A stretch of DNA of 64,000 nucleotides, taken from Pseudonocardiales bacterium (GTDB taxonomy: Bacteria > Actinomycetota > Actinomycetes > Mycobacteriales > Pseudonocardiaceae). The DNA is taken from NCBI GenBank assembly GCA_023252195.1, contig JAHEXI010000013.1, positions 24,064-88,063 on the forward strand, in the 5' to 3' direction. The translations under genes and the position numbers were made by a program. The notes beneath the pieces are model-generated. The model worked only from the letters and a program-made list of their open reading frames with translations, was not told the DNA's origin and did no database searches. Positions 1 through 64,000 of this stretch are shown here, in pieces (the first letter of the stretch is position 1; each line of letters starts with the position of its first letter).

Positions 1-1
1 C

Positions 2-637
2 ACCGGTCTGAGCAGATATCAGCTGTGTCGCTGGGAGAAAGGCGCCCGCGAGCCGACTTTGGCAATGGTGCGGAGGTTACTGGGCGGGTTCGGTTTGGCG
101 GTCACCTTCGGGTTGGAGCCGAGTACCGCTGCTCTTGACCAGCGGCTGGAAACCGGCGCGGACGCGATAGGGCTGGACGCGTGGCTGCTGGCGAACCGGG
201 TGGTGTGGCCCGCGCTGCTGGCCGGAGTACCGATGGTCGTCGGCGGGGAGTTCGCGGCGGGTCTGCAGGGTGTCCCGATCGAGGAGCCCGAAATGGTGCT
301 CCATCTGAGGCTGACCGATCTCAACGCATTTCACCAGGTGGTGCGGACCGCGCGGTGCTCGCTGGGGGTCCTCGGGGCATCCCTTGATCCGCTGAAGCCT
401 GAAGAGATCACGGTCGGTAGCGACCTGGCGGTGGTGGCGATGGTCGGCACCATCCGGGTCCTGCTGGTCGATGAGCTGCCGGTAGCGAAAGTGATCAGTG
501 TCGAGCGCCAGTTCGTCGGGGACAAGACCCCGATCGACGTGCCGGTTGTTCCGCTGGCGGCGTTGTGGGAGTCCGGGATGCTCGGGACGGCCGCGGTGGC
601 GCTGGCGCAGCGGCTACTGCAACGGGCGACGGGTTAG
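2..637 (+). CDS. XRE-family helix-turn-helix regulator, 5' end cut by the window
   Basis: The reading frame is open from the left edge, so the gene starts upstream and its first residues are missing. The first visible residues carry the second half of an XRE/HTH_3 domain, with LSRYQLCRWEKGAREPT matching the usual recognition helix and the RWE-G-P turn. The following roughly 170 residues are hydrophobic and of no family I recognise; in such regulators this part usually senses a ligand or makes the dimer. The stop lies 11 bases before tldD on the same strand, so it may share a transcript with tldDE, but nothing in the sequence links their functions. The internal ATG at 59-64 falls inside the HTH and is not the true start. 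Confidence 0.75.
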   Translation, partial: TGLSRYQLCRWEKGAREPTLAMVRRLLGGFGLAVTFGLEPSTAALDQRLETGADAIGLDAWLLANRVVWPALLAGVPMVVGGEFAAGLQGVPIEEPEMVLHLRLTDLNAFHQVVRTARCSLGVLGASLDPLKPEEITVGSDLAVVAMVGTIRVLLVDELPVAKVISVERQFVGDKTPIDVPVVPLAALWESGMLGTAAVALAQRLLQRATG

Positions 638-648
638 GGTCAGTCATT

Positions 649-2166
649 GTGAGTACCGGCGTGATCGATCCCGATTTCCTTGCCCTGCCGTTGCGGGCGG
701 TGGCCGATGCCGCGCTCGGGCGGGCGCGTGAGCTGGGCGCCGAGCACGCTGATGTCCGCATCGAGCGGACCAGCCAGCAGCTGATCCGGCTGCGCGACGG
801 AACCGTCGCGACAGCGCAGGACTCGACCAGCATGGGGCTGGCCGTCCGGGTGATCGTCGAAGGCACCTGGGGTTTCGCCTCGCACCTCGAGCTGACCCCG
901 CAGTCCGCCGCCGCCACTACGGAGCGGGCCATCGAGGTGGCTCGCACGCTGCGTCCGCTCAATGCGGAGCGGGTGGAGTTGGCGGCGGAGCCGGTATACC
1001 CCGACATGGTGTGGGTCGGCGACTACGAGATCGACCCATTCACGGTGCCGCTGGGCGAGAAGGTCGCGTTGCTGTCGGAGTGGTCGAGCCGGTTGCTCGC
1101 CGCGGACGGAGTCGAGCACACCGATGTGACCTTCCGGGCGGTGAAGGAGACCAAGTTCTACGCCGACTCCGCCGGTACCAGCACCACCCAGCAACGGGTC
1201 CGGATGCACCCGGCGCTCACCGCGGTCACCGTGGACCGGGCATCCGGCTCGTTCGAAAGCATGCGGACCTGCGCGCCGCCCACCGCCCGGGGCTGGGAGT
1301 ACCTGGCCGACAACACCCACTGGGACTGGGACGGTGAGCTCGCGCAGATCCCGGAGTGGCTGGCGGAGAAGGTCAAGGCGGCCAGCGTCCAGGCCGGCCG
1401 GTACGACTTGGTGATCGACCCGACCAACCTGTGGTTGACGATCCACGAGTCGGTGGGTCACGCCACCGAGTACGACCGGGCGATCGGTTACGAGGCTGCC
1501 TACGCCGGCTCCTCCTTCGCGACCCCGGACAAGCTCGGCACACTGCGTTACGGCTCGCCGATCATGCACGTCACCGGGGACCGCACCCAGACGCACGGTC
1601 TCGCGACCATCGGCTACGACGACGACGGCGTCGCCACCTCACGTTGGGATCTGGTGGCCGGTGGCACGCTGGTCGGGTATCAGACCGATCGTGTCTTCGC
1701 CCGCCGGCTGGGGCTGGAACGCTCGGCGGCCTGCGCCTACGCCGACTCGCCACACCACGTGCCCATCCAGCGAATGGCCAACGTGTCGCTGCAACCCGAT
1801 CCCGATACCGACACCGCGACCGCGGAGCTGATCTCCGGGGTGCAGCGCGGCATCTACATCGTCGGCGACCGCTCCTGGTCGATCGACATGCAGCGGTACA
1901 ACTTCCAGTTCACCGGCCAGCGGTTCTACCGCATCGAGGGCGGCGTCCTGGCAGGGCAGCTGCGCGACGTGGCCTACCAGGCCACTACCACCGATTTCTG
2001 GGGTGCGATGGAGGCCGTCGGCGGCCCGTCGACGTGGTCGCTCGGCGGAGCGCTGAACTGCGGCAAGGCCCAACCCGGTCAGGTCGCGGCGGTCAGCCAC
2101 GGATGCCCGTCGGCGCTGTTCCGCGGCATCAATGTGCTCAATTCCCGCGAGGAGGCCGGCCAGTGA
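649..2166 (+). CDS. tldD: TldD, metalloprotease subunit of TldD/TldE
   Basis: Family knowledge: TldD pairs with TldE (PmbA) to form a zinc peptidase that degrades unfolded or leader peptides, with the metal site in TldD. The protein is 505 residues, normal for the family, and carries the HExxxH zinc motif as HESVGH at residues 266-271, followed by the conserved Glu. The GTG start at 649 is chosen because an upstream in-frame ATG at 565 lies inside the preceding gene and would add 28 arginine- and glycine-rich residues not expected for TldD. tldE follows with a GTGA overlap, so the two are translationally coupled. In other organisms TldD/E matures some RiPPs. A RiPP-like cassette lies 30 kb away, but any link is only speculation. 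Confidence 0.93.
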   Translation: MSTGVIDPDFLALPLRAVADAALGRARELGAEHADVRIERTSQQLIRLRDGTVATAQDSTSMGLAVRVIVEGTWGFASHLELTPQSAAATTERAIEVARTLRPLNAERVELAAEPVYPDMVWVGDYEIDPFTVPLGEKVALLSEWSSRLLAADGVEHTDVTFRAVKETKFYADSAGTSTTQQRVRMHPALTAVTVDRASGSFESMRTCAPPTARGWEYLADNTHWDWDGELAQIPEWLAEKVKAASVQAGRYDLVIDPTNLWLTIHESVGHATEYDRAIGYEAAYAGSSFATPDKLGTLRYGSPIMHVTGDRTQTHGLATIGYDDDGVATSRWDLVAGGTLVGYQTDRVFARRLGLERSAACAYADSPHHVPIQRMANVSLQPDPDTDTATAELISGVQRGIYIVGDRSWSIDMQRYNFQFTGQRFYRIEGGVLAGQLRDVAYQATTTDFWGAMEAVGGPSTWSLGGALNCGKAQPGQVAAVSHGCPSALFRGINVLNSREEAGQ

Positions 2167-3563
2167 TCCGTCCTGACGAGCTGACCACGACCGCGCTGGC
2201 CGCGTCGAAGGCGGACGGCTGCATCGTGGTGCTCACCGACACCAGCGAGGTCAACGTGCGTTGGGCGAACAGCACGATGACCACCAACGGGCACACCACC
2301 ACTCGCTCGTTCGCCGTGATCTCGGTTTTTGAGGACTCGGTTGGCGTGGTGAGCGGTAACGGTGTCGACCTCGATGAGGTGCGCGCCGTGGTGGCGGCCA
2401 GCGAGGACGCCGCCCGGCAGTCCGGGCCGAACCGCGATGCCGCGGCACTGCTGGATGGCGCTGCTGACGACGACTACGACGCGCCGGCCGCGGCCACCGA
2501 GATCGGGGTGTTCGCCCGCCTGACCGATGAGCTGGCCGCCGCGTTCGCCAGCTCTCGTAATGAACTGCTCTACGGATTCGCCGAGCACCGCCTGGAAACT
2601 ACCTGGCTGGCGTCCTCCAGCGGGCTGCGCCGCCGTTGGGTCCAACCCACCGGCACCGTCGAGCTCAACGGCAAGATCGCCGACGACCTCACCCGCAGCG
2701 CCTGGGCCGGGGCCTACACGGCTGATTTCACCGATCTGGATTTCACCGCGCTGGCCGCCGAGGTGCGCCGCCGACTGAGCTGGTCGGGTCGGCAGGTGGA
2801 GCTGCCCGCGGGTCGGTACGAGACCATCCTGCCGCCTTCAGCGGTCGCCGATCTCATGCTTTACATGGCTTGGTCGATGGATGGCCGGCCGGCGCACGAG
2901 GGGCGCTCGCCGTTCGCCGCGCCCGGCGACCGGGCCAGCGACAAGCCGGGCGACGAGCAACCGGGCGGCACCCGGCTGGGTGAGCGGCTCACCGACCTGC
3001 CGCTCACGCTGTCCAGCGATCCCGTAGCGGCAGGCTTGCAAACCGCACCGTTCCTGGTCACCACCGCCTCGGGCGACTCGGTGAGCGTCTTCGACAACGG
3101 CGTCGGCGTGCACCGGGTCGACTGGCTGCGCGACGGCACGATCAACGCGCTGGCCTACCCCCGGGCGGCCGCCGAGGAGTTGGGTGGGCGGTTCACCCCA
3201 CCGCCGGAGAACCTGGTGCTGACCGGGGGCTCTCCGGCGTCGACCGACGACCTGGTGGCGCGCACCGAGCGTGGGCTGCTGCTGACCTGCCTGTGGTACA
3301 TCCGTGAGGTTGACCCGGTGTCGTTGTTGCTCACCGGTCTGACCAGGGACGGGGTGTACCTCATCGAAGGTGGTGAAGTGGTCGGTCAGGTGAACAACTT
3401 CCGGTTCAACGAGAGCCCGATCGATCTGCTCCGGCGGGTCACCGATGTCGGCGCTACCGAGCGGACCTTGTGCCGGGAGTGGAAGGACTGGTTTTCCCGC
3501 ACCGCGATGCCCCCCATCCGGGTGCCGGACTTCAACATGTCCTCGGTGAGCCCAGCTAGCTAG
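2163..3563 (+). CDS. tldE: TldE/PmbA, partner subunit of TldD
   Basis: This 466-residue protein of the PmbA/TldE branch starts at a GTG overlapping the tldD stop. Like other TldE proteins it lacks the HExxxH zinc motif, so it should be the non-catalytic half of the hetero-oligomer that forms the closed chamber. The C-terminal part, with the segment [20 protein letters not shown], matches the conserved end of the family. Length and order (tldD then tldE) are typical for actinobacteria. The longer frame beginning at 1356 is a shadow running through tldD in another frame. Confidence 0.92.
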
Positions 3564-3675
3564 CACCTGCGATATCGCAGTGCAACGCACTGAACCGATT
3601 TTGGAGGGTGAGCGATCTCTCAAGCGTGAGCTCGGCACTGAGTGGTCACCTGGGGTTAGCCTTTTTACCATCCGG

Positions 3676-3682
3676 TAGGAGG
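3676..3682 (+). promoter_or_regulatory. Ribosome binding site deciding the pckG start
   Basis: TAGGAGG lies 6 bases before the GTG at 3689. It sets the start of pckG there instead of at the upstream in-frame start at 3608, and gives the usual family length. Confidence 0.7.
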
Positions 3683-3688
3683 CGAGCA

Positions 3689-5518
3689 GTGACTGCAGCG
3701 ACCATTCCAGGCCTGGATGATGCCCCGATAAGCCACTCACGGTTGCTCAACTGGGTGCGCGAAATCGCCGACCTCACCAACCCCGACCGCGTCGAGTGGT
3801 GCGACGGATCCCAGCAGGAATGGGACCGGCTCACCACCCAACTGGTCGACGCCGGCACGGTGCGCCGGCTGGCCCGCAAACCGAACTCATTCTGGGCTGT
3901 CTCGGATCCCGCGGACGTGGCCCGGGTCGAAGAGCGCACCTTCATCTGCTCGCGAGCGCAGCGGGACAGCGGACCCACCAACAACTGGATGCACCCGGAC
4001 GAGATGAAGTCGATCATGACCGGGCTGTACCGGGGATGCATGCGCGGTAGGACTATGTACGTGGTGCCCTTCTGCATGGGCCCGCTGGGGGACGCGGCAC
4101 CCAAATTGGGCGTCGAGATCACCGATTCCGCCTACGTGGTGTGTTCGATGAAGATCATGACCCGGATGGGCGAGGCTGCGCTGCGCAAGTTCATCTCGCC
4201 CGACGGTGCCGAGGCGGACTTCGTGGCGTGCCTGCACTCGGTGGGTTACCCGCTGGCACCCGGCGAAGCTGATGTGCCGTGGCCGTGTAACGACACCAAG
4301 TACATCAGTCACTTCCCCGATGACCGGATGATCTGGAGCTACGGCTCCGGCTACGGCGGCAACGCGCTGCTGGGCAAGAAATGCTACGCACTACGGATCG
4401 CCTCGGTGATGGCCCGCGACGAGGGTTGGCTCGCCGAGCACATGCTGATCCTCAAGCTGACCAACCCGCAGGGGGCGGCGCATTACATCGCGGCCGCGTT
4501 CCCCTCAGGCTGCGGCAAGACGAACATGGCGATGCTCGCGCCGACCATCCCGGGCTGGAAGGCCGAGACCCTGGGTGATGACATCGCCTGGATGCGCTTC
4601 GGTCCCGACGGCCGGCTCTATGCGGTGAACCCGGAGAACGGGTTCTTCGGCGTGGCGCCGAACACCAGCTGGAAGACCAACCCCAACGCCATGCGCACCC
4701 TGGAGTACGGCAACTCGATCTTCACTAATGTCGCGCTCACCGACGACGGTGACGTCTGGTGGGAGGGCGGGGATCCACCGCCGGCGCACCTCACCTCATG
4801 GACCAAACAGGACTGGACGCCCGCTGACGGTGCGGCCGGCAAGCGCGGCGCGCACCCGAACTCCCGGTACTGCACGCCGATGGCGCAATGCCCGATGCTC
4901 GCCGCTGAGTGGGACGATCCGCAGGGCGTACCGATCTCAGCGATCCTGTTCGGCGGGCGCCGGGCCGGCACCATCCCCCTGGTCAACGAGGCTTTCGACT
5001 GGCAGCACGGGGTGTTCCTGGGTGCCACGCTGTCCAGCGAGAAGACCGCAGCGGCCGCCGGCCCGCTCGGCGAGGTGCGCCGCGACCCGATGGCGATGCT
5101 GCCGTTCATCGGCTACCACGCCGGTGACTACTTCCAGCACTGGATCGACACCGGCAAGCGCGCCGACGCCAGCAAGCTCCCCAAGATCTTCTACGTGAAC
5201 TGGTTCCGTCGCGGCGAAGACCAGCGGTTCCTGTGGCCAGGTTTCCGGGAGAACAGCCGGGTACTCAAGTGGATCATCGAACGGATCGAGGGCCGGGCCG
5301 CAGCGGTGGACACCCCGGTCGGCCGGGTACCCACCCCGGATCAGCTTGACCTGTCCGGCCTGGACATCCCGATCGACGATGTCGCCGCAGCGCTTGCGGT
5401 GAACAGCGACGAGTGGCGCGCCGAGATCCCCTACATCCAAGCGTGGTTCGACAAGATCGGCGAGCCCCTCCCCACCGTGCTGCACGACGAGCTCGCCGCT
5501 CTCAAGCACCGCCTCTGA
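3689..5518 (+). CDS. pckG: Phosphoenolpyruvate carboxykinase (GTP)
   Basis: Catalyses oxaloacetate + GTP to phosphoenolpyruvate + GDP + CO2, the entry step of gluconeogenesis, in the cytoplasm. The 609-residue length fits the GTP-dependent class. The P-loop reads FPSGCGKTN, with Lys277 for phosphates and Cys275 as the hyper-reactive cysteine typical of this class. FGGRR and the [11 protein letters not shown] block are also recognisable. The gene stands alone between tldE and a strong terminator. The first 69 codons are echoed by a diverged truncated copy on the minus strand at 28168-28377. Confidence 0.96.
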
Positions 5519-5527
5519 CCCGCATTC

Positions 5528-5577
5528 AGCGGGCTCAGCGGGGTTATCCAGGCCTGTTTTACCCCGTTGAGCCCGCT
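5528..5577 (+). terminator. Hairpin terminator after pckG
   Basis: A 17-bp stem (5528-5544 with 5561-5577, one G-T wobble) encloses a 16-base loop, 10 bases after the pckG stop. There is no U-run, which is common for actinobacterial intrinsic terminators. Confidence 0.7.
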
Positions 5578-5579
5578 CG

Positions 5580-5774
5580 ATGCGCATAATGTCTCAGATG
5601 TGGTGGAAGGTGTTGCTGCTGGTGCCGCTGTTGGTGTTGGTCACGCCGCTATACAACAGCGATGAGCCTCGGGTGTGGGGGTTCCCGGTGTTCTACTGGG
5701 TGCAGTTCCTCTTCGTCCCGCTCGGGGTGATCTGTGTGGCGGTCGTCTACCTGAAGGCGGGTGACCGACGGTGA
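5580..5774 (+). CDS. DUF3311 small membrane protein
   Basis: A 64-residue protein with two predicted membrane segments (about residues 8-24 and 36-58) and the aromatic-rich middle typical of DUF3311. In actinobacteria this small protein almost always sits directly before an SSS-family symporter and is presumed to be its accessory subunit. Here its stop overlaps the symporter GTG by 4 bases. In-frame ATGs at 5580, 5589 and 5598 are all possible starts and no clear ribosome site decides between them. Confidence 0.8.
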   Translation: MRIMSQMWWKVLLLVPLLVLVTPLYNSDEPRVWGFPVFYWVQFLFVPLGVICVAVVYLKAGDRR

Positions 5775-7417
5775 CGGTGCGCTGGACCGAAACGGCCATC
5801 TTTGCGGTGCTGTTCGTGCTGGTCACCGGGCTGGGCTTCTACGCCGCCCGGTGGCAGCGCGGTGGCACCCTCGATCACCTCGATGAGTGGGGCCTGGGCG
5901 GTCGCAGGTTCGGCTCGTGGGTCACCTGGTTCCTCATCGGTGGCGATCTCTACACCGCCTACACCTTCGTCGCGGTGCCCGCGTTGATGTTCGGTGCCGG
6001 GGCAATGGGGTTCTTCGCGTTGCCCTACACCGTGCTCGTCTACCCGCTGGTGTTCCTGCCGCTGGTCCGGCTGTGGTCGGTGTCGCGGGTACACGGTTAC
6101 GTGACCCCGGCGGACTTCGTGCAGGGCCGTTACGGATCGCCGACGCTGGCCCTGCTGGTGGCGGTCACCGGAATCGTCGCCACGATGCCCTATATCGCCT
6201 TGCAACTTGCCGGCCTGGAAGCGGTCCTGCGCACGATGGGCCTCAATGGCGCCGGCTTGGCCGGGCATGCCCCGTTGTTCATCGCTTTCGTGATCCTCGC
6301 TCTGTACACCTACCAGTCCGGCCTGCGGGCCCCCGCGCTGATCGCCTTCGTCAAAGACGGCTTGATCTATCTGGTGATCATCGCCGCGGTGATCATCCTG
6401 CCGGCGAAGCTCGGCGGCTGGGGCTCCATCTTCGACGCCGCGAATGCGAAGTTCACCGCCACGAAAACGCCGAGCGACGGAATCCTGCTGGGCGCGAACA
6501 ACCAGCTGCAGTACATCACGCTGGCGCTGGGCTCGGCGCTGGCGCTGTTCCTCTACCCGCATGCCGTCACCGGCGCACTGGCCTCCCGGAGCCGCACCGT
6601 GATCAAGCGGAACATGGTGGCGCTGCCGGCGTATTCACTGGTATTGGGATTGCTGGCACTACTGGGTTATGCCGCGATCGCGGCGCACACCAAACCGATC
6701 GTTAACGCGGCCACCGGCCGCGCGGATTCCAACACCGTCATCCCGATGCTGTTCGAGGGGCAGTTCCCCTCGTGGTTCGCCGGGATCGCATTCGCGGCCA
6801 TCGGGATCGGCGCGCTGGTGCCTGCCGCGATCATGTCGATCGCGGCGGCGAACCTGTGGACCCGTAACATCTACAAGGCCTATCTGCATCGCGACGCCAC
6901 TACCGAACAGGAGTGCCGGCAGGCCAAAATAGCCTCACTGGTGGTGAAGTTCGGTGCGGTGGCCTTGATCGTATTGATCGACCCGCAATACTCTATCGAT
7001 CTGCAGTTGATTGGCGGCGTGATCATCTTGCAGACTTTGCCCATGGTGGCGATCGCGCTTTACACGCGCTGGTTCCACACCTGGGGTCTGGTCGCCGGAT
7101 GGGTCGTCGGTATGGGTTGGGGTTTGACCCTGCTCTATGGCATTCCCAACCCGGCCAGCGGAAAGCAACACTTCGGCGGATCAGCGCTCGCGCTGGACAA
7201 GTTGTCGATCGTAGGTTGGCAGCCTTTCGCAGGCTCGCCGACGCAGGCCTATGTCGGATTCGTCGCGCTCATCGGCAACCTCGCCATAGCCATACTGGTC
7301 ACGATCGCGCTACGCCAGCTACGCGTCTCCAACGGTACTGACCAGACCACCCCCCAGGACTACCTCCAAGAAGAAGGCTCCCCGAACCTCAAACCAGTAG
7401 CCGGCCTGCTCCGCTGA
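5771..7417 (+). CDS. mctP: Sodium:solute symporter, MctP-like
   Basis: A 548-residue integral membrane protein of the SSS family with about 13 predicted helices. The segment SVSRVHGYVTPADFVQGRYG matches the family. The DUF3311 partner points to the MctP branch, whose characterised members import lactate, pyruvate and similar monocarboxylates; the substrate here is an inference. Import of such acids beside pckG would fit growth on gluconeogenic carbon. A hairpin follows the stop. Confidence 0.87.
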   Translation: MTVRWTETAIFAVLFVLVTGLGFYAARWQRGGTLDHLDEWGLGGRRFGSWVTWFLIGGDLYTAYTFVAVPALMFGAGAMGFFALPYTVLVYPLVFLPLVRLWSVSRVHGYVTPADFVQGRYGSPTLALLVAVTGIVATMPYIALQLAGLEAVLRTMGLNGAGLAGHAPLFIAFVILALYTYQSGLRAPALIAFVKDGLIYLVIIAAVIILPAKLGGWGSIFDAANAKFTATKTPSDGILLGANNQLQYITLALGSALALFLYPHAVTGALASRSRTVIKRNMVALPAYSLVLGLLALLGYAAIAAHTKPIVNAATGRADSNTVIPMLFEGQFPSWFAGIAFAAIGIGALVPAAIMSIAAANLWTRNIYKAYLHRDATTEQECRQAKIASLVVKFGAVALIVLIDPQYSIDLQLIGGVIILQTLPMVAIALYTRWFHTWGLVAGWVVGMGWGLTLLYGIPNPASGKQHFGGSALALDKLSIVGWQPFAGSPTQAYVGFVALIGNLAIAILVTIALRQLRVSNGTDQTTPQDYLQEEGSPNLKPVAGLLR

Positions 7418-7432
7418 CCCCGTTTGCCTCGT

Positions 7433-7486
7433 TCTGGATGCAGACTGCTGTTGCTGGGCCTCCGAGAGCCGCAGTCTGCATCCAGA
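7433..7486 (+). terminator. Perfect 16-bp hairpin after mctP
   Basis: Arms 7433-7448 and 7471-7486 are exact reverse complements around a 22-base loop, 15 bases after the mctP stop. There is no U-tract. Confidence 0.65.
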
Positions 7487-7539
7487 CTGCGGCGCGGCGG
7501 GTCGGGGGGTGCGGCGAGGTGCGGCATACTGCGGGGGTT

Positions 7540-8019
7540 ATGGGGGTTCGGAGCGGGGTCGGGGTTGCAATCGCCAGCATCGTCGTGCTGGGGGTTTTAG
7601 GTGCAGGCTGTTCGGGGGCGGCGAGGCCGACCGAACCCAGCCAGCCCAGCTCGTCGCCTGGCCTTTCGGTCGAACCCAGCGCTCCCGCCGAGCCCTCAGA
7701 GCCGACGTCAGAGCCGACCCCGTCGCCGGGCTCGGCAGCGCCCGGGGCGAACTGGTTGCGGGTATCCCCCCAGCAGGGCGCTCCGGGATCGACTGTGTCG
7801 CTCGACCTCGCATGCCTGGACAACGTCGGTGCAGTGCACTCACCGGTGCTCGACATCGGTGCGTTGAAGGGCAACCCCGAAGGCCACCAACCGTGGCGGC
7901 TTTTCGGTACTGCCACGGTCCGCCCGAACGCCGCCAGCGGTCAGTACCAGATTTCCACGACCTGCGGAGCCAACGAACTGTCCACCGATTTCACCGTCGT
8001 CGCACCGCCGCCTCGGTAG
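7540..8019 (+). CDS. Secreted lipoprotein, unknown function
   Basis: 159 residues from the ATG at 7540. The N-terminus has a signal peptide with hydrophobic core GVAIASIVVLGVLGAGCSG; Cys near residue 25 is the likely lipidation site, although the lipobox is not perfect (Gly at -3). A linker rich in Ser, Pro and Glu (about residues 30-66) is followed by a roughly 90-residue globular domain with cysteines in DLACLD and STTCGANE that could form a disulfide. I do not recognise the domain. It probably sits on the outer face of the membrane. An upstream in-frame ATG at 7438 lies within the terminator and is not used. Confidence 0.65.
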   Translation: MGVRSGVGVAIASIVVLGVLGAGCSGAARPTEPSQPSSSPGLSVEPSAPAEPSEPTSEPTPSPGSAAPGANWLRVSPQQGAPGSTVSLDLACLDNVGAVHSPVLDIGALKGNPEGHQPWRLFGTATVRPNAASGQYQISTTCGANELSTDFTVVAPPPR

Positions 8020-8076
8020 CGGTGGCCGAGCCCGATCTCCACCGGGATAATCGGCCGGGGGACGGAGGTGGCGCGG

Positions 8077-8712
8077 ATGTTCGCTGATCGCGCCGACGCG
8101 GGGCGGCAGTTGGGCCAGCGGTTGCAGCATCTCCGGGGCCCCGAGGCAGTTGTCCTGGGCCTGCCACGTGGCGGGGTTGAAGTCGCGGCTGAGGTGGCGG
8201 CAGCACTGGCCGCTCCACTAGACGTGATCATGGTGCGCAAGCTCGGCGTACCGTCGCAGCCTGAGCTGGCCATGGGCGCCATCGGGGAAGGTGGCGTGCG
8301 CATCGTGCTACCCGAAACGGTCCGTCGTGCCGGTGTGACCCCAGACGAGCTAGCCGCCGTGGAAGTCCGGGAGCGAGCCGAGCTGCAACGGCGCGCCCAG
8401 CGGTTCCGCGGTGACCGACCCCACATCCCGCTGGCCGGGCGGACCGCCGTGGTGGTCGACGACGGCATCGCGACCGGGTCTACCGCTCGGGCCGCATGCA
8501 AGGTCGCCCGAGCTCTCGGTGCGGCCCGCATCGTCCTGGCGGTTCCGGTGGCGCCACGCGGCTGGGTGCGCGGAATGCCCGACGCCGCCGATGACTTCAT
8601 CGCCCTGCTCACGCCTGCGGCGCTGCAGGCGATCGGCGTCTGGTACTCCGACTTCTCCCAAACCACCGACGAGCAGGTCGTCGCCCGCCTGCGCGGCGCC
8701 GTCACGGGATGA
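8077..8712 (+). CDS. Phosphoribosyltransferase-domain protein
   Basis: 211 residues. The PRPP-binding loop reads VVVDDGIATGSTA (about residues 128-140), and the N-terminal VLGLPRGGVEVA is the other hallmark of this family of stand-alone PRTases, often found in stress or dormancy loci of actinobacteria. The substrate is unknown. The ATG at 8077 has GGAGG 8 bases upstream; a GTG at 8068 overlaps that site and is less likely. Confidence 0.85.
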   Translation: MFADRADAGRQLGQRLQHLRGPEAVVLGLPRGGVEVAAEVAAALAAPLDVIMVRKLGVPSQPELAMGAIGEGGVRIVLPETVRRAGVTPDELAAVEVRERAELQRRAQRFRGDRPHIPLAGRTAVVVDDGIATGSTARAACKVARALGAARIVLAVPVAPRGWVRGMPDAADDFIALLTPAALQAIGVWYSDFSQTTDEQVVARLRGAVTG

Positions 8713-8956
8713 CGACCGCCGCACCATGCAACGGGTCGCGTGATTGCGCACCTTTTTCCGAATAGTCGGTCTGCTATTTCCGGGAAATAAGTGACGAAGA
8801 GTGGCACAGTTGATACCGACAGCGATTAAGTGTGAAATCGGTAACACCGCGACAGCTGTAGTCGATGAGAACGATAAGGCGGCATCGGCATAGCGCTGCG
8901 GCCTGAGTCACGATGGCCGCGCGATGGCAACGCATCGGATCGGAAAGGTCGGGACG

Positions 8957-9235
8957 ATGAAGAGCTTCGATCACGCGTTGTGGGACCACGAACTAGCCGA
9001 GTACCTCAGCCTGCACCCCGACCTGGAAAACCTGCCACCCCCGGCGTTTCCGCGGCGGTCGCGACTGGCCCGGGGATTACGTCGGATACGTCGGTTACGG
9101 CAATCGTGGCGAGCACGCCGACGGCAGTGGTATGAGCGGTTACGAGGTGGTTACTCGCTGCTTGTCATCATGGTGGTAATCGAGACGTTGGTTCTGGGTG
9201 CCATTGTCGGCTGGTGGCTCGGCTGGCATCTGTAG
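8957..9235 (+). CDS. Small membrane protein with basic linker
   Basis: 92 residues from the ATG at 8957. An acidic and aromatic N-terminus (MKSFDHALWDHELAEYLSLH) is followed by an arginine-rich stretch (about residues 35-62) and one C-terminal membrane segment, SLLVIMVVIETLVLGAIVGW. I do not recognise the family. The arginine cluster next to the helix predicts an N-in orientation. It lies upstream of selD with a 36-base gap, so the two may be co-transcribed. Confidence 0.5.
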   Translation: MKSFDHALWDHELAEYLSLHPDLENLPPPAFPRRSRLARGLRRIRRLRQSWRARRRQWYERLRGGYSLLVIMVVIETLVLGAIVGWWLGWHL

Positions 9236-9271
9236 ACTACGTCGAGCCGAGCGACAGTAGAGTCGATCGAT

Positions 9272-10270
9272 GTGACCGCAACGAAGATCCGGCTCACCCA
9301 GTTCGCCCACGGCGGTGGCTGTGCCTGCAAGATCCCGCCCGGCGAACTGGAGTCGGTGCTGGCCGGGCTGCTCGGTGCCGAGGTCACTGACCCGGTCGGT
9401 GAGCTGATCGTCGGTCTGGATGACGGCGACGACGGCGCGGTGGTGCGGATCCAGCACGGTCTGGCGGTAATCGCCACCGCGGATTTCTTCACTCCTGTGG
9501 TCGATGACCCCTACGACTGGGGTCGGATCGCGGCGGCCAACGCGCTGTCCGACGTCTACGCCATGGGCGGGCGTCCGGTGGTCGCGGTGAACCTGCTCGG
9601 CTGGCCACGTGACGTGCTGCCCCTTGAGCTGGCCGCCGAGGTGTTGCGCGGCGGCCGCGATGTGTGCGGCAGCGCCGGCTGCCACCTTGCCGGCGGGCAC
9701 AGCGTGGATGATCCAGAGCCCAAGTACGGCATGGCAGTCACCGGCATCGCCGACCCGCGGCAGCTACTGCGCAACGACGCCGGCGTGGCGCGCACGCCAC
9801 TGTCCCTGACCAAACCGCTGGGCATCGGAGTGCTCAACAGCAGGCACAAAGCCACCGGCGAGATCTTTCCGCACGCCATCGAGGCGATGACCACGCTCAA
9901 CGCGGCGGCCGCCACGGCGGCGGTGGCCGCCGGTGCGCGGTGCGCCACCGACATCACCGGTTTCGGGCTGCTCGGACACCTGATGAAGCTGGCCCGGGCC
10001 AGCGGGGTTTCGGCGGTGCTGGACGCCGCTGCGATCCCCTACCTCGACGGTGCCCGCCAGGCGCTGGCCGGCGGTTACGTCAGCGGAGGTACCCGGCGCA
10101 ACCTGGACTGGGTACGCCCGCACCTCGCGGCGTCGGTCGACGAGGATGAGCTGCTGTTGCTGGCCGACGCGCAGACCTCCGGCGGCCTGCTGGTGGCCGG
10201 TGAGATTCCCGGCGCACCGGTGATCGGCGAACTCCTACCCCGGGGCGAGAAGCTGATCACGATCTCCTGA
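9272..10270 (+). CDS. selD: Selenide, water dikinase SelD
   Basis: Makes selenophosphate from selenide and ATP, the selenium donor for selenocysteine and selenouridine. The catalytic block reads GGGCACK with Cys17, Cys19 and Lys20, the same positions as in E. coli SelD. A cysteine, not selenocysteine, is used at the active site. The 332 residues fit the family, and the AIR-synthase-like fold motifs, including the ISGGL-type TSGGLL near the C-terminus, are present. selA, selB and a tRNA-Sec gene are not visible nearby, so the gene stands apart from the rest of the pathway. Confidence 0.95.
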   Translation: MTATKIRLTQFAHGGGCACKIPPGELESVLAGLLGAEVTDPVGELIVGLDDGDDGAVVRIQHGLAVIATADFFTPVVDDPYDWGRIAAANALSDVYAMGGRPVVAVNLLGWPRDVLPLELAAEVLRGGRDVCGSAGCHLAGGHSVDDPEPKYGMAVTGIADPRQLLRNDAGVARTPLSLTKPLGIGVLNSRHKATGEIFPHAIEAMTTLNAAAATAAVAAGARCATDITGFGLLGHLMKLARASGVSAVLDAAAIPYLDGARQALAGGYVSGGTRRNLDWVRPHLAASVDEDELLLLADAQTSGGLLVAGEIPGAPVIGELLPRGEKLITIS

Positions 10271-10454
10271 ACCCCGCTCTACGTCGACCTCGGCGCCGAC
10301 CCGGCCGCCGTCCACCATCTGCTGCCAGCGCACTGAGGTGCGTCGCCGTTACCTGTACGCCCATTCTCGCGTTAGCAACCGGGGTGCGTCGGGGCGGCCT
10401 CGCGATCCTGCTCTTTCCGGGCGCTGGGGCTTGCCGTATTCGCGTGACGCGCGG

Positions 10455-11576
10455 ATGTCGATGCTGTGGGGGATGATGATGTTCAGTCACCGTGCTCGTG
10501 CCGGGGCCGCGGTCGTGGTCGCGGCAGTCACGGTAGGCCTGGCTCCGCCGGGAGCCGCGCAAACGGCACCGCGGGGTCAGGTGAGTCGGGTTGCGGCAAT
10601 CACCGGCGCTGCGTCGATCAACGACACCGAGGCGCGTTATGACATCAAGGGCACCGACCTGGGCATCATGTGGACCGACGAGCGAGGGCAGATCCTGGCC
10701 GCCTTCGGTGACACCTTCGGTGCCAACTGGGCGGGTCCCGACAGCGTAGCCGCGGATCCGGCCGTGATCGACTGGCGCTCGAACACGCTGGCCCGCAGCA
10801 GCGACCGGAATCCCGCTGACGGCATGTCCTTCGATGACTTCGTCACCGACCGGGCCGGCCACGCCAAGGAGCTGGTGCCCTCGCTCAAGCGTGACGGTGT
10901 CGAGATGACCAAGATCCCCACCGGCGGCGTCAACGTCGGCGGACGCAACTATCTGGCCTACATGTCGGTGCGCCACTTCGGCCAACCGGGGCAGTGGACC
11001 ACGAACTACAGTGGCGTCGCGTACTCCGACGACGGCGGGCAGACCTGGCAGGACGCCCTGACCACCCGGCGGCTGAACACCCCTGGTTGTGACGAGAAAT
11101 TCCAGATGATCGCCTATGCCCGACGCGACGGCTTTGTTTACGCCTTCGGCACGCCGAACGGCCGTTTCGGCGACGCCTATGTCGCCCGGGTGCCCGAGCA
11201 GCGATTGCTGGACAACTTCGCCTACGAGTACTGGACCGGGAAAGACTGGCAGCGCGGCACCAGTGCACCCGCGGCCCCGATCGTAGGTGGCCCCGTCGGT
11301 GAGCTGTCGGTTCGCTACGACCAGATCCTCAACAGCTGGGAGATGATGACGCTGGACGAGTCACGCGGCGCGATCGTGCTCCGGTTGGCCCCGCAGCCGA
11401 CCGGGCCGTGGGGCGCGCCGATAACGGTCGCGACCGCCAGCCAGTACCCGCACCTCTATGGCGGCTTCCTGAACCCGGACTCCAGCGGGTCCGACCTCTA
11501 CTTCACGATGACCCAGTACGACCGATACAACGTCTCGCTGATGCACGCCACGCTGCCGACCAGCGGCAGCCGTTAG
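10455..11576 (+). CDS. Secreted DUF4185 protein, possible endo-D-arabinanase
   Basis: About 373 residues with a signal peptide (basic start, then AGAAVVVAAVTVGLAPPG) and a DUF4185 domain that follows it closely. Blocks such as GDTFGANW and YLAYMSVRHFG and the repeated aromatic/aspartate loops fit a five-bladed propeller. Established knowledge: DUF4185 proteins include endo-D-arabinanases now placed in family GH183, acting on mycobacterial-type arabinan. If this member is active it would cut or remodel the arabinogalactan of the organism's own wall; that is inference. Several in-frame ATGs (10455, 10461, 10473-10479) compete. All keep the signal peptide. Confidence 0.75.
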   Translation: MSMLWGMMMFSHRARAGAAVVVAAVTVGLAPPGAAQTAPRGQVSRVAAITGAASINDTEARYDIKGTDLGIMWTDERGQILAAFGDTFGANWAGPDSVAADPAVIDWRSNTLARSSDRNPADGMSFDDFVTDRAGHAKELVPSLKRDGVEMTKIPTGGVNVGGRNYLAYMSVRHFGQPGQWTTNYSGVAYSDDGGQTWQDALTTRRLNTPGCDEKFQMIAYARRDGFVYAFGTPNGRFGDAYVARVPEQRLLDNFAYEYWTGKDWQRGTSAPAAPIVGGPVGELSVRYDQILNSWEMMTLDESRGAIVLRLAPQPTGPWGAPITVATASQYPHLYGGFLNPDSSGSDLYFTMTQYDRYNVSLMHATLPTSGSR

Positions 11577-11606
11577 CCGCCGCCCGTCGCGCTTCCACGA
11601 CGCTCA

Positions 11607-11674
11607 CCTTCCCGAACTCCACAGCAGTGTTGTCAGCCGGGCCGCGAACAGCTCTGCCGTGGAGTTCGGGAAGG
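11607..11674 (+). terminator. 21-bp hairpin after the DUF4185 gene
   Basis: Arms 11607-11627 and 11654-11674 pair with one mismatch. The hairpin lies 31 bases after the stop and before the furA promoter. No U-run. Confidence 0.65.
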
Positions 11675-11718
11675 ATAGAGCAGCCAGTGGGGTGGCACTG
11701 CTCGGCTGGGGAGGATTC

Positions 11719-11755
11719 TTGACTCATTCCAGATAAGCCTGGGATAGTCTGTGTC
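11719..11755 (+). promoter_or_regulatory. furA promoter and probable FurA operator
   Basis: TTGACT (11719-11724) and GATAGT (11743-11748) are separated by 18 bases, and the expected transcript start falls within a few bases of the ATG at 11756. The message would therefore be leaderless, as for mycobacterial furA. The AT-richer segment around CATTCCAGATAA resembles the conserved furA upstream element of mycobacteria; FurA binding here is inferred. Confidence 0.55.
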
Positions 11756-12082
11756 ATGAGTTCTTTGGACGTCAGCCATCAGCTGCGCCAGGCCGGGTTG
11801 CGGGTAACCGCGCCTCGCCAGTGGTTGGCTGAGCATCCCCACGCCACCGCCGAGCAGGTCCGTTGCGGGGTGGTACAGCGGCTGGGATCGGTGTCCACCC
11901 AGACCGTGTACGACGTGCTGGCTGCCTGCACCAGCGCCGGGCTGGTGCGCCGGATCGAACCGGCCGGTCATCCCGAGGCGGAGGTGCTGTTCTGGGGAAC
12001 GTGTCCTAGTTGCCAAGATCCGCCCCCGGCGCCTAAACCAACAGAGCCCGACGAAAACCACTATCAGGAGGCACTACAGTGA
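11756..12082 (+). CDS. furA: FurA-type regulator lacking the metal-binding middle
   Basis: 108 residues against about 147 for mycobacterial FurA. The winged-helix part is recognisable ([12 protein letters not shown] near the start, then [20 protein letters not shown]), although a few residues after TAPR are missing. After the wing the protein jumps from EPAGHPE directly to [12 protein letters not shown], the family's C-terminal end. The roughly 45 residues between these points, which in FurA hold the His-rich and Cys metal ligands and much of the dimer interface, are absent in frame. The gene overlaps the catalase start by 4 bases, the classic furA-catalase arrangement. It may still bind DNA but should not sense metal or peroxide normally. 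Confidence 0.8.
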
Positions 12083-13602
12083 CCGGCGAGCAGCCCAAGC
12101 CGACGACGACGGATGCCGGGATCCCGGTCGCGAGTGATGAGCACTCGCTCACCGTCGGTCCGGATGGACCGATCCTGCTCCAGGATCATTACCTCATCGA
12201 GCAGATGGCGCAGTTCAACCGCGAACGCGTGCCGGAGCGCCAGCCGCATGCCAAGGGCGGCGGCGCCTTTGGCCGATTCGAGGTGACCAATGATGTCAGT
12301 GCCTACACCAAGGCCGCGGTGTTCCAGCCGGGTACCAAGACCGACATGCTGGCCCGGTTCTCCACGGTGGCCGGCGAGCGTGGCAGCCCCGACACCTGGC
12401 GCGACCCTCGCGGCTTCGCGCTGAAGTTCTACACCACCGAGGGCAACTACGACATGGTCGGCAACAACACGCCGGTCTTCTTCATCCGCGACCCGATGAA
12501 GTTCCAGCACTTCATCCGTTCGCAGAAGCGCCGCGCGGACAATAACCTGCGTGACCACGACATGCAGTGGGACTTCTGGTCGCTGTCCCCGGAGTCGGCC
12601 CACCAGGTGACCTGGTTAATGGGTGACCGGGGTATTCCGCGCAGCTGGCGGAACATGAACGGCTACTCCAGCCACACCTACATGTGGGTCAACGCTGCCG
12701 GCGAGAAGTTCTGGGTGAAATATCACTTCCTGACCGACCAGGGTATCGAGTTCTTCACCCAGGATGAAGCCGACCAGATGGCCTCGATCGATACCGACTA
12801 CCACCATCGTGACCTGTATGAGCACATCGCCGCCGGCGAGTATCCGAGCTGGACGCTCAAGATGCAGATCATGCCGTTCGATGATGCCAAGACCTACCGG
12901 TTCAACCCATTCGACCTGACCAAGGTGTGGCCGCACGGCGACTACCCGCTCATCGAGGTCGGGAAGATGACGCTGGACCGCAACCCCACCGACTACCACA
13001 CCGAGATGGAACAGGCCGCTTTCCAGCCCAACAATCTCGTGCCTGGCATCGGCCCGAGCCCGGACAAGATGCTGCTGGGTCGGTTATTCGCCTACGCCGA
13101 CGCGCACCGGCACCGCATCGGCGCGAACTACCAACAGTTGCCGGTGAACGCTCCGCAGTCGCCGGTGCACAGTTACAGCAAAGACGGTGCGATGCGGTAC
13201 CAGAACGTGTCGGACCCGGTGTACGCGCCGAACTCCAAGGGCGGTCCAAAGGCCGACGGCGCCCGGTACGGCGAGTCTGCGGGGTGGCAGACCAGCGGGG
13301 ACATGGTGCATGCCGCCTACACCCTGCACGCTGAGGACAGCGACTGGGGCCAGGCTGGCACGTTGGTCCGTGAGGTACTCGACGACGCGGCCCGCGGGCG
13401 GCTGGTGGACAATGTCGTCGGCCACCTGCTCAACGCCGTGACCGAGCCGGTCCTGCAACGGGCCTTCGAGTACTGGCGCAACGTTGACAAGGACCTGGGT
13501 GACCGGATCGAGCAGGGCGTGCGCGCCAAGCAGTCCGAACGCGATCCCAAGGCCGCCAAGCAAGCTAACCCAGCGCGCTCCGGCGCGCAGGCCAAGGCCT
13601 GA
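12079..13602 (+). CDS. Monofunctional haem catalase
   Basis: Dismutates hydrogen peroxide to water and oxygen. The 507 residues fit a clade 3 small-subunit catalase. The distal His57 lies in [14 protein letters not shown], the Asn region reads [18 protein letters not shown], and the proximal haem ligand is Tyr339 in [14 protein letters not shown]. The GTG start overlaps the furA stop, so translation is coupled to the regulator. Bifunctional KatG usually pairs with FurA in mycobacteria; here a monofunctional catalase takes that place. A perfect hairpin follows. Confidence 0.95.
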
Positions 13603-13641
13603 CTGGAGAGCCTGACCGGGGGGCGGAAGCCAGACCGAGGG

Positions 13642-13690
13642 GAATAGCCGAGGGCCCGGCACACTGGGGGTGCCGGGCCCTCGGCTATTC
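13642..13690 (+). terminator. Perfect 20-bp hairpin after catalase
   Basis: Arms 13642-13661 and 13671-13690 are exact complements around a 9-base loop, 39 bases after the catalase stop. There is no U-tract. It separates the catalase operon from the reductase gene. Confidence 0.75.
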
Positions 13691-13722
13691 GGTAGCGGAC
13701 GCCTCGCCGTAGGGTCCCTGAC

Positions 13723-14316
13723 ATGGGGCTCACCGTGGTCGGCATCGGTGGTTCGATGCGCGAAGACTCACAGTCCGAGCGAGCCCTGAGCGTGGTTCTT
13801 CAGGGTGCCCGAGCCGCCGGTGCGGACACCGTCGCGATCACCGGCACGGAGTTGATCCTGCCGTTCTACGACCCGGCGGTGCTCGAGCGCAGCGAGCTGG
13901 CGTGCCGGCTGGTGCAAGCGTTGCGGGAGGCCGACGGGGTGGTGCTGGTTTCGCCGGGCTACCACGGCACCGTCTCCGGGTTGGTGAAAAACGCGTTGGA
14001 CTACGTCGAGGACCTGCGCGGGGATCCCCGCCCCTATCTGGACGGACGGGCGGTCGGCTGCGTGGCGATGGCGCTGGGCTGGCAGGCGACGGTGACCACG
14101 CTGACGGCGCTGCGCTCCATCGTGCACGCGCTACGCGGCTGGCCCACGCCGTTGGGCGCGGCGCTGAACTCCGCCGAGGTGAGTTTCGACGACCACGGCG
14201 TCGCCTCCAATCCCGCGGTAGATCGCACGCTGCGCACGATCGGGCAGCAGGTGGTGCAGTTCGCCCTGGATCACCGCGCCGGTGACGCGCAGAACTACCG
14301 TGCCGGCAGCGCGTGA
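13723..14316 (+). CDS. NADPH-dependent FMN reductase family protein
   Basis: 197 residues with a flavodoxin-like fold. The N-terminal GIGGSMREDSQSERAL is the phosphate-binding loop for FMN, and SPGYHGTVSGLVKNALDY is the family signature contacting the flavin ring. Such enzymes reduce free FMN or quinones with NADPH. Being next to catalase fits a redox-stress role, although the terminator between them argues for separate transcription. Confidence 0.88.
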   Translation: MGLTVVGIGGSMREDSQSERALSVVLQGARAAGADTVAITGTELILPFYDPAVLERSELACRLVQALREADGVVLVSPGYHGTVSGLVKNALDYVEDLRGDPRPYLDGRAVGCVAMALGWQATVTTLTALRSIVHALRGWPTPLGAALNSAEVSFDDHGVASNPAVDRTLRTIGQQVVQFALDHRAGDAQNYRAGSA

Positions 14317-14416
14317 GGCCAGTGCCGTCAACTGCTCACGGCTGCTCCTCCACCGGCCGCGGCGGCGGACCGATCGGCCGGGCTTGCCACCAGCGGGCCT
14401 TCTACATCCGGGGTGG

Positions 14417-15487
14417 CTAGGCCAGGCTGACCTCGGTGGGCGCGGTCGGGCTGGGTTCCTCCGGGTGCAGCGCGGCCCGCACGCACAGCGAGCCGCCCTC
14501 CAACCGGCCGCGTGGTCGTAACCCGGCGCGGCGCAATACTCGGGTCAGCGCGCCGTTGCCCGCTCGGGATATCGCGGTGAACTCGGTGAGCTGATCGGTT
14601 CGGGCCAGCTCCACCAGGTTGCGGGCCAGCGCGGTTCCTACTCCCCGACCCTGCCAGAGGTCCTCCACCAGCAGCGCGACCTCGGCTGTGCCCGGTCCGG
14701 TGCCGACCAGATTCGCCAGCCCGACCGCCGCGCCACCATCGGTGGTCATCGCGAGCACGCTGGTGGAGCCGTCGGCGCCGATCAGTTGCTGCAATACCGC
14801 CGCGGTCAACACCGGTCTGGTGGACAGCGATCGCAACGCCCGGGTGTGCGGGGAGCAGCGCGCGTGCAGCGCGGCGACCAGCGGCGCGTCAGCCGCCGTC
14901 GCGACCCGCAGTACCACCTCCGCCCCGTCGGTCAGCTGCACGCTGACTCGTGGTCGCACAAGCCGGACAGCGGCGCGGTCGGCGTCGGCGGCTCCGGCGA
15001 GCTCGAGCAGCGCCGCGGCCCGGGAGATTTCGGTGGCGGTGAACGGCCAGCCGCGGCGCAGCCGCACTCGTCTCGCGCCGACGCCGACGTCGGCCTGATG
15101 GGCAGCTTGATGCGGTGGCGCGCCGGCTTCGGCCAGCTCAGCGCGCAGCATGGTCGCTACCGCCCGGTCGGCGCTGCCGGGGTCGACCGCCACGCAGTGC
15201 GCCAGCGCCAGCGCGGCCGTCACCGGGTCGGCTAGCGCTTGGGCGTCGGCCTGTACCACCACCGTCACGGGAAACCCGGCCGACTCGACGGCTTCGACCA
15301 GTGCCGGCATCGCGACCTTCGGTGGCAGCCTGACCAGCAGCTCGTCGGTCACCGCGCCGTCTTCGGCCGGTTCGCCGACCACGTGCAAGGAGACGATGTT
15401 GGCGCCGTGGCCACCGATCGTCGCGGCGAGCGCGCCCAGTCGGCCGGGTTGATCAGCCACGTCGACGTGTAGCCGCCACAGGGCCAT
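14417..15487 (-). CDS. ACT-domain GNAT acetyltransferase
   Basis: 356 residues. Residues about 3-75 form an ACT domain (LHVDVADQPGRLGALAATIG), a module that binds amino acids and gives allosteric control. The C-terminal 180 residues are a GNAT acetyltransferase with the acetyl-CoA loop EDLWQGRGVGTALA. Fusions of ACT and GNAT in actinobacteria include amino-acid-regulated protein lysine acetyltransferases (Pat-like), which is the likely class. The target is unknown. The ATG at 15487 is chosen over a GTG three codons upstream because AGGAGG lies 8 bases before it. It follows the S9 peptidase on the same strand. Confidence 0.85.
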   Translation of the reverse strand: MALWRLHVDVADQPGRLGALAATIGGHGANIVSLHVVGEPAEDGAVTDELLVRLPPKVAMPALVEAVESAGFPVTVVVQADAQALADPVTAALALAHCVAVDPGSADRAVATMLRAELAEAGAPPHQAAHQADVGVGARRVRLRRGWPFTATEISRAAALLELAGAADADRAAVRLVRPRVSVQLTDGAEVVLRVATAADAPLVAALHARCSPHTRALRSLSTRPVLTAAVLQQLIGADGSTSVLAMTTDGGAAVGLANLVGTGPGTAEVALLVEDLWQGRGVGTALARNLVELARTDQLTEFTAISRAGNGALTRVLRRAGLRPRGRLEGGSLCVRAALHPEEPSPTAPTEVSLA

Positions 15488-15545
15488 GGTGACCACCTCC
15501 TGGCTTAGCTTCCGCTGTTGTCGTTACCCCCATGTTGACGGACGA

Positions 15546-17405
15546 TCAACTTTCGCGCAGAACCTCGCGGACGAACGCGACCTCGACTGCGGCCTGCCGG
15601 AGGTTCTCGGCTACCACCAACGACCCATGCCCCGCGTCGTAGCGGTAACTCCGGAACGGCTTGCCCAGCTCAGTGAGCCGGTCGAGGTAGTTGTCGATCT
15701 GACGGATCGGGCAGCGCGGATCGTTGTCCCCGGCCAGCAGCAGCACCGGGGCCCGCAGGTCGGTCGCGTAGCTGATCGGAGAGGACTCCCGGTAGAGCTC
15801 AGGCAGCTCCTCGGGGGAGCCGCCGAACAGCGCGCGATCGAAAGCCCGCAGCGGCTCCATCTCATCGGCGTAGGCGGCGGGGTAGTCGGCGACCGGGATC
15901 CCGGCGATGCCGGCAGCCCAGTGCTGCGGTTGGGTCCCCAACGCGAGCAGGGTCAGGTAGCCGCCCCAGGACCAACCTTCGACGACGCACCTCGCCGGGT
16001 CGGCGAACCCGCTGGTCACTGCCCAGTCGTGCACGGCCGCGACGTCTTCCAGTTCGGTCAGCCCGGGTCGGCCCTCGATCGCGTCGCGCCAGGTCGAGCC
16101 GTAGCCGGTCGAGCCGCGGTAGTTGACGTGCACGACGGCGAAGCCGGCGTCCAGCCACAGCGCTCGGCTTGCGGAGAAGCGGTCCTCGTCGGCTGCTTGC
16201 GGGCCACCGTGCAGCGCGAACACCGTGGGCAGCGGTCCTGCCGGGGTGTCGGGCGGCCTGGCTACCAGGGCGTGCACCGCACCGGCCGGGGTTTCCACGA
16301 ACTGGTCGGCCAGGGCTTGTGAGCCAGGCGCCGGCTCGCCCCGCGCAGCCAGCAGCGCGCGGTGGGTGCCGTCTTCGTCCAGTGCCTGGATGCTGGGCGG
16401 CTGGGCGGCGCAGGACCAGGCGTACTCGACGGTGCCGTCCGGCCGGACCGCCGCATTGCTGACAGTGCCGGTGGGGATGTCCAATGCGGTCAACTCACCA
16501 GTGGCCAGCTGGTAGCGGTGCAGTGTGGAGCGTGCGGCGTGCTCATGGATGACGAGCAGCGCGGCGCCGTCGGGATACCAGTCGGCAGTCAGCTCACCGG
16601 GCAGGTCCAGGGCAATCTCGGTCTCAGTGTTGGCCTTGACGTCCCAGATCAGCAGCTCTTGGCGGCCGTGTCGCTCGTGGCTGAGCAACAGTCGGGGGTC
16701 GCCCGCCAGCGGGGCGAAGCCCAGCACCTCCAACCCTTTGCCGGGCCCGTCCCACATCTGCGCAATTGCGTCACCGGTGCCGGTGTCGAGCACCCGGACC
16801 GCGGGGTGCCGGGAGTCGCCGTGTTCGGAGTGCACGATCGCGAGTAGCTGCTCGTCCCGGGACAGCGCGCCCACCCCGGCGTCGTGCTCGTTGCGGTAGA
16901 CCACCTGTGCGGTGCCGTCCCGGGAGATCCACACCGTGGTGCCGTCGTCGGTGGCGGTTCCGACCGCCGCGGTGCGCAGGCCGAGGTCAAGCCCGGCCGG
17001 GTAGCCGGGCGCGGTACCCGGCACGGCAGGCTGGGGCTGCTCGTCCACGGGCCGCCCGGCGAACGGCTCGGTCACCCAGCTACCGAATTCGTCGCCGTCG
17101 GTGTCGGCGAACCACCACACCTGCTCACCGTCGGGACTCACAGTGGCGCTGTGGGTGCCGTGCGGCCGCTCGGTGACCTGCCGGTGCGAGCCGGTGGAGC
17201 GGTCCCAGGCGTAGACCTCCCACGTGCCCGAGGCGTTGGAGGTGTACAGGCAGCGGTCCGGGGCGTCTCGGGCCCAGTCCGGCAGGCTGACCCGGGGTGC
17301 GGTGAACCGGGCTCGCCAGCGCGCCTCCGCGACCGGATCGTCGAACAGCGTGTCGGGAACTCCCGCTGAGTGCGTCACGCGCTGATACTGCCCTATCCGC
17401 GCCAC
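15546..17405 (-). CDS. S9 family prolyl oligopeptidase-type peptidase
   Basis: 619 residues: an N-terminal beta-propeller (about 1-370, with repeats such as SPDGEQVWWF) and a C-terminal alpha/beta-hydrolase domain. The nucleophile is Ser479 in GWSWGGY. The acid is the Asp in AGDNDPRC and the base is His in DAGHGS. No signal peptide is seen, so it should be cytoplasmic and cut short peptides. The annotated ATG has no obvious ribosome site; a GTG nine codons downstream is an alternative start. It lies upstream of the ACT-GNAT gene with a 58-base gap. Confidence 0.9.
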   Translation of the reverse strand: MARIGQYQRVTHSAGVPDTLFDDPVAEARWRARFTAPRVSLPDWARDAPDRCLYTSNASGTWEVYAWDRSTGSHRQVTERPHGTHSATVSPDGEQVWWFADTDGDEFGSWVTEPFAGRPVDEQPQPAVPGTAPGYPAGLDLGLRTAAVGTATDDGTTVWISRDGTAQVVYRNEHDAGVGALSRDEQLLAIVHSEHGDSRHPAVRVLDTGTGDAIAQMWDGPGKGLEVLGFAPLAGDPRLLLSHERHGRQELLIWDVKANTETEIALDLPGELTADWYPDGAALLVIHEHAARSTLHRYQLATGELTALDIPTGTVSNAAVRPDGTVEYAWSCAAQPPSIQALDEDGTHRALLAARGEPAPGSQALADQFVETPAGAVHALVARPPDTPAGPLPTVFALHGGPQAADEDRFSASRALWLDAGFAVVHVNYRGSTGYGSTWRDAIEGRPGLTELEDVAAVHDWAVTSGFADPARCVVEGWSWGGYLTLLALGTQPQHWAAGIAGIPVADYPAAYADEMEPLRAFDRALFGGSPEELPELYRESSPISYATDLRAPVLLLAGDNDPRCPIRQIDNYLDRLTELGKPFRSYRYDAGHGSLVVAENLRQAAVEVAFVREVLRES

Positions 17406-17418
17406 CCATCGCCGCCGC

Positions 17419-17481
17419 CCGTGAACTCGACAGCACCGACGTCTGGATCGACCAGGGACGTCGGTGCTGTCGAGTTCACGG
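17419..17481 (-). terminator. Perfect 24-bp hairpin between MarR and peptidase genes
   Basis: Arms 17419-17442 and 17458-17481 are exact complements around a 15-base loop. It lies just after the MarR stop (minus strand) and just before the peptidase start. It is the longest perfect hairpin in the window and has no U-tract. Confidence 0.7.
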
Positions 17482-17489
17482 CGCGTTGG

Positions 17490-17909
17490 TCATCGAGCGA
17501 GGCGCCGGGCGGTGTCTTTGAGGACTTCCGTGAGGACGCGCTGGGCTGCCGAGCCCATGGTCTTCAGCACCGCCTGCAGACGTCGGGCAGTGTCCGGGTC
17601 GATCTTGCCGAGCATCTGCGCCGCGGTACCGGTGACGGCTACCAGCACGCGCCGAAGGTCCTCGGGGTCTGGTGTGCGACAAACCAGCCCGGCTCGGGCG
17701 AGCCGATCGACCATCGCGCAGGTGGCTGGTGGTCGGGTGCCCAAGGCGTCGGACAGTGCCATCAGTGTCATCGGAGCCCGCGCGCTGATGATGTGCAGCG
17801 CGATCAGCTGAGACAGGGTCATTTCGGTGCCGGCCCAGGCGGCGGGGCGGGTGGACACCAACTTCCGCAGGTAGCCGGCGAGCCAGCGGGCATCCTCAGT
17901 CGTTACCAT
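17490..17909 (-). CDS. MarR-family regulator
   Basis: 139 residues from the ATG at 17909. It has a winged-helix core (TLSQLIALHIISARAPMTLM, then PPATCAMVDRLARAGLV as recognition helix, then RRVLVAVTGTA as wing) flanked by helices that form the dimer. The ligand and targets are unknown. A diverged, broken paralogue starting with the same MVTTED sequence lies at 27786-28045, which supports this start. Confidence 0.85.
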   Translation of the reverse strand: MVTTEDARWLAGYLRKLVSTRPAAWAGTEMTLSQLIALHIISARAPMTLMALSDALGTRPPATCAMVDRLARAGLVCRTPDPEDLRRVLVAVTGTAAQMLGKIDPDTARRLQAVLKTMGSAAQRVLTEVLKDTARRLAR

Positions 17910-18193
17910 CGACTGCACGCCTCCGAGACGACTGTCCAGACTCCCAGTCGAGACACTTTCTCACGTTCCTCAATGAAACCAACGGAAGCATCCGACCGCA
18001 AGAACCTGCAGGTACATGGCACCCAATCGATGGTAGAGCCGGTGACTAGCCGGCACCGCCCGCCCGCCCGAGCACGGCATACCGGCTCTGATACCCAACC
18101 TAGCCCCAGGCGTCGAGAGCATGGCTGACTGGCAGGGGTGCCTGGGGATCGACATCTGATGAGCCCGACGCAACCGTCGGTGGGGTTTGGGCG

Positions 18194-18616
18194 CTACTCC
18201 GTCGAGGAGCGGCCCTGGCGCGCTGACGTGCGGCCGTGGTGCGCCAACTCCTCGATCTGAGATTCCGCCACCGAAAGGTCCGCCTTGCACCGTGCCAAGT
18301 ATCCGGACAGCCGGGCGACCTGCCGGCTCTCATTCTCTAGTGCCAGAGTCAGCTCAGCGCGCTCGATGTCCCATTCCCTCTGCATCGCCTGGGAGCGGGC
18401 CTGCACCTTGCCCAGCTCTTCGCGCATCGCCTTCTCCCCGCCTTGCAGCGTCGCGATGTACTCGTTAGCTGAGGTGAGCGCGGTCGACCCCGATGTCGCA
18501 TCCAAGCTACGCAGCTCACTGCGGCGTTTGAGCAGGAAAATGCCCATCTGCACGCTACCGCCACCGAGCGCGATCGCAACGACCTGGAGGACGAACCGCA
18601 GCGTGTCAGGACTCAC
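18194..18616 (-). CDS. Membrane-anchored coiled-coil protein
   Basis: 140 residues: one membrane helix near the N-terminus (LRFVLQVVAIALGGGSVQMG) followed by KRRSELRSL and a long predicted coiled coil from about residue 50 to 125, rich in Glu, Arg, Leu and Gln. Its start overlaps the end of the preceding membrane gene by 11 bases. I do not recognise the family. Size and layout resemble small proteins near phage lysis or tail modules, which is only a guess. Confidence 0.6.
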   Translation of the reverse strand: MSPDTLRFVLQVVAIALGGGSVQMGIFLLKRRSELRSLDATSGSTALTSANEYIATLQGGEKAMREELGKVQARSQAMQREWDIERAELTLALENESRQVARLSGYLARCKADLSVAESQIEELAHHGRTSARQGRSSTE

Positions 18617-19025
18617 TGGCGCGATCTACTTCCCGGGCGACAGCAGCGAGGGTGATGACGCGCCTGATCGTGCCCGCCGCGATAGCGAGGAATCCGCTCC
18701 CGGCGACCGCGCCGTGCAAACCGAGCCCGAGGATCACGCCGAGACCGTAGATGGCACATCCGATAGCGGTGACTGTCAGACCCAGGGTCTCGGCCAGTGT
18801 CCGATTGCGGGCGATTCCGGTGAGGGTGAGCGCCGATCCCACTACGAGCAGAGTACCCATCAGGCGCGAGATGCTGCCCGCGGCGATGTTACTCAGGGCT
18901 TGGGATACCTCGTCCCCGTAAACAATGGCCAACGCGCCGGGGAACACCAAGACGACCGCGAGTACAACGGTGTACGGACGGTGCACCCACGCCGATTGAA
19001 GCTGCCGCCGGATCGATGGCGTCAT
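18606..19025 (-). CDS. Four-helix membrane protein
   Basis: 139 residues from the ATG at 19025, which overlaps the stop of the upstream small gene (ATGA). About four membrane segments are visible, among them VVLAVVLVFPGALAIVY, LGLTVTAIGCAIYGLGVILG and AVAGSGFLAIAAGTI. No catalytic motif is seen. The topology would suit a holin or a small channel, but the family is not recognised. A longer frame starting at 19199 reads through the upstream gene and is not preferred. Confidence 0.55.
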   Translation of the reverse strand: MTPSIRRQLQSAWVHRPYTVVLAVVLVFPGALAIVYGDEVSQALSNIAAGSISRLMGTLLVVGSALTLTGIARNRTLAETLGLTVTAIGCAIYGLGVILGLGLHGAVAGSGFLAIAAGTIRRVITLAAVAREVDRASES

Positions 19026-19189
19026 GCCCCGAGAACCTGTGTCGCGATGAGCCCGCTGACCGGCTTGGCCCACCCGGTGGTGACTGCTTTGCCGGTGGCG
19101 CTGATCCTGTGTGGATTGGTCTCGACCTGGGCGAACAGCTTGGGACAGCTGGCCTTCATGGCCGCCGTCTGATCGGCCAGGCCGCTCAT
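19022..19189 (-). CDS. Small protein heading the membrane cassette
   Basis: 55 residues (MSGLADQTAAMKASCP...), soluble and slightly basic, with its stop overlapping the next start by 4 bases. Its AGGAG lies about 19 bases upstream, which is rather far; the same site sits 6 bases from an ATG in the other frame at 19199. Which of the two is translated cannot be settled by eye. Function unknown. Confidence 0.4.
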   Translation of the reverse strand: MSGLADQTAAMKASCPKLFAQVETNPHRISATGKAVTTGWAKPVSGLIATQVLGA

Positions 19190-20077
19190 CGACGGCCATG
19201 TGATGCTCCTATTCGTTGGGTTACGGAACGTTACTCTCAGTAGACGCCCGGTGCAAAGGGCCTGGTGCAAAGGGCCCGGGGCACGCCATGCGCGGGCGCG
19301 TTGCGGCGACCAACGCAGAGCGCACCTCGCTTAAGCCGAAGTAAGGTACTAATCGCTAATCGGGAGTGGGTCCGCCTACGAGTGTCTGTCATCGCAAAAC
19401 AGTAGGGCGAGGCCGAACGTAACGAGCAGCGGCGGGTTCCAACCAGCCGGCGGGGCTTGCCGCACCCGCCGTGTCGGCACTGTGTCAGTAATCTGCCTGC
19501 GAGTTGGGAATGGCGCTCGTCGCCCGAGTTTGATGCTACGTCCGCGCAGTAGCTCGCGTATTCGACGACATGGGGACAAACTCGTCCCACTTCTCGGGCT
19601 ATCGGGCACCGGCGGAGACGTCTCTCGCGCCGGTCGGAGGCCGCTCGGAGTCGTTGCGGCTGGTGGCCGACGCCGACCGGCGGCGGGAAACCACCCGGCT
19701 TCGGCGGTGGCCGCTCAGTCAAACAGACCGGTCGGTATGGTGACTGCTATTACCTACCGTGACACGATGGCTGGATATGTCCCTCACGCGGTGGGCTAGT
19801 CGCGACCTGGTGGCGTGGTGTTCGTGCACCGTTAGTAAGAAATTAAGTGGCGTGACACTTTCGCGGAGAAGCGAGCTTACTGAGATGTTCGCTAAACGTC
19901 TCATGAACTGTCTGTCAAATGATCTCAGTTCAGTTCGGGGCTTCCGCCTTCGGCGTGGCGATCGCACGAAACCGAATAACCCGGTCTTATGCTCGCGAAA
20001 CCAAGCGAGGGGCATCGCTGACCGGAAGAAACAGCAGCACCGCGACGGCAACCATGACCCTGAGACGGAGGTGAGCG
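19190..20077. other. Intergenic stretch without a convincing gene
   Basis: About 890 bases between the divergent membrane cassette and the TPR gene. Composition is less GC-rich after 19800. Short open frames here have no recognisable domains or ribosome sites. The last 250 bases probably hold the TPR gene promoter. Confidence 0.5.
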
Positions 20078-21325
20078 GTGGTCGGCCCGCAGGGCAGGTG
20101 TGGGGTGACCGCATCGACTGCGGCGGTGCGGCGGTGTCTGATCATGCTCACCGCGGCCGCTGCCCGGCACCCCGTCGCCGCTACCGCCTTGTTCGCGCTG
20201 CTACGCCGCCGACCCGCTCTCAGCGCGTACGCCACCGCCCCGATGGTTCAGCTGGTCGTCGACCAAGCCCCCGATGACGTCGCCGCCGCCGTCGATTCGG
20301 CGCTGCCTCGATATAGCACCGAGCTGCTGTGGGCAGCGACCGCTCTGGCTCGCCGCTTGTGCGACACCCTGCCCGCCGCTGCTGGCCCGGCCCAACGTGC
20401 CCACCGGCTGGATAACCTCGGCGTGCGGCTGTCGGACTTGGGGCGACTGGAGGACGCCCTTGTCGCCAGCACCCAAGCCATCGAGGTCTATCGCCGCCTG
20501 GCGGCCGGCGATTCCGCCGGGTTCGATCCCGACCTCGCCCGGGCGCTGACCAACCACGGCATCCGGCTGTCGGCTCTGGGCCGGTGGGAGGACGCCGTGA
20601 TGATCACCACCGAAGCCGTCGGGCGCTACCGACGGTTGGCGGAGCTTAACGGCACCGCGTTCGAACCAGACCTTGCCGGCTCGCTGAACAACCTCGGTGT
20701 GATGCTGTCGGACTTGGGGTTGCAGCGCGAGGCTCTGACCGCCAGTACCCAAGCGGTGGACATTCGTCGCCGGCTGGTGGCGGTCGACCGCACTGCGTTC
20801 GAGCCTGGGCTCGCCAGGGCGCTGAACAATCTGTCGGTCCTCTTGTCGAACCTGGGTCGGTGCCACGACGCCGTGGTCGTCAGCGCTGAAGCCGTCGAGA
20901 CCTATCGCCGGTTGGCGGCCGGGGCCGTCACCGCATACGAACCCGACTTCGCGCGGGCGCTGACGAACCTTGGTGCCGACTTGTCGGATCTTGGTCGGTG
21001 GCACGACGCTCTGCCCGTCACCACCGAAGCTGTGGACATTCGCCGCCGGCTGGCTGCCGCCAACCCCGTCGCGTTCGAACCCGACCTCGCCCGCGGATTG
21101 TGGGTTTTTGCGCGGGTACGAGCTGCCGGGAAGGTGGAGCTACCGCAGGCGTTGATAGCCGCGCAGGAGTCAGTCGCGCTCTTGGAGGGGTTGTTCCGGC
21201 AGCGGCCGCGGGTGTTCACCGGCGATCTGCGCGGCGCGCGCGCGACGGTGGCCGAGGTGCTCGCAGACCTTGACCGTGGCCGCGACGCGGACCGAATCGA
21301 TAGTGCGGCCGCCGGTTCGTCCTGA
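20078..21325 (+). CDS. Tetratricopeptide repeat array protein
   Basis: 415 residues. From about residue 108 to 340 there are five consecutive repeats of roughly 46 residues with the pattern ALNNLGVxLSDLGRxxDAL...RRLA...FEPDLA, a TPR type typical of the sensor end of actinobacterial STAND proteins and of CHAT-protease partners. No NB-ARC, AAA or CHAT domain is present here, so this is a stand-alone protein-binding array. The N-terminal 100 residues are helical and alanine-rich. A GGAGGTG precedes the GTG start closely. The partner is unknown; a split STAND system is one option. Confidence 0.75.
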   Translation: MVGPQGRCGVTASTAAVRRCLIMLTAAAARHPVAATALFALLRRRPALSAYATAPMVQLVVDQAPDDVAAAVDSALPRYSTELLWAATALARRLCDTLPAAAGPAQRAHRLDNLGVRLSDLGRLEDALVASTQAIEVYRRLAAGDSAGFDPDLARALTNHGIRLSALGRWEDAVMITTEAVGRYRRLAELNGTAFEPDLAGSLNNLGVMLSDLGLQREALTASTQAVDIRRRLVAVDRTAFEPGLARALNNLSVLLSNLGRCHDAVVVSAEAVETYRRLAAGAVTAYEPDFARALTNLGADLSDLGRWHDALPVTTEAVDIRRRLAAANPVAFEPDLARGLWVFARVRAAGKVELPQALIAAQESVALLEGLFRQRPRVFTGDLRGARATVAEVLADLDRGRDADRIDSAAAGSS

Positions 21326-21485
21326 TCACGGTCAGCCTTCGCTCGAACCTCGATGAGCGCTGCACGTTTACTTACACGGTCTGGCGTCAAACTCCCCGGT
21401 CTTGAACACTGAAGAGTGAATAGCGACCCGATCGGGGGTCTGGACGATCCACAAGCCGTGCCGTCCGCAACCACATCGACGCGCC

Positions 21486-22916
21486 GTGAGGATGAGAAGC
21501 GTGATGCCGTTGGAGACCCGGTTGGACCGCAGCGCGTGGCGTCCGATGCACAGTCGCATCCTGCTCGCGTTGGGAATCGGTTGGGCGCTGGACTCCTTCG
21601 AGGTCCAGATCATCGGCAGTGTGCTTACGCCGTTGGCGAAGGACTTCGGCGTGCTCGGCGCGGACGGTGCGGTATCGCCCGGCGCGGTGTCGCTGATCTG
21701 GGTCGTGTGGTTCGCCGGGCTGATGACCGGCGCGACGGCGTTCGGCTGGCTCGCTGATCGCTTCGGCCGCAAACGGCTCTTTGTGGCGACTCTAGTGATG
21801 TACTCGATCGCCACAGTGGTCAGTGCGTTCTCCCCGACGTTCCTGACATTCCTGATCTTCCGGTTCGTCACCGCGATGGGCGTCGGTGGGGAGTACTCGG
21901 CTGTCACCTCGGCGATCGCCGAGTTCATGCCGACCCGCCGTCGTGGCACCGCCACGGCCGCCACCATGAACTTCTGGTCCGTCGGCGGCATCCTGGCAGG
22001 CCTGGTCGGCATTTTCTTCCTCAACAACTTCGTTGCCAACCAGCTCGCCCTCGGCGGCGTCACGCTGTCCGCTTGGCGATTGTGCTTGCTTGCCGGCGCT
22101 GCCGCCGCGATCTACGGCCTTATTGCGCGTCGCACGATCCCGGAATCTCCCCGTTGGCTGGCGTCCCAGGGCCACCACGCGGAGGCCAGCGTGATCGTCA
22201 CCGAGATCACCGGTATCGCCGACGATGGCACCGACCTCGCGGGTACCCCCAAGCGCCGCTCGCTGGCCTCGCAGATCGGCGAGCTGTGGGCGAACTGGCG
22301 TGTCCGATTGGTGTACGGGATGGTGTTGGAATTCTCCGGTAGCGCCGCCTATTACGGATTGTTCACCTTTGTGTCGGCCTATGTGCTGATCTCCACGCAG
22401 GTCGACGTATCCCCGGCCACGGTGCCGCTGTTCTACCTGGTCGGCAACATTGGAGCGCTGGTCGGGGGTTTCACCGTGGCGGCGCTGATAGACCGGATCG
22501 GTCGTACCGTGGTGACCCGACTGTCCTATGGCACGGCCAGTATCTCCGTGCTGCTGCTCGCACTGGCCGCGCTGGCCAAGTCCCCAGCAGAGACGTTGGC
22601 CGCATTCACGCTCTGCGTGTTCTCCGCCACCTGCTCGTGGATCTCGGCCTACACCACGTTCAGCGAACTATTTCCGACAGAGCTGCGCGCCACCGGCATC
22701 GGCGTATCGGTGGCGGCCGGCCGGCTGGGTGGCATGGTGGGGGTGGTCGGGTTGTCCTATGCCGTGTCCGGGCTCGGGCTGGTCTCCGCGTTCGTCATCC
22801 TCGCGATATTCTTTGCCATTGGCGCCATCGCCGCGCTGCGCTGGGGCCGTAGCGGCGGCGTTGAGGCCCGTGGCCTGTCCCTCGACGCGGTGGCCCCCGT
22901 TGCCGCCACGGTGTGA
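21486..22916 (+). CDS. MFS transporter, metabolite:H+ symporter type
   Basis: 476 residues with 12 predicted membrane helices. The loop 2-3 signature reads GWLADRFGRKRL, and the first helix WALDSFEVQIIGSVL has the acidic residue common in the metabolite:H+ and aromatic-acid symporters. The substrate cannot be told from sequence; dicarboxylates, sugar acids or aromatic acids are typical. An ATG at 21492 two codons in is an equally good start. Confidence 0.85.
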   Translation: MRMRSVMPLETRLDRSAWRPMHSRILLALGIGWALDSFEVQIIGSVLTPLAKDFGVLGADGAVSPGAVSLIWVVWFAGLMTGATAFGWLADRFGRKRLFVATLVMYSIATVVSAFSPTFLTFLIFRFVTAMGVGGEYSAVTSAIAEFMPTRRRGTATAATMNFWSVGGILAGLVGIFFLNNFVANQLALGGVTLSAWRLCLLAGAAAAIYGLIARRTIPESPRWLASQGHHAEASVIVTEITGIADDGTDLAGTPKRRSLASQIGELWANWRVRLVYGMVLEFSGSAAYYGLFTFVSAYVLISTQVDVSPATVPLFYLVGNIGALVGGFTVAALIDRIGRTVVTRLSYGTASISVLLLALAALAKSPAETLAAFTLCVFSATCSWISAYTTFSELFPTELRATGIGVSVAAGRLGGMVGVVGLSYAVSGLGLVSAFVILAIFFAIGAIAALRWGRSGGVEARGLSLDAVAPVAATV

Positions 22917-22957
22917 TCGGTGGGCTGTCACTCCAACACCTTCGCCAAAACAATGAG

Positions 22958-23173
22958 TCAGGCTTCGGGCCCACTCGTGATGGCCTGGACCACGGACCTA
23001 TCCCCTTGAGACGCACCTCCGTTGCGCGCTGCGCCCACTTGTCGGGCCTCGTCCGTAGCCAGCTCCAGCACATGCATTAGTTCGTCAACCTTGGCAGGGT
23101 CCATAATGGCTTCCCAAGTAAATGGCGGTGAAATTGATAGCCACACCTTGTCCCGCACGACCGTCACGACCAC
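22958..23173 (-). CDS. Small conserved-type hypothetical protein
   Basis: 71 residues from a GTG at 23173. The segment VRDKVWLSISPPFTWEAIMD followed by a helix (KVDELMHVLELATDEARQV) reads like a real protein and resembles small proteins of actinobacterial mobile elements. The gene abuts, head to head, a kinase fragment that has lost its own start, so its 5' end may be artificial. Function unknown. Confidence 0.45.
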   Translation of the reverse strand: MVVTVVRDKVWLSISPPFTWEAIMDPAKVDELMHVLELATDEARQVGAARNGGASQGDRSVVQAITSGPEA

Positions 23174-23181
23174 AGTCGCGG

Positions 23182-23654
23182 GAACCGCGTATGACGTTGA
23201 TGAAGACCACTTCCGGGCTTGGTATAACAAGGACACCGACAGGCGCGCCGAAGACCAAAAAGAGTGGAAGGACACGAGCATCGACTGGCGTAGGCGCTAC
23301 TGGCTAAAAATTGAGCGTCCAAAAATTGAATTAATCGCTGAGATGTCGAAGTCCCAGGACAAGCCGGTCTTCCTGTGCGGGACTACGCCGAATGACAATG
23401 ACGGGTGGGATTTGTTTGACGAGGTGATCAGCCTATCAATCAGCAACGAGAAGACAGTGAAAAGACTTGCCAGCAGGACCAATAATGACTACGGCAAGCA
23501 TCCGGATGACTTGAAGGATATATTGGGCTGGAATGAGACGACTGATGAACGCATGGCGAGCTATGGCGCGATCATAGTTAATGCCGAGCAGCCACTCGGC
23601 AGCGTCGTCGATCGGGGTCATAGTGGCCACGTTACAGATCGTGGTAACGAGTGA
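23182..23654 (+). pseudogene. Nucleotide-kinase-like gene lacking its P-loop
   Basis: The frame matches a family of small ATP-binding kinases from about TAYDVDEDHFRAWY onward (then PVFLCGTTPNDNDGWDLFDE and NNDYGKHPDDLKDILGWNE). These proteins begin with a roughly 35-residue P-loop segment, which is absent here; the sequence before 23182 belongs to another gene on the other strand. The last residues shift out of the expected frame near 23615. Base composition is clearly lower in GC than the neighbours, pointing to recent transfer. Without a P-loop it cannot bind ATP normally. Confidence 0.6.
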
Positions 23655-24312
23655 AGGTGTGCGCCGTCTTTTCGAACGGGTTGCCGCAGCCGGCTGCGTT
23701 GAGGTCGTTCCACGAGCCGCCCTGCGCCGATCCCCAGAGGGCACCGATCGTGACGTAGCTGAGGTAGAAGCCGAGCTCTCCGATGGCCGCCACGGTCCGG
23801 CTATGCGTCGACTCGTGCCGGGCCAGGTTGTCCGGCACGGTCCCGTCCGGGTTGAAGCAGCCGGACCGGGTCCAGGCCACCGCACCGAGTGTCAGTGCGC
23901 CGCCACCGGGACCCACCGCGATGAACAGCATGCCCCGGCGGAAATCCACCTCACGGCCTGCGACGGTCACGATCAGGGTTGCGACGAGACCAACAGTGGT
24001 CAGCAGCGGCGATTGCACCCACTTGATGACGAAGCTGCACAACCACGCTACTGGACCGTCCGTGTTGTCCAGCAGCGGAGCAACCACGGCCCCGAGCAGG
24101 CCCGCCGTCCCGAAGAGGATCAAGCTGATGGCGACGCTGGACTCGACCTCGAACAGTGCCCAGATGATGCCGGTCCAGGCGAGTACGGCGAGCACGCCGC
24201 CGATCGTCCCGCCGATCACCCACAGCAGAAACTCGTCCCAGGTCTTTACCTTGTTGGCCGCCGCGCCCACGGCCCCAAGGATCGCCCCAACGAGGGACGC
24301 GATCAGCAGCAC
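23632..24312 (-). CDS. Polytopic membrane protein with an HExxH motif
   Basis: 226 residues. Four or five membrane segments fill residues 1-150. The C-terminal part reads ARHESTHSRTVAAIGELG, an HExxH that could bind zinc, then a further hydrophobic helix and GCGNPFEKTAH. Small membrane proteins with HExxH followed by an N-P-x-E motif near the end occur in actinobacteria and are annotated as putative membrane metallopeptidases, but no function is established. The gene ends inside the overlap with the kinase fragment. Confidence 0.6.
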   Translation of the reverse strand: MLLIASLVGAILGAVGAAANKVKTWDEFLLWVIGGTIGGVLAVLAWTGIIWALFEVESSVAISLILFGTAGLLGAVVAPLLDNTDGPVAWLCSFVIKWVQSPLLTTVGLVATLIVTVAGREVDFRRGMLFIAVGPGGGALTLGAVAWTRSGCFNPDGTVPDNLARHESTHSRTVAAIGELGFYLSYVTIGALWGSAQGGSWNDLNAAGCGNPFEKTAHTFTRYHDL

Positions 24313-24353
24313 GACGAGCAGTATCGGCTACGGCCACCACACACTGTCCGCGC

Positions 24354-24755
24354 TCAGCGGAGGGCGGCGACCGCTTCGACCTCAACCAGTTGGTCCGGGT
24401 AGCCCAAGACCGCCACACCCAGCAACGTGCCGGGTGCATCGTGGTCCCCAAAGTGTCGCCGCACTACCGCCCAGACGGCGCGCAGGTCCTCACGGCGTTG
24501 GCTGGCGACGTAGATCGTCGTCTTGACAACATCGGGCAAGTCTGCGCCTGCCGCCTGCAGGGCGGTACGCAGGTTGGTCATGACCTGCTCCGCCTGACCG
24601 ACCACATCGCCGACCGCAACGATCGCTCCGCCCTGATCGAGCGGACAGGCCCCAGCCGTGAAGACCAGCCGCGAGACGTCGTGCGCCACCGCAGCGTAGG
24701 CGTAGGGGACACGACTGGTCAGCCCCGACGAACCGCACCAGCTCAACCGGGACAT
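24354..24755 (-). CDS. Rid/YjgF family protein
   Basis: 133 residues with the Rid fold: LVFTAGACPLDQGGAIV, QAEQVMTNLRTALQAAGADL, DVVKTTIYV and VEVEAVAAL at the C-terminus. RidA members hydrolyse reactive enamine/imine intermediates of amino-acid metabolism, but the catalytic Arg seen in RidA is not evident where expected, so this may be a member of another Rid subgroup. It ends 42 bases from the HExxH membrane gene on the same strand. Confidence 0.8.
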   Translation of the reverse strand: MSRLSWCGSSGLTSRVPYAYAAVAHDVSRLVFTAGACPLDQGGAIVAVGDVVGQAEQVMTNLRTALQAAGADLPDVVKTTIYVASQRREDLRAVWAVVRRHFGDHDAPGTLLGVAVLGYPDQLVEVEAVAALR

Positions 24756-24868
24756 GTGCCATCACCCTCGCACTGTGGCACGGTCTTTGGCCCCCTTGGG
24801 ATCGATTCGGATGCGCTCGGCGCCGACTGGGATCGCGGCCCGTCTGCTGAGGGCGCGATGATGAGCTC

Positions 24869-25858
24869 ATGTTGGCCTGGCGGGTGCAGCGACCGGGGGC
24901 CATGAGTACCCGGCCGCTGGTGTCGATACGAGAGTCGGTACCCCGACGCAGCGGTGACGAGCTGCTGGTGCGAGTGCTGGCCTGCGGGGTGTGCCGCACC
25001 GATTTACATGTTGCCCAGGGTGACCTATCTGTGCATCGGCAGGGTGTCGTCCCCGGCCACGAGGTGGTCGGTGAGGTCGTTGAGGCTGCCGGCCCCTTCC
25101 AGCCAGGGCAGCGGGTGGGTATCGCCTGGTTGCGCGCCACCTGCGGGAAGTGCCGGTACTGCACCCGCGGGTCGGAGAATCTCTGCCCATACTCGGAGTA
25201 CACCGGGTGGGACGCTGATGGCGGCTACGCCGACTACGCCACGGTTCCCGCCGGCTACGCCTACCCGCTGCCTGCTGGCTACTCCGATACCGAACTCGCG
25301 CCGCTGCTGTGCGCGGGCATCATCGGATGGCGAGCGCTGGCTCGGGCGAACCTGCCGGCAGGAGGCAGTCTTGCCCTCTACGGCTTCGGCGCGAGTGCGC
25401 ACCTCACCGCCCAGATCGCCCTAGCCCAGGGCGCGCGGGTGCACGTTTTGACCCGCAGTCTCCCGGCCCGAGAGCTCGCGGTGGAACTGGGCGCAACGTC
25501 AGCGGGCAGCGCTGATGATCCACCACCGGAGCCGGTCGACTCCGCGATCCTGTTCGCCCCCGCCGGGGATCTGGTGGCGCCGGCGCTGGCCGCGCTGGAC
25601 CGAGGCGGCACCCTGGCGGTGGCCGGTATCTACCTCACCGACATCCCCGTACTGCGTTACCAACAGCATCTGTTCCAGGAACGGCAGATCCGCAGCGTCA
25701 CGGCCAATACTCGCCAAGACGGTCACGACTTCCTGCGTTTCGCCGCCGAGCACCGGCTGCACGTGGTGACTACCCCTTATCCCCTCGACCGGGCTGACGT
25801 GGCGCTGACCGACCTGGCGGCTGACCGGGTCCACGGCGCGGCCGTCCTCGTCCCGTGA
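24869..25858 (+). CDS. Zinc-dependent alcohol dehydrogenase (MDR)
   Basis: 329 residues. The catalytic zinc ligands are Cys in GVCRTDLHV and the GHE of PGHEVVGEV. The structural zinc cluster reads [15 protein letters not shown]. The cofactor domain is less classical, [13 protein letters not shown] in place of GxGxxG plus a following acidic residue. Overall this fits the AdhA/YdjJ-like branch that reduces or oxidises primary alcohols and aldehydes. The substrate is not predictable. Confidence 0.9.
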
Positions 25859-25878
25859 CCGTGACGGCGCCCTCGACG

Positions 25879-25935
25879 GCAAGGCTTCTTCGTCGTAAGG
25901 GCTTCACTGCTTCGCCCGAGCGTTGTCTGGTGAGC
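25879..25935 (+). repeat. Copy of a repeated 3' segment of the 188-residue gene family
   Basis: About 55 bases nearly identical to 31963-32014 and similar to 42140-42183, sharing a core GCTTCACTGCTTC followed by CCC.AGCGTTGTC. It marks the boundary between intact chromosome and the mosaic region, and the tail of the phosphatase fragment is encoded within it on the other strand. Confidence 0.6.
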
Positions 25936-26125
25936 TGCGAGCGGCGGTACCTTCCCAAGACCGCACGACCAGCTCGCCCTTGGTGATCTCCACGTAGGTG
26001 GCGTCCGAGAGCCAGTTGCCCGAGTTCACGTAGAGGCCCTCGGGCAGCGTGACCATCTCAGCTGAATGCGTGTGACCGAAGACGACCGCGTCGAAGCCCC
26101 GACGGACCGCGTCGTGCCGGCCTCG
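25904..26125 (-). pseudogene. C-terminal remnant of a calcineurin-like phosphatase
   Basis: The reading frame encodes RRGFDAVVFGHTHSAEMV, with the GHTH metal motif of calcineurin-like phosphoesterases of the UDP-diacylglucosamine-pyrophosphatase type, then GLYVNSGNWLSDATYVE. The upstream three quarters of the gene, with the other metal ligands, are missing; they have been replaced by an IS481 remnant in the opposite orientation. The last residues are read from a foreign repeat. Not functional. Confidence 0.7.
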
Positions 26126-26127
26126 GG

Positions 26128-26842
26128 CAATCTCGCCGTGCGGGGTAAACAGTTCTGGCTCGGACCCACCCGCGCCGGGGTCACCGTCACGTTCTGGGCT
26201 GATCACGACGTGATCCACCTGAGCATCGCCGGTGCCCGGGTCAAAACCGTCCGCTCGCATCTGTCCGCCACCGACCTGGCCGCCCTGGCTGGCACCGGGG
26301 GCCGCCCCGCTGGCCCCTCACCGCTACCCCCGGCCGGACCCGACGCCGCCCTGGAGATCGATCGGACCGTGTCCTGCGGGGGCCTGGTCTCCCTGGGTGA
26401 ACACCGACTGCTCGCCGCGGAGATCCTCAGCGGCCGGCGGGTCAGCATCCGCATCGACGCCGCCACGCTAATGTTCTTCGATCCCGACACCCGCGAGCTG
26501 CTGCGCACCCGACCCAACCCGCTGAGCTACGACCAGGCCCGCAAGCTGCGCGGCGCCCGCTCCGCCGGCCCACCACCCCGGCCCTCGGTGGAGCCGGTCA
26601 CCATCCAACGCCGAGTATGGGACACCGGGGTCATCATGGTCGCCGGACAAAAACTGGCCCTGGGCCGCACCCACGCCCACACCATCATCACCGTCCACGT
26701 CGCCGAGCACACCATCACCGTCGATTTCACCGACGGCGCCCAACGCACCTTCCGCCGCACCACCACCCAACCCATCCGCAGCTGGCAAGCCCAGCGCCCC
26801 CGCACACCCAAACCCAATGACCAACCGGCGGTAGGCACATGA
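26128..26842 (+). pseudogene. IS481-type transposase C-terminal remnant
   Basis: The open frame (from an ATG at 26066 that lies in the phosphatase remnant) encodes only the tail that follows the integrase core in actinobacterial IS481 transposases. Three related beta-rich units of about 65 residues follow one another: GNLAVRGKQFWLGPTRAGVT, then VSCGGLVSLGEHRLLAAEIL, then GVIMVAGQKLALGRTHAHTI. No DDE residues are present. The element's right end follows at 27080. Most known copies have one or two such units, so three is notable. Confidence 0.65.
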
Positions 26843-27079
26843 AACGCCGGGTCACCACCGCACGGGCGGCGCAGCTTACGGGCCGGCCCCTCCAGCCTCC
26901 AGGGTGCTACGCATCGCGAACGCGACCGCCTCCGGCGGCCCTGGACCCTGGAGCCTCTACCGACCCTGCGGCAGGATCAAGGGCAGGCCACGGCCTGCCC
27001 CACACCACGCGCCGCCCGCGCTCACCACCGAACCCGGCCGACCGTGGACACACAACCCCCTACGTTTCCTAGCCCCAAC

Positions 27080-27168
27080 GTCAAGCATCACCTGGGACTA
27101 AAACGTCAAGCATCAGGTGGGACAAGACAGTCATCGCGTGCTGTGTCCAGTCCCGCCTGATGCTTGAC
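27080..27168 (+). repeat. Right-end repeats of the first IS481 remnant
   Basis: GTCAAGCATCA occurs at 27080 and 27105 (25-bp period), and an inverted copy GTCCCGCCTGATGCTTGAC lies at 27150-27168, pairing with 27105-27123 with one mismatch. TCATCGCGTGC follows at 27131. The same order and spacing appear at 30204-30266, so this is the transposon terminus, apparently with a second end nested next to it. Confidence 0.6.
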
Positions 27169-27276
27169 AGTGAGGCCGCCGCATCAGCCCAGCCTGCCCG
27201 CGCCGGTGATCTGCTGAAGCAACAGTGCCTGAGTCCCGCTGCGTTGACCTGCTGGACGCCACTTCTCGACCGCGGG

Positions 27277-27322
27277 CTCGTGAGTGCCTAACGGTGTCCT
27301 AACGCTGTTAGGCACTCACGAG
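27277..27322 (-). terminator. 16-bp hairpin ending the DUF397 gene
   Basis: Arms 27277-27292 and 27307-27322 are perfect complements around a 14-base loop. The DUF397 stop codon lies inside the first arm as transcribed. Confidence 0.65.
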
Positions 27323-27531
27323 GCCAGGTCGTCAAACTCACCGGCCTTGACGCCGTTGATCCAGGCGTTCAGCTCGGTGTGGGTGAACAGGATCGTTCCA
27401 TCGTCGGGGTGTTTGCTGTTGCGCACGGCGATGTGTCCACCGGGTATGGCGGCGACCTCGACGCAGGTTCCGTTGTTGCCGCTGAAGCTACTGGTGCGCC
27501 AGTGGGTGATTGAGGGGTCTGGGGCGGTCAC
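27316..27531 (-). CDS. DUF397 protein without its usual XRE partner
   Basis: 71 residues from a GTG at 27531: WRTSSFSGNNGTCVEVA, then GHIAVRNSKHPDDGTILFT is the full DUF397 domain. In actinomycetes these small proteins follow an XRE regulator with a DUF5753 domain (the WhiJ/AbaA-like systems of development and antibiotic control). No such partner is present on either side, so this is an orphan, possibly left behind by rearrangement. Confidence 0.85.
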   Translation of the reverse strand: MTAPDPSITHWRTSSFSGNNGTCVEVAAIPGGHIAVRNSKHPDDGTILFTHTELNAWINGVKAGEFDDLAS

Positions 27532-27642
27532 GGGCTGTCTCCGACCTTGAGGATCTGATGATCGATGGGATGAAGCTAACGGGCTCCTCGGGGCAGCCCA
27601 TTGCAGGTTTTCCGAAGCCATGGTAAGTGCGTGGACTTAAAG

Positions 27643-27690
27643 TCTTGTAACAACTTGAGAATGTCTTGCGACAACTTGCGAATCTTGTAA
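27643..27690. promoter_or_regulatory. Direct repeats upstream of the DUF397 gene
   Basis: ACAACTTGMGAAT occurs at 27650-27662 and 27671-27683, and TCTTGTAA at 27643 and 27683. The 21-base spacing puts the copies on the same helix face, as for an XRE-type operator. Binding is inferred. Confidence 0.4.
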
Positions 27691-27785
27691 GTAGACGCGG
27701 CCATCGTGGAGCCCGACACAACCGATCGAGCGCACAGTCTCGACGTCCACCACCGCACGACCTGGCGAGAGGAGGCGTTCGGCGT

Positions 27786-28045
27786 CTACTTGGCGGACCG
27801 TCGTACGGTGTCGATGAGGACGTCGATGAGTGGAGGGCGGGTCTGGGTGCTCATGGCGTGCAGCACGGCCATGAGGCGTGGGCCTGGGCCAGCTCGGTGG
27901 GGGTGGCCGGTGCCAGCGCACTGATGAAGTGCAGCGCGATGAGCTGCAGCAGCGTCATCCCGCGGCCGGCCCAGATAACAGGGCTGGCAGTGACCATCGC
28001 TTGCAGCCGCCCCACGAGCCAATCGACATCCTCCGTTGTGACCAC
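27786..28045 (-). pseudogene. Broken MarR paralogue
   Basis: Starts MVTTEDVDWLVGRL, closely matching the start of the intact MarR gene at 17909, and continues through TLLQLIALHFISALAP. It then loses the recognition helix and shifts frame; a later frame gives MAVLHAMSTQTRPPLIDVL up to the stop at 27786. Not functional. Confidence 0.65.
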
Positions 28046-28167
28046 GCCGGCGCCGGGGCCGCCACCGCGCCATCAGACTGCGAGACAGCACTTTTGCTGC
28101 CCGATGACGCGCCGCTGGGGCTAGCTCGGCGCTGCGCGCGTTGATGACCCAGTCGCCATGTCCTCTC

Positions 28168-28377
28168 CTACGAGTTGGGCTTGGCGTCTTCGGCCAACCG
28201 CACAAACGTGCCTGCGCCGACCAGCTGGCGCGTCAGCCGCTGCCAGTCCACCGACGATCCGTCGCACCAGACCACTTGGTCGGGGCGGGTGAGCTCGGCG
28301 ACCTCGCAGACCCACTCCCGCAGTCGACGGTGGCGGGTGGGTGCCTGGTCAAGGCCCGGAACGGTTGCTGCCGTCAT
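28168..28377 (-). pseudogene. N-terminal fragment of a second PEPCK gene
   Basis: 69 codons from ATG at 28377 match the first 69 of pckG ([13 protein letters not shown], then [16 protein letters not shown]) at roughly 60-65 percent identity by eye. The frame stops just before the FWAVSDP segment. None of the catalytic domain is present. A diverged paralogue, not a fresh duplication. Confidence 0.75.
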
Positions 28378-28797
28378 CGCGTATGTCGTCACGGGCGCAG
28401 GCACCACCGGCTGCGGCGTCAACCGAACCGGGGTGCGCGTGCGGGGTTCGGTGGGCGGCGGCGGAGACCACCGCCGCTGCGAGACCGGGATCCGACAGAC
28501 GGGCACGCGGTGTAGGTCGCTGGTACGGCTGTGGGTCGGTGTGCGTCCGGGTGTCGCAGGTCCGCGGAGGATGTCGCGCTCTCGGCGTACCGCCCGCGTG
28601 TAACACCAAGCCCTGTGTACGGCGATCACCAGGCCGCGGCCGGGGCTAGCGGCCGCCGTGCGACAAGCTGGACTCTTCGGTTCGACACGGGCGAGCAGTT
28701 CCCGCTTCGGTCGCGGTTCCGGGCCGTCAGCTCTAGGAGCATCGACGTGGGATGACCGGCGTGCCCACCGCCGCCCCACGCCGCGGACCACCTCGAC

Positions 28798-28994
28798 TCA
28801 CTCCTCGGCCAAGGCGAACGGCAGCCGTGAGCCATCCACCCATGTCGCGACGTCGATGCCACGGCGCGCGGCCATGTCCATCAGGTCTTCCAGGCGCGCG
28901 GTGACAAGTACACCTTGTACGGCAGACCGGCCTCGCCCGCGAGGACTAGGTTGCGCTGAACCGTCTTGACCTGTGTACGCAGCTTCTCGGTCAC
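28798..28994 (-). pseudogene. Frameshifted small helical protein gene
   Basis: A GTG at 28994 with AAGGAG upstream opens TEKLRTQVKTVQRNLVLAGE; a second frame continues ARLEDLMDMAARRGIDVATW to the stop at 28798. Joined across one indel near 28915 these make a roughly 65-residue, two-helix protein like those found in actinobacterial mobile elements. As it stands it is broken. Confidence 0.5.
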
Positions 28995-29369
28995 GACCGT
29001 TAGCTCTCCTTCCCCAGCCTTCCAGAAACACAATATCTGCACTTTAGAAATCGCGCAATTGCGTGAGGGGTGGTGTGTGGCGCCAAGTTCGCCGAGCATG
29101 CGGTGCCGAGTACCGGCCCGGGTCCGGGGAAGTGGTGATGATCGGAGTCTGCGCGAGTTGGTCCAGACGCCTCCGCGATCGAGGGGGAAGCTCATCGGTC
29201 TACAAGTCTTGCCAAGTTTGCAACTGCTGTATCTTTTGGGAGCGCGGGCGTGGCCGGTTCTCGTGCGATGTGCGAACGAAGGAGGCTCGCCGGTATGACG
29301 AGAGAGGGCAGCGACCAGGCGCCGGCGGTGTGCAGCCTTGCGGGCGTTGACTCTGCGGAGCTGATCTGA

Positions 29370-29738
29370 GTGAGTAGGCCGCTTTATCAGCTCAAGGCCG
29401 AGTTCTTCAAGACCTTGGGGCACCCAGCGCGGATCCGGGTGCTGGAACTGCTCAGCGAGCGTGAGCACGCGGTGGGCGAGATGTTGTCGGAGGTGGGGAT
29501 CGAGCCGGCCAACCTGTCGCAGCAGTTGGCGGTGTTGCGGCGGACGGGTCTGGTGGCCACGCGTAAGGAGGGTTCGAACGTCTACTACTCGTTGACCAGC
29601 CCCCGCGTGGCCGAATTGCTCGCCGTCGCCCGCGCGATCCTGACCGGTGTGTTGTCCGGTCAGGTCGAGTTGCTGGAAGAGATGACTGTGTCGGCGCCCG
29701 AGGGAGATCAGCCGGATAGGGTCTCGCGGGTTAGTTGA
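29370..29738 (+). CDS. ArsR/SmtB-family regulator
   Basis: 122 residues with the winged helix KTLGHPARIRVLELLSEREH, recognition helix EPANLSQQLAVLRRTGLV and wing TRKEGSNVYYSL. The metal-binding ELCVCDL box of classic SmtB/ArsR is replaced by EHAVGEML without cysteines, so metal sensing is unlikely. A GTG start with GGAG 9 bases upstream is used. No obvious target gene survives beside it. A 10-bp palindrome (CGCAATTGCG at 29054-29063) lies upstream. Confidence 0.85.
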   Translation: MSRPLYQLKAEFFKTLGHPARIRVLELLSEREHAVGEMLSEVGIEPANLSQQLAVLRRTGLVATRKEGSNVYYSLTSPRVAELLAVARAILTGVLSGQVELLEEMTVSAPEGDQPDRVSRVS

Positions 29739-29839
29739 GCCGCGGCCACGCCGCCGGTTCGCCTCCTCCCCGATGGGAGACCGCTTCCACGGTCCGGGAT
29801 TGGAGGGGAAGTGTGCTGGCGGATCTGACACAAGATCTA

Positions 29840-30198
29840 CGCGACTGGCCCGGGAGTCGAACCGTGTCCTGACCCGCGCCATTCCGCTAACCCTGACCCC
29901 TACCCAACGCGCCCGTCTCCAAGGCGCCCACACCCCCGGCCCTCCTCCGATCTTCGACCAGCGTCCTGCCCGGGCCCAGCGCACCGTGTCCTGCCCCGGG
30001 GGCACCCACGTCATCGGCCAACGCGTCCAAGTCGGGCTGCGCTATGCCGGGCAGATCGTCACCATCGAAGTCGACGAAACCACCCTGCGCGTCTACGACC
30101 ACCACGATCATTTGATCAAGACCGTTCCCCGCAGCAGCCGCAGGGAGGTCACCCGCCACAAGGCCTACGGACACACCACCAACCGCAAAACCGGCTAG
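29840..30198 (+). pseudogene. Second IS481-type transposase C-terminal remnant
   Basis: Encodes only the final unit of the transposase tail (TVSCPGGTHVIGQRVQVGLR, then TLRVYDHHDHLIKTVP and KAYGHTTNRKTG at the end). It is a single beta-rich unit, homologous to the units in the first remnant. The catalytic core is absent. Confidence 0.65.
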
Positions 30199-30203
30199 GC
30201 ACT

Positions 30204-30266
30204 GTCACCCATCAACTGAACACGATCCGTCACCCATCATGTGGAGTCAGACATGTCATCGCGTGC
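30204..30266 (+). repeat. Right-end repeats of the second IS481 remnant
   Basis: GTCACCCATCA at 30204 and 30229 (25-bp period), then TCATCGCGTGC at 30256. This is the same architecture as 27080-27141. Confidence 0.55.
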
Positions 30267-30317
30267 TTACGGATCGCGGTCAGGTAGCTCATGGTTTTCC
30301 CTGGTCAGCGGACCTTG

Positions 30318-30451
30318 CGGGTGGGGGTCTCCCTTGCGGTGCAGGCATCGCCCTACCCGGTGGGGCAGGGCTCGGCATCGCCGACCGCGTGCCGGCGTGG
30401 CCTTGCGCCATCGGGTAGCCATCGGTGCGTCGCAAGGGAGACCCCCACCCG
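30318..30451. repeat. 134-bp palindromic, MITE-like element
   Basis: Perfect 21-bp terminal inverted repeats (30318-30338 and 30431-30451) enclose 92 bases that are themselves imperfectly self-complementary. No coding frame. No target duplication is obvious. It could be a MITE or a strong bidirectional hairpin. Confidence 0.5.
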
Positions 30452-30620
30452 AACGTCTCCCATTCCTCCCGACGCGGTCGCCCGGTCCAAGGCAGCGCTC
30501 TGGCCGCCGGAGGCACCAGCATCGACGGGAAACTGGATGACACGGGACTAGCTGTGGTCGATCACGGCGGACTAGCTGGGGGACCTTCCGGGTTACCGCT
30601 CGGGCCGTTTTGATCAGCTC

Positions 30621-30887
30621 ATGTCACTCGTGCGCTCGACAACCGACGGCACAGCAGAGGTTTCCGCGACGTTCCCGGACACGGGGAGCGGTGTACGCGG
30701 TAACCATCGCCGGGTGATCATGACCACCTGCGAGGCGCATGGCTCGCCTGGGTTCACGAATCTGCTGGTGACCAAGGAGGACGGGATCATTGTGTTGAAC
30801 CCGCACGTGGCGAACTGCTGCGTGCTGCGGCTGGATGAGCAGGCCGCGAGGGCGCTGCTGGGCATCCTCGGCGAGTGGCTCGGGTGA
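30621..30887 (+). CDS. Small hypothetical protein
   Basis: 88 residues from ATG 30621, or about 55 from an ATG at 30720. The C-terminal half (EAHGSPGFTNLLVTKEDGII, then LRLDEQAARALLGILGEWL) looks like a folded small domain with a final helix. Family not recognised. It lies in mobile-element surroundings. Confidence 0.5.
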   Translation: MSLVRSTTDGTAEVSATFPDTGSGVRGNHRRVIMTTCEAHGSPGFTNLLVTKEDGIIVLNPHVANCCVLRLDEQAARALLGILGEWLG

Positions 30888-30918
30888 ACGGGCACCTGCA
30901 CGTTGTGGATGAGCACAC

Positions 30919-31227
30919 GTGAGCTGCACGGGGACAGTGCGAGGAACGCACGGGTGCGAGCTGGACGGCGCTCACCGTCAGCGGTCCCCGGTGATCGGCT
31001 TGACTCGGTTTGCGAGATCTACCCGTGATGGTTGCGTGCACGTCCTCGCGCCTGCAGATGAGCATTCGACGGATGGGCTCATGGCGCGCTGTGGACAAGT
31101 GTTGCCAACTGAGGTCATCGAGCATGACCAGCCACCACCCGGCCCACCCTGCGAGCCCTGCCGGCTGATGTTCCTGGAGGACTTCACCGCTGGTGGCCGC
31201 TCACGCAGCAGCGGTGCCGCCAACTGA
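30919..31227 (+). CDS. Small Cys-containing protein
   Basis: 102 residues from a GTG, 31 bases after the previous gene. The conserved-looking part is DGCVHVLAP...DGLMARCGQVLP...PCEPCRLMF: three spaced cysteine positions ending in CxxC, as in small actinobacterial zinc-binding proteins. The N-terminal 30 residues may be non-native. Function unknown. Confidence 0.45.
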   Translation: MSCTGTVRGTHGCELDGAHRQRSPVIGLTRFARSTRDGCVHVLAPADEHSTDGLMARCGQVLPTEVIEHDQPPPGPPCEPCRLMFLEDFTAGGRSRSSGAAN

Positions 31228-31310
31228 TGTCCCCGGATCCCCGGTCGGCCGCCGGTCGAGCACCCCCGACACTCCCGGCGGCCGGCCAGTCCCATGCAGG
31301 AAGACATCAG
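31224..31310. terminator. GC-rich hairpin between convergent genes
   Basis: Inner arms 31243-31255 and 31275-31287 pair with one mismatch, and outer arms CTGATGTC (31224) and GACATCAG (31303) also pair. It lies between convergent genes. Confidence 0.5.
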
Positions 31311-31312
31311 TG

Positions 31313-31740
31313 TCAGTCGGCTAGCAGCGTCTTGAGTCCAACGGGTAGCTCGCTGAGCGAGTCGAGTTCGAGGTCCGCGGTACCGGATTCGTAGATGATG
31401 TAGCCCCACAGGCCGCGCCTGACAAAGACGGTGCGCAGACCGGTTTCGGCCGCGGGGCGAAGGTCGTTGTCGAGGCGGTCGCCGACGTAGGCGATCTCGT
31501 GGGGCTGGTGGCCGCTGACGGCGATGAGTTTGCTGAAAAACGCTACGTCGGGTTTGGTGACGCACCAGTCATCGGAGGTGGCGAGAACATCGCATGGGAG
31601 GTTGAGTTCGCGCAGGAAGTGCCCGGCGCGGGTGGTCTGGTTACCGGCAATGCCTACGAAGTACTCGGCGTTTTTGAGCGTCTGGAGGCAGGGGCGGACA
31701 TCGGGGTAGAGGTCGTACCACGAGCGATGACCGCACCGAA
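31313..31740 (-). pseudogene. HAD-family hydrolase, N-terminal part lost
   Basis: Encodes YDLYPDVRPCLQTLKNAEYF, KPDVAFFSKLI (motif III Lys) and VGDRLDNDLRPA (motif IV acidic pair) of a HAD phosphatase. The N-terminal DxDxT nucleophile motif is missing because the gene joins, near 31740, a fragment of the 188-residue family on the opposite strand. Not expected to be active. Confidence 0.7.
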
Positions 31741-31977
31741 CAGCTTGGCCGCTGTAGCGGTCCTGGGCGAGCGTGAGGCGCACCTCTCGGGGTGCAGCGC
31801 CTTGCCGTGGTCGATGCCGCCGCGTGGTGGCTCTCGGAACCCAACGGTGGCGAGGAACTTGCCTACGCACTGCTTGCTGCGAGCTGTGTCGCGGAGATCA
31901 CCACCGAGCACGTTTACCTGGCCCTGATCACTCCATTCAACGAACCAGAGGATGAGGGTGAGGCTCCTTCTTTGTAG
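31741..31977 (+). pseudogene. Fragment of the repeated 188-residue family
   Basis: Matches the C-terminal 75 residues of the intact gene at 39291-39857 (LAAVAVLGEREAHL, then VDAAAWWLSEPNGGEE, EHVYLALIT). One base is missing near 31790, so the two parts lie in different frames. The first two thirds are absent. Confidence 0.7.
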
Positions 31978-32014
31978 AGCTTCACTGCTTCACCCTAGCG
32001 TTGTCCGGTGAGTG
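31963..32014 (+). repeat. 3' segment repeat, second copy
   Basis: Nearly identical to 25879-25935 (shared GCTTCACTGCTTC core). Here it sits in its native place, just after the end of a 188-residue-family coding fragment. Confidence 0.55.
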
Positions 32015-32170
32015 GGCCCGCGGCCGTGGTCATGAAGGGAGGACGGCGCGAACGCGCCGCCTTGATACCTTCCGCGCGTGGCCATGGAATGCCGCATCAC
32101 AAGGGTGCGGGCCCTCCCGATAAGTGTTCAGACGATCGGTTCATATTGGCAGCTCCGTGATGTTAAAGCT

Positions 32171-32425
32171 TCAGTCGTCGTCAAATGGATCATCCACGAT
32201 CGTCGGTGCGCTGTACCAGTAGCATTCAGCCCACGGAATCCCGCATCGTGGGCATCGGTTCTGCTTTTCGTGGGCGATGCGAAGCGCTGCCCACTCCTCG
32301 TTGAGGCTGCGGCGTTCCTCGGCCTGTCGACGGAGTCGGGCCTGTAACGCCTGGATCGTCCAGGTCGTTCCCAGCAGCAGCCCGAGGCAGATCAGCACCA
32401 CCGCGGTCAGCGCTAGCGGCATCAC
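32171..32425 (-). CDS. Small membrane protein with C-terminal CxxC
   Basis: 84 residues: an N-terminal membrane helix (LTAVVLICLGLLLGTTWTIQ), a charged helix (RLRRQAEERRSLNEEWAALR), then CPRCGIPWAEC, which could bind zinc, and an acidic tail. This layout is familiar from small genes carried by actinobacterial integrative elements; no function is known. It is divergent from the GntR gene with a 280-base space between them. Confidence 0.6.
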   Translation of the reverse strand: MMPLALTAVVLICLGLLLGTTWTIQALQARLRRQAEERRSLNEEWAALRIAHEKQNRCPRCGIPWAECYWYSAPTIVDDPFDDD

Positions 32426-32497
32426 TGTGTCGACATGATTGCCCTCCTCATGAGGTGTGAGTCCGAACCGGCAGTTAGACAGCAGTGTAGTCAGACA

Positions 32498-32529
32498 TCA
32501 GACGTCCGTCCAGTGGTTAACACGTCTGA
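32498..32529. promoter_or_regulatory. Inverted repeat upstream of the GntR gene
   Basis: TCAGACGT (32498-32505) and ACGTCTGA (32522-32529) are exact complements with 16 bases between. A possible operator in the divergent intergenic region. Confidence 0.35.
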
Positions 32530-32549
32530 CGCCTTACGGGTGTACCCTC

Positions 32550-32560
32550 TGGTCGGACAA
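32550..32560. promoter_or_regulatory. FadR-type operator match
   Basis: TGGTCGGACAA fits the TNGTNNNACNA consensus of FadR-subfamily GntR regulators exactly. It lies 149 bases before the start of the GntR/FadR gene, suggesting autoregulation. Confidence 0.4.
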
Positions 32561-32708
32561 CCATCCGCTCTCGCGCCAACCGCCCGGTCCGCCCGTCACA
32601 AGCGGGCAACGACGGCTAAGCCCCATAGCTCCTGCGTTGCCGGTCGTATGACATTCAGCCGCGACGCAGAGGTAGACAGACGGGGACGCGAGACAGACAG
32701 GAGTGACG

Positions 32709-33524
32709 ATGAGCAGTACCCCGGACGGTGACGCAAGGGGCTCGCGGGTCCACGAGTGGGAGCTGAGGCTGGACGCACGGCGACCTCTACCGGAAGTGAT
32801 CGAGGACAAGCTGCGAGAGCTCATCGAGACCGGTGTGCTGCAACCCGGCGAGCGCCTTCCCAACGAGCCGGAGCTCGCCAGGAGGATGGGGGTGGCGCGC
32901 AGCTCAGTACGAACCGCATTGCAGCGCCTAGAGGTTCTCCGAGTGGTGGAGGTGCGACGGGGACGTGGCTGGTTCGTTCGACGAACACCGGTTGGCCATC
33001 CACCAGACGAGTTCGCAGACTGGATTTCTGAGCGGCGTTTCCGGATCAGTGAACGCCTCGAAGTCCGGATGGCGCTCGAGGGCATGGCCGCAAGTCTTGC
33101 TGCCGCGCGTGCAACCGAGGGGGAGATCGATGACATTGCAAAGCTCAGCAAAGATCATCTCACGGCTTCCCCCGACGTTGATGAGCTGATCAGGACTGAT
33201 GAGGCCTTTCACGACGCTATCTTCCGCGCCAGCCACAACGATTTGCTGGTCGAGACTTACCGGAGGCTGATTCCAAAGCTCACCGAGTGGCGCCGACGAG
33301 GTCTCGGGCGGGATGGGATGCCGGCACGTTCTGCTACCGAGCACGATAATGTCGTCCACTTTCTGAGACGAGGTGACCCCGCCGGCGCACGCGCCGCGAT
33401 CATGACTCACCTGCTCGGCCTCTACCACGACATTCATGCAGCCGAGGATCGGCAGGCCACAGAACAGCCTGCCCAGCTCGCTACATTCATGGGCATTGAG
33501 GACGAACCGGACTGGCAGCCCTGA
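32709..33524 (+). CDS. GntR-family regulator, FadR subfamily
   Basis: 271 residues. The N-terminal winged helix reads RLPNEPELARRMGVARSSVR, then LEVLRVVEVRRGRGWFVR. The C-terminal FCD domain has EVRMALEGMAASLAA and DEAFHDAIFRASHN with the Asp/His metal-site residues typical of FCD. It probably binds a small carboxylate. ATG 32709 has AGGAG 5 bases upstream. It heads the RiPP-like cassette: the next gene starts 34 bases downstream. A frameshifted copy of its first third follows the cassette at 36314. Confidence 0.88.
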   Translation: MSSTPDGDARGSRVHEWELRLDARRPLPEVIEDKLRELIETGVLQPGERLPNEPELARRMGVARSSVRTALQRLEVLRVVEVRRGRGWFVRRTPVGHPPDEFADWISERRFRISERLEVRMALEGMAASLAAARATEGEIDDIAKLSKDHLTASPDVDELIRTDEAFHDAIFRASHNDLLVETYRRLIPKLTEWRRRGLGRDGMPARSATEHDNVVHFLRRGDPAGARAAIMTHLLGLYHDIHAAEDRQATEQPAQLATFMGIEDEPDWQP

Positions 33525-33558
33525 CCCGGGGCCTGCGCCAGGTGGCACTCTCAGCGCT

Positions 33559-34653
33559 GTGACCTCAAGATGTTGTCACTGGCAACTCCACGGACGGGGA
33601 GTCTTCGCGGTGGGTGTGGCACTTTTGGCGTTTACGGCCGCGTTCCTTGGCGGTGTCCTCACGGCAGCACTCCTCGCAGTGGCCTATCGGACCATGTGGC
33701 GACGCCGCTTGACTGACGAGCTTCTCCAGCTGTCCGGACCGTCGATTGTGCAAGCGCTCGTACCGCAGCAGGTGATGACCACCCTGCTCTCAAAGATCTA
33801 CGGCAACGGCGAAGCCAACCACGATGTGGTTGCCGGCGTGCTAGGCGGTGAGGGCGTCGACTCACACGGCGCTGATCTGACCATCAGCACCCACACCACC
33901 GTGGACTACGAACTCCGGGCAGTTGATCATCAAATTTATGAGATTATCTCCACAGTTACGTACAGTTTCAAAGGAAATGTGCCCGACCACAGGTTTGTCA
34001 TTTTTGCGGCGTGCAACCCGTTACTCCGTGACTCAATTACACTTGCCTGCCGACTGCCGCTATTCGAATTCTGGTTCGTGCACGACCGGTTACTCTTCGA
34101 GCAGGCGGTGGACGCAATGCTCTCGTCGGTGAACATCGGTATCCGCTACACCGATCTCGACGGTTGCCATCATGATGTGCCACCCAGCAAGGTGCAGTTG
34201 ACTGAAGTGAGCTATCGCGACTGGCCTGAGTTCTTGACTTTCTTCCGCGGACCAGTGGGGACGATGCCCCGCCAGAACCCCGCACAATACATTGGCACTC
34301 TGCGAATCTTCGAGTGTGACCTCGACGAACTCGCCCACGTCGACCACGCTGTCAGCTCAGTGGAAAACCTGTCTCTGCGGTCGACGACACTGCAACGGCT
34401 GGACGACGGCTTCTGCTATTGGCAAGCCCCCTACCCATGCTACGTTGATCGCATCAGCTTCAACCCGACCGCGCTTATTATCGACGGTAGTTCCTGGCTT
34501 TTCAACATCGTGCCCTTTACTTTTCGATCTGGCATCGCGACGGTCGCATGGACCCCGGCAGAGCAGCTAAAAGATCTAGCTGTACGCTCCTGGCTGCTCC
34601 CTGGCCACGGCGTTGCCCTCCTGTGGAAGCGATCGAATGACCACACCAGCTAG
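33559..34653 (+). CDS. Membrane-anchored protein of unknown family in the RiPP-like cassette
   Basis: 364 residues from a GTG at 33559. One N-terminal membrane segment (FAVGVALLAFTAAFLGGVLT) followed by MWRRRL places the remaining roughly 320 residues most likely in the cytoplasm. That part is mixed alpha/beta with many aromatic residues (HRFVIFAACNPLLRDSITLA, FEFWFVHDRLLFEQAVD, FCYWQAPYPCYVDRISFN). I recognise no domain and see no catalytic signature. GC content is lower than in the core genes. Its end overlaps the HEXXH gene by 17 bases, so the two are coupled and probably work together, perhaps presenting the peptide or the enzyme at the membrane. Confidence 0.7.
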   Translation: MTSRCCHWQLHGRGVFAVGVALLAFTAAFLGGVLTAALLAVAYRTMWRRRLTDELLQLSGPSIVQALVPQQVMTTLLSKIYGNGEANHDVVAGVLGGEGVDSHGADLTISTHTTVDYELRAVDHQIYEIISTVTYSFKGNVPDHRFVIFAACNPLLRDSITLACRLPLFEFWFVHDRLLFEQAVDAMLSSVNIGIRYTDLDGCHHDVPPSKVQLTEVSYRDWPEFLTFFRGPVGTMPRQNPAQYIGTLRIFECDLDELAHVDHAVSSVENLSLRSTTLQRLDDGFCYWQAPYPCYVDRISFNPTALIIDGSSWLFNIVPFTFRSGIATVAWTPAEQLKDLAVRSWLLPGHGVALLWKRSNDHTS

Positions 34654-35962
34654 ACCCGTGCGATCTGACATCCCCGCACTGCACGCATACATCGCGTCCT
34701 CGGGCGCGTTGCAACGAGAACGTCGAGCTCTCTATCAGTTCGCTACCGAGCTGCTGCCGGGCGGCTGTCCACAGCAGATGCTGGATCCCGATGTCATCGA
34801 CAGTCCGCTGGCCCGTAACCACATTGGCGCCGTGCTGGCCGGCCGCGCGAGCCTGACGTACTCAGCGCTTGTTGGCACCAGTGCCGTGGCAGATGCTGCT
34901 AGCCGCGTACAAAACCTCTGGGTGGCGTCGCGACCGGAGGCCAACACCCTGCTAGCGGCGGCGTTGGACACCGTTGGATCAGAGCTATCTCGTCAGGAGG
35001 CGGGGTTCGAGTCCCCTCGGCTCCTTACCGAAACAGATGGCGAGCGCTTTATCTCAGCGCTACGTGTGCTGAGTGATGGAGTTGCTCTGGCTCGGTCGGT
35101 GAACCCCGAACTGATTGATGACCTACTTGTCCATATCACACTAGTCGGGGTCCTCGATCCGCAGTGCGCCGGACGACTGGCGTCTGCGTCTCTTCGCACC
35201 TTTCCCGGATTAGTTCTGCTGAAAAGTTCGCAATCGAGCATCGAGGTCGCCGAGGCACTAGTGCACGAAGGCGCTCATCAGAAGCTCTTTGACCTGGCCA
35301 TCACTCATGACCTACTGAATGCTGACTCACACCAGTGCCCACCGTTTCACCCACCATGGGGACCGGAGGAAAGTCTCTGGCCGCTGGAGCAGACCCTCGC
35401 CGCGTGCCACGCATACGCTTGCATGGCTCGATTCGCTCTCGACGCGGGTGTCATGGCCGGAATCCGCGTGGTTGGGCACAATTCGTTGCTTCCCGTAGCC
35501 AGTGAGCGGAGCGAGATCCTTGGTCAATGGCTGCTGGACAAGGGTGATCACCTCGGTGATGATGCGCATATACTGTTGAACGGCCTCCTTGGTCGATGGC
35601 CGCGCACCTCCCGTATCACGGAAGTCTTGCCTAGGCAGGTGACTGCGGACTACGTCATCGACAGGCAGCTAGAGTTCCGCCGTTGTGGTTCTTCGAACCG
35701 GGTTCTTGTGGGGTGTCCGTCGCAACCTCCGCGGCTGTGCTGGGTCAGTGATGAGGCGGCGACGGTAATCGAGCTTCTCGCGCAGAGCTCCCTCGATGAG
35801 GTCACCAAGATCTTCGCCCAACAGTGGCGAGTGAATCAATCTGACGCCGCTGGCCGGCTGAGTGCGGTGCTCTCGGACCTCTGCGTAGCTGGGCTGCTAA
35901 GTAGCAGGGCTACTAGAAGTAGGGACTCAGTGGGTGGTGGCCGTAACACAGGGTGTTGCTAG
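34637..35962 (+). CDS. HEXXH-type peptide-modifying protein with PqqD-like C-terminus
   Basis: 441 residues. The central motif is HEGAH at residues 210-214 in VAEALVHEGAHQKLFDLA, followed by PPWGPEESLWPLEQTL and CHAYACMARF. This order (HExxH, aromatic-Pro-Trp, then an aromatic helix) is that of the HEXXH putative peptide-modification family associated with RiPP clusters, members of which have been described as 2-oxoglutarate-dependent peptide beta-hydroxylases. Residues about 355-425 (PPRLCWVSDEAATVIELLAQ, then AAGRLSAVLSDLCVAGLL) look like a PqqD-type winged helix, the usual RiPP recognition element that binds a leader peptide. ATG 34637 has GGAAG 6 bases upstream. Family assignment is by motif only. 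Confidence 0.75.
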   Translation: MTTPARPVRSDIPALHAYIASSGALQRERRALYQFATELLPGGCPQQMLDPDVIDSPLARNHIGAVLAGRASLTYSALVGTSAVADAASRVQNLWVASRPEANTLLAAALDTVGSELSRQEAGFESPRLLTETDGERFISALRVLSDGVALARSVNPELIDDLLVHITLVGVLDPQCAGRLASASLRTFPGLVLLKSSQSSIEVAEALVHEGAHQKLFDLAITHDLLNADSHQCPPFHPPWGPEESLWPLEQTLAACHAYACMARFALDAGVMAGIRVVGHNSLLPVASERSEILGQWLLDKGDHLGDDAHILLNGLLGRWPRTSRITEVLPRQVTADYVIDRQLEFRRCGSSNRVLVGCPSQPPRLCWVSDEAATVIELLAQSSLDEVTKIFAQQWRVNQSDAAGRLSAVLSDLCVAGLLSSRATRSRDSVGGGRNTGCC

Positions 35963-35985
35963 CATGATCCTTACAGCGCTAGGAT
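35956..35985 (+). promoter_or_regulatory. Promoter-like sequence before the small peptide gene
   Basis: TTGCTA (35956-35961) and TAGGAT (35980-35985) with an 18-base spacer resemble -35 and -10 boxes of the main sigma factor. Transcripts would start about 60 bases before the ATG at 36054. Confidence 0.4.
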
Positions 35986-36007
35986 GATCTTCACCATGAG
36001 TGAGGTG

Positions 36008-36037
36008 TGACCGTCAACAGTAGATCTGACCGTCAAC
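36008..36037. promoter_or_regulatory. Direct repeat in the leader of the peptide gene
   Basis: TGACCGTCAAC occurs at 36008-36018 and 36027-36037. The 19-base period downstream of the promoter-like boxes suggests an operator or an RNA element. Confidence 0.35.
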
Positions 36038-36053
36038 GAGGGGACAGGTTCTG

Positions 36054-36227
36054 ATGATCAAGGAAAGCATTGCCAAGGACAACGCACCATCGAAGCACGC
36101 CGTGCCTGTTGCCTGGTTCCAGGGTGATCCTGGGGGCACTATCTTCATCGTTCCACCGGGGGGTACAGCAGCTTCCAAGCCAATCATCGAGGAGGGCGGT
36201 GATGGCATCACCAGCCCTCATAACTGA
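36054..36227 (+). CDS. Candidate RiPP precursor peptide (57 residues)
   Basis: An ORF of 57 codons plus stop, 91 bases after the HEXXH gene on the same strand, with a GAGGGGA sequence about 8 bases before the ATG. The N-terminal part (MIKESIAKDNAPSKHAVP) is charged and leader-like. The C-terminal part is rich in Gly and Pro with a hydrophobic centre (GDPGGTIFIVPPGG) and ends ITSPHN. It contains no cysteine and no membrane helix. Position, size, own promoter-like boxes and the PqqD-like domain next door make it the natural substrate candidate, but no known precursor family is recognised. Confidence 0.5.
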   Translation: MIKESIAKDNAPSKHAVPVAWFQGDPGGTIFIVPPGGTAASKPIIEEGGDGITSPHN

Positions 36228-36313
36228 CGACCGCTCGGTCCGCCGACCGACCGGTTCGAGCCCCACTGGCTAGCAGTGAGGCGGAGGTCCCGGGCAGCGC
36301 CGTCTCCTATCGC

Positions 36314-36625
36314 TGGGAGTTGAAGCTGGACGCACGGCGACCTCTACCGGAAGTGATCGAGGACAAGCTGCGAGAGCTTTATCGAGACCGGTGTGCTGCA
36401 ACCCGGCGAGCGCCTTGCCAACGAGCCGGAGCTCGCCAGGAGGATCGGGGTGGCGCGCAGCTCAGTGCGAACCGCATTACAGCGCCTAGAGGTCCTCTGA
36501 GTGGTGGAGGTGCGACGGGGACGTGGCTGGTTCGTTCCTCGAAAACCGGTCGGTCATCCACCAGACGAGTTCGCGACTGGATTTCTGAGCAGCGTTTCCA
36601 GATCAGTGAACGGCACGAGAGCCCC
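36314..36625 (+). pseudogene. Frameshifted partial copy of the GntR gene
   Basis: Nearly identical to 32757-33062 (codons for WEL-LDARRPLPEVIEDKLRE and on). One extra base near 36378 shifts the frame, and an in-frame TGA ends a second frame at about 36500. Similarity fades after GGATTTCTGAGCAGCGTTTC. It is a duplicated, dead 5' part of the regulator, placed just after the cassette. Confidence 0.8.
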
Positions 36626-36639
36626 CTGGATCTTGAATA

Positions 36640-37011
36640 AGCGATTCGACTGCGGTGCGCGTGTGCCCACCCACAAGGCGCTGGCTTGTGGCCGTCTAGC
36701 CTGGAGGTCACTCGGATCGGTTACACGCTGTTAAGTCTCATGCTGCCGGTATACACTGTAGCGTGTGAGCCTCATGCACAATGATTGTAGCAAGGAGGAT
36801 CACGGCAGGAACGTGCGTTGGGGTGTAATGACCAGTATCAACGGGTGCTGTGGCGTGCCCATGGCAAGTCTACGCCAATGACGTTACTGTACAGTCAAAA
36901 CTCACAAAGATTGAGATTTCCAATACTCGATCGCTTCAGATCGGTCAAAGTCATGACAGTCAAGACCAGACGGGTGAGATTCAATCGGTTCCGGGACTAG
37001 CGAGTCCGAAC
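36640..37011. other. AT-richer spacer with an att-flank remnant
   Basis: No supported gene. AATGACCAGTATCAACG at 36827-36843 matches, apart from its first base, the sequence just downstream of the tRNA-Pro copy at 38941, so this looks like a decayed junction of the same kind of element. Confidence 0.4.
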
Positions 37012-37456
37012 ATGGCCGAAGCGACTCGCCAGATTGATGCTGAATTACATCGGAACGCCGCGAAACCTCTGGTATTGAGTGAACGAGCTCGGGAGAGGCT
37101 GGAATCGCTTCAGGGAGCAGTACCTTGCTGACCTCGGCATGAAATCCGTACGGATTGCCCGGCGGCGAAATCTTGAGACTGTGGACGAGTCGCACGTCCT
37201 AGCAGCCCGTGAACGGATGGGTGGGCCATCACGCGGATCCGCGCTCATCGCCTTCACGAATACAATTGGCGGTGTAGTTGCTGGTGCGTAAATTGCTTCG
37301 GTATACACTGTCACGTTTACCGCAGGCCCACATAGTACACGTGAGATGTTGGCATCAATCCTACTATGCATTGCCGGATTTGTACTCCTAGCGGTTTGTT
37401 TAACAGTGCTGCCGCCCAACGGCGATCCTGAAAGCCAGATAGCTTCAGTGGCGTGA
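37012..37456 (+). pseudogene. Broken two-helix membrane protein gene
   Basis: ATG 37012 opens AEATRQIDAELHRNAAKPLV; after a frameshift near 37090 a second frame gives LADLGMKSVRIARRRNLETV and LIAFTNTIGGVVAGA, then a TAA, then in the same frame MLASILLCIAGFVLLAVCLT to the stop at 37456. Joined, this would be a roughly 145-residue protein with two membrane helices. Low GC. Family not recognised. Confidence 0.45.
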
Positions 37457-37564
37457 AGTCCAACCAGTCGGGGACCCCGTCGGCGAAGATGGCAACATCT
37501 CAACTGCAAAGAGTGCTGCCGGCGTGGACGAGTACATCGCCCGTCGCGTCGCCGAGGCGTGCGC

Positions 37565-38787
37565 ATGAGTACGCCGAGAGTCAGAGCCAACGGCGAGGGT
37601 TCGCTGTTCGCCTACCGCAACGGATACGCGGCCTACGTGTGGGTCACGACGCCGGGTGGCGGCCGCGAGCGCAAATGGATCTACGGGCAGGACCGGGACG
37701 AGCTGCATAGTCGGTGGATCGACCTGCAGAAACAGGCAAAAAGCGGCCCGTAGCTACAAAGGTGCCCAAGGTCGCCGAGTACCTCACCTACTGGTTGCAG
37801 GAGATCGTGGCGCCCAACCTCGCTCCACTCACGTACGCGACATACGAAACCCTGACCCGGCTGTACATCGTGCCGGGCCTGGGCGCCAAGCGCCTCGACA
37901 AGCTCACCTTGCGAGACGTACAGACATGGCTGAACAAAGTCCGGCAAAGCTGCCAGTGCTGCGCCCAGGGCAAGGACGCTCGCCGGCCGGCAAAGGCCCG
38001 TCGATGTTGCGCGGTCGGCAAGTGCTGCGGCGCTGCGCCGTCACCGCGCACGGTCAGCGATCTTCGGACCGTGCTCCGGTCCGCGCTGTCCTCGGCCGCT
38101 CGGGAGGAGCTGATAACCAAAAATGTGGTGACCATGACCCAACTGCCGGCACGGCGCCGACGCAAGAGAAAGCCGTGGTCAAGTGACGAGGCGCGGACCT
38201 TCCTTGAATCAGTACGCCTCGACGACAACGCGCTCTACGCCGCCTACGTGCTGATACTTGTCCTCGGCCTGCGTAAGGGTGAGGTCCTCGGGCTCACCTG
38301 GCTCGATGTGGATCTGGATGCAGCCGAGCTGACCGTTGGTTGGCAACTGCAACGGGTCCGTGGCGAACTGCTGCACCGAGAAACCAAGACGGCGGCCTCG
38401 GATGCGACGCTGCCGTTGCCGCCAATCTGCGTGGCAGCGCTCAGGCAACGGCGAACGGCCCAGGACCGGACTCGCGAGGTCGCCGGCGAGGCGTGGACCC
38501 GATCGGACCTGGTGTTCACCACCCGGTACGGCGACCCCATCGAGCCCCGCAACTTCAACCGCTACTTCGCGGCTCGATGCGCGGCGGCAGGGGTCCGGCA
38601 GATCACTGTCCACGATGCCCGGCGCACCTGCGCCACCCTCCTCGTCGACCTGGACGTACACCCGCGAGTAGTGATGCAGATCCTGAGGCACGCACAGTTC
38701 GACGTGACGATGGAGGTGTACGCGTCGGCGTCCTCCGCGGCGACCCGGGAGGCGCTCAAGCGGCTGGGGGCGAGCCTCGATGGCTGA
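37565..38787 (+). pseudogene. Tyrosine integrase with a frameshift in an A5 tract
   Basis: Codons 1-63 (frame 2) encode the N-terminal arm-binding domain (NGEGSLFAYRNGYAAYVWV). Just after KQAK the frame must shift by -1 at AAAAA (37737-37741) to continue VATKVPKVAEYLTYWLQEIV and the rest. The core-binding domain has a Cys-rich insert (CQCCAQGKDARRPAKARRCC), common in actinobacterial tRNA integrases. Catalytic residues are Arg in GLRKGEVLGL, HDARR, the His of LRHAQ and Tyr in MEVYASA. Downstream lie arm-type repeats and a tRNA-Pro att core. A real mutation, a sequencing error or programmed slippage are all possible. Confidence 0.8.
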
Positions 38788-38795
38788 GACGCGCT

Positions 38796-38816
38796 GCTGT
38801 ACTTCGCAGCTGTACA
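38796..38816. repeat. Integrase arm-type repeats
   Basis: GCTGTAC, 6 bases, GCTGTACA: tandem 7-bp direct repeats 10 bases after the integrase stop. An almost identical block occurs at 41368-41388. Confidence 0.45.
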
Positions 38817-38884
38817 GGCCGATTCAGGCGCAGAAAAAGAACAGGAGCCCGCTGTTATGGGCTCCTGACCTGCTGCTTTGTGGT

Positions 38885-38927
38885 GTCGGGGTGGCGGGAT
38901 TCGAACCCACGGCCTCTTCGTCCCGAA
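38885..38927 (-). other. att core: 3' end of a tRNA-Pro(CGG) gene
   Basis: 43 bases identical to 50642-50684. On the minus strand they read as anticodon loop TTCGGGA with stem half CGAAG, variable loop, T-arm and acceptor strand of tRNA-Pro(CGG). The 5' half of the tRNA does not follow, so this is an attachment-site copy, not a working tRNA. Confidence 0.75.
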
Positions 38928-39290
38928 CGCGCGTAGACCGTGATGACCAGTATCAACGAGTACGGTCACGTGCTCGTGGGTCTCCGCGTCGGGTGCTCTG
39001 GTGGCATCTCGTGCCGGTCGGTTGCTGACTTTCTGCTGACTTCGATCAACCAGGCACCCTGGTCGAGCCTCCACTAACGGAGCTGCTGTGTCCTGCCCAA
39101 AAACAGTACCCAGGCAGTCGGGACTAGTTCCGAAGGGGCGGTGCGGACCAGGAGCGGGACCTGGTTCGGCGCCGGATGAGCAAGTGAGATCAGAGGGCGC
39201 ACCCGCCCTCTGATGAGACGGCCGAGGGTCGGTGCTGGAACACCGACCCCCGGCCTTGATCGCCAACCCTGCAGAGAGGGTGGAGACCCG

Positions 39291-39857
39291 ATGCCAGACC
39301 CTAGGCAATTCGATCCGGACCGGCTCCGGGTGGTGCTCGATCACGGTGAGGCTGTGGAGCTAGACGGCGGCACGCTCATCCTGGAGGGCCAGGAGTCCCC
39401 GAGCGTGGTGCTCCGGCTGGCGCCCTGGCGCGTGCGGTCAGTCGCCCGGGTACTGCACGAGTGGTCGTCAGTGTCACGGATCCTCCACCACCCGACTCGA
39501 CCGCACCTGAATGAGCTGGATCTGTCGCGGACGCTGGAGTTGGCCGCTGCGGTGCTCGGCGCCAGCGACGAGCCAAACGCGCGGTCTCTCCGCGGATCGC
39601 GCGTCATTCCCAATCGGCAACGCTTGGCCGCGGTGGCAGTCCTGGGCGAGCGTGAGGCGCACCTCACGGCGGTGCAGCGCCTGGCTCTGGTCGATGCCGC
39701 TGCGTGGTGGCTCTCGGAACCCAACGGCGGCGAGGAATTTGCCTATGCACTGCTTGCTGCGAGCTGCGCGACGGAGGTCACCACGGAACACGTGTACCTC
39801 ACCCTGATCACCTCATCCCACGAACCAAATGATGACGGCGAGGCTGCGTCCCCGTAG
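39291..39857 (+). CDS. 188-residue family protein, intact copy
   Basis: 188 residues from ATG 39291 with a purine-rich GAGAGGGTGGAG upstream. Probably all-helical after a short beta N-terminus (LDGGTLILEGQESPSVVLRL). The most conserved stretch between copies is LAAVAVLGEREAHLTAVQ and VDAAAWWLSEPNGGEEFAYA. No motif ties it to a known function. Two damaged copies lie at 31741 and 41580, and all sit near mobile-element junctions, so the family travels with these elements. Confidence 0.65.
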   Translation: MPDPRQFDPDRLRVVLDHGEAVELDGGTLILEGQESPSVVLRLAPWRVRSVARVLHEWSSVSRILHHPTRPHLNELDLSRTLELAAAVLGASDEPNARSLRGSRVIPNRQRLAAVAVLGEREAHLTAVQRLALVDAAAWWLSEPNGGEEFAYALLAASCATEVTTEHVYLTLITSSHEPNDDGEAASP

Positions 39858-40438
39858 CAGCTGGCCTACAGATCCTACCGCGCCTCAGTACTCCCACCCT
39901 GCCGTGCAATGGAACGGATTTCCACTGGGTGGATGGTGGCCAGGGGCGGGGCCGAACCGGCGACCTTCTGAATTTTTTGGGACTAGGGATAGGAGCTCGC
40001 TGGCTCCTGCTCCGTCCGTGGCGTGCGGCCGGGCACCGATCCGGGCGCCGCTGAATATCGGCGTGCGAACGCGGATGAGTCCACCGTCCCCTCGCCTTGC
40101 CGAAGATGGGTACGAGAATCCCCGTTGGCCTCTTTGGACGTTCACTGCCCCGAGATCACTCCCCCGTAGCAGACGATAAACTAAATGTGGCGAAGCCGAT
40201 CGAAGTCGTAGCTGGCCTGGTTTATGCAGCGGGGTGTGCCTAGCGGTCCGGCCTTCAGGGCACCAAGCTCATGTGGCTCTTGTTGGTGGTCTGCCGACGC
40301 GCGAAGAACATGTTGGCCGGGCACTGGCAGGTCCTGGGCCGGAGGACTGCCGAAGCGGTGGAGTAACAGCTCCGCGGGTCATCGCGATAACAAGATGCTG
40401 CGTGACTGCAGCGTCAGTAACTATAATTTTGGGGATCC
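39858..40438. other. Intergenic stretch, tRNA-like remnant only
   Basis: No supported gene. The only recognisable item is the tRNA 3'-end-like sequence listed at 39936-39968. Confidence 0.5.
39936..39968 (-). other. tRNA-Phe-like 3' end, probable att remnant
   Basis: On the minus strand GAAGGTCGCCGGTTCGGCCC followed by a GCCCCTGGCCAC acceptor end resembles the variable loop, T-arm and acceptor strand of an actinobacterial tRNA-Phe, with mismatches. No 5' half follows. Confidence 0.4.
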
Positions 40439-41050
40439 GTGCCTTCGCGACGTTCTGCTGGTTTCTCGGAAAGCCAGGAGCGGGCTTCGCGGGGTTCGCG
40501 CTCACCCCAACGGAACATCACTGTTGCGTGCGTTTGCATCGTTGTATTCGCCCTTCTTGCCGGTCTTGCGCAGGGCCTGCTGGTCAAGAAGATCGGTATC
40601 GGTCCAGTCAGTATTGAACTTGGACCACGCCAACTCCCCGAGCCATCTCCACCTAACCTCGCACCGACCCCTAGCGCGTCAGAGGTTCCGAATCCTCCCC
40701 CTTCGAGTGTAAGTCCAGATTCCCCGCCAGGTCCCACAACCACCGGTCGGGGCAATATATATGCAGTTATACAAAAGCCTGGAGGTTGCAATGAGCGTTA
40801 CACGGTTGGTGGGCAGGTGTTCGATCCACCTACCGCCGACAATAAGTTGTGGATAGTATCGATGTTACTCGCTGATCCGGCCAATGGCTTGGCTCGCCCG
40901 CTTTACTACCCTAAGATGCCGGTTGAGGCGCGGTCTGGGTTATACAGCATAGAGTTGGCTGCGAATAGGGATCCAGGGGTCCACAAGGGTAGATTCCTTC
41001 TTGTGAGCGCGAATAGCCAGGCGAGCGCTGTGCTGCAAAAAAAGCCATGA
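40439..41050 (+). CDS. Membrane-anchored extracytoplasmic protein, unknown
   Basis: 203 residues from a GTG. A basic N-terminus, one membrane helix (ITVACVCIVVFALLAGLAQG), a Pro/Ser-rich linker (about 65-102) and a C-terminal domain with CNERYTVGGQVFDPP and NKLWIVSMLLADPANGL. Signal-anchor topology places the last domain outside the cell. Lower GC than the core genome. Family not recognised. Confidence 0.5.
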   Translation: MPSRRSAGFSESQERASRGSRSPQRNITVACVCIVVFALLAGLAQGLLVKKIGIGPVSIELGPRQLPEPSPPNLAPTPSASEVPNPPPSSVSPDSPPGPTTTGRGNIYAVIQKPGGCNERYTVGGQVFDPPTADNKLWIVSMLLADPANGLARPLYYPKMPVEARSGLYSIELAANRDPGVHKGRFLLVSANSQASAVLQKKP

Positions 41051-41240
41051 GTTGACTGAACTACCGCGTGGCAGTACCGAGCGCTGATGGCGACCAGCGA
41101 TGCTGATATTGTAGTAGTTCTCTTTCCTGGATCCCGAAGGGCTAGCTCATGCCATAATGCTACATCAAGCAAGTAGGCGCGGTGTCATTCAAACGACTCG
41201 GCGCATATCATAAACGACCTTTGGCCTACTCTTTAATTGA

Positions 41241-41282
41241 GTCGGAGGGGCAAAATTGAACCCACGGCTTCTTCGTCCCGAA
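41241..41282 (-). other. Decayed tRNA-Pro 3' end (att remnant)
   Basis: Matches the 43-bp tRNA-Pro core through CCCACGGCTTCTTCGTCCCG with several changes in the acceptor and T-arm part. Third copy of the att core in the window. Confidence 0.6.
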
Positions 41283-41367
41283 CTGCGGGCAAGGCGGTCG
41301 ATGGGGGTTGTCTCCGCGCGTCGTGGGCCGTTGGCGGTGTTCTGGGGCGGTGTTGGTCGGCCTCGTT

Positions 41368-41388
41368 GCTGTATTTCGCAGCTGTACA
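41368..41388. repeat. Integrase arm-type repeats, second copy
   Basis: GCTGTAT, 6 bases, GCTGTACA: one mismatch from the block at 38796-38816, here on the other side of an att core. Confidence 0.4.
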
Positions 41389-41579
41389 ACAGCCAGTCCG
41401 GTCGTGGCGGAGGGAACGGCCTGGAAGCGCACGAGTGGATTAGTAGAAGGACCTGTTGTCGTGCCGGTCGAGTCACTGTGATTGTCCTCGACTTGCACTG
41501 ATTTAGCGGCCGAGGGCTGATGCTGCTAACACCTGCCCACAGCCTTGATCACCAGCCCTTCTTCGAAGGGCGGAGACCC

Positions 41580-42157
41580 GTGCCAGACCCTACGCAGTCC
41601 GGCCTGGACCCGATCCGGGTGGCTTTGGATCACGGTGAGGTGGTGGAGCTAGACGCTAGACGGCAGCACGCTTGTCTAATTAGATGGCGAGGAATCCCTG
41701 TGCGTGGTGCTCCGGCTGGCGCCCTGGCGTGCGTAATCGGCGGCTCGGGTACTGCGGGAGTGGTCGTCAGTGTCGCGGATATTTCACCACTCGACCCGGC
41801 CACATCTAGATGAGCTAGATCTGTCGCGGACGCTGGAGTTGGCCGTTGCGGTGCTCGGTGGCGGCGATGAGCCGATCTCGCGCTCCCCGCGCGGCTCGCG
41901 CGTCATTCCTCATCGGCAACGCTTGGCCGCCGTGGCCGTTCTTGGTGAGCGTGAGGCGCACCTGTCCGCGGTGCAGCGCCTCGCCCTGGTCGACTCTGCG
42001 GCGTGGTGGCTCTCGGAACCCAATGGTGGTGAGGAATTTGCCTACGCACTGCGTGCAGCTAACTGCGGCGCGGAGATCAGCACGGAACACGTTTAACCTC
42101 GCCCTGATCACTCCGTCCGAGGAACCGGAGGAGGAGGGCGAGGTTCGTTCCTCATGA
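41580..42157 (+). pseudogene. 188-residue family, frameshifted copy
   Basis: A GTG at 41580 opens PDPTQSGLDPIRVALDHGEV like the intact gene. Frameshifts near 41660 and 41760 break it, and from 41770 the frame reads RIFHHSTRPHLDELDLSRTL through VDSAAWWLSEPNGGEEFAYA. A premature TAA ends that frame at 42096. Confidence 0.75.
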
Positions 42158-42183
42158 GGGCTTCGCTGCTTCACCCAGCGGTG
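42140..42183 (+). repeat. 3' segment repeat, third copy
   Basis: GGCTTCGCTGCTTCACCCAGCG and flanks match the repeat at 25879 and 31963, again at the end of a 188-residue-family gene. Confidence 0.45.
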
Positions 42184-42328
42184 TGGTGTGGAGGCCTACG
42201 GCCCTGGGCATGAAGTCGGGGACGTTGGCACGGTGATCGTCCCGCGGTGCGATCACCGTGTCTTGCTTGTGAGAGCGTTCTGCTCCGTGCCCGCAGCAGG
42301 GGACTTCAGCGAAGGAGATCGATCACCG

Positions 42329-42919
42329 ATGCGTATCCACAGTGTGGCTGGTGTGCTCGTCGCCGCTGCCACGGTCGGGGGGTTACTCGCCGGCTGCGGC
42401 AGCAAGCCCACCCCCCGCCCCGCCAGCACACCACCACCCCCGGCGGCGAGCAGCGCAGCGCCCAACCCTCAACAGCAACACAACCAAGCCGACGTCGTCT
42501 TCCTCCAGAACATGATTCCCCACCACGCCCAGGCCATCGCGATGTCGCAGGCGGCCGGGAATCAAGCGACCTCACCTCAGGTGAAGGGTCTCGCCACCCG
42601 GATCGAGACCGAGCAGACCCCGCAGGCCCAGCAGATGAGCGATCTGCTCACCGGGTGGGGCACTCCGACTCCCGCCACCGCCAGCGTGGGCACCGCAGGC
42701 GGCCTGGGGCACGGTCAAACGGCAGTGGCGATGAGCGGGGCCACGTTCGACCGGATGTTTCTCCAAGTGATGATCGACCATCATCAGGACGCGGTCACCA
42801 TGTCCCAGACCGAGCTGGCTCAGGGCAACAACCCGGCCACGCGCAACCTCGCCCAACAAGTCATCAGTGCACAGCAAGCCGAGATCAGCGAAATGCAGGC
42901 CCTGCTCCAGGTGATCTGA
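42329..42919 (+). CDS. DUF305 lipoprotein
   Basis: 196 residues from ATG 42329 with AAGGAG upstream. Signal peptide with lipobox LLAGC; a Pro/Ala/Ser linker follows. The DUF305 domain carries its two histidine pairs: FLQNMIPHHAQAIAMSQ and FLQVMIDHHQDAVTMSQ. DUF305 proteins are small, helical, outside the membrane and often linked to copper or other metal handling; the exact role is not established. Confidence 0.88.
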   Translation: MRIHSVAGVLVAAATVGGLLAGCGSKPTPRPASTPPPPAASSAAPNPQQQHNQADVVFLQNMIPHHAQAIAMSQAAGNQATSPQVKGLATRIETEQTPQAQQMSDLLTGWGTPTPATASVGTAGGLGHGQTAVAMSGATFDRMFLQVMIDHHQDAVTMSQTELAQGNNPATRNLAQQVISAQQAEISEMQALLQVI

Positions 42920-43195
42920 CCGGGAGGCCAAGGGGGTGAGCGCGCGTCGGCAGCACTGCCGCGCGCCCACCCGCCAACGACGCTCGGTAGCGGTGGCCCT
43001 GGTCCGGAGCGGGCAGGAACGGGCATCGGGGGATGTCGGGGGCGAGCTAGGGCCGGACTCAGTAGGACGCCGTCAACGACGAGACCGATGACCCGAGTGG
43101 TCCCCGACCGAGAAGCGGAATCGAGCACGCGTCTAACCATCCCCCACGGCATGGCCTTCGGGTCGGATGGCCAACCCCAACAACTGGAGTCATCC

Positions 43196-43549
43196 ATGGA
43201 CACGATCCCGCCTCGATCCCCTGGCGAGGGCGCTACCCCCGATGTGTGGGGTGACCTCGCGAAGCTCCCCGTCCAGGTAGTGGCGCGCGATTACCCGCGG
43301 CAGTGGGCCGACAGCGGCCTACCCGGCAGCCTCGCCGCCCTCGACACGCCGCTGGAGACGGTCTGGGCCGCGGTCCAGCTGGCCCTGTCTGGCGCGGATC
43401 TGCACACTCTGGCCAGCACGCTCGGACTCAGCGACGACGCCGCGAGCCACATCATCATCGCCACTACCGAGCAGCTCATTACCGCTCCGCCCGCGTCCGG
43501 CAGGGCCACGGCTGAGATCACCGACAGTTCCCACCACCATCACCCGTGA
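43196..43549 (+). CDS. Hypothetical protein
   Basis: 117 residues from ATG 43196 with GGAG 7 bases upstream; an earlier in-frame start at 43088 is possible. The middle is helical (LETVWAAVQLALSGADLHTL, then LGLSDDAASHIIIATTEQLI) and the end is SSHHHHP. Could be a small DNA-binding-like helical protein; no family recognised. Confidence 0.45.
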   Translation: MDTIPPRSPGEGATPDVWGDLAKLPVQVVARDYPRQWADSGLPGSLAALDTPLETVWAAVQLALSGADLHTLASTLGLSDDAASHIIIATTEQLITAPPASGRATAEITDSSHHHHP

Positions 43550-43791
43550 CTGCTCGAGAGGAGACGTAGCGGCAACGCAGTTGTTGTGTCGACAAAGAAA
43601 AGCCTAATACGCGCGGTCCAGGGGCTTTGTCAAGCTGATTTGGTCCCAGGGTGACGTACGGTTGCACTACACTGGGCTTAATCACACGCGGGTCATCGAG
43701 AATCGACTAGTGGCCAATCAAGAGTGAATGCCAGCACCCCCCTGGTCAGACTTACTCGATTCAGTTCTGTGGCGCATCGGAGAACGGAGTA

Positions 43792-44055
43792 TTACCTACC
43801 GGGCCAGGTCCCGGTGACCTTTCGGAACCCGGCGGCTCCGCCGCGGTCGAGCGCGGCTTTGACCACTCCGAACACGGCGCCCTGTATGCCGGAGGCGACG
43901 AGGACTTCCCACCAGCCACGGTCGGGGTCGGTGGCCTCCGGCGCGTCGCCCTGACCGGTGGCCATCGTCCAGACGCGGGCGAAGATGGCACCCGCAGCAA
44001 GCCCGCCAGCGACGCCTATCACCAGGCCCAGCGGCTTGTACAGCAGCTTGAGCAT
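43792..44055 (-). CDS. DUF4235 membrane protein
   Basis: 87 residues: MLKLLYKPLGLVIGVAGGLA then RDRGWWEVL-type loop and GIQGAVFGVVKAALDRGGA is the DUF4235 pattern, with two membrane helices. In actinobacteria it commonly follows a DUF3618 gene, as here with a 5-base gap. The pair is thought to belong to the envelope but has no known function. Confidence 0.8.
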   Translation of the reverse strand: MLKLLYKPLGLVIGVAGGLAAGAIFARVWTMATGQGDAPEATDPDRGWWEVLVASGIQGAVFGVVKAALDRGGAAGFRKVTGTWPGR

Positions 44056-44060
44056 GGCCG

Positions 44061-44378
44061 TCACTTGTTTCCGCGGAGTAGACGTCGCAACACCAGTTGC
44101 AGCACCACCAGCACCACGATGGCGACCGCCGCAGTGGGCAGCGGTCGTTGCCTCGCCCTGGTCATCAGCGGCTCGATGCGCGCGGATATCGGCGGGAGGA
44201 CTGCCCCCACCGCGTGCTGGGTTAGGTCCTTGGCCTGCGACGCCACTTTTTCGGACGTGGTTTGCAGCGCTTCGGTGCCCTCGGATACCTGCTGCTTGAC
44301 CGCATCGGCTGTGACTTGCACGGTTTCCTTGGCGTCGAAGAGCTTGTCTTTCACACGCGAAGCCACGGCGACAGTCAT
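44061..44378 (-). CDS. DUF3618-like membrane protein
   Basis: 105 residues from ATG 44378 with GAAGGGA upstream. A long amphipathic helix (KDKLFDAKETVQVTADAVKQ, then TEALQTTSEKVASQAKDL) precedes a C-terminal membrane segment (PTAAVAIVVLVVLQLVLRRL). Apolipoprotein-like heptads suggest membrane-surface binding. Upstream partner of the DUF4235 gene. Confidence 0.7.
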   Translation of the reverse strand: MTVAVASRVKDKLFDAKETVQVTADAVKQQVSEGTEALQTTSEKVASQAKDLTQHAVGAVLPPISARIEPLMTRARQRPLPTAAVAIVVLVVLQLVLRRLLRGNK

Positions 44379-45024
44379 CGGTGCACATCCCTTCGAGATG
44401 GTCTTGATCTCAGCTCCGGTCCCTCGACCGAGTAACCTCTCCGGTCTGCGGGAGCACCCTGCCAGGCGCCACCCCGACAACGGTGGCGACGCGCCGACTG
44501 GGTGGGTTCCGGAACCCAGCGCCGAGAAGGGTCAATGAGTCAGGGTCCCGCCAACGCTGGGGGACCGAGAGCGCCCGCGCTGACGCTCGAGCTGCTGCAA
44601 TAGCCCCGGGGCGCTGCGCACGCTGAGGCCTCCGCGGCGGTACCACCCGATTGCACTCCGTCAACCCCACTAGCCACATCAGTACCAGCAGCGTCCAATC
44701 CCAGTATCATCGCCACTCTCCGTAGTCGACCGGAGCCTGCGCCTGAGCCGGTGGTAACCACTTCGGCCGTCAGTACCCCATCGATTCCAGTCCCGAAATC
44801 ACCGGGGCGCAAAGCCGAGGCTGCGGTTGGGGATCCCTCACCGCACCGCGTGGGTCGAGGAGGTGGTCCTGCACCACGTCAGGTGCTGTGGAGAACTGAG
44901 GTTTACTGCCAGGTGAGGTGGGGTAACTGGGTGCGACCTACGGTCGGGCTTTGCGCGAGCAGGCGCCGGCCGTCAAGGGCACGGTGCCCCACCCGGGCCT
45001 CCCCGAAGTTAAAGGAGCGACAGA
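44379..45024. other. Intergenic stretch without a supported gene
   Basis: About 645 bases. It should hold the promoter of the minus-strand pair and of the small gene at 45025. I see no repeat or RNA gene. Confidence 0.5.
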
Positions 45025-45258
45025 ATGACTTCTGGACCGATCACTGCCGTGGTGGCGTCCGTGTTGGTGATAGTTGGCATCCTCATCGGGTGGAGGCTTA
45101 GCCAGTGGCGGCTTGAGGTGCGAGCGAGACGGCAAGCAGCGGCGCAACTGTCCCTGTCTAGGCAATTGTTCGAGTTTCGGGCCGCGAGGCGAAACAATTA
45201 CTCCGATTTGTCGACGCTGGGCCACCCAGCAAGCGTATTCCAACGCCGCGCCGCGTAG
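45025..45258 (+). CDS. Small membrane protein
   Basis: 77 residues with AAAGGAG 9 bases before the ATG. N-terminal membrane helix (ITAVVASVLVIVGILIGWRL) followed by a basic amphipathic helix (RLEVRARRQAAAQLSLSRQL). The C-terminal end may be altered by the neighbouring recombinase element. Function unknown. Confidence 0.5.
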   Translation: MTSGPITAVVASVLVIVGILIGWRLSQWRLEVRARRQAAAQLSLSRQLFEFRAARRNNYSDLSTLGHPASVFQRRAA

Positions 45259-45298
45259 TGACCGCGGCGATCACCCCCGCAGGCAGGCACCGAGCGAG

Positions 45299-47104
45299 TC
45301 AACATCCTTCCCGGTGCCCCATCCTGTCGTTGTGGCCACCGGTCGCGCGCCGACGTCCCGACCGAGCACGCGTGCGGGGTTCATCACCCCCGCGACGCAA
45401 CCGCCTGCGTGCTTCACCGACGATGGGACGGTCATCCTCGCGCACGCTGACGGCGACCGCCAGCGGACAGTCTGGGAGCGGCCGGGCGGTGATGATCTCG
45501 TCGGTGGCGCCGCTGTGCCAGCGGATCCCGATTCGGATCTTGTCCCGGTCGGTCTCGGGAAGCACTGTGAGGTCGGCGATCAGCGTTCGCAGCAGCCGTT
45601 TGCGGTCCCGGGCGCTGGCGGTTTCGGCGTGCCAGAGCCGGGGCAGGTCGGTCACGAGCGCTTCGAGGTCGACTCGGGCCGGTAGTGGTGGTGCGGCGGC
45701 GTGGGCGGCGGTCAGCGCGGCCTGCGCTTGGGCCAGCGCGGCGAGTGTGGTCTCCCAGCGGGTCTCCAGGGTGCGGGTGACGAGCCGGTTCTCCGGTTCG
45801 GCGGCGTGGAAGGCCCGTTCTGCCCGGTCGGAGTCGTAGCGGGCGCGTTCCACGGCGAGTTCGGCGGCGCGGCTGGCCCGGTCGCGGCGGTTGGTGACCT
45901 CGTCAGCGGCGGCGAAGGCGAGCGCGACCTCGTCGGGGTTCAACGCCGCCAGTAGCCGCTCGACGACGATCTCATCGACGGCGTGGCTGCTGACGGACCG
46001 GCAGGTCGGGGTGGCCTGCTGGTCTTTGCGGGCGTGGCATTCGTAGGCCGCTGCGCCGTTGCGGTGATACCGGGTGGACATCGGCCGTCCGCAGCTGCCG
46101 CAGCCGATGATGCCTTGACACAGCGCGTGGCCTTCGCGGACCGGTCGAGCGCCGGTATGGGTGCGGTTGGCGGCGATCTTGGCTCGGTTGCTCAGGTAGT
46201 CCTCCCAGCTCAGGTAGCCGGGATGGTGGTCGCGGATGCAGACTTGCCAGTCCGACATCGGGAGCAGGGTGATCCCGGAGTGGATGCTGCCGTCGGGTCC
46301 TACGGTGCGCCGGGATGCGTAGCGGCCGAACACGTAGGCGCCGGCGTAGGCCGGGTTGTTCAGGATGCCCAGCACCCGGGCGTGGTTGAGCCGCCCCCAA
46401 CGCAGCTGACCGGCCCACGCACCGCCATAGGCGCGCAGCGGGAACCGCCGCCCGGCGAAGGCAGCAACCACCTGGTAGGCCGAGCCGGCCGCGGCGAACG
46501 CCGCGAACACGTCGCGGATGGCGGTCGCGACCTCCTCGTCCGGGTCGATCACCGGGCTGCCCTGGTCGTCGTGGAGGTAGCCCACCGGCAGCGGGGTGCG
46601 CAGCTCGCCGCGGGCGGCCGCGGCCCGTTTCGCGCCTTGCAGCCGTCCGGCCAGCAGATGCAGCTCGGCTTCGCTCATGGTGCCCTTGAGGCCCAGCAGC
46701 AGCCGGTCGTTGAAGTCGGCCAGGTTGTAGGTGCCGTCGCCGTCGATGAGCAGGGTGTCGGTCAGCCGGGCCAGTTCCAGCAGCCGCGACAGATCCGCCG
46801 AGGACCGGGCCAGCCGGGAGATCTCCAACCCGAAGATCGCGCCGACCTCGCCCAAGCACACCCGCGACACCAGAGCTCGGAACCCGTCGCGGCCCTCGGT
46901 CGACCGGCCGGACACACCCAAATCGGTGTCGATGACCTGCACGTTGCGGTCGTCCCAGCCCATCGCGACGGCTTGGTCGACCAGCCCGTACTGCCGCGCG
47001 GTCGACTCGGTGTGCTCGCGCACCTGAGCTAGCGTCGACTGGCGGACATAGACCACCGCGGTGCGGTCCAGATGACTGCGGGTGATCTTGCTGGTCGCGC
47101 TCAT
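45299..47104 (-). CDS. Large serine recombinase
   Basis: 601 residues from ATG 47104. The resolvase domain has the catalytic Ser in YVRQSTLAQV and the following GLEISRLARSSADLSRLLEL. A recombinase domain (PVGYLHDDQGSPVIDPDEEV onward) and a zinc ribbon (CGSCGRPMSTRYH...YECHA...TC) follow, then a coiled coil (about residues 420-500). It should integrate or excise its carrier. The last 60 residues are basic and probably read past the family's usual end, so the element boundary may lie inside. Partner genes DUF6788 and DUF5372 lie upstream. Confidence 0.85.
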   Translation of the reverse strand: MSATSKITRSHLDRTAVVYVRQSTLAQVREHTESTARQYGLVDQAVAMGWDDRNVQVIDTDLGVSGRSTEGRDGFRALVSRVCLGEVGAIFGLEISRLARSSADLSRLLELARLTDTLLIDGDGTYNLADFNDRLLLGLKGTMSEAELHLLAGRLQGAKRAAAARGELRTPLPVGYLHDDQGSPVIDPDEEVATAIRDVFAAFAAAGSAYQVVAAFAGRRFPLRAYGGAWAGQLRWGRLNHARVLGILNNPAYAGAYVFGRYASRRTVGPDGSIHSGITLLPMSDWQVCIRDHHPGYLSWEDYLSNRAKIAANRTHTGARPVREGHALCQGIIGCGSCGRPMSTRYHRNGAAAYECHARKDQQATPTCRSVSSHAVDEIVVERLLAALNPDEVALAFAAADEVTNRRDRASRAAELAVERARYDSDRAERAFHAAEPENRLVTRTLETRWETTLAALAQAQAALTAAHAAAPPLPARVDLEALVTDLPRLWHAETASARDRKRLLRTLIADLTVLPETDRDKIRIGIRWHSGATDEIITARPLPDCPLAVAVSVREDDRPIVGEARRRLRRGGDEPRTRARSGRRRATGGHNDRMGHREGC

Positions 47105-47219
47105 GACCGGCCGCCGGCACGCCACCAACCAGTGCTGACTCGACCATGTTGGCCAGCACCGCCACCACCTCGGCCGCAGCGTGCGGCTCCGGCCAGATGA
47201 TGGCGCCCGGTGCTCCCAT
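47091..47219 (-). CDS. Small ORF between DUF6788 and recombinase genes
   Basis: The ATG at 47219 opens GAPGAIIWPEPHAAAEVVAV then LANMVESALVGG, which looks coding and fills the gap between the two genes. The frame then runs on through the recombinase gene without a stop for 415 codons, which must be non-native. The true end is unclear; only the first 40 residues are listed. Confidence 0.35.
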
Positions 47220-47222
47220 CGG

Positions 47223-47576
47223 TCAGCCCGGCGCCCGCCGAGCCAGCAACTCGGCGTTGATCGCCGTGATCTCCACCAACGCCGCCTCGACCCGCACCGC
47301 AGCGGCGACCTGCCCAGCCACCGTCTCGACCAGGTCCGTCGGCACATAAACCAACCGTGGCCGACCACCGGGCCGCGGCACACTCAGATACGTGTAGGGC
47401 CCGTGCAGATCCCCGCTCGCACACCGGCAGTTCTCCTTCCCGCATCGCCGCCCCTGGGACACCAACGTGCCCCGCAACAGCGCCTCCACATCGGACAGAC
47501 CCGAGGCCAGTCGGCGGCGACGCGTCCGCAACGCCCGCACCGTCAACCCGCCCAGATCGCTTGTCTTGTGTTCCAT
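47223..47576 (-). CDS. DUF6788 protein
   Basis: 117 residues. The core is GTLVSQGRRCGKENCRCASG then HGPYTYLSV, with a Cys-x4-Cys-x-Cys arrangement typical of DUF6788. The family is found beside transposases and serine recombinases and may help DNA binding. A helical C-terminus follows. Confidence 0.75.
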   Translation of the reverse strand: MEHKTSDLGGLTVRALRTRRRRLASGLSDVEALLRGTLVSQGRRCGKENCRCASGDLHGPYTYLSVPRPGGRPRLVYVPTDLVETVAGQVAAAVRVEAALVEITAINAELLARRAPG

Positions 47577-47600
47577 TAATGCACAAGAATAGGGCCATGT

Positions 47601-47828
47601 TCATCGACCCCCCAGCACCCTGAGCAGCGTGTCGCACTCCACCAGAGCGGCAACGCTGAGCCGGTGCTCGACCGGCACCCGACCGCGGTCGGTCCACGAC
47701 TCGAGCACCGTCACCCGACCCAGCGGACCGCCCTCACAGACGAACACGACCTTCCCGGCCCGACACTTGACAAACAGCACCGGCACCCAAGCGCCATAGA
47801 GGACGTGGAAGGGATGGGTGATCAGCAA
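47601..47828 (-). CDS. DUF5372-like protein
   Basis: 75 residues: THPFHVLYGAWVPVLFVKCR, then VLESWTDRG. The HPFHPL-type start and the SH3-like pattern match DUF5372, known from the same recombinase/transposase cassettes. The start codon is close to the junction with the group II intron fragment, so the native 5' end may be affected. Confidence 0.65.
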   Translation of the reverse strand: MLITHPFHVLYGAWVPVLFVKCRAGKVVFVCEGGPLGRVTVLESWTDRGRVPVEHRLSVAALVECDTLLRVLGGR

Positions 47829-47855
47829 ATCCGAAAACGGTTGGGATCGGTCGCA

Positions 47856-48128
47856 CTAAGCCGCGACCGTGGGTATTCCGAGCATCCTCGTCCCACCACC
47901 ATGCTGTTTCGGTATCTCCACCGCCCGCACCGGACGAGGAAAATAGCTCCCCGACGACATCCGATTCCACACCTTGTACAGATTGTTCTTCAGGTCGGAT
48001 TCGAAGTCGGCGATGGACTGACCATCCACTCCCGGTGCACCATTATTCTTCTTCACCACCTGGAAAGCCTCCCAGACTTCCCACTTCGAGATATCAAACT
48101 GCTTGCCTCGTGACTTCAGCTTGTCCAT
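47856..48128 (-). pseudogene. Group II intron reverse transcriptase, 5' fragment
   Basis: 90 codons: MDKLKSRGKQFDISKWEVWE, NNGAPGVDGQSIADFE, then IPKQHGGGTRMLGIPTV, the RT0 to RT1 blocks of an LtrA-type maturase. The frame ends where DRVAQ would follow. The catalytic YADD, maturase and endonuclease parts are missing. The recombinase cassette begins right after the break, so it (or a deletion with it) truncated the intron. Confidence 0.75.
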
Positions 48129-48705
48129 CTAACTCCTCCCAAACAGGCGTCTGGTTGATCGAACGAACTTAGCCACGGATAACCCTGCCCCTTGGCTCCA
48201 CCCCCATTACAGGGGTTTCACAGCTACTACGAGCAGGTCCGCCGGCGCGCCCCGCGACGGTACTCAATCCCTCACGGTTTCTGCCGCTTGGGATGCTCCC
48301 TCTCACCACCCATCATTGAGCGGACATGTCGGGGCACGCCTTCTCACGTTCCACGCAGAAGCAGCAGATCAGGCTCACGTCACCTTCGTGCCGGGCGCCA
48401 CCTGGCCAGTAAGCGGACACCTGCCAGACTCATCCCGGGATGAGGCGAACACCCCGGTTTTGACGCCATCTGTTTGGCTTTCGACACTTCAACAGCGTTC
48501 GTCTTCCTGATCCCTACCTGACGCCTCTTACGACGCCTTTTCCCTCGTCGCTCACCGCAACAGTCTTCAGCTAATGCAGCAGAGGGCGGTTTGGAGCCTC
48601 CCTCCGCAGGGCGGCTCCGAAGGGCCTACCTTCATCTTCCACGCAGTACCGCGTCAAGAAGCTCGTCCTACCTTCAGCTCCCTTCCGCGTTCGTGACACA
48701 CCCAC
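48129..48705 (-). ncRNA. Group II intron 5' RNA domains (truncated intron)
   Basis: Lies directly upstream of the intron RT fragment. On the minus strand a possible intron start GTGTGTCACGAACGCGGAAG occurs at about 48696, fitting the GUGYG rule. No coding frame; the region is rich in paired segments. The 3' domains V and VI are missing with the rest of the intron. Confidence 0.5.
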
Positions 48706-49020
48706 CTGGCCAGTAAGCGGGCTCCCGCCAGGCTCATCCCAGGATCGCATTGACACCCGGTTTCGATGCCGTTTCCTAAATCTCGACACATCAGCAGTGG
48801 TTCACTCGCGTTCGTCTTCCTGATCCCCATCTGACGGCTCTGACACCGCCTTTTCCTCAACGCTCAGCACGACAGTCTTCAGCTAACGCACCTTGAGGTG
48901 ATTTGACGCCTCCCCCCGCAGGGCGACGCCGGAGGGTCATCAATCCTCCATCTTCTGCACAACAACACATCAAGAAAGCCGACTCCTACCTATTGCGACT
49001 CCTCTCCGTGCGCGTGGCGC
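48706..49020 (-). repeat. Second, tandem copy of the intron 5' region
   Basis: Roughly 300 bases resembling 48400-48700 in order: CTGGCCAGTAAGCGG, TTCGTCTTCCTGATCCC, ACAGTCTTCAGCTAA, a GCAGGGCG loop, then TCAAGAA. Identity looks around 70-75 percent. Two intron 5' segments stand head to tail. Confidence 0.55.
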
Positions 49021-49324
49021 AACAACGCCCGCCTGATAATCACATATTCCGGACTCGAATCCCTAGCCCAACTCCGATCAGACACCGCCACCGAATTCTA
49101 AACTGACAGAGATCGCCGTCGAGGGGTCCTTGCCCCCAGGCAGTCGTATCTGCAGGAGCCCACACCCATCCGCCGGATACTGCCTCGTGTCCGGCGCGAC
49201 CAGGGACCCCGACAGCGGCCGTCATAGCACGGAAGCCAGCACCCCATGTGGATAGAGATCAACTCAAAGGTAATAGAGTGAATCTTGAAAAACAAACTGC
49301 CTGATCACCGGCGGTTTACACAGA

Positions 49325-49369
49325 GCGCGCCCGGCAGGATTCGAAACCTGCACCTTCTGATCCGTAGTC
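49325..49369 (-). other. att remnant: 3' end of tRNA-Arg(ACG)
   Basis: On the minus strand the sequence runs GACTACGGATCAGAAGGT then a T-arm and acceptor end, as in tRNA-Arg with anticodon ACG. The 5' stem strand does not pair (GCGA against TCAG), so the tRNA is cut in the anticodon stem: an attachment-site copy. Confidence 0.65.
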
Positions 49370-49613
49370 GCGACGCTGACGCCCGCATGGCAGGCGACCG
49401 GGCGTTTCACCGGCGCGATAGGCGCGGAAGCGGGCGCTAACGGCAGCTGGTGTCCCATAGTTCGTGGCCAGGACTGTGGCCAGAGATCAACTCGTGGGTC
49501 CGTCGTCGTGACGGCGGTGGGCGACGAGTGCCGGGGTCCGAGCTCGACGAAGTCGGCGTCGTCGGGGTTGGACCCCGGCGGCCGGGCAACCACCGTGTTT
49601 GACTCGTGTCAGT

Positions 49614-49880
49614 TCACGGTCGGCTTGTCTGGGGGTTCTCGCCGTCCGGCCCGAGGACTTTTTTCAGCGGGATGCGCCGAACTCCTGTCGAACGGCTGCC
49701 AGCGTGGACCAGTGCCTCCCAGTAGCCATCAGCATCGCGCTGGACGACCATGTACTTGCCGTCGTCAAGCAGTAGGTAGTCCCCGCCTGGTTGCTTCCCA
49801 GGGTGGGGCCCGCTGGACTTGATGCCGCTATCGGAGAGCTGCTGGGCTAGCTTACTGAGGACCGCACTCGCATCATCCAT
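49614..49880 (-). CDS. Small hypothetical protein
   Basis: 88 residues from ATG 49880: MDDASAVLSKLAQQLSDSGI, then GGDYLLLDDGKYMVVQRDAD and YWEALVHAGSRSTGVRRIPL. The beta-rich middle looks like a compact domain. No family recognised. Ribosome site weak. Confidence 0.5.
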   Translation of the reverse strand: MDDASAVLSKLAQQLSDSGIKSSGPHPGKQPGGDYLLLDDGKYMVVQRDADGYWEALVHAGSRSTGVRRIPLKKVLGPDGENPQTSRP

Positions 49881-49945
49881 GGGCAGGAGCGTAAGCCTGT
49901 TTCCCAGAAGATCCGAGCATGGACTCCCGGAACTGGCTCGACTCG

Positions 49946-50056
49946 TTCGACCGCGGTCGGGGGACGTCCGGACCGGCGGCGTGCGGTGTAGTCCCACTTC
50001 CTGGCGACCAGCCTGCGATGCCAGGCCAGGATCGTGGCCGGAGTGACCGGAAAAAC
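49946..50056 (-). pseudogene. Transposase N-terminal fragment
   Basis: VFPVTPATILAWHRRLVARK then WDYTARRRSGRPPTA is the stretch just before the integrase core of a common actinobacterial IS transposase. Only about 37 codons remain, joined to the integrase fragment on the other strand. Confidence 0.6.
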
Positions 50057-50090
50057 CTCCGCCCGGGCGGCGGCGCAGCCGGGACAAGGC

Positions 50091-50573
50091 CAGGCGCAGG
50101 CGCGAGACAAGGTGCTGCGCAACGTCGCTGCACTCGTGACGACACCCAAAGGGAAGCAGGGACGGCCCAGCAAGGCCATGACGCTGGAACAGGCTACGGC
50201 CTTGCTCGAGCACGCCCAGGCGACGCGGCTTTATGCCTACGTCGTGGTGAGCCTGCTCACTGGCATCCGCACCGAAGAGGCCCGCGCGCTGCGCAGGACA
50301 CCGCTGGACGCATCCCACGTTCGCCGGGCCTTCAAAGCGATCACCAAGAAGGCCGGTCTCGGCGAGAACTGGACGCCACGGGAGCTGCGCCACTCGTTCG
50401 TATCCCTGATGAGCGACAACGGCGTTCCCCTCGAAACCATCGCTGATCTCGTCGGGCACGCCAGCACAGCGGTAACCGAGGAGGTCTACCGGCACCAGCT
50501 CAAGCCGGTGATCACCCGAGGCGCCGAAGCCATGAACACCATCTTCAAGCAGAACGAAACCAATTCGGCGTGA
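50091..50573 (+). pseudogene. Tyrosine integrase fragment with internal deletion
   Basis: The frame gives RNVAALVTTPKGKQGRPSKA, then TGIRTEEARALR (catalytic Arg region), jumps to DASHVRRAFKAITKKAGLGE, then WTPRELRHSFVSLM (HxxR), LVGHAS and the catalytic Tyr in TEEVYRHQ. About 70 residues between the first Arg block and the HxxR block are missing, and the N-terminus is lost. A tRNA-Pro att core lies 69 bases downstream. Confidence 0.75.
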
Positions 50574-50641
50574 GGCGAGTGGCCCCCGGTTTGGCCCCTA
50601 GGGGTCTTCCGCAAGATCGCCAAGGGGCGAGTTTTTTCCTG

Positions 50642-50684
50642 GTCGGGGTGGCGGGATTCGAACCCACGGCCTCTTCGTCCCGAA
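50642..50684 (-). other. att core: 3' end of tRNA-Pro(CGG), second exact copy
   Basis: Identical over 43 bases to 38885-38927. The following bases do not form the 5' half of the tRNA. It lies just after the integrase fragment, the same order as the other copy. Confidence 0.75.
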
Positions 50685-50908
50685 GCAATGAACGCACCGC
50701 GCTGACCAGCGCATTTCCACGGTTTGACCTGGTCAGGCATCCCTGAGGATCCACGGAAGTCCGTTGTCGTACGTGGTGATTGTCACGCAGTTCGTCACGC
50801 ACCCGCACATACGATGATCACGACCGTATCCGGCGATTTGCCGTGTGAGCGGCACACCCAGCCTGGTCCCCCGTGGTGGCCTGTGCCGCAGGCGCGGTGG
50901 ATGAGGGG

Positions 50909-51547
50909 TCACTCGGGCCATGCTGAGCTGGTGATGATGTCCACGAAGTCGGAGCGGGTGAAGCCGGGCGCGAAGTGGGCGAGCACGTCGTCGTTCATGG
51001 TTCCGAAGGTGGTGTCGGGGCGGTCTTTCATCCCGTCGTAGAAGGCCCGCAGGATGTTGTTCTTGAAGTCCGGTCGCGGGTGCGCCGCCACGACGGCCGC
51101 AACCTCTTCGGCCGTGATCTGGTCGAGGTCCATCCCCAGCACGTCGGTCTCGACGCCGAGGCTGACCAGCGCCGTCTCGGGCTCCAGGTGGTGGGGGATG
51201 CCTGGGGTGGTGTGCAGTGCGATGCCCAGCCAGACGGCGCGGGCCTCGGCGGCGCTGCGGCCGTGGTCGAGCAGGAAGTCCCGCGCCAGGTCGGCGCCGT
51301 CGACCTCGAAGCGCTGGTCGATACGCCGGTAGTGCTCGGTCAGGCCCAGGTCGTGGAACATCGCGCCGACATAGAGCAGCTCGGGGTCGGCCTCGATCCC
51401 GCGGTAGCGGCCCTTGAGGCTGGCGAAGAGGAACACCCGACGGGAGTGGTCGAACAACAGCGGGGTGCTGGCCTTGCCGACCAGCTCGGTGGCCTCGCGG
51501 GCCAGCTCGGTGTCCGGGATGTCGATCCCGGCGATCGTCTCGGTCAT
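50909..51547 (-). CDS. HD-domain phosphohydrolase-like protein
   Basis: 212 residues. Metal ligands are His in FDHSRRVFLF and the pair HD in VGAMFHDLGLTEHY, with a later His in GIALHTTPGIPHH. The family includes cyanamide-hydratase-like and other HD hydrolases; the substrate is unknown. It is divergent from the GlxA-type regulator, which probably controls it. The pair looks like an ordinary chromosomal module set between mobile remnants. Confidence 0.85.
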   Translation of the reverse strand: MTETIAGIDIPDTELAREATELVGKASTPLLFDHSRRVFLFASLKGRYRGIEADPELLYVGAMFHDLGLTEHYRRIDQRFEVDGADLARDFLLDHGRSAAEARAVWLGIALHTTPGIPHHLEPETALVSLGVETDVLGMDLDQITAEEVAAVVAAHPRPDFKNNILRAFYDGMKDRPDTTFGTMNDDVLAHFAPGFTRSDFVDIITSSAWPE

Positions 51548-51675
51548 GTCCTGCGCCTTTCACGTAGAGTTTCGTTCTGCGTCCAGAGTGGTCACGACGC
51601 CGGCGTCGGGCCCCGCGTGGGCGGCCATCCTTCACACGATTACGGACAGACCGCTCGCGCCCCGGGAGGACGGTC

Positions 51676-52683
51676 GTGGCTGGCACCGCCGTGCACCGCA
51701 TCGGCATCGTGGTCTTCGACGGCGTGAAGCTGCTCGACGTCGCCGGGCCCAGCGAGGTGTTCAGCGAGGCGAACCGGATGGGCGCCTGCTACGAGCTGAC
51801 GCTGTGCGCGGTGGGCGGTGGCTCGGTGTCGTCGTCCACCGGCATGACGATCGCAGCCGATGCCGACGCCATCGACCCCCAGCTGCGCTTCGACACGCTG
51901 CTGGTCACCGGCGGTGACGTGTTCCCGGCCCACCCCGTCGACCCCCAGCTGCGCGAGGCCGTCACCAGCGCTGCGGCACGGTCGGGCCGGATCTGCTCAA
52001 TCTGCACCGGCGCCTTCATCCTCGCCGCGGCCGGGCTGCTCGATGGCCGCCGCGCCACCACGCACTGGCGCCACACCGAAGTGCTCAGTAGGGGTTATCC
52101 GAATATCATCGTGGAGCCTGACGCGATCTTCGTCCGCGACGGTACGACGTTCACCTCAGCAGGCGTGACTGCGGGGATCGACCTCGCACTCGCCTTGTTA
52201 GAGGATGACCACGGCGAGCAGCTGGCGCGGCAGGTCGCGCAGTCGCTCGTGGTGTTCCTGCAACGCCCAGGTGGGCAATCGCAGTTCTCCCCCACGCTCA
52301 GCGGTCCCCGCCCGCGGACCTCGGCGCTGCGCTCGGTGTTCGACGCCGTAGCCGCCGATCCAGCCGGCGACCACTCCACCCCCACGCTCGCCGCGCTGGC
52401 CGCGGTAAGCCCGCGCCACCTCACCCGCCTGTTCCACGAGGAACTCGGCACGACCCCCGCCAAGTACGTCGAGTCAGTCCGCTTCGCCGCCGCCAAGGCC
52501 GCGCTGGAATCCGGCTACACGGTCACCGAGGCCGCCGAACGGGTCGGCTACGGGAGCTCCGAAACGTTGCGCCGCGCGTTCCTGGCCCGACTCGGCGTGT
52601 CACCGAGCGCCTACCAGCAGCGGTTCCGGTCCGCGCAGCGGCGGGACGCCGTGGTCGGGGCAGGAGCGTCGCGCACGCGGTGA
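51676..52683 (+). CDS. GlxA-type AraC regulator with DJ-1/PfpI domain
   Basis: 335 residues from a GTG. Residues 1-190 form a DJ-1/PfpI-like domain (IGIVVFDGVKLLDVAGPSEV, with Cys in ICSICTGAFILAAAGLLDG). Residues 225-320 form an AraC pair of HTH motifs (LAAVSPRHLTRLFHEELGTT, then VTEAAERVGYGSSETLRRAF). Members regulate catabolic genes; the Cys of the DJ-1 domain is usually not catalytic here. Divergent from the HD gene, and the hydrolase remnant downstream may be a former target. Confidence 0.9.
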   Translation: MAGTAVHRIGIVVFDGVKLLDVAGPSEVFSEANRMGACYELTLCAVGGGSVSSSTGMTIAADADAIDPQLRFDTLLVTGGDVFPAHPVDPQLREAVTSAAARSGRICSICTGAFILAAAGLLDGRRATTHWRHTEVLSRGYPNIIVEPDAIFVRDGTTFTSAGVTAGIDLALALLEDDHGEQLARQVAQSLVVFLQRPGGQSQFSPTLSGPRPRTSALRSVFDAVAADPAGDHSTPTLAALAAVSPRHLTRLFHEELGTTPAKYVESVRFAAAKAALESGYTVTEAAERVGYGSSETLRRAFLARLGVSPSAYQQRFRSAQRRDAVVGAGASRTR

Positions 52684-52872
52684 ACCCACGCCACTATCTT
52701 CTGAACCCGACGTACCACGGCGACCACTGCTAGTTTTCCGGAGGCCGTGCGAGAGAACGAGGAGGTGGTACCCGTGAACACAGTATCGACATGGGTGCTC
52801 CCCTCCGGGGTCACGGTCGGGCGATAGGTCGTCCGGGAGCGCCGTTCCAGAGCACTCCCGAAAGGCACGACC

Positions 52873-53596
52873 ATGCGATTCACTTCCGAACAGCGCCTCG
52901 ACGACGGCGTCCTCGAACGCGAATTCACCCTCGGCGAGATCCCCGGCGTCCTGTGGACGCCTGGATCCGCACCTGCCCCGCTGATCCTCAGCGGCCACAA
53001 CGGCGGCTTGCACAAGCGGGAACCCCGGCTGGTGGCCCGGGCCCGGCACTACGCGGCGGAGTACGGCTACGCGGTGGCCGCCATCGACGCCCCCGGGCAC
53101 GGTGACCGGCCCCGTTCCGCCGTCGACGAGCAGGCCCGCGCCGACCTCCGCCGGGCGATGGAGGCCGGCGAGCCGGTCGACGAGATCGTCGACGCCTTCA
53201 TCGTCCCGCTGGTCGAACAGGCGGTCCCGGAATGGCGGATCACCCTGGACGCCCTCCTTTCGCTGCCCGAGATCGGCGGCCCGGTTGGGTACGCGGGGAT
53301 GGCCGCCATTGGCATTGGGCTGGCGGTGGTCGAGCCGCGCATCGTGGCCGGCGGTTTCTTCGCCGGGGGTTTCGTGCCCCGCGCCCAGCGCGCGCAGGCC
53401 CGGCAGGTCACCATTCCGCTGCAGTTCCTGCTGCAGTGGGACGACGAAGGGAACGACCGGCAGCTGGCCCTGGACCTGTTCGACGCCTTCGGCACCAAGC
53501 AGAAGACGCTGCACGCCAATCTGGGCGGGCACGCTGGTACCCCGTGGTTTCGAGGTGGACGACGGGGCCCGGTTCTTCGCCCGGCACCTGGAGTGA
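52873..53596 (+). pseudogene. Alpha/beta-hydrolase with frameshift near the end
   Basis: The main frame encodes LEREFTLGEIPGVLWTPGSA, the oxyanion region LSGHNGGLHK, AIDAPGHGDRP and the final LHANLGGHAG with the catalytic His. Near 53545 one base is out of place, and the expected end (FEVDDGARFFARHLE) lies in another frame, stopping at 53596. At the place of the nucleophile elbow the sequence is VGYAGMAAIG, without serine. Either the subfamily uses another arrangement or the enzyme is dead. Confidence 0.65.
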
Positions 53597-53757
53597 GGCC
53601 GGGCCGTCAGGCCGGCAGCAGACGGTAAGGGCACTGTTGCGTTGTGCGAAGCGGTGGCAGTCTGGATCCCGTTCCCGTGGTCTGGTCAGATGGCCAGGGT
53701 CAGCTCGGTGAAGGCAGCCAGGACCCGCAAGTTCAGCGGTTCCTCGGCCTCGAGTTC

Positions 53758-53949
53758 GACCACCTACGCCGGATCCTCGCTACCTACCTACACCACTTCA
53801 ACACCGCACGCCCACACCGGACGCTCGGACAACTTGCACCGCTCCACGCCGAAACCCATCCCCCACAAGCGATCAACCTCGCCCATTACCGGGTCCGCCG
53901 CAGGCCCATCCTCGACGGGCTCACCAGCGAATATCAGCTCGCCGCATGA
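53758..53949 (+). pseudogene. Integrase-core transposase, C-terminal fragment
   Basis: DHLRRILATYLHHFNTARPH then RTLGQLAP is the end of the rve integrase domain with the last Glu region lost. It may derive from the same IS family as the N-terminal fragment at 49946-50056. Confidence 0.65.
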
Positions 53950-54383
53950 CCCTCAACGGCAACCCAAAACCCGCAGGTCAAGCCCACCATCCTATATTCG
54001 ATCCCCACGCGGTGCCCGACTGGTGCTGGCCTCGGCCGATCAGATCCATGCGCTAGCCGGCCTAGACACCGAGCCACCGGTACTGATTGATGGGCCACAG
54101 GGTCTCTGGGCAGCTGCACTGCGACTGCGCTGACCGTCGCATAAGCAACGAGAGGCAGAGGTGAGTAGAACCCTCTCATCGACGACAAGTTCTCCAGCCT
54201 TAGGTGCAGGGTTCCCAGGCGCCTAAGATCAACAAGAAAAGTCGGCGATCACGCTAAGACACCAGAGGCGCACCTGCCTGCCCTACGAATGATCAAGGTT
54301 AGGGACGGCCGCCGCTCCGTCCCGGAGTGGGCAATTAATCACCCCACATTCATTCCGCGTCTCATCTGGAGGACCGCGGGTGA

Positions 54384-54593
54384 CTAGCTGGACTCCGCTG
54401 GGCCGACCTCGCTCAGGTGCTGCTCTGCCTCGGGCTCGATGTTGTGCTCCGGCACCTCACCGATGTTCTCAGGTCCGGATTGTTGCTCCAGGTTGGCGCC
54501 GCTACGCCGCCGGGTCTCCCGCACAGCGAACAACACAGTAGCTGCGAGCAGGAAAATTGAGAAGATGATCTCGATCACGATAATCGCGCTCAT
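54384..54593 (-). CDS. Small membrane protein with acidic tail
   Basis: 69 residues: one membrane helix (IIVIEIIFSIFLLAATVLFA), RETRRRSG, then an acidic, glutamine-rich tail. AAAGGAG lies upstream. Single-span topology with the tail inside. Function unknown. Confidence 0.5.
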   Translation of the reverse strand: MSAIIVIEIIFSIFLLAATVLFAVRETRRRSGANLEQQSGPENIGEVPEHNIEPEAEQHLSEVGPAESS

Positions 54594-55664
54594 GACAAGC
54601 GTTCACGCTCCTTTGACTAATCAGCTCACACGTGCAGGCGCGCGAAGAGTAGCGCTCGGTCAGGACGGCGCAGTGCTCCGGGCGGGTCCGGGACCGGCAG
54701 GTACTCACCTCGCGTCCTCGCACGGTGTGAACCGCGATTGAGTGTGTTTGCGCACAGTCAACCCAACTGCGAGGCCACCACGTCCTATCCCGTGCCGGGA
54801 TCTTCCTCACGCAAGAACTGGCCGTGGTGCCTGGGGCGTAGATCGGTCGGCCATCAGTGCGGGCCAGTGCTTGCTGTTGCCGGACTTAACAGCACCTATG
54901 TGTGCCCGGAGTGGTTAGACCGAAGTTATTTGATCTTGAGCATGCGAATCTGCACGGTGACCTGGGGGAGTAAACATTCAAGCCTCGGCGCTGACCTGCG
55001 TGTTCGGATCATCACGAAGTGACAGTATGCCCCCGGGGAACGGCTACGCCGCTCGATGAGCGCGTGCTCAGTCCACGATCGGGACGGCGAGCAGCGCCAG
55101 GATGGCAACCTCGGTCAACACGCTGAGCAGGGCCTAGGGCGCGAGCTGAACGCCGCCCTCGACGAACCCGAAGCACCCCCACCGTCCCGGGAGAGCGCGA
55201 ACCCGACCAGCGCCGCACCGGCCACTCCGGCCGCCGGACCATCGCAGGCGCACCGAACACCAGCCGCACGGCCACCACGAAGGACCCAACCTTGGACGAG
55301 GCATCTGATCAATAGCAATATCCAGCACATCTGCCGCCGAGGCCGAGCCGCGGAACGTCCGCCCATGCCGCGTAGCGCGCGTATCTGCCGCTGTACGCGT
55401 GGTGAACGCCGGCCAGGAGCGGCGACGCGTGTGTCATGGTTGGCCGTGCATTTGTGGCTGAGGCGGTGAGTCCGGCAGACACCGGGGTGGGCATCGTTTT
55501 TCACAGCGCAGAGGAGACGAGAGATGACGGTCGCGTCGCGTGGCGCAGTGTGTCCAGGTTGAAGCAGTGGTGGCAGCCACCTGGGCTAATCGATCTTCTC
55601 CATAGCCACCGTCCGATTGACTAGCCGAGCACGTGCTTGGCGATGTGCTCATGCCCCGGAGGTT
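54594..55664. other. Mostly non-coding stretch with decayed gene ends
   Basis: Contains one arm of the inverted duplication (54994-55112). On the minus strand, just upstream of that arm, GGVQLAP, a TAG and then LLSVLTEVAILALLAVPIVD look like the broken end of a membrane protein gene. Confidence 0.45.
54994..55112 (-). repeat. Inverted duplication, copy A
   Basis: About 119 bases matching 58426-58539 in opposite orientation, roughly 80 percent identical. Both copies end with the first codons of a solute-binding-type gene (ATGATCCGAACACGC). Confidence 0.65.
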
Positions 55665-57110
55665 GTCCCGGCCCTCGTGGATTTTTAGGCGGCGGTCCCT
55701 CGTCTGAGTCCTGCCGTGCGGTAGGTACTCGGGTGATCGGCCAAGAACACCACGAGGAAGAGGGACCGCCGTGCGGAAGACCTACCAGAACGAGGAGATC
55801 GACACGAGCGCGCCCACCGTGCCCGAAGCGGTGAGCGTGGCGCTGGCCGAGCTGGCTGGCGAGGTGCGGGAAGGTCTGTTGGCCCTGGCGGTGGGCGCCG
55901 GGCTGCAGGTATTGACCGCGTTGATGGAAGAGGATGTGACCGCACAGTGCGGGGTGAAGGGGCGTCACGACCCGACACGCAGTGCCACCCGGCATGGCTA
56001 CGGTGCCGGGTCGGTGACCCTGGGTGGGCGTCGGGTGCCGGTGGCGCGGCCGCGGATGCGCGCCAGTGATGGCTGCGGGGAGCTGCCGGTGCCGGCCTAT
56101 GAGCGGTTTAGCCGGACCGAGGTGCTGGGTCGGATGGCGATGGAGCGGATGCTCGCTGGGCTGTCGACCCGGCGTTATCCGATCGGGCTGGAGCCGGTTG
56201 GGACTCGTGTTGAGCAGCGCGCCAGGGCAACGTCGAAGTCAGCGGTCTCGCGCCGGTTCGTCACGGCGACCGAGACCGCGTTGGCCAAGCTGTTGTCTGC
56301 GGATCTGGCTGGCCTGGATCTGGTGGCGCTGATGGTCGACGGGGTGCACTTCGCCGAGCACTGCTGTGTGGTGGCGTTGGGTATCGACATCGACGGTGTC
56401 AAGCACCCGCTGTCACTGGGTGGAAGGCTCGACTGAGAACGCCACCCTGGTCACTGAGCTGCTGGTGGGGCTGCGCGAGCGCGGCTTGGACGTCACTCAC
56501 CCGATCCTGGCGGTGATCGACGGGTCCAAGGCGCTGCGCCGCGCGGTCGTTGATGTCTTCGACCATCCGGTGATCCAACGATGCCAACTGCACAAACTCA
56601 GAAACGTGCAAGACCGGCTGCCACAGAGACTGCGCTCGGTGGTGGGCAAGCGGATGCGGGCGGCCTACCACGCCCACACCGCGCTGGATGCCCAGGCCCA
56701 GTTGGAGGTCCTGGCCGGCGAGCTGGACCGCACGCATCCGGGCGCGGCCGCCTCCTTGCGCGAGGGCTTGGACGACACGCTGACCGTGCTGCGCCTGGGA
56801 GTGCCTCCCACCCTGGCCCGGACCTTGCGCAGCACCAACTGCGTCGAGAGCATGATCGAAATTTGTCGCGACCACTCCCGCAACGTCAAACGCTGGCGGG
56901 ATTGACAGATGGCGCTGCACTGGTGCGCCGCCGGAATGGTCGAAGCCGGCACCCAGTTCCGCCGGGTCAACGGCCATCTCCATCTCCGCGCACTGCGAAC
57001 CGCGCTCGAACACCATGCCGCTGCCGACAACGTCGCAGCCAACAAGCACAATCACACCCGCAACATCGCCTGACGAGGGGTCGCCGTCGAAAATCTACGA
57101 AGTTTGGGAC
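55665..57110 (+). mobile_element. IS256-family insertion sequence, inactive
   Basis: Imperfect terminal inverted repeats of about 40 bp: 55665-55703 against 57072-57110, sharing GTCCC, CGT.GATTTT and CCCCTCGTC-like blocks. The transposase within has two disabling mutations. No clear 8-bp target duplication, so a deletion next to the element is likely. Confidence 0.65.
55771..57073 (+). pseudogene. IS256 (mutator-type) transposase, frameshift and stop
   Basis: The first frame (55771-56436) encodes GYGAGSVTLGGRRVPVARPR and the DDE Asp in LVALMVDGVHFAEHCCVVAL. One extra base near 56420 shifts the frame before GSTENATLVTELLVGLRERG; the second Asp follows in ILAVIDGSKALRRAV and the conserved CQLHKLRNV and NCVES..I. 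At 56903 a TGA replaces the Gly of RWRDGQMAL, and the end (FRRVNGHLHLRALRTALE) reads on to 57073. Confidence 0.85.
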
Positions 57111-57130
57111 ATCCTCCATGCCCCATGCCC

Positions 57131-57875
57131 AAAGGACCTCGGGGTCCTCGCCGACGGCGTCACCGAGGGTCGCCGCATCTTCGCCAACACGATCAAGTAC
57201 GTACTGATGGGCACGAGCAGCAACTTCGGCAACATGTTCAGCGCCGCAGCCGCCTCCGCGGTGCTCAGCTTCCTGCCGATGCTGCCGGGCCAGATCCTGC
57301 TCAACAACCTGCTCTACGACGCCAGCCAGCTGGCCATCCCGACCGATCGGGTGGATCCCGAACAGCTCCAGGCCCCATCGCACTGGGACATCGCCTTCAT
57401 CCGCCGCTTCATGGTCTTCTTCGGCCCGATCAGCAGCCTGTTCGACTTCCTCACCTTCGCCCTCATGCTGGGCGCCTTCCACGCCGGGGCCGCCCTGTTC
57501 CAGGCCGGCTGGTTCGTCGAATCCCTCGCCACCCAGACCCTCGTGATCTTCGCGATCCGCACCCGGCGCAGCCCATTGACCCGCAGCCGACCCAGCCGCC
57601 CGTTGCTGCTCGCCGCGTTCGCTACGGTGACCATCGGTGTCGTGCTGCCACTGTCCCCACTGTCGGGAATCCTGGGGTTCGCGTCCTTGCCGCTGGGGTT
57701 CTTCCTCGCCCTCGCCGGCATGGTCATCGCCTACCTCGTGCTCATCGAGCTAGCGAAGCGACTGTTCTTCGCCGAGCCCGAGGGACACCTGCCCCACCTG
57801 CGCCGCCGCGGCCACCAGCACCGGATACACCGACGCGCCGCACGCTTCAGCATCGGCGCTCAACAAACCCGCTGA
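57131..57875 (+). pseudogene. mgtA: MgtA-type Mg2+ P-type ATPase, C-terminal part
   Basis: Encodes KDLGVLADGVTEGRRIFANT and SSNFGNMFSAAAASAVLSFL, then PMLPGQILLNNLLYDASQLA and the last membrane helices, exactly as at the end of magnesium-importing P-type ATPases. The P- and N-domains with the DKTGT phosphorylation site are missing; the IS256 copy lies in their place. The C-terminal 40 residues are basic and may be extended. Not functional. Confidence 0.85.
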
Positions 57876-58232
57876 GCGCCCAGCACCGGATGCCCCCTCG
57901 AAGCGCGGCGCGGATCTGATGCCACACAATGCAAGGAAAGCGACGGGGACGGCATCTCCAGCGACGGCAGGCGCGGTATCGACCCGCCGGTGTGGGCTGA
58001 TGGTGGGCCAAGATCAGCCGCAGCGCGGCGATGGCTTCCGGATAATGACCGGGTTGTTCCAACTCGGTGAGAGAGTGTCCCAGACCGACTGGACCACATT
58101 TCGCGCCGGCGGGTGATCAGCCAGCCAGGTCGCGCCTGGAGCCGATTCGGGAGCGGACAGCTGCCTGGCGGTCTGACGTTGCCGGGGCTTCGGCGGACAC
58201 GCCGAGAAGCCAGCGGGATGAGGAAACCAGTC

Positions 58233-58420
58233 ATGGCACCGAAATACCTCGCCATCCTCTTCGACATCGACGGGACGTTGATCATCACCGGTTGGGGCCG
58301 GGGCCGCCTCGTGGCGGATGGCTTTCGACGAGCTCTACGGCACCCCCACTGACATCGGCCAGTTCACCGACACCGGCATGACCGACCCCGACGTGGGCCG
58401 CCAGACCTTCGTGGCCGTGC
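58233..58420 (+). pseudogene. HAD phosphatase 5' fragment, frameshifted
   Basis: ATG 58233 opens APKYLAILFDIDGTLIITG with the DxDGT nucleophile motif. After a frameshift near 58300 another frame gives RMAFDELYGTPTDIGQFTDT, as in phosphoglycolate-phosphatase-like HADs. It then joins the inverted duplication. This is the opposite end to the HAD fragment at 31313, but probably another gene. Confidence 0.65.
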
Positions 58421-58425
58421 TGCAC

Positions 58426-58539
58426 GAGGTCGCCATCCTGGCACTGCTCGCTGTGTGGTGGACCGGACACTCGCTCATCAAGCTGCGTACCCGTTCTCCG
58501 GGAACATATTGTCACTTCGTGATGATCCGAACACGCAGG
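58426..58539 (+). repeat. Inverted duplication, copy B
   Basis: Counterpart of 54994-55112, here fused to the HAD fragment on its left and leading into the solute-binding-type gene on its right. Confidence 0.65.
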
Positions 58540-58989
58540 TGGGCGGCTGTTGTTGGGATAGGGCTGATCATGATCATGGCCGCAGCGTCAGCGGCGACCG
58601 TGGACACGACGAGGCGCGACGCCGACGGCGCACCAAGCGCCATCAAGGTGGGGATCAAACCGCTCGACCCGTTCGTGACCAAAAACGGCGATCAGTATCA
58701 CGGCTTCAGCATCGACTTGTGGAACGAGATCGCGCGGCGCAATTCCCGGCAGACCAGCTACGTCTGGCACGACACCCTCCCTTCGCTGCTGAGAGATGTG
58801 CAAACGACGACCGTGGACGTGGGCACCGCCGGGATCACGATCACCAAGGACCGTGAGCAGGTGCTCGACTTCAGCTATCCCATGTTTGATGCCGGGCTGG
58901 AAGTGATGACCACACCTCGTTGTGCCTTCTGCCAGTCGGCGTCCGGTCGCTCGAGGGCGTCGATCAGCCTCTGCCACACGGCCAGTTGA
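58522..58989 (+). pseudogene. Solute-binding (SBP_bac_3) gene, truncated
   Basis: ATG 58522 opens a signal-anchor (WAAVVGIGLIMIMAAASAAT) and the first lobe of a type 3 solute-binding domain: IKVGIKPLDPFVTKNGDQYH, GFSIDLWNEIARR, TVDVGTAGITITKDREQVLD and FSYPMFDAGLEVM. After VMTTP the family match ends near 58915, and the remaining residues are non-native. Similar domains occur in amino-acid ABC receptors and in prokaryotic glutamate-receptor-like channels. Confidence 0.7.
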
Positions 58990-59104
58990 TCGGTGGATTT
59001 CTCAGTGGTGGTATTCGGTCATGAGCCGGTCGGCCAGCTGGCGGACCTCTTCCGGTCGCAGCACGTGCGGGGCGTCCTTGCTGTCGTGGGTGGTGCTGGT
59101 GGCG

Positions 59105-59704
59105 TCATTTCGCAGCGTGGGGGTGTCTCGCGGGGATCCGCGTATTCGTCCGAAGGTGCCACCGAGTGCGGGTCCATCGGCCGGCTCGACTTCTGGACCG
59201 GGGATCGGTCAGGTGTGCTGGGCGGGGTTCTAGCTGCTCATGATGCCGCGGGTAGGCGATAGCTCCGGCGGCCAGTTCACCTCGTTCAGCGGCGTGTGGC
59301 CAGCGTTGCCCGGGGTTGGTCTGGTGGCTCTGGGTCTGGTCGCGCAGGCCGAGTCGGTCGCCAACGAAGAGCAGCACCAGGCCGTGTTGTTCTGCTGCCT
59401 CGCGCCAGCCGGTGGGGAGGTTCAGTGGCGCGTCGAGCAGCAGAGGTTGGACGTGTGGCCAGGTGAGGGTCAGCGCTCCGGCTGGGTCGAGGTGTACCGC
59501 CCAGCCGCGGCGCTGTCCCAGCGTGAGTCGGGGCAGGTCGGTGGCTAAGGGCAGTCCGCGGTTCATGACTGCGTAGAGCAGCACGTCGGTGCGATCGACT
59601 TCATTGTCGGGCGACTGTATTTCGCCCTGCATGAACAGTGCCGCGAATGTTGCCGCTCGGTGTTGCCACAGATCGGCTTGCGCGTGCAGCGTCATCGCAG
59701 GCAT
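59105..59704 (-). CDS. Hypothetical protein, C-terminal end uncertain
   Basis: From ATG 59704 the first 120 residues look coding (DLWQHRAATFAALFMQGEIQ, DRTDVLLYAVMNRGLPLATD, then GLVLLFVGDRLGL). After that the frame becomes His/Arg-rich and is probably shifted; a good-looking end in another frame (APHVLRPEEVRQLADRLMTE) stops near 58995. No family recognised. Confidence 0.4.
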   Translation of the reverse strand: MPAMTLHAQADLWQHRAATFAALFMQGEIQSPDNEVDRTDVLLYAVMNRGLPLATDLPRLTLGQRRGWAVHLDPAGALTLTWPHVQPLLLDAPLNLPTGWREAAEQHGLVLLFVGDRLGLRDQTQSHQTNPGQRWPHAAERGELAAGAIAYPRHHEQLEPRPAHLTDPRSRSRAGRWTRTRWHLRTNTRIPARHPHAAK

Positions 59705-59877
59705 CGCCTTGTCCTTCCCGAGGATGGTGGGGTTTGGGAGCCGAAACGGGGCGACGCCCGCGCCATCGTCACCTGCAGTGGCGGTCCGCGGGCTCCCACC
59801 AGTGCGACAGGCTCCCGGCGTCTACCGTCCGATCGCGTCAACTCCCAACCCCACCAGGATCAGGCTTGTTCGCCGCG

Positions 59878-60477
59878 CTATTCGACGAACGCGGAGTCGA
59901 CGTGGCCGTGCTCACGCATGGCATCGATGCGACCACCCCGGTCGGCCGTTTCCTGTTCCTCGTCAGTGGGAGTGCTCTCCGGCGCGTCGGTGGCAGTGGG
60001 GGCTAGTGTCCGGACCGCGTGTACCTCGATGCGTTTGGGCTTGACTTCCTCCACCTTGGGTACCACCACCTGCAGCACGCCGTCTTCGGTCGATGCCTCG
60101 ATGGCATCGGCCTTGACATGCAGGGGCAGCGTGATCGAGCGACGGAAGAGTCCGTAGCGGCGTTCCAGCACGTGGAACTGCTCATCTGCGCGGTCCTGAG
60201 TCAGTGACCGCTCACCCTGGATCGTCAGCAAACCGTCTTGGAACGCAATCTCCAGGTCCTCGACCTTGACACCCGGGAGCTCGACGGTAACAACGTAGGC
60301 GTCTTTGCGCTCGGAGATATCGACCGGCGGCGCCCAGGCCGGGGCACTGCTCGCACCGGTGCCGGACTGCGCGGCCTGCTGACCGCGCACCTGGGCAAAC
60401 AACTTGTACATCTCGTTCATCTGGTCCTGTGCGCCGCGCAGGTCTTGGAAGGCATCCCAGCGCGTCATGATGGCCAT
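59878..60477 (-). CDS. Hsp20/alpha-crystallin small heat shock protein
   Basis: 199 residues: alpha-crystallin domain from about 50 to 145 (PPVDISERKDAYVVTVELPG, then FRRSITLPLHVKADAIEAST and EDGVLQVVVPK), with GVL of the last strand conserved. ATP-independent chaperone that holds unfolded proteins. The C-terminal extension (PTATDAPESTPTDEEQETAD) is longer and more acidic than usual and lacks a clear I-x-I/V tail. Divergent from a TetR gene with a strong palindrome between them. Confidence 0.92.
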   Translation of the reverse strand: MAIMTRWDAFQDLRGAQDQMNEMYKLFAQVRGQQAAQSGTGASSAPAWAPPVDISERKDAYVVTVELPGVKVEDLEIAFQDGLLTIQGERSLTQDRADEQFHVLERRYGLFRRSITLPLHVKADAIEASTEDGVLQVVVPKVEEVKPKRIEVHAVRTLAPTATDAPESTPTDEEQETADRGGRIDAMREHGHVDSAFVE

Positions 60478-60561
60478 CTCAAATTTCCCTTATTCAGCTG
60501 TTCGGCGGCTCGGGATGAACCTAGACCCCACACGATGCGAAGGGTGTCCACTTGTCAAGCC

Positions 60562-60589
60562 ACACCGTTCACGTTAACGTGAACGGTGT
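60562..60589. promoter_or_regulatory. 28-bp perfect palindrome, probable TetR operator
   Basis: The half-site ACACCGTTCACGTT is followed by its exact reverse complement. It lies 85 bases before the Hsp20 start and 33 before the TetR start. Perfect symmetry and position between divergent genes make it the likely operator of the TetR protein, controlling both. Confidence 0.75.
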
Positions 60590-60621
60590 TCACTGTCAAT
60601 GCTCGTCGAGGGGAGACGTGG

Positions 60622-61374
60622 GTGGGGGAGCAACAGATCGGCACACCCAAAAGACGTGGCGCGGCAGCGACGCGCTCATTGTGGTTCGACGCTCCGGAAA
60701 CTGATGAGCAGGTCCGCCGCACGCTCACCCAGGAACGCGTGGTGTCCGAGGCCCTCATGGTGATCGCCCAGGAAGGCGTCGAGGCGCTGACCATGCGCAC
60801 CCTGGGCGCGCGTCTCGGGGTGGTCCCCGGTGCGCTCTACCGCCACGTGCGTAGCAAAGAGCAGCTCCAAGACCTGATCGTTGACGGCGTGCTCGCCGAG
60901 GTCGACGGCGACGTTAACCACGCACTGCCGTGGAAAGAGCAGATCAAGGCGCTCGCTCGTCGGCTACGGAAGGTGCTGGAAGCCCATCCAGGGGTCGCCG
61001 GTCTGCTGAAAACCCGCGACCCCCTCGGACCGCACTCCCTTGCCTTGGCCGAAGCCTTCCTGCTGCCGCTACACAACGCCGGGTTCCCCCCCCGCGAAGC
61101 CGGCCTCGCCTTCTTCCTCATCGTCGACTACACCATCGGATTTGAGGTCAGCAGTCCCCGCATCTCCGTCAACGAACAGCGCGTCCAGGACACGGCGACC
61201 AGAAAACGGCTCCACGAATTCTTCCGGTCGCTTCCCGATGACCGCTTCCCCACCCTGATCGCTCTGGGCGAGCACGTCTGGCTCGACAACCGCGACGAGC
61301 GATTCACCGCGGGCATCAACGCACTCATCGACGGACTGGAACGGACCCAGCACCCAACACCACCACCCAGCTGA
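60622..61374 (+). CDS. TetR-family regulator (TetR_C type)
   Basis: 250 residues from a GTG at 60622. The HTH reads ALMVIAQEGVEALTMRTLGA then RLGVVPGALYRHVRSKEQLQ, close to tetracycline-repressor-type DNA-binding domains. The C-terminal domain (GVAGLLKTRDPLGPHSLALA and FFLIVDYTIGFE) is of the TetR_C class. The inducer is unknown. Other in-frame starts upstream (60586) would lie inside the operator and are unlikely. Confidence 0.9.
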   Translation: MGEQQIGTPKRRGAAATRSLWFDAPETDEQVRRTLTQERVVSEALMVIAQEGVEALTMRTLGARLGVVPGALYRHVRSKEQLQDLIVDGVLAEVDGDVNHALPWKEQIKALARRLRKVLEAHPGVAGLLKTRDPLGPHSLALAEAFLLPLHNAGFPPREAGLAFFLIVDYTIGFEVSSPRISVNEQRVQDTATRKRLHEFFRSLPDDRFPTLIALGEHVWLDNRDERFTAGINALIDGLERTQHPTPPPS

Positions 61375-61594
61375 CCACCACCGCCACTGCCCGCCAGCTT
61401 TCTCGAGAGCGACACGCACAGAGCGTCGACGTCGCGGAGGCGGGCCCTCCGGCAGCGAGAACCAGTTGGGGCACTCGATCACGATCTCTGAGGACCTGGC
61501 GCAGTTCCTCACCGTAAGCATCATCGGGTCGGCATGCGGGCCAGGCAGCAGCCAGTGGCTCAGCCACCCGGGCCGACCGGGTATGGGTGGGCAT
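61325..61594 (-). CDS. Hypothetical small protein
   Basis: 89 residues from ATG 61594, with GGAGGT 5 bases upstream, one of the better ribosome sites here. The start (PTHTRSARVAEPLAAAWPAC) and EELRQVLRDRDRVPQLVL look plausible, but the second half is unlike a folded protein and overlaps the TetR end. A frameshift is possible. Confidence 0.3.
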   Translation of the reverse strand: MPTHTRSARVAEPLAAAWPACRPDDAYGEELRQVLRDRDRVPQLVLAAGGPASATSTLCACRSRESWRAVAVVVSWVVVLGAGSVPVRR

Positions 61595-62709
61595 GGTGAC
61601 CTCCACGCCTAGGGACCCGGTGTCGCTGTGTCAGGTGGCTGCGGCCCGGTTGCCGATCAGCGGTGTGGCAGGTCGTTCCGGGGTGGCCGGGGGGTCTGCG
61701 CAGTGCTCGGTCGGGCCGCCCGGATCTTTCACAACCGCGTGCGCCGCCGGGTGGCTCTGTGAATTTCGACACCACTCGTCCTGCGAGCTCATGGACGCGT
61801 GCTTCCGAAATTCTGATGTCGCTGAACAGGAAAGTGTCGACTGTCAGCCACTGGAATGAGGTAACAAATTCGCACAAAATTGACATCGTCGCACGTCACG
61901 GGCGTGGCAATGTTAAAACATAACTACCGTCATTCAGCTACTTAGGCGTTTTCGACCGCATCTCGGTCCGACCTCTTGTTTCGCGGGAGAGTACAGAGTA
62001 GAACTGGGTTACGGGGTATCGACAGGCCAAGGCTAGACCAGCAGAGAAGGTCTTTCCTCCCGGTCGGAGCTCTCAGCATGAGCACCGGGCACCCACGCCG
62101 AGCACGCCGCGACGAGGCTCAGCGCCGCGGGCCTGCGCCGGCAGACGATTGTCGTTTGCCGGCGCCGAGACCACACAACACGGCGCATTGTGCACGCTTG
62201 GTAACCAGATGACTCGTGCTCTCGGGGCGGCGTCCGACTCTCCTGTCAGGCGCCGTGCCCCGGGTTTTCCACCTTCGCATTTGACCATTGCGCCTAAAGA
62301 CGCACCGGGATCGGCGGTTTTAGCCGGTTCTTCGGTGACCTTGCCGTCGTCGATCTCGGCCTCGGCCTGGAACAGGTAATGGGCGCATTGCACGGTCAGG
62401 ACTGCAGCCACCGCCGGTGGCCAGCACTGGGGGCGTGGAGCGCCTCGGTGCGTCGGGCCCGGGCAGACGGCGGTGAGGGTGAGCTTGGCCGCGGCGCGGG
62501 TGGTGGGGCTGGCCGGCGGCGAGCGTCCGGCCATGTATCGGGTGATCCGGTCGGCGGTCAGGGCACGCTCGCCGGGTCCAGCGGCTCCTGCAAGGCCGCT
62601 ATCTTCCGAACCTCCAACGCCGGGACGACCAACCCGCTGCGGCACTCGCCGCAGGAGGCCGTGCAGGTCGCTGCGCAGCCTGGCGAGCCCGGCCATGGCC
62701 AGCGGTCGG
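61595..62709. other. Intergenic stretch without a supported gene
   Basis: About 1.1 kb. Open frames are Arg/Pro-rich shadows. A short AT-rich segment at 61855-61960 breaks the composition. I see no repeat or RNA gene. Confidence 0.45.
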
Positions 62710-62885
62710 GGGCTGCGCACGCTCTCGGCGGAGATGGCGGGCTACAACCCGATCTTTTATCACGTGGGTTCGGTGTGGCCGCACGACACCGTCATCGCGT
62801 GCGAGGGCCTGCGGCGCTACGGGCTCGACGACGTGGCGATGCGCCCAGTCGGTGACCTGCTCGACCCGCTCGCGATCTTCGACGA
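62710..62885 (+). pseudogene. Glycogen-debranching-type enzyme, C-terminal fragment
   Basis: GLRTLSAEMAGYNPIFYHVG then SVWPHDTVIACEGLRRYGLD is the conserved active-site region near the end of amylo-alpha-1,6-glucosidase family proteins (catalytic domain of the GDE_C type). Only about 58 codons are left. Upstream residues in the same frame are non-native. Confidence 0.7.
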
Positions 62886-62955
62886 TCGGCGATCCGCAGC
62901 GGAGTGGGGTAAAGAAGCTGTGTTCTACCCGCCCGCCGTGGTGGACAATCCCAGC

Positions 62956-63513
62956 ATGGCCCAGGGCAGAGGTGTGCCGCAGGTTGACCATGCGCTGGAA
63001 GCCGTGGTCGGGGCGATCAATGCTCTCACCGAGCCCCCGGACGGCGGCCCGGGTATCGTGCTCACACTGGGTGGCCTGGTCATCAGCGGAACGATCATCC
63101 CCGACTGGCAGTGGTTCGATGAAGTTGAGCACGCCGCCCGGGCCGCGTTCATCGTGCACGTCGGGGGTTCCATCGACGACGAGCACGGTGGTTGGGCGAG
63201 GCTGTTCAAGGGCGCTGCGGAGTCAGTGGCGAAGGACCATGCCGAGCGTCGGGCTGCGCGAGAGGTGACCGAGGGTCTCCCCGACCGCTACCAGCGTCTT
63301 GTCGCCCAGCAGGATCGGACCGCCTTTGTTCACCTGACCGAGGCCCGGGTGGTGGCTCCCGGTGTCAGTCCGCTGCCCGGTGCCGGGATGCACTGGCGAG
63401 GACGGCTCTCCGAGATTTCGGGATGGTCCTTCGGCCATCTTGGCGCTGAGCCACCCACCACTCTGGCTGAGCCGCTGACCACTCCGGAGCAAGCCGCCGA
63501 CCACTACATGTAG
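62956..63513 (+). CDS. GvpU-like gas vesicle accessory protein (tentative)
   Basis: 185 residues from ATG 62956. The first half (VDHALEAVVGAINALTEPPD, then GIVLTLGGLVISGTIIPDWQ) resembles GvpU, a small protein of gas vesicle clusters. The second half (LTEARVVAPGVSPLPGAGMH then WRGRLSEISGWSFGHL) looks like a second beta domain with a conserved LTEARV...WRGRL motif. No other gvp gene is seen. The frame is open upstream into the debranching fragment, so the start is not certain. Confidence 0.45.
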   Translation: MAQGRGVPQVDHALEAVVGAINALTEPPDGGPGIVLTLGGLVISGTIIPDWQWFDEVEHAARAAFIVHVGGSIDDEHGGWARLFKGAAESVAKDHAERRAAREVTEGLPDRYQRLVAQQDRTAFVHLTEARVVAPGVSPLPGAGMHWRGRLSEISGWSFGHLGAEPPTTLAEPLTTPEQAADHYM

Positions 63514-63522
63514 GCATCGGCG

Positions 63523-63786
63523 GTGTTCATCAAGATTAACGGGAAGACCCGCTACCTGTGACGGGACGTTGACCAGCACGGCCCCGTCCAGCCCCGGCGT
63601 AACGCGAAGGCTGCCAAACGGCTTTTCCGCCAGCTGCGCACGGGACTGCGGTACGTGCCACGGGTGGTCGTCACCGACAAACTGCCTAGCTACGACGCCG
63701 CGCACCGCTTCGGTCCGGATCTGGAGGAATTGGATCGGATCTACCTCAACGTTGGCTGCCGAACCTGCAGAGAGTTGTCCTGGTGA
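63523..63786 (+). pseudogene. IS6-family transposase fragment
   Basis: VFIKINGKTRYL, a TGA where Trp stands in the family, RDVDQHG, a short deletion, then NAKAAKRLFRQLRTGLRYVP and VVVTDKLPSYDAAH with the second catalytic Asp. After this the frame diverges. Internal stop and deletion make it dead. Confidence 0.7.
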
Positions 63787-63906
63787 TCGACATCGCGGTT
63801 CCCTCAACTACTGGTGTAGGGCTCCCCGTACGAGGGGCCGGAGATGGCGGGCAGGGCGCGCTGAGAGCGATTCTGCGAGCCTGTGGGTGCCTGGAACTTC
63901 GCCACG

Positions 63907-64000
63907 CTATGCGACCTGCATGTATTCGTGGATGACTCCGCCGAGCCGATCACGACGGATGATCTTGATGTCGGTGGTGTGGGGCTGGGGGAGTGCTCGT
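63907..64000 (-). CDS. Transposase C-terminal end, cut by the right edge
   Basis: The last 30 codons of a gene entering from the right: TTDIKIIRRDRLGGVIHEYM then QVA and a stop. This ending is familiar from actinobacterial integrase-core transposases. Family not certain. Confidence 0.5.
   Translation of the reverse strand, partial: RALPQPHTTDIKIIRRDRLGGVIHEYMQVA

Follow-up and report, generated by a model that had tools for sequence, protein, structure and literature searches.

A Pseudonocardiaceae cassette of a GntR regulator, a membrane protein, a predicted peptide hydroxylase and one-motif peptides, with motif copies in phage proteins

Introduction

RiPP-type enzymes have mostly been studied as producers of exported natural products. 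A locus in the window, that is the whole stretch of 64,000 nucleotides of Pseudonocardiales DNA that was analyzed, raises the question whether such an enzyme may also act on a peptide that stays in the cell. The cassette found here in Pseudonocardiaceae, a family of soil bacteria, is conserved and joins genes for a regulator and a membrane protein to those for a predicted peptide hydroxylase and for short peptides with a common motif; no description of it was found in the literature among the matches listed. We think that it is likely an intracellular, membrane-tethered peptide-hydroxylation system, the motif of which has been copied by phages.

The locus and its distribution

An earlier note on this DNA had described four genes on one strand, with a 34-base gap, a 17-base overlap and then, 91 bases further on, a 57-codon ORF as the fourth, and this arrangement is confirmed. 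Its GntR assignment stands with two Pfam domains, and only the start of that gene is placed differently, at 32703 instead of 32709. The features are as follows.

32171..32425, minus strand: 84-aa small membrane protein, divergent from GntR (ORF call)
32703..33524, plus strand: GntR-family regulator with FCD domain, 273 aa (PF07729 E=4.1e-25, PF00392 E=4e-19)
33559..34653, plus strand: membrane protein of no known family, start uncertain, with an N-terminal membrane helix and then a predicted beta-sandwich
34637..35962, plus strand: predicted HExxH-type peptide hydroxylase with PqqD-like C-terminus, 441 aa
35264..35278, plus strand: HEGAH motif, enzyme residues 210-214 (invariant positions in 30 homologues)
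35645..35908, plus strand: PqqD/RRE-like domain, enzyme residues ~337-424 (predicted fold)
36054..36227, plus strand: 57-residue peptide, likely substrate (family A3, 3' of the enzyme in 57/57 loci)
36108..36158, plus strand: conserved peptide motif, residues 19-35, VAWFQGDPGGTIFIVPP (alignment of 30 peptides)

Full-length homologues of the enzyme number 57 and are found in 56 of 390 Pseudonocardiaceae genomes. This set consists of the first 57 of the best 63 enzyme matches (E up to 3.1e-64) and leaves out two pieces in G005, partial or weak matches in G004, G284, G398 and G168, and everything weaker; for the membrane protein all matches except the last, a fragment in G408, were counted, and all matches of the motif search entered the locus count. 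Two genera carry the enzyme almost without exception (24/24 and 18/19 genomes). The Pseudonocardia-type genus g4 has the cassette in patches, with a full-length match in seven genomes, which counts against the explanation that we prefer.

The enzyme and its PqqD-like C-terminus

That the third gene encodes an HExxH-family enzyme, as the earlier note had claimed, is borne out by a score of 67.3 bits against the TIGR04267 profile (curated cut-off 40), by the residues H210, E211, A213 and H214, which are unchanged in an alignment of 30 homologues, and by a predicted fold that matches the HExxH domain of ChlB in structure comparison. Profile, motif and predicted fold are thus shared with the aKG-HExxH peptide hydroxylases (TIGR04267 / IPR026337; the ChlB HExxH domain, PflC/PosC, PesO, BpmH), which act on small encoded peptides according to two reports (PMC12636437, PMC13060819). 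Unlike these systems, the cassette has no recognised radical SAM, MNIO or nitroreductase partner, its enzyme is fused to a PqqD-like domain, its partner is a new membrane protein, and its motif recurs in phage proteins.

The suspected PqqD-like C-terminus is indeed predicted as a three-strand winged helix of the PqqD/RRE type, though the enzyme scores 13.3 bits against Pfam PqqD and thereby stays below the gathering score of 23.4; three relatives (P0044, P0057 and P0061) carry a precomputed PF05402 label. Besides this low score, the domain differs from PqqD and other RiPP recognition elements such as TbiB1 and TfuB1 in being fused to a hydroxylase and in being eroded in two genera. According to the alignment, it is shorter by ~15-17 residues in Amycolatopsis, and in Pseudonocardia only its strands are left in four of the six sequences. 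The peptides of both genera retain the motif despite this reduction, which is a further point against the preferred explanation.

The peptide and its motif

The 57-residue ORF proposed earlier proves to be a real gene. Each of the 57 full-length loci encodes, on the same strand and downstream of the enzyme, a peptide that matches Vx[WF]FxxxP..GG.Tx[FY], so that the RiPP-cluster hallmark of a short precursor adjoining a modifying enzyme is found at all of them. The peptides are under purifying selection, and the motif is nearly constant between genera: among 30 aligned peptides, which came from at most 28 of the 57 loci, V19 is invariant, and F22, P26, G27 and T29 occur in at least 90%. Of 87 strong motif matches in the family, 83 lie by an enzyme gene, one at a contig break and three in prophage genes. 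The motif peptide is likely the substrate of the enzyme, a view to which the phage proteins described below also lead, as they carry the same motif near their start, and it is likely exploited by phages.

Clusters of the fxs type are defined by a radical SAM maturase. Like the cassette, they combine an HExxH protein with a small peptide, but the end of the peptide differs, and no gene for a radical SAM enzyme, the hallmark of such clusters, was found among the six window proteins scanned.

The membrane protein as partner of the enzyme

In the Pfam and NCBIfam scan, which covered six window proteins, the membrane protein had no match above cut-off, in agreement with the earlier statement that it belongs to no known family; its AlphaFold2 model has a mean pLDDT of 76.8. 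Its gene is located within 5 kb of the enzyme gene at 57 of 57 full-length loci, on the same strand at 14 of them and on the opposite strand at 43. As both gene orders are present, the linkage does not reflect a single frozen operon. The membrane protein is a true partner of the enzyme, and its adjacency to HExxH genes, on which the earlier note had staked its reading, holds for every full-length enzyme homologue examined. Neither of the two outcomes that the note had named as contrary to its reading, a C-terminus without PqqD-like fold and a lack of such adjacency, was thus observed. A nameless protein family gains its first context in this way.

In genus g52, GntR and the membrane protein are adjacent without the enzyme at five of five loci (five genomes), and a PGGG-repeat ORF is found directly beside the membrane gene at four of these. 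This occurrence without the enzyme, seen in one genus, also counts against the preferred explanation. It would suit an alternative in which membrane protein and peptide form the working pair, with the peptide as ligand or inhibitor and the enzyme as optional tailoring, and so would the extra motif peptide that 16 g7 genomes encode beyond the membrane gene. However, the PGGG repeats are low-complexity sequence without the full motif, and in all other genera a motif peptide always has the enzyme beside it, contig breaks excepted; we consider this alternative unlikely. The earlier interpretation, in which enzyme and recognition element are fused, the membrane protein would hold the complex and the system would be self-contained, stands in part: the PqqD-fused HExxH enzyme, the adjacent peptide and the membrane neighbour at 57/57 loci agree with it, whereas its simple version is disfavoured by the reduced PqqD-like part in Amycolatopsis and Pseudonocardia and by the enzyme-less loci of g52.

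Motif copies in phage proteins

That phages make decoys of host recognition motifs is a general idea. The motif is present near the N-terminus of five viral proteins, three from prophages and two from IMG/VR contigs, which are unrelated and represent five different protein contexts; one of the IMG/VR proteins carries it in tandem. The likeness to phage decoys lies in this copying of a host motif, as judged from sequence, and the difference in its source, a cassette for peptide modification that no PADLOC model matches convincingly (ten proteins scanned, best E 0.018-0.026; enzyme and peptide had no match).

Captured host sequence or coincidence, functionally unlinked to the cassette, could also account for these copies. 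The viral cases are only five, a search of 50,697 annotated phages gave none that is convincing (best E 2; no match in another search), nor did a search of plasmids, and for prophage L075 the best scores among 24 host motif segments belong to other peptides of the same genus instead of its own host. For L076 (88 vs 85) and L074 (91 vs 90) the own host is best among these segments, and DNA identity of the motif between host and own prophage amounts to 51/63, 47/66 and 37/63. Speaking against capture or coincidence are the E-values of the prophage matches (2.9e-10, 1.6e-9 and 2.1e-9), the residence of all three prophages in cassette-bearing genomes, which make up 58 of the 390, and the recurrence near the N-terminus in five contexts, once in tandem. 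Moreover, a stricter regular expression for the motif, which misses L074 and L076, had 0 matches in 7.2 Mb of shuffled sequence. We regard an unlinked origin as improbable, and the motif may serve some phage effect.

Proposed mechanism and function

In the explanation that we prefer, the PqqD-like domain likely captures the short peptide encoded just 3' of the enzyme gene, the HExxH domain likely beta-hydroxylates it, and the partner membrane protein then likely holds the hydroxylated peptide on the cytoplasmic side of the membrane. The GntR regulator likely controls the cassette, and the motif-bearing phage proteins may be decoys or hijackers of whatever recognises the motif. We consider this mechanism as a whole, from capture to phage mimicry, reasonably probable.

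From its family membership, the enzyme would catalyze an iron-, oxygen- and alpha-ketoglutarate-dependent hydroxylation inside the motif. As hydroxylation of His, Asp, Phe, Gln and Pro is on record for other members of the family (PMC13060819), the near-invariant Phe and Pro of the motif are plausible sites. A cleavage of the peptide at the motif, by oxidative backbone cleavage or proteolysis and with the released piece as product, appears quite unlikely to us. In the relatives PflC and PosC, hydroxylation is followed by cleavage of the peptide, and PflC performs leaderless proteolysis (both PMC12636437); this counts against the preferred explanation, and in the predicted-fold comparison the catalytic domain had zincin proteases among its matches, at lower Z. 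Yet the name of TIGR04267 refers to hydroxylation, the peptides lack the ARMD cleavage motif of the PflC/PosC system, and conservation extends to residues on both sides of the motif Pro, as suits recognition of the segment as a whole.

The near-constant motif, together with an enzyme that is near-universal in two genera, suggests that the peptide acts inside the cell, as a signal or adaptor, and is no secreted antibiotic of the diversifying kind. In typical antibiotic precursors the core varies. An ordinary secreted RiPP, antibiotic or pheromone, with protease and exporter encoded elsewhere in the genome, is also quite unlikely: many RiPP clusters lack a protease of their own (PMC12636437), and g7 cassettes have up to three peptides, but the core is near-constant across genera, the partnership with membrane protein and GntR is fixed, and the phage copies would be hard to account for.

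Should the motif be hydroxylated and read intracellularly, the cassette would be a system for peptide modification whose role is regulatory or protective, and it would have natural probes in the phage proteins; the four cassette parts are small enough for co-expression. One may speculate further, albeit doubtfully, that in Pseudonocardiaceae a small peptide of the cytoplasm receives a hydroxylation mark, dependent on oxygen and alpha-ketoglutarate, that a protein anchored in the membrane reads this mark, and that the whole serves as a core signalling or guard system inside the cell, which phages counter or hijack by placing the marked motif on proteins of their own, once as a tandem decoy. This would amount to a bacterial hydroxylation code under phage attack.

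The 84-aa membrane protein is possibly a further component of the cassette, as a small membrane ORF divergent from GntR is present at 16 of the 19 loci with GntR called, a count that does not imply homology between genera.

Cassette genes and their partnership

To judge by named relatives, the window (C46:24064-88063) is from a genome of Pseudonocardiaceae type. The parts of the cassette are of known kinds, namely an HExxH peptide hydroxylase, an RRE fold and a RiPP-like precursor. Its four ORFs had been placed on one strand in the earlier note, and the ORF map of the window bears this arrangement out:

Cassette and neighboring genes in the window
32171-32425, divergent, upstream of the cassette: membrane ORF of 84 aa (ORF map)
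32703-33524, cassette strand: GntR regulator with FCD domain (profile match)
33559-34653, cassette strand: membrane protein
34637-35962, cassette strand: HExxH enzyme
36054-36227, cassette strand: 57-residue peptide
37714-38787, downstream of the cassette: tyrosine integrase gene (profile match)

The proposed assignment of the third protein to the HEXXH peptide-modification enzymes holds, as it matches TIGR04267, the aKG-HExxH-type peptide beta-hydroxylases, with a score of 67.3 bits (cut-off 40). Neither Pfam nor NCBIfam gave a family match above cut-off for the membrane protein or the peptide, and a PADLOC search gave no convincing match for either. Given the downstream integrase gene, the cassette may have travelled with a mobile element.

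390 genomes of Pseudonocardiaceae were searched with one profile for the enzyme (A1) and one for the membrane protein (A2). Co-occurrence of the two, which the earlier note had suggested as a check, was found throughout: a membrane protein gene lies within 5 kb of the enzyme in 57 of 57 full-length enzyme loci from 56 genomes. The two genes share a strand in 14 loci and are on opposite strands in 43. A second scan of named genomes (Pseudonocardiales MAGs, Amycolatopsis, Lentzea, Pseudonocardia) found it in 19/19 loci. The membrane protein is a partner of the enzyme. In the 390 genomes it occurs in eight places with no enzyme match nearby: at a contig end in G009, in five genomes of one genus (g52), in G408 and as an extra copy in G230.

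In the five g52 loci the enzyme is absent, and GntR and membrane protein adjoin in all of them. A small membrane ORF is divergent from GntR in four, and in four an ORF with at least three PGGG repeats directly adjoins the membrane gene (L071:6888-7196, with six GGGARMIP units, and the loci L077, L085 and L087); the repeats are absent from L086, and no further PGGG-repeat ORF of that kind was found elsewhere in these loci. This arrangement gives a hint, but no more, that the pairing of membrane protein and peptide came first: the repeats are of low complexity and are absent from one of the five loci. Small membrane proteins with a WR motif (50-73 aa; GWRTVL, FWRIAI, YWRLVA) are encoded in several genera, and they are a possible additional component of the cassette:

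Small WR-motif membrane proteins, divergent from GntR
L070:9472-9624
L020:9685-9843
L071:9463-9660
L028:7517-7738

In a phylum sample of 346 genomes the enzyme profile picked up, at E 1e-15, the window's own genome only. The enzyme is present in 24/24 genomes of a Lentzea-type genus (g7) and in 18/19 of an Amycolatopsis-type genus (g26); it is patchy in a Pseudonocardia-type genus (full-length match in seven genomes), so that the status of a genus-core gene is limited to two genera.

The peptide and its motif

The window peptide has two relatives in the database (95 and 91% identity), and other genera encode peptides with the same core, Vx[WF]FxxxP..GG.Tx[FY], downstream of the enzyme. Among 30 aligned peptides (profile A3), V19 is invariant, and F22, P26, G27 and T29 are each kept in at least 90%. 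That the 57-residue ORF is genuine, as presumed earlier, is indicated by A3 matches downstream of the enzyme, on the same strand and within 2.5 kb, in 57/57 loci of the 390 genomes (12 to 1853 bp away, median 143 bp). No more than 28 of the 57 had contributed sequences to A3, which leaves at least 29 as independent cases. In all 28 close peptide pairs dN/dS was 0.05 to 0.61, and a shifted-frame control with six pairs gave pN/pS of 1.03 to 5.10. Judged from these sequence comparisons, the peptide is real and common to loci of several genera. An extra peptide lies on the far side of the membrane gene in 16 genomes of g7 (e.g. loci L070 and L078).

Motif copies in phage proteins

The family search gave 87 A3 matches at E <1e-6; an enzyme match is within 8 kb of 83 of them, and one (G009) is at a contig break. 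The remaining three sit inside phage gene runs, and IMG/VR added two viral loci:

Viral proteins with the motif
L074:6776-7249, prophage of G235: 157 aa
L075:7023-8009, prophage of G283: 328 aa; terminase gene about 5.5 kb off
L076:6294-6803, prophage of G233: 169 aa; terminase gene about 4.6 kb off
L083:2966-3250, IMG/VR: 94 aa; two full motifs and a partial third
L084:11460-11945, IMG/VR: 161 aa, motif at the very start; adjoins a DnaB-like helicase

L074 is flanked by major head, head protease, portal, terminase, tail and integrase genes, and IMG/VR holds a sequence identical to L076 (L081). L083 neighbors an amidase and ThyX; its contig additionally encodes a TROVE-domain protein. The motif starts within residues 1-60 in all five proteins, and a comparison of their bodies found no shared family. 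Relatives of the L075 body occur in phages of Gordonia and Streptomyces; in the 20 listed of 72 matches the alignment runs from residue 81 on and does not include the motif.

All three prophages reside in cassette-bearing genomes, which make up 58 of the 390 (the 56 plus G005 and G009, where the cassette is split over contigs). In an order sample of 298 genomes the motif was found in seven at E 1e-5, all of the genera g1, g7 or g26. Two results speak against a functional link between the phage copies and the cassette: neither 50,697 annotated phages nor plasmids gave a convincing match, and the peptide nearest to L075 is not that of its own host.

Proposed mechanism

The gene partnership, the peptide conservation, the profile-based enzyme class and the phage copies of the motif are observed, the folds predicted. 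We propose that the peptide would be the substrate of the enzyme, captured by the C-terminal PqqD-like domain wherever this domain is complete, and that the HExxH site would hydroxylate one motif residue; other family members are described as acting on His, Asp, Phe, Gln and Pro (PMC13060819). The main chemical rival is cleavage of the peptide by the enzyme, because PflC and PosC are described as also cutting their peptides (PMC12636437). Under the hydroxylation scheme, the membrane protein would read or hold the peptide, and basic residues after its membrane helix suggest a cytoplasmic body. GntR would adjust supply, and the motif-bearing phage proteins may compete for, or use, motif recognition.

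Among the open-licence papers listed by the literature searches, no title or abstract opening describes the constant pairing with a membrane protein of a new family, the near-fixed motif, its phage copies or the presence of the cassette throughout two genera.

Second cassette and repeats

The window's own genome holds another cassette (C48:253864-255090), whose enzyme is 65% identical to that of the window. Its membrane gene consists of an N-terminal piece only, matching residues 34-103 of the window protein, and one whole peptide is accompanied by a partial copy without the motif, apparently lost through a frameshift. Of the two cassettes, that of the window is intact; the second (L069, C48:244000-262000) is apparently decaying. 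Just past the window peptide, a partial GntR copy (36314-36618) is 93% identical to 32757-33061 over 306 columns and may be left over from a second cassette or from a rearrangement. One further segment occurs in three copies on both sides of the cassette (68-92% identity to the first):

Repeated segment
31743-31977
39622-39857
41921-42156

Two of these copies belong to an ORF that ends in a VDxAAWWLSEPNGGEEFAYAL stretch.
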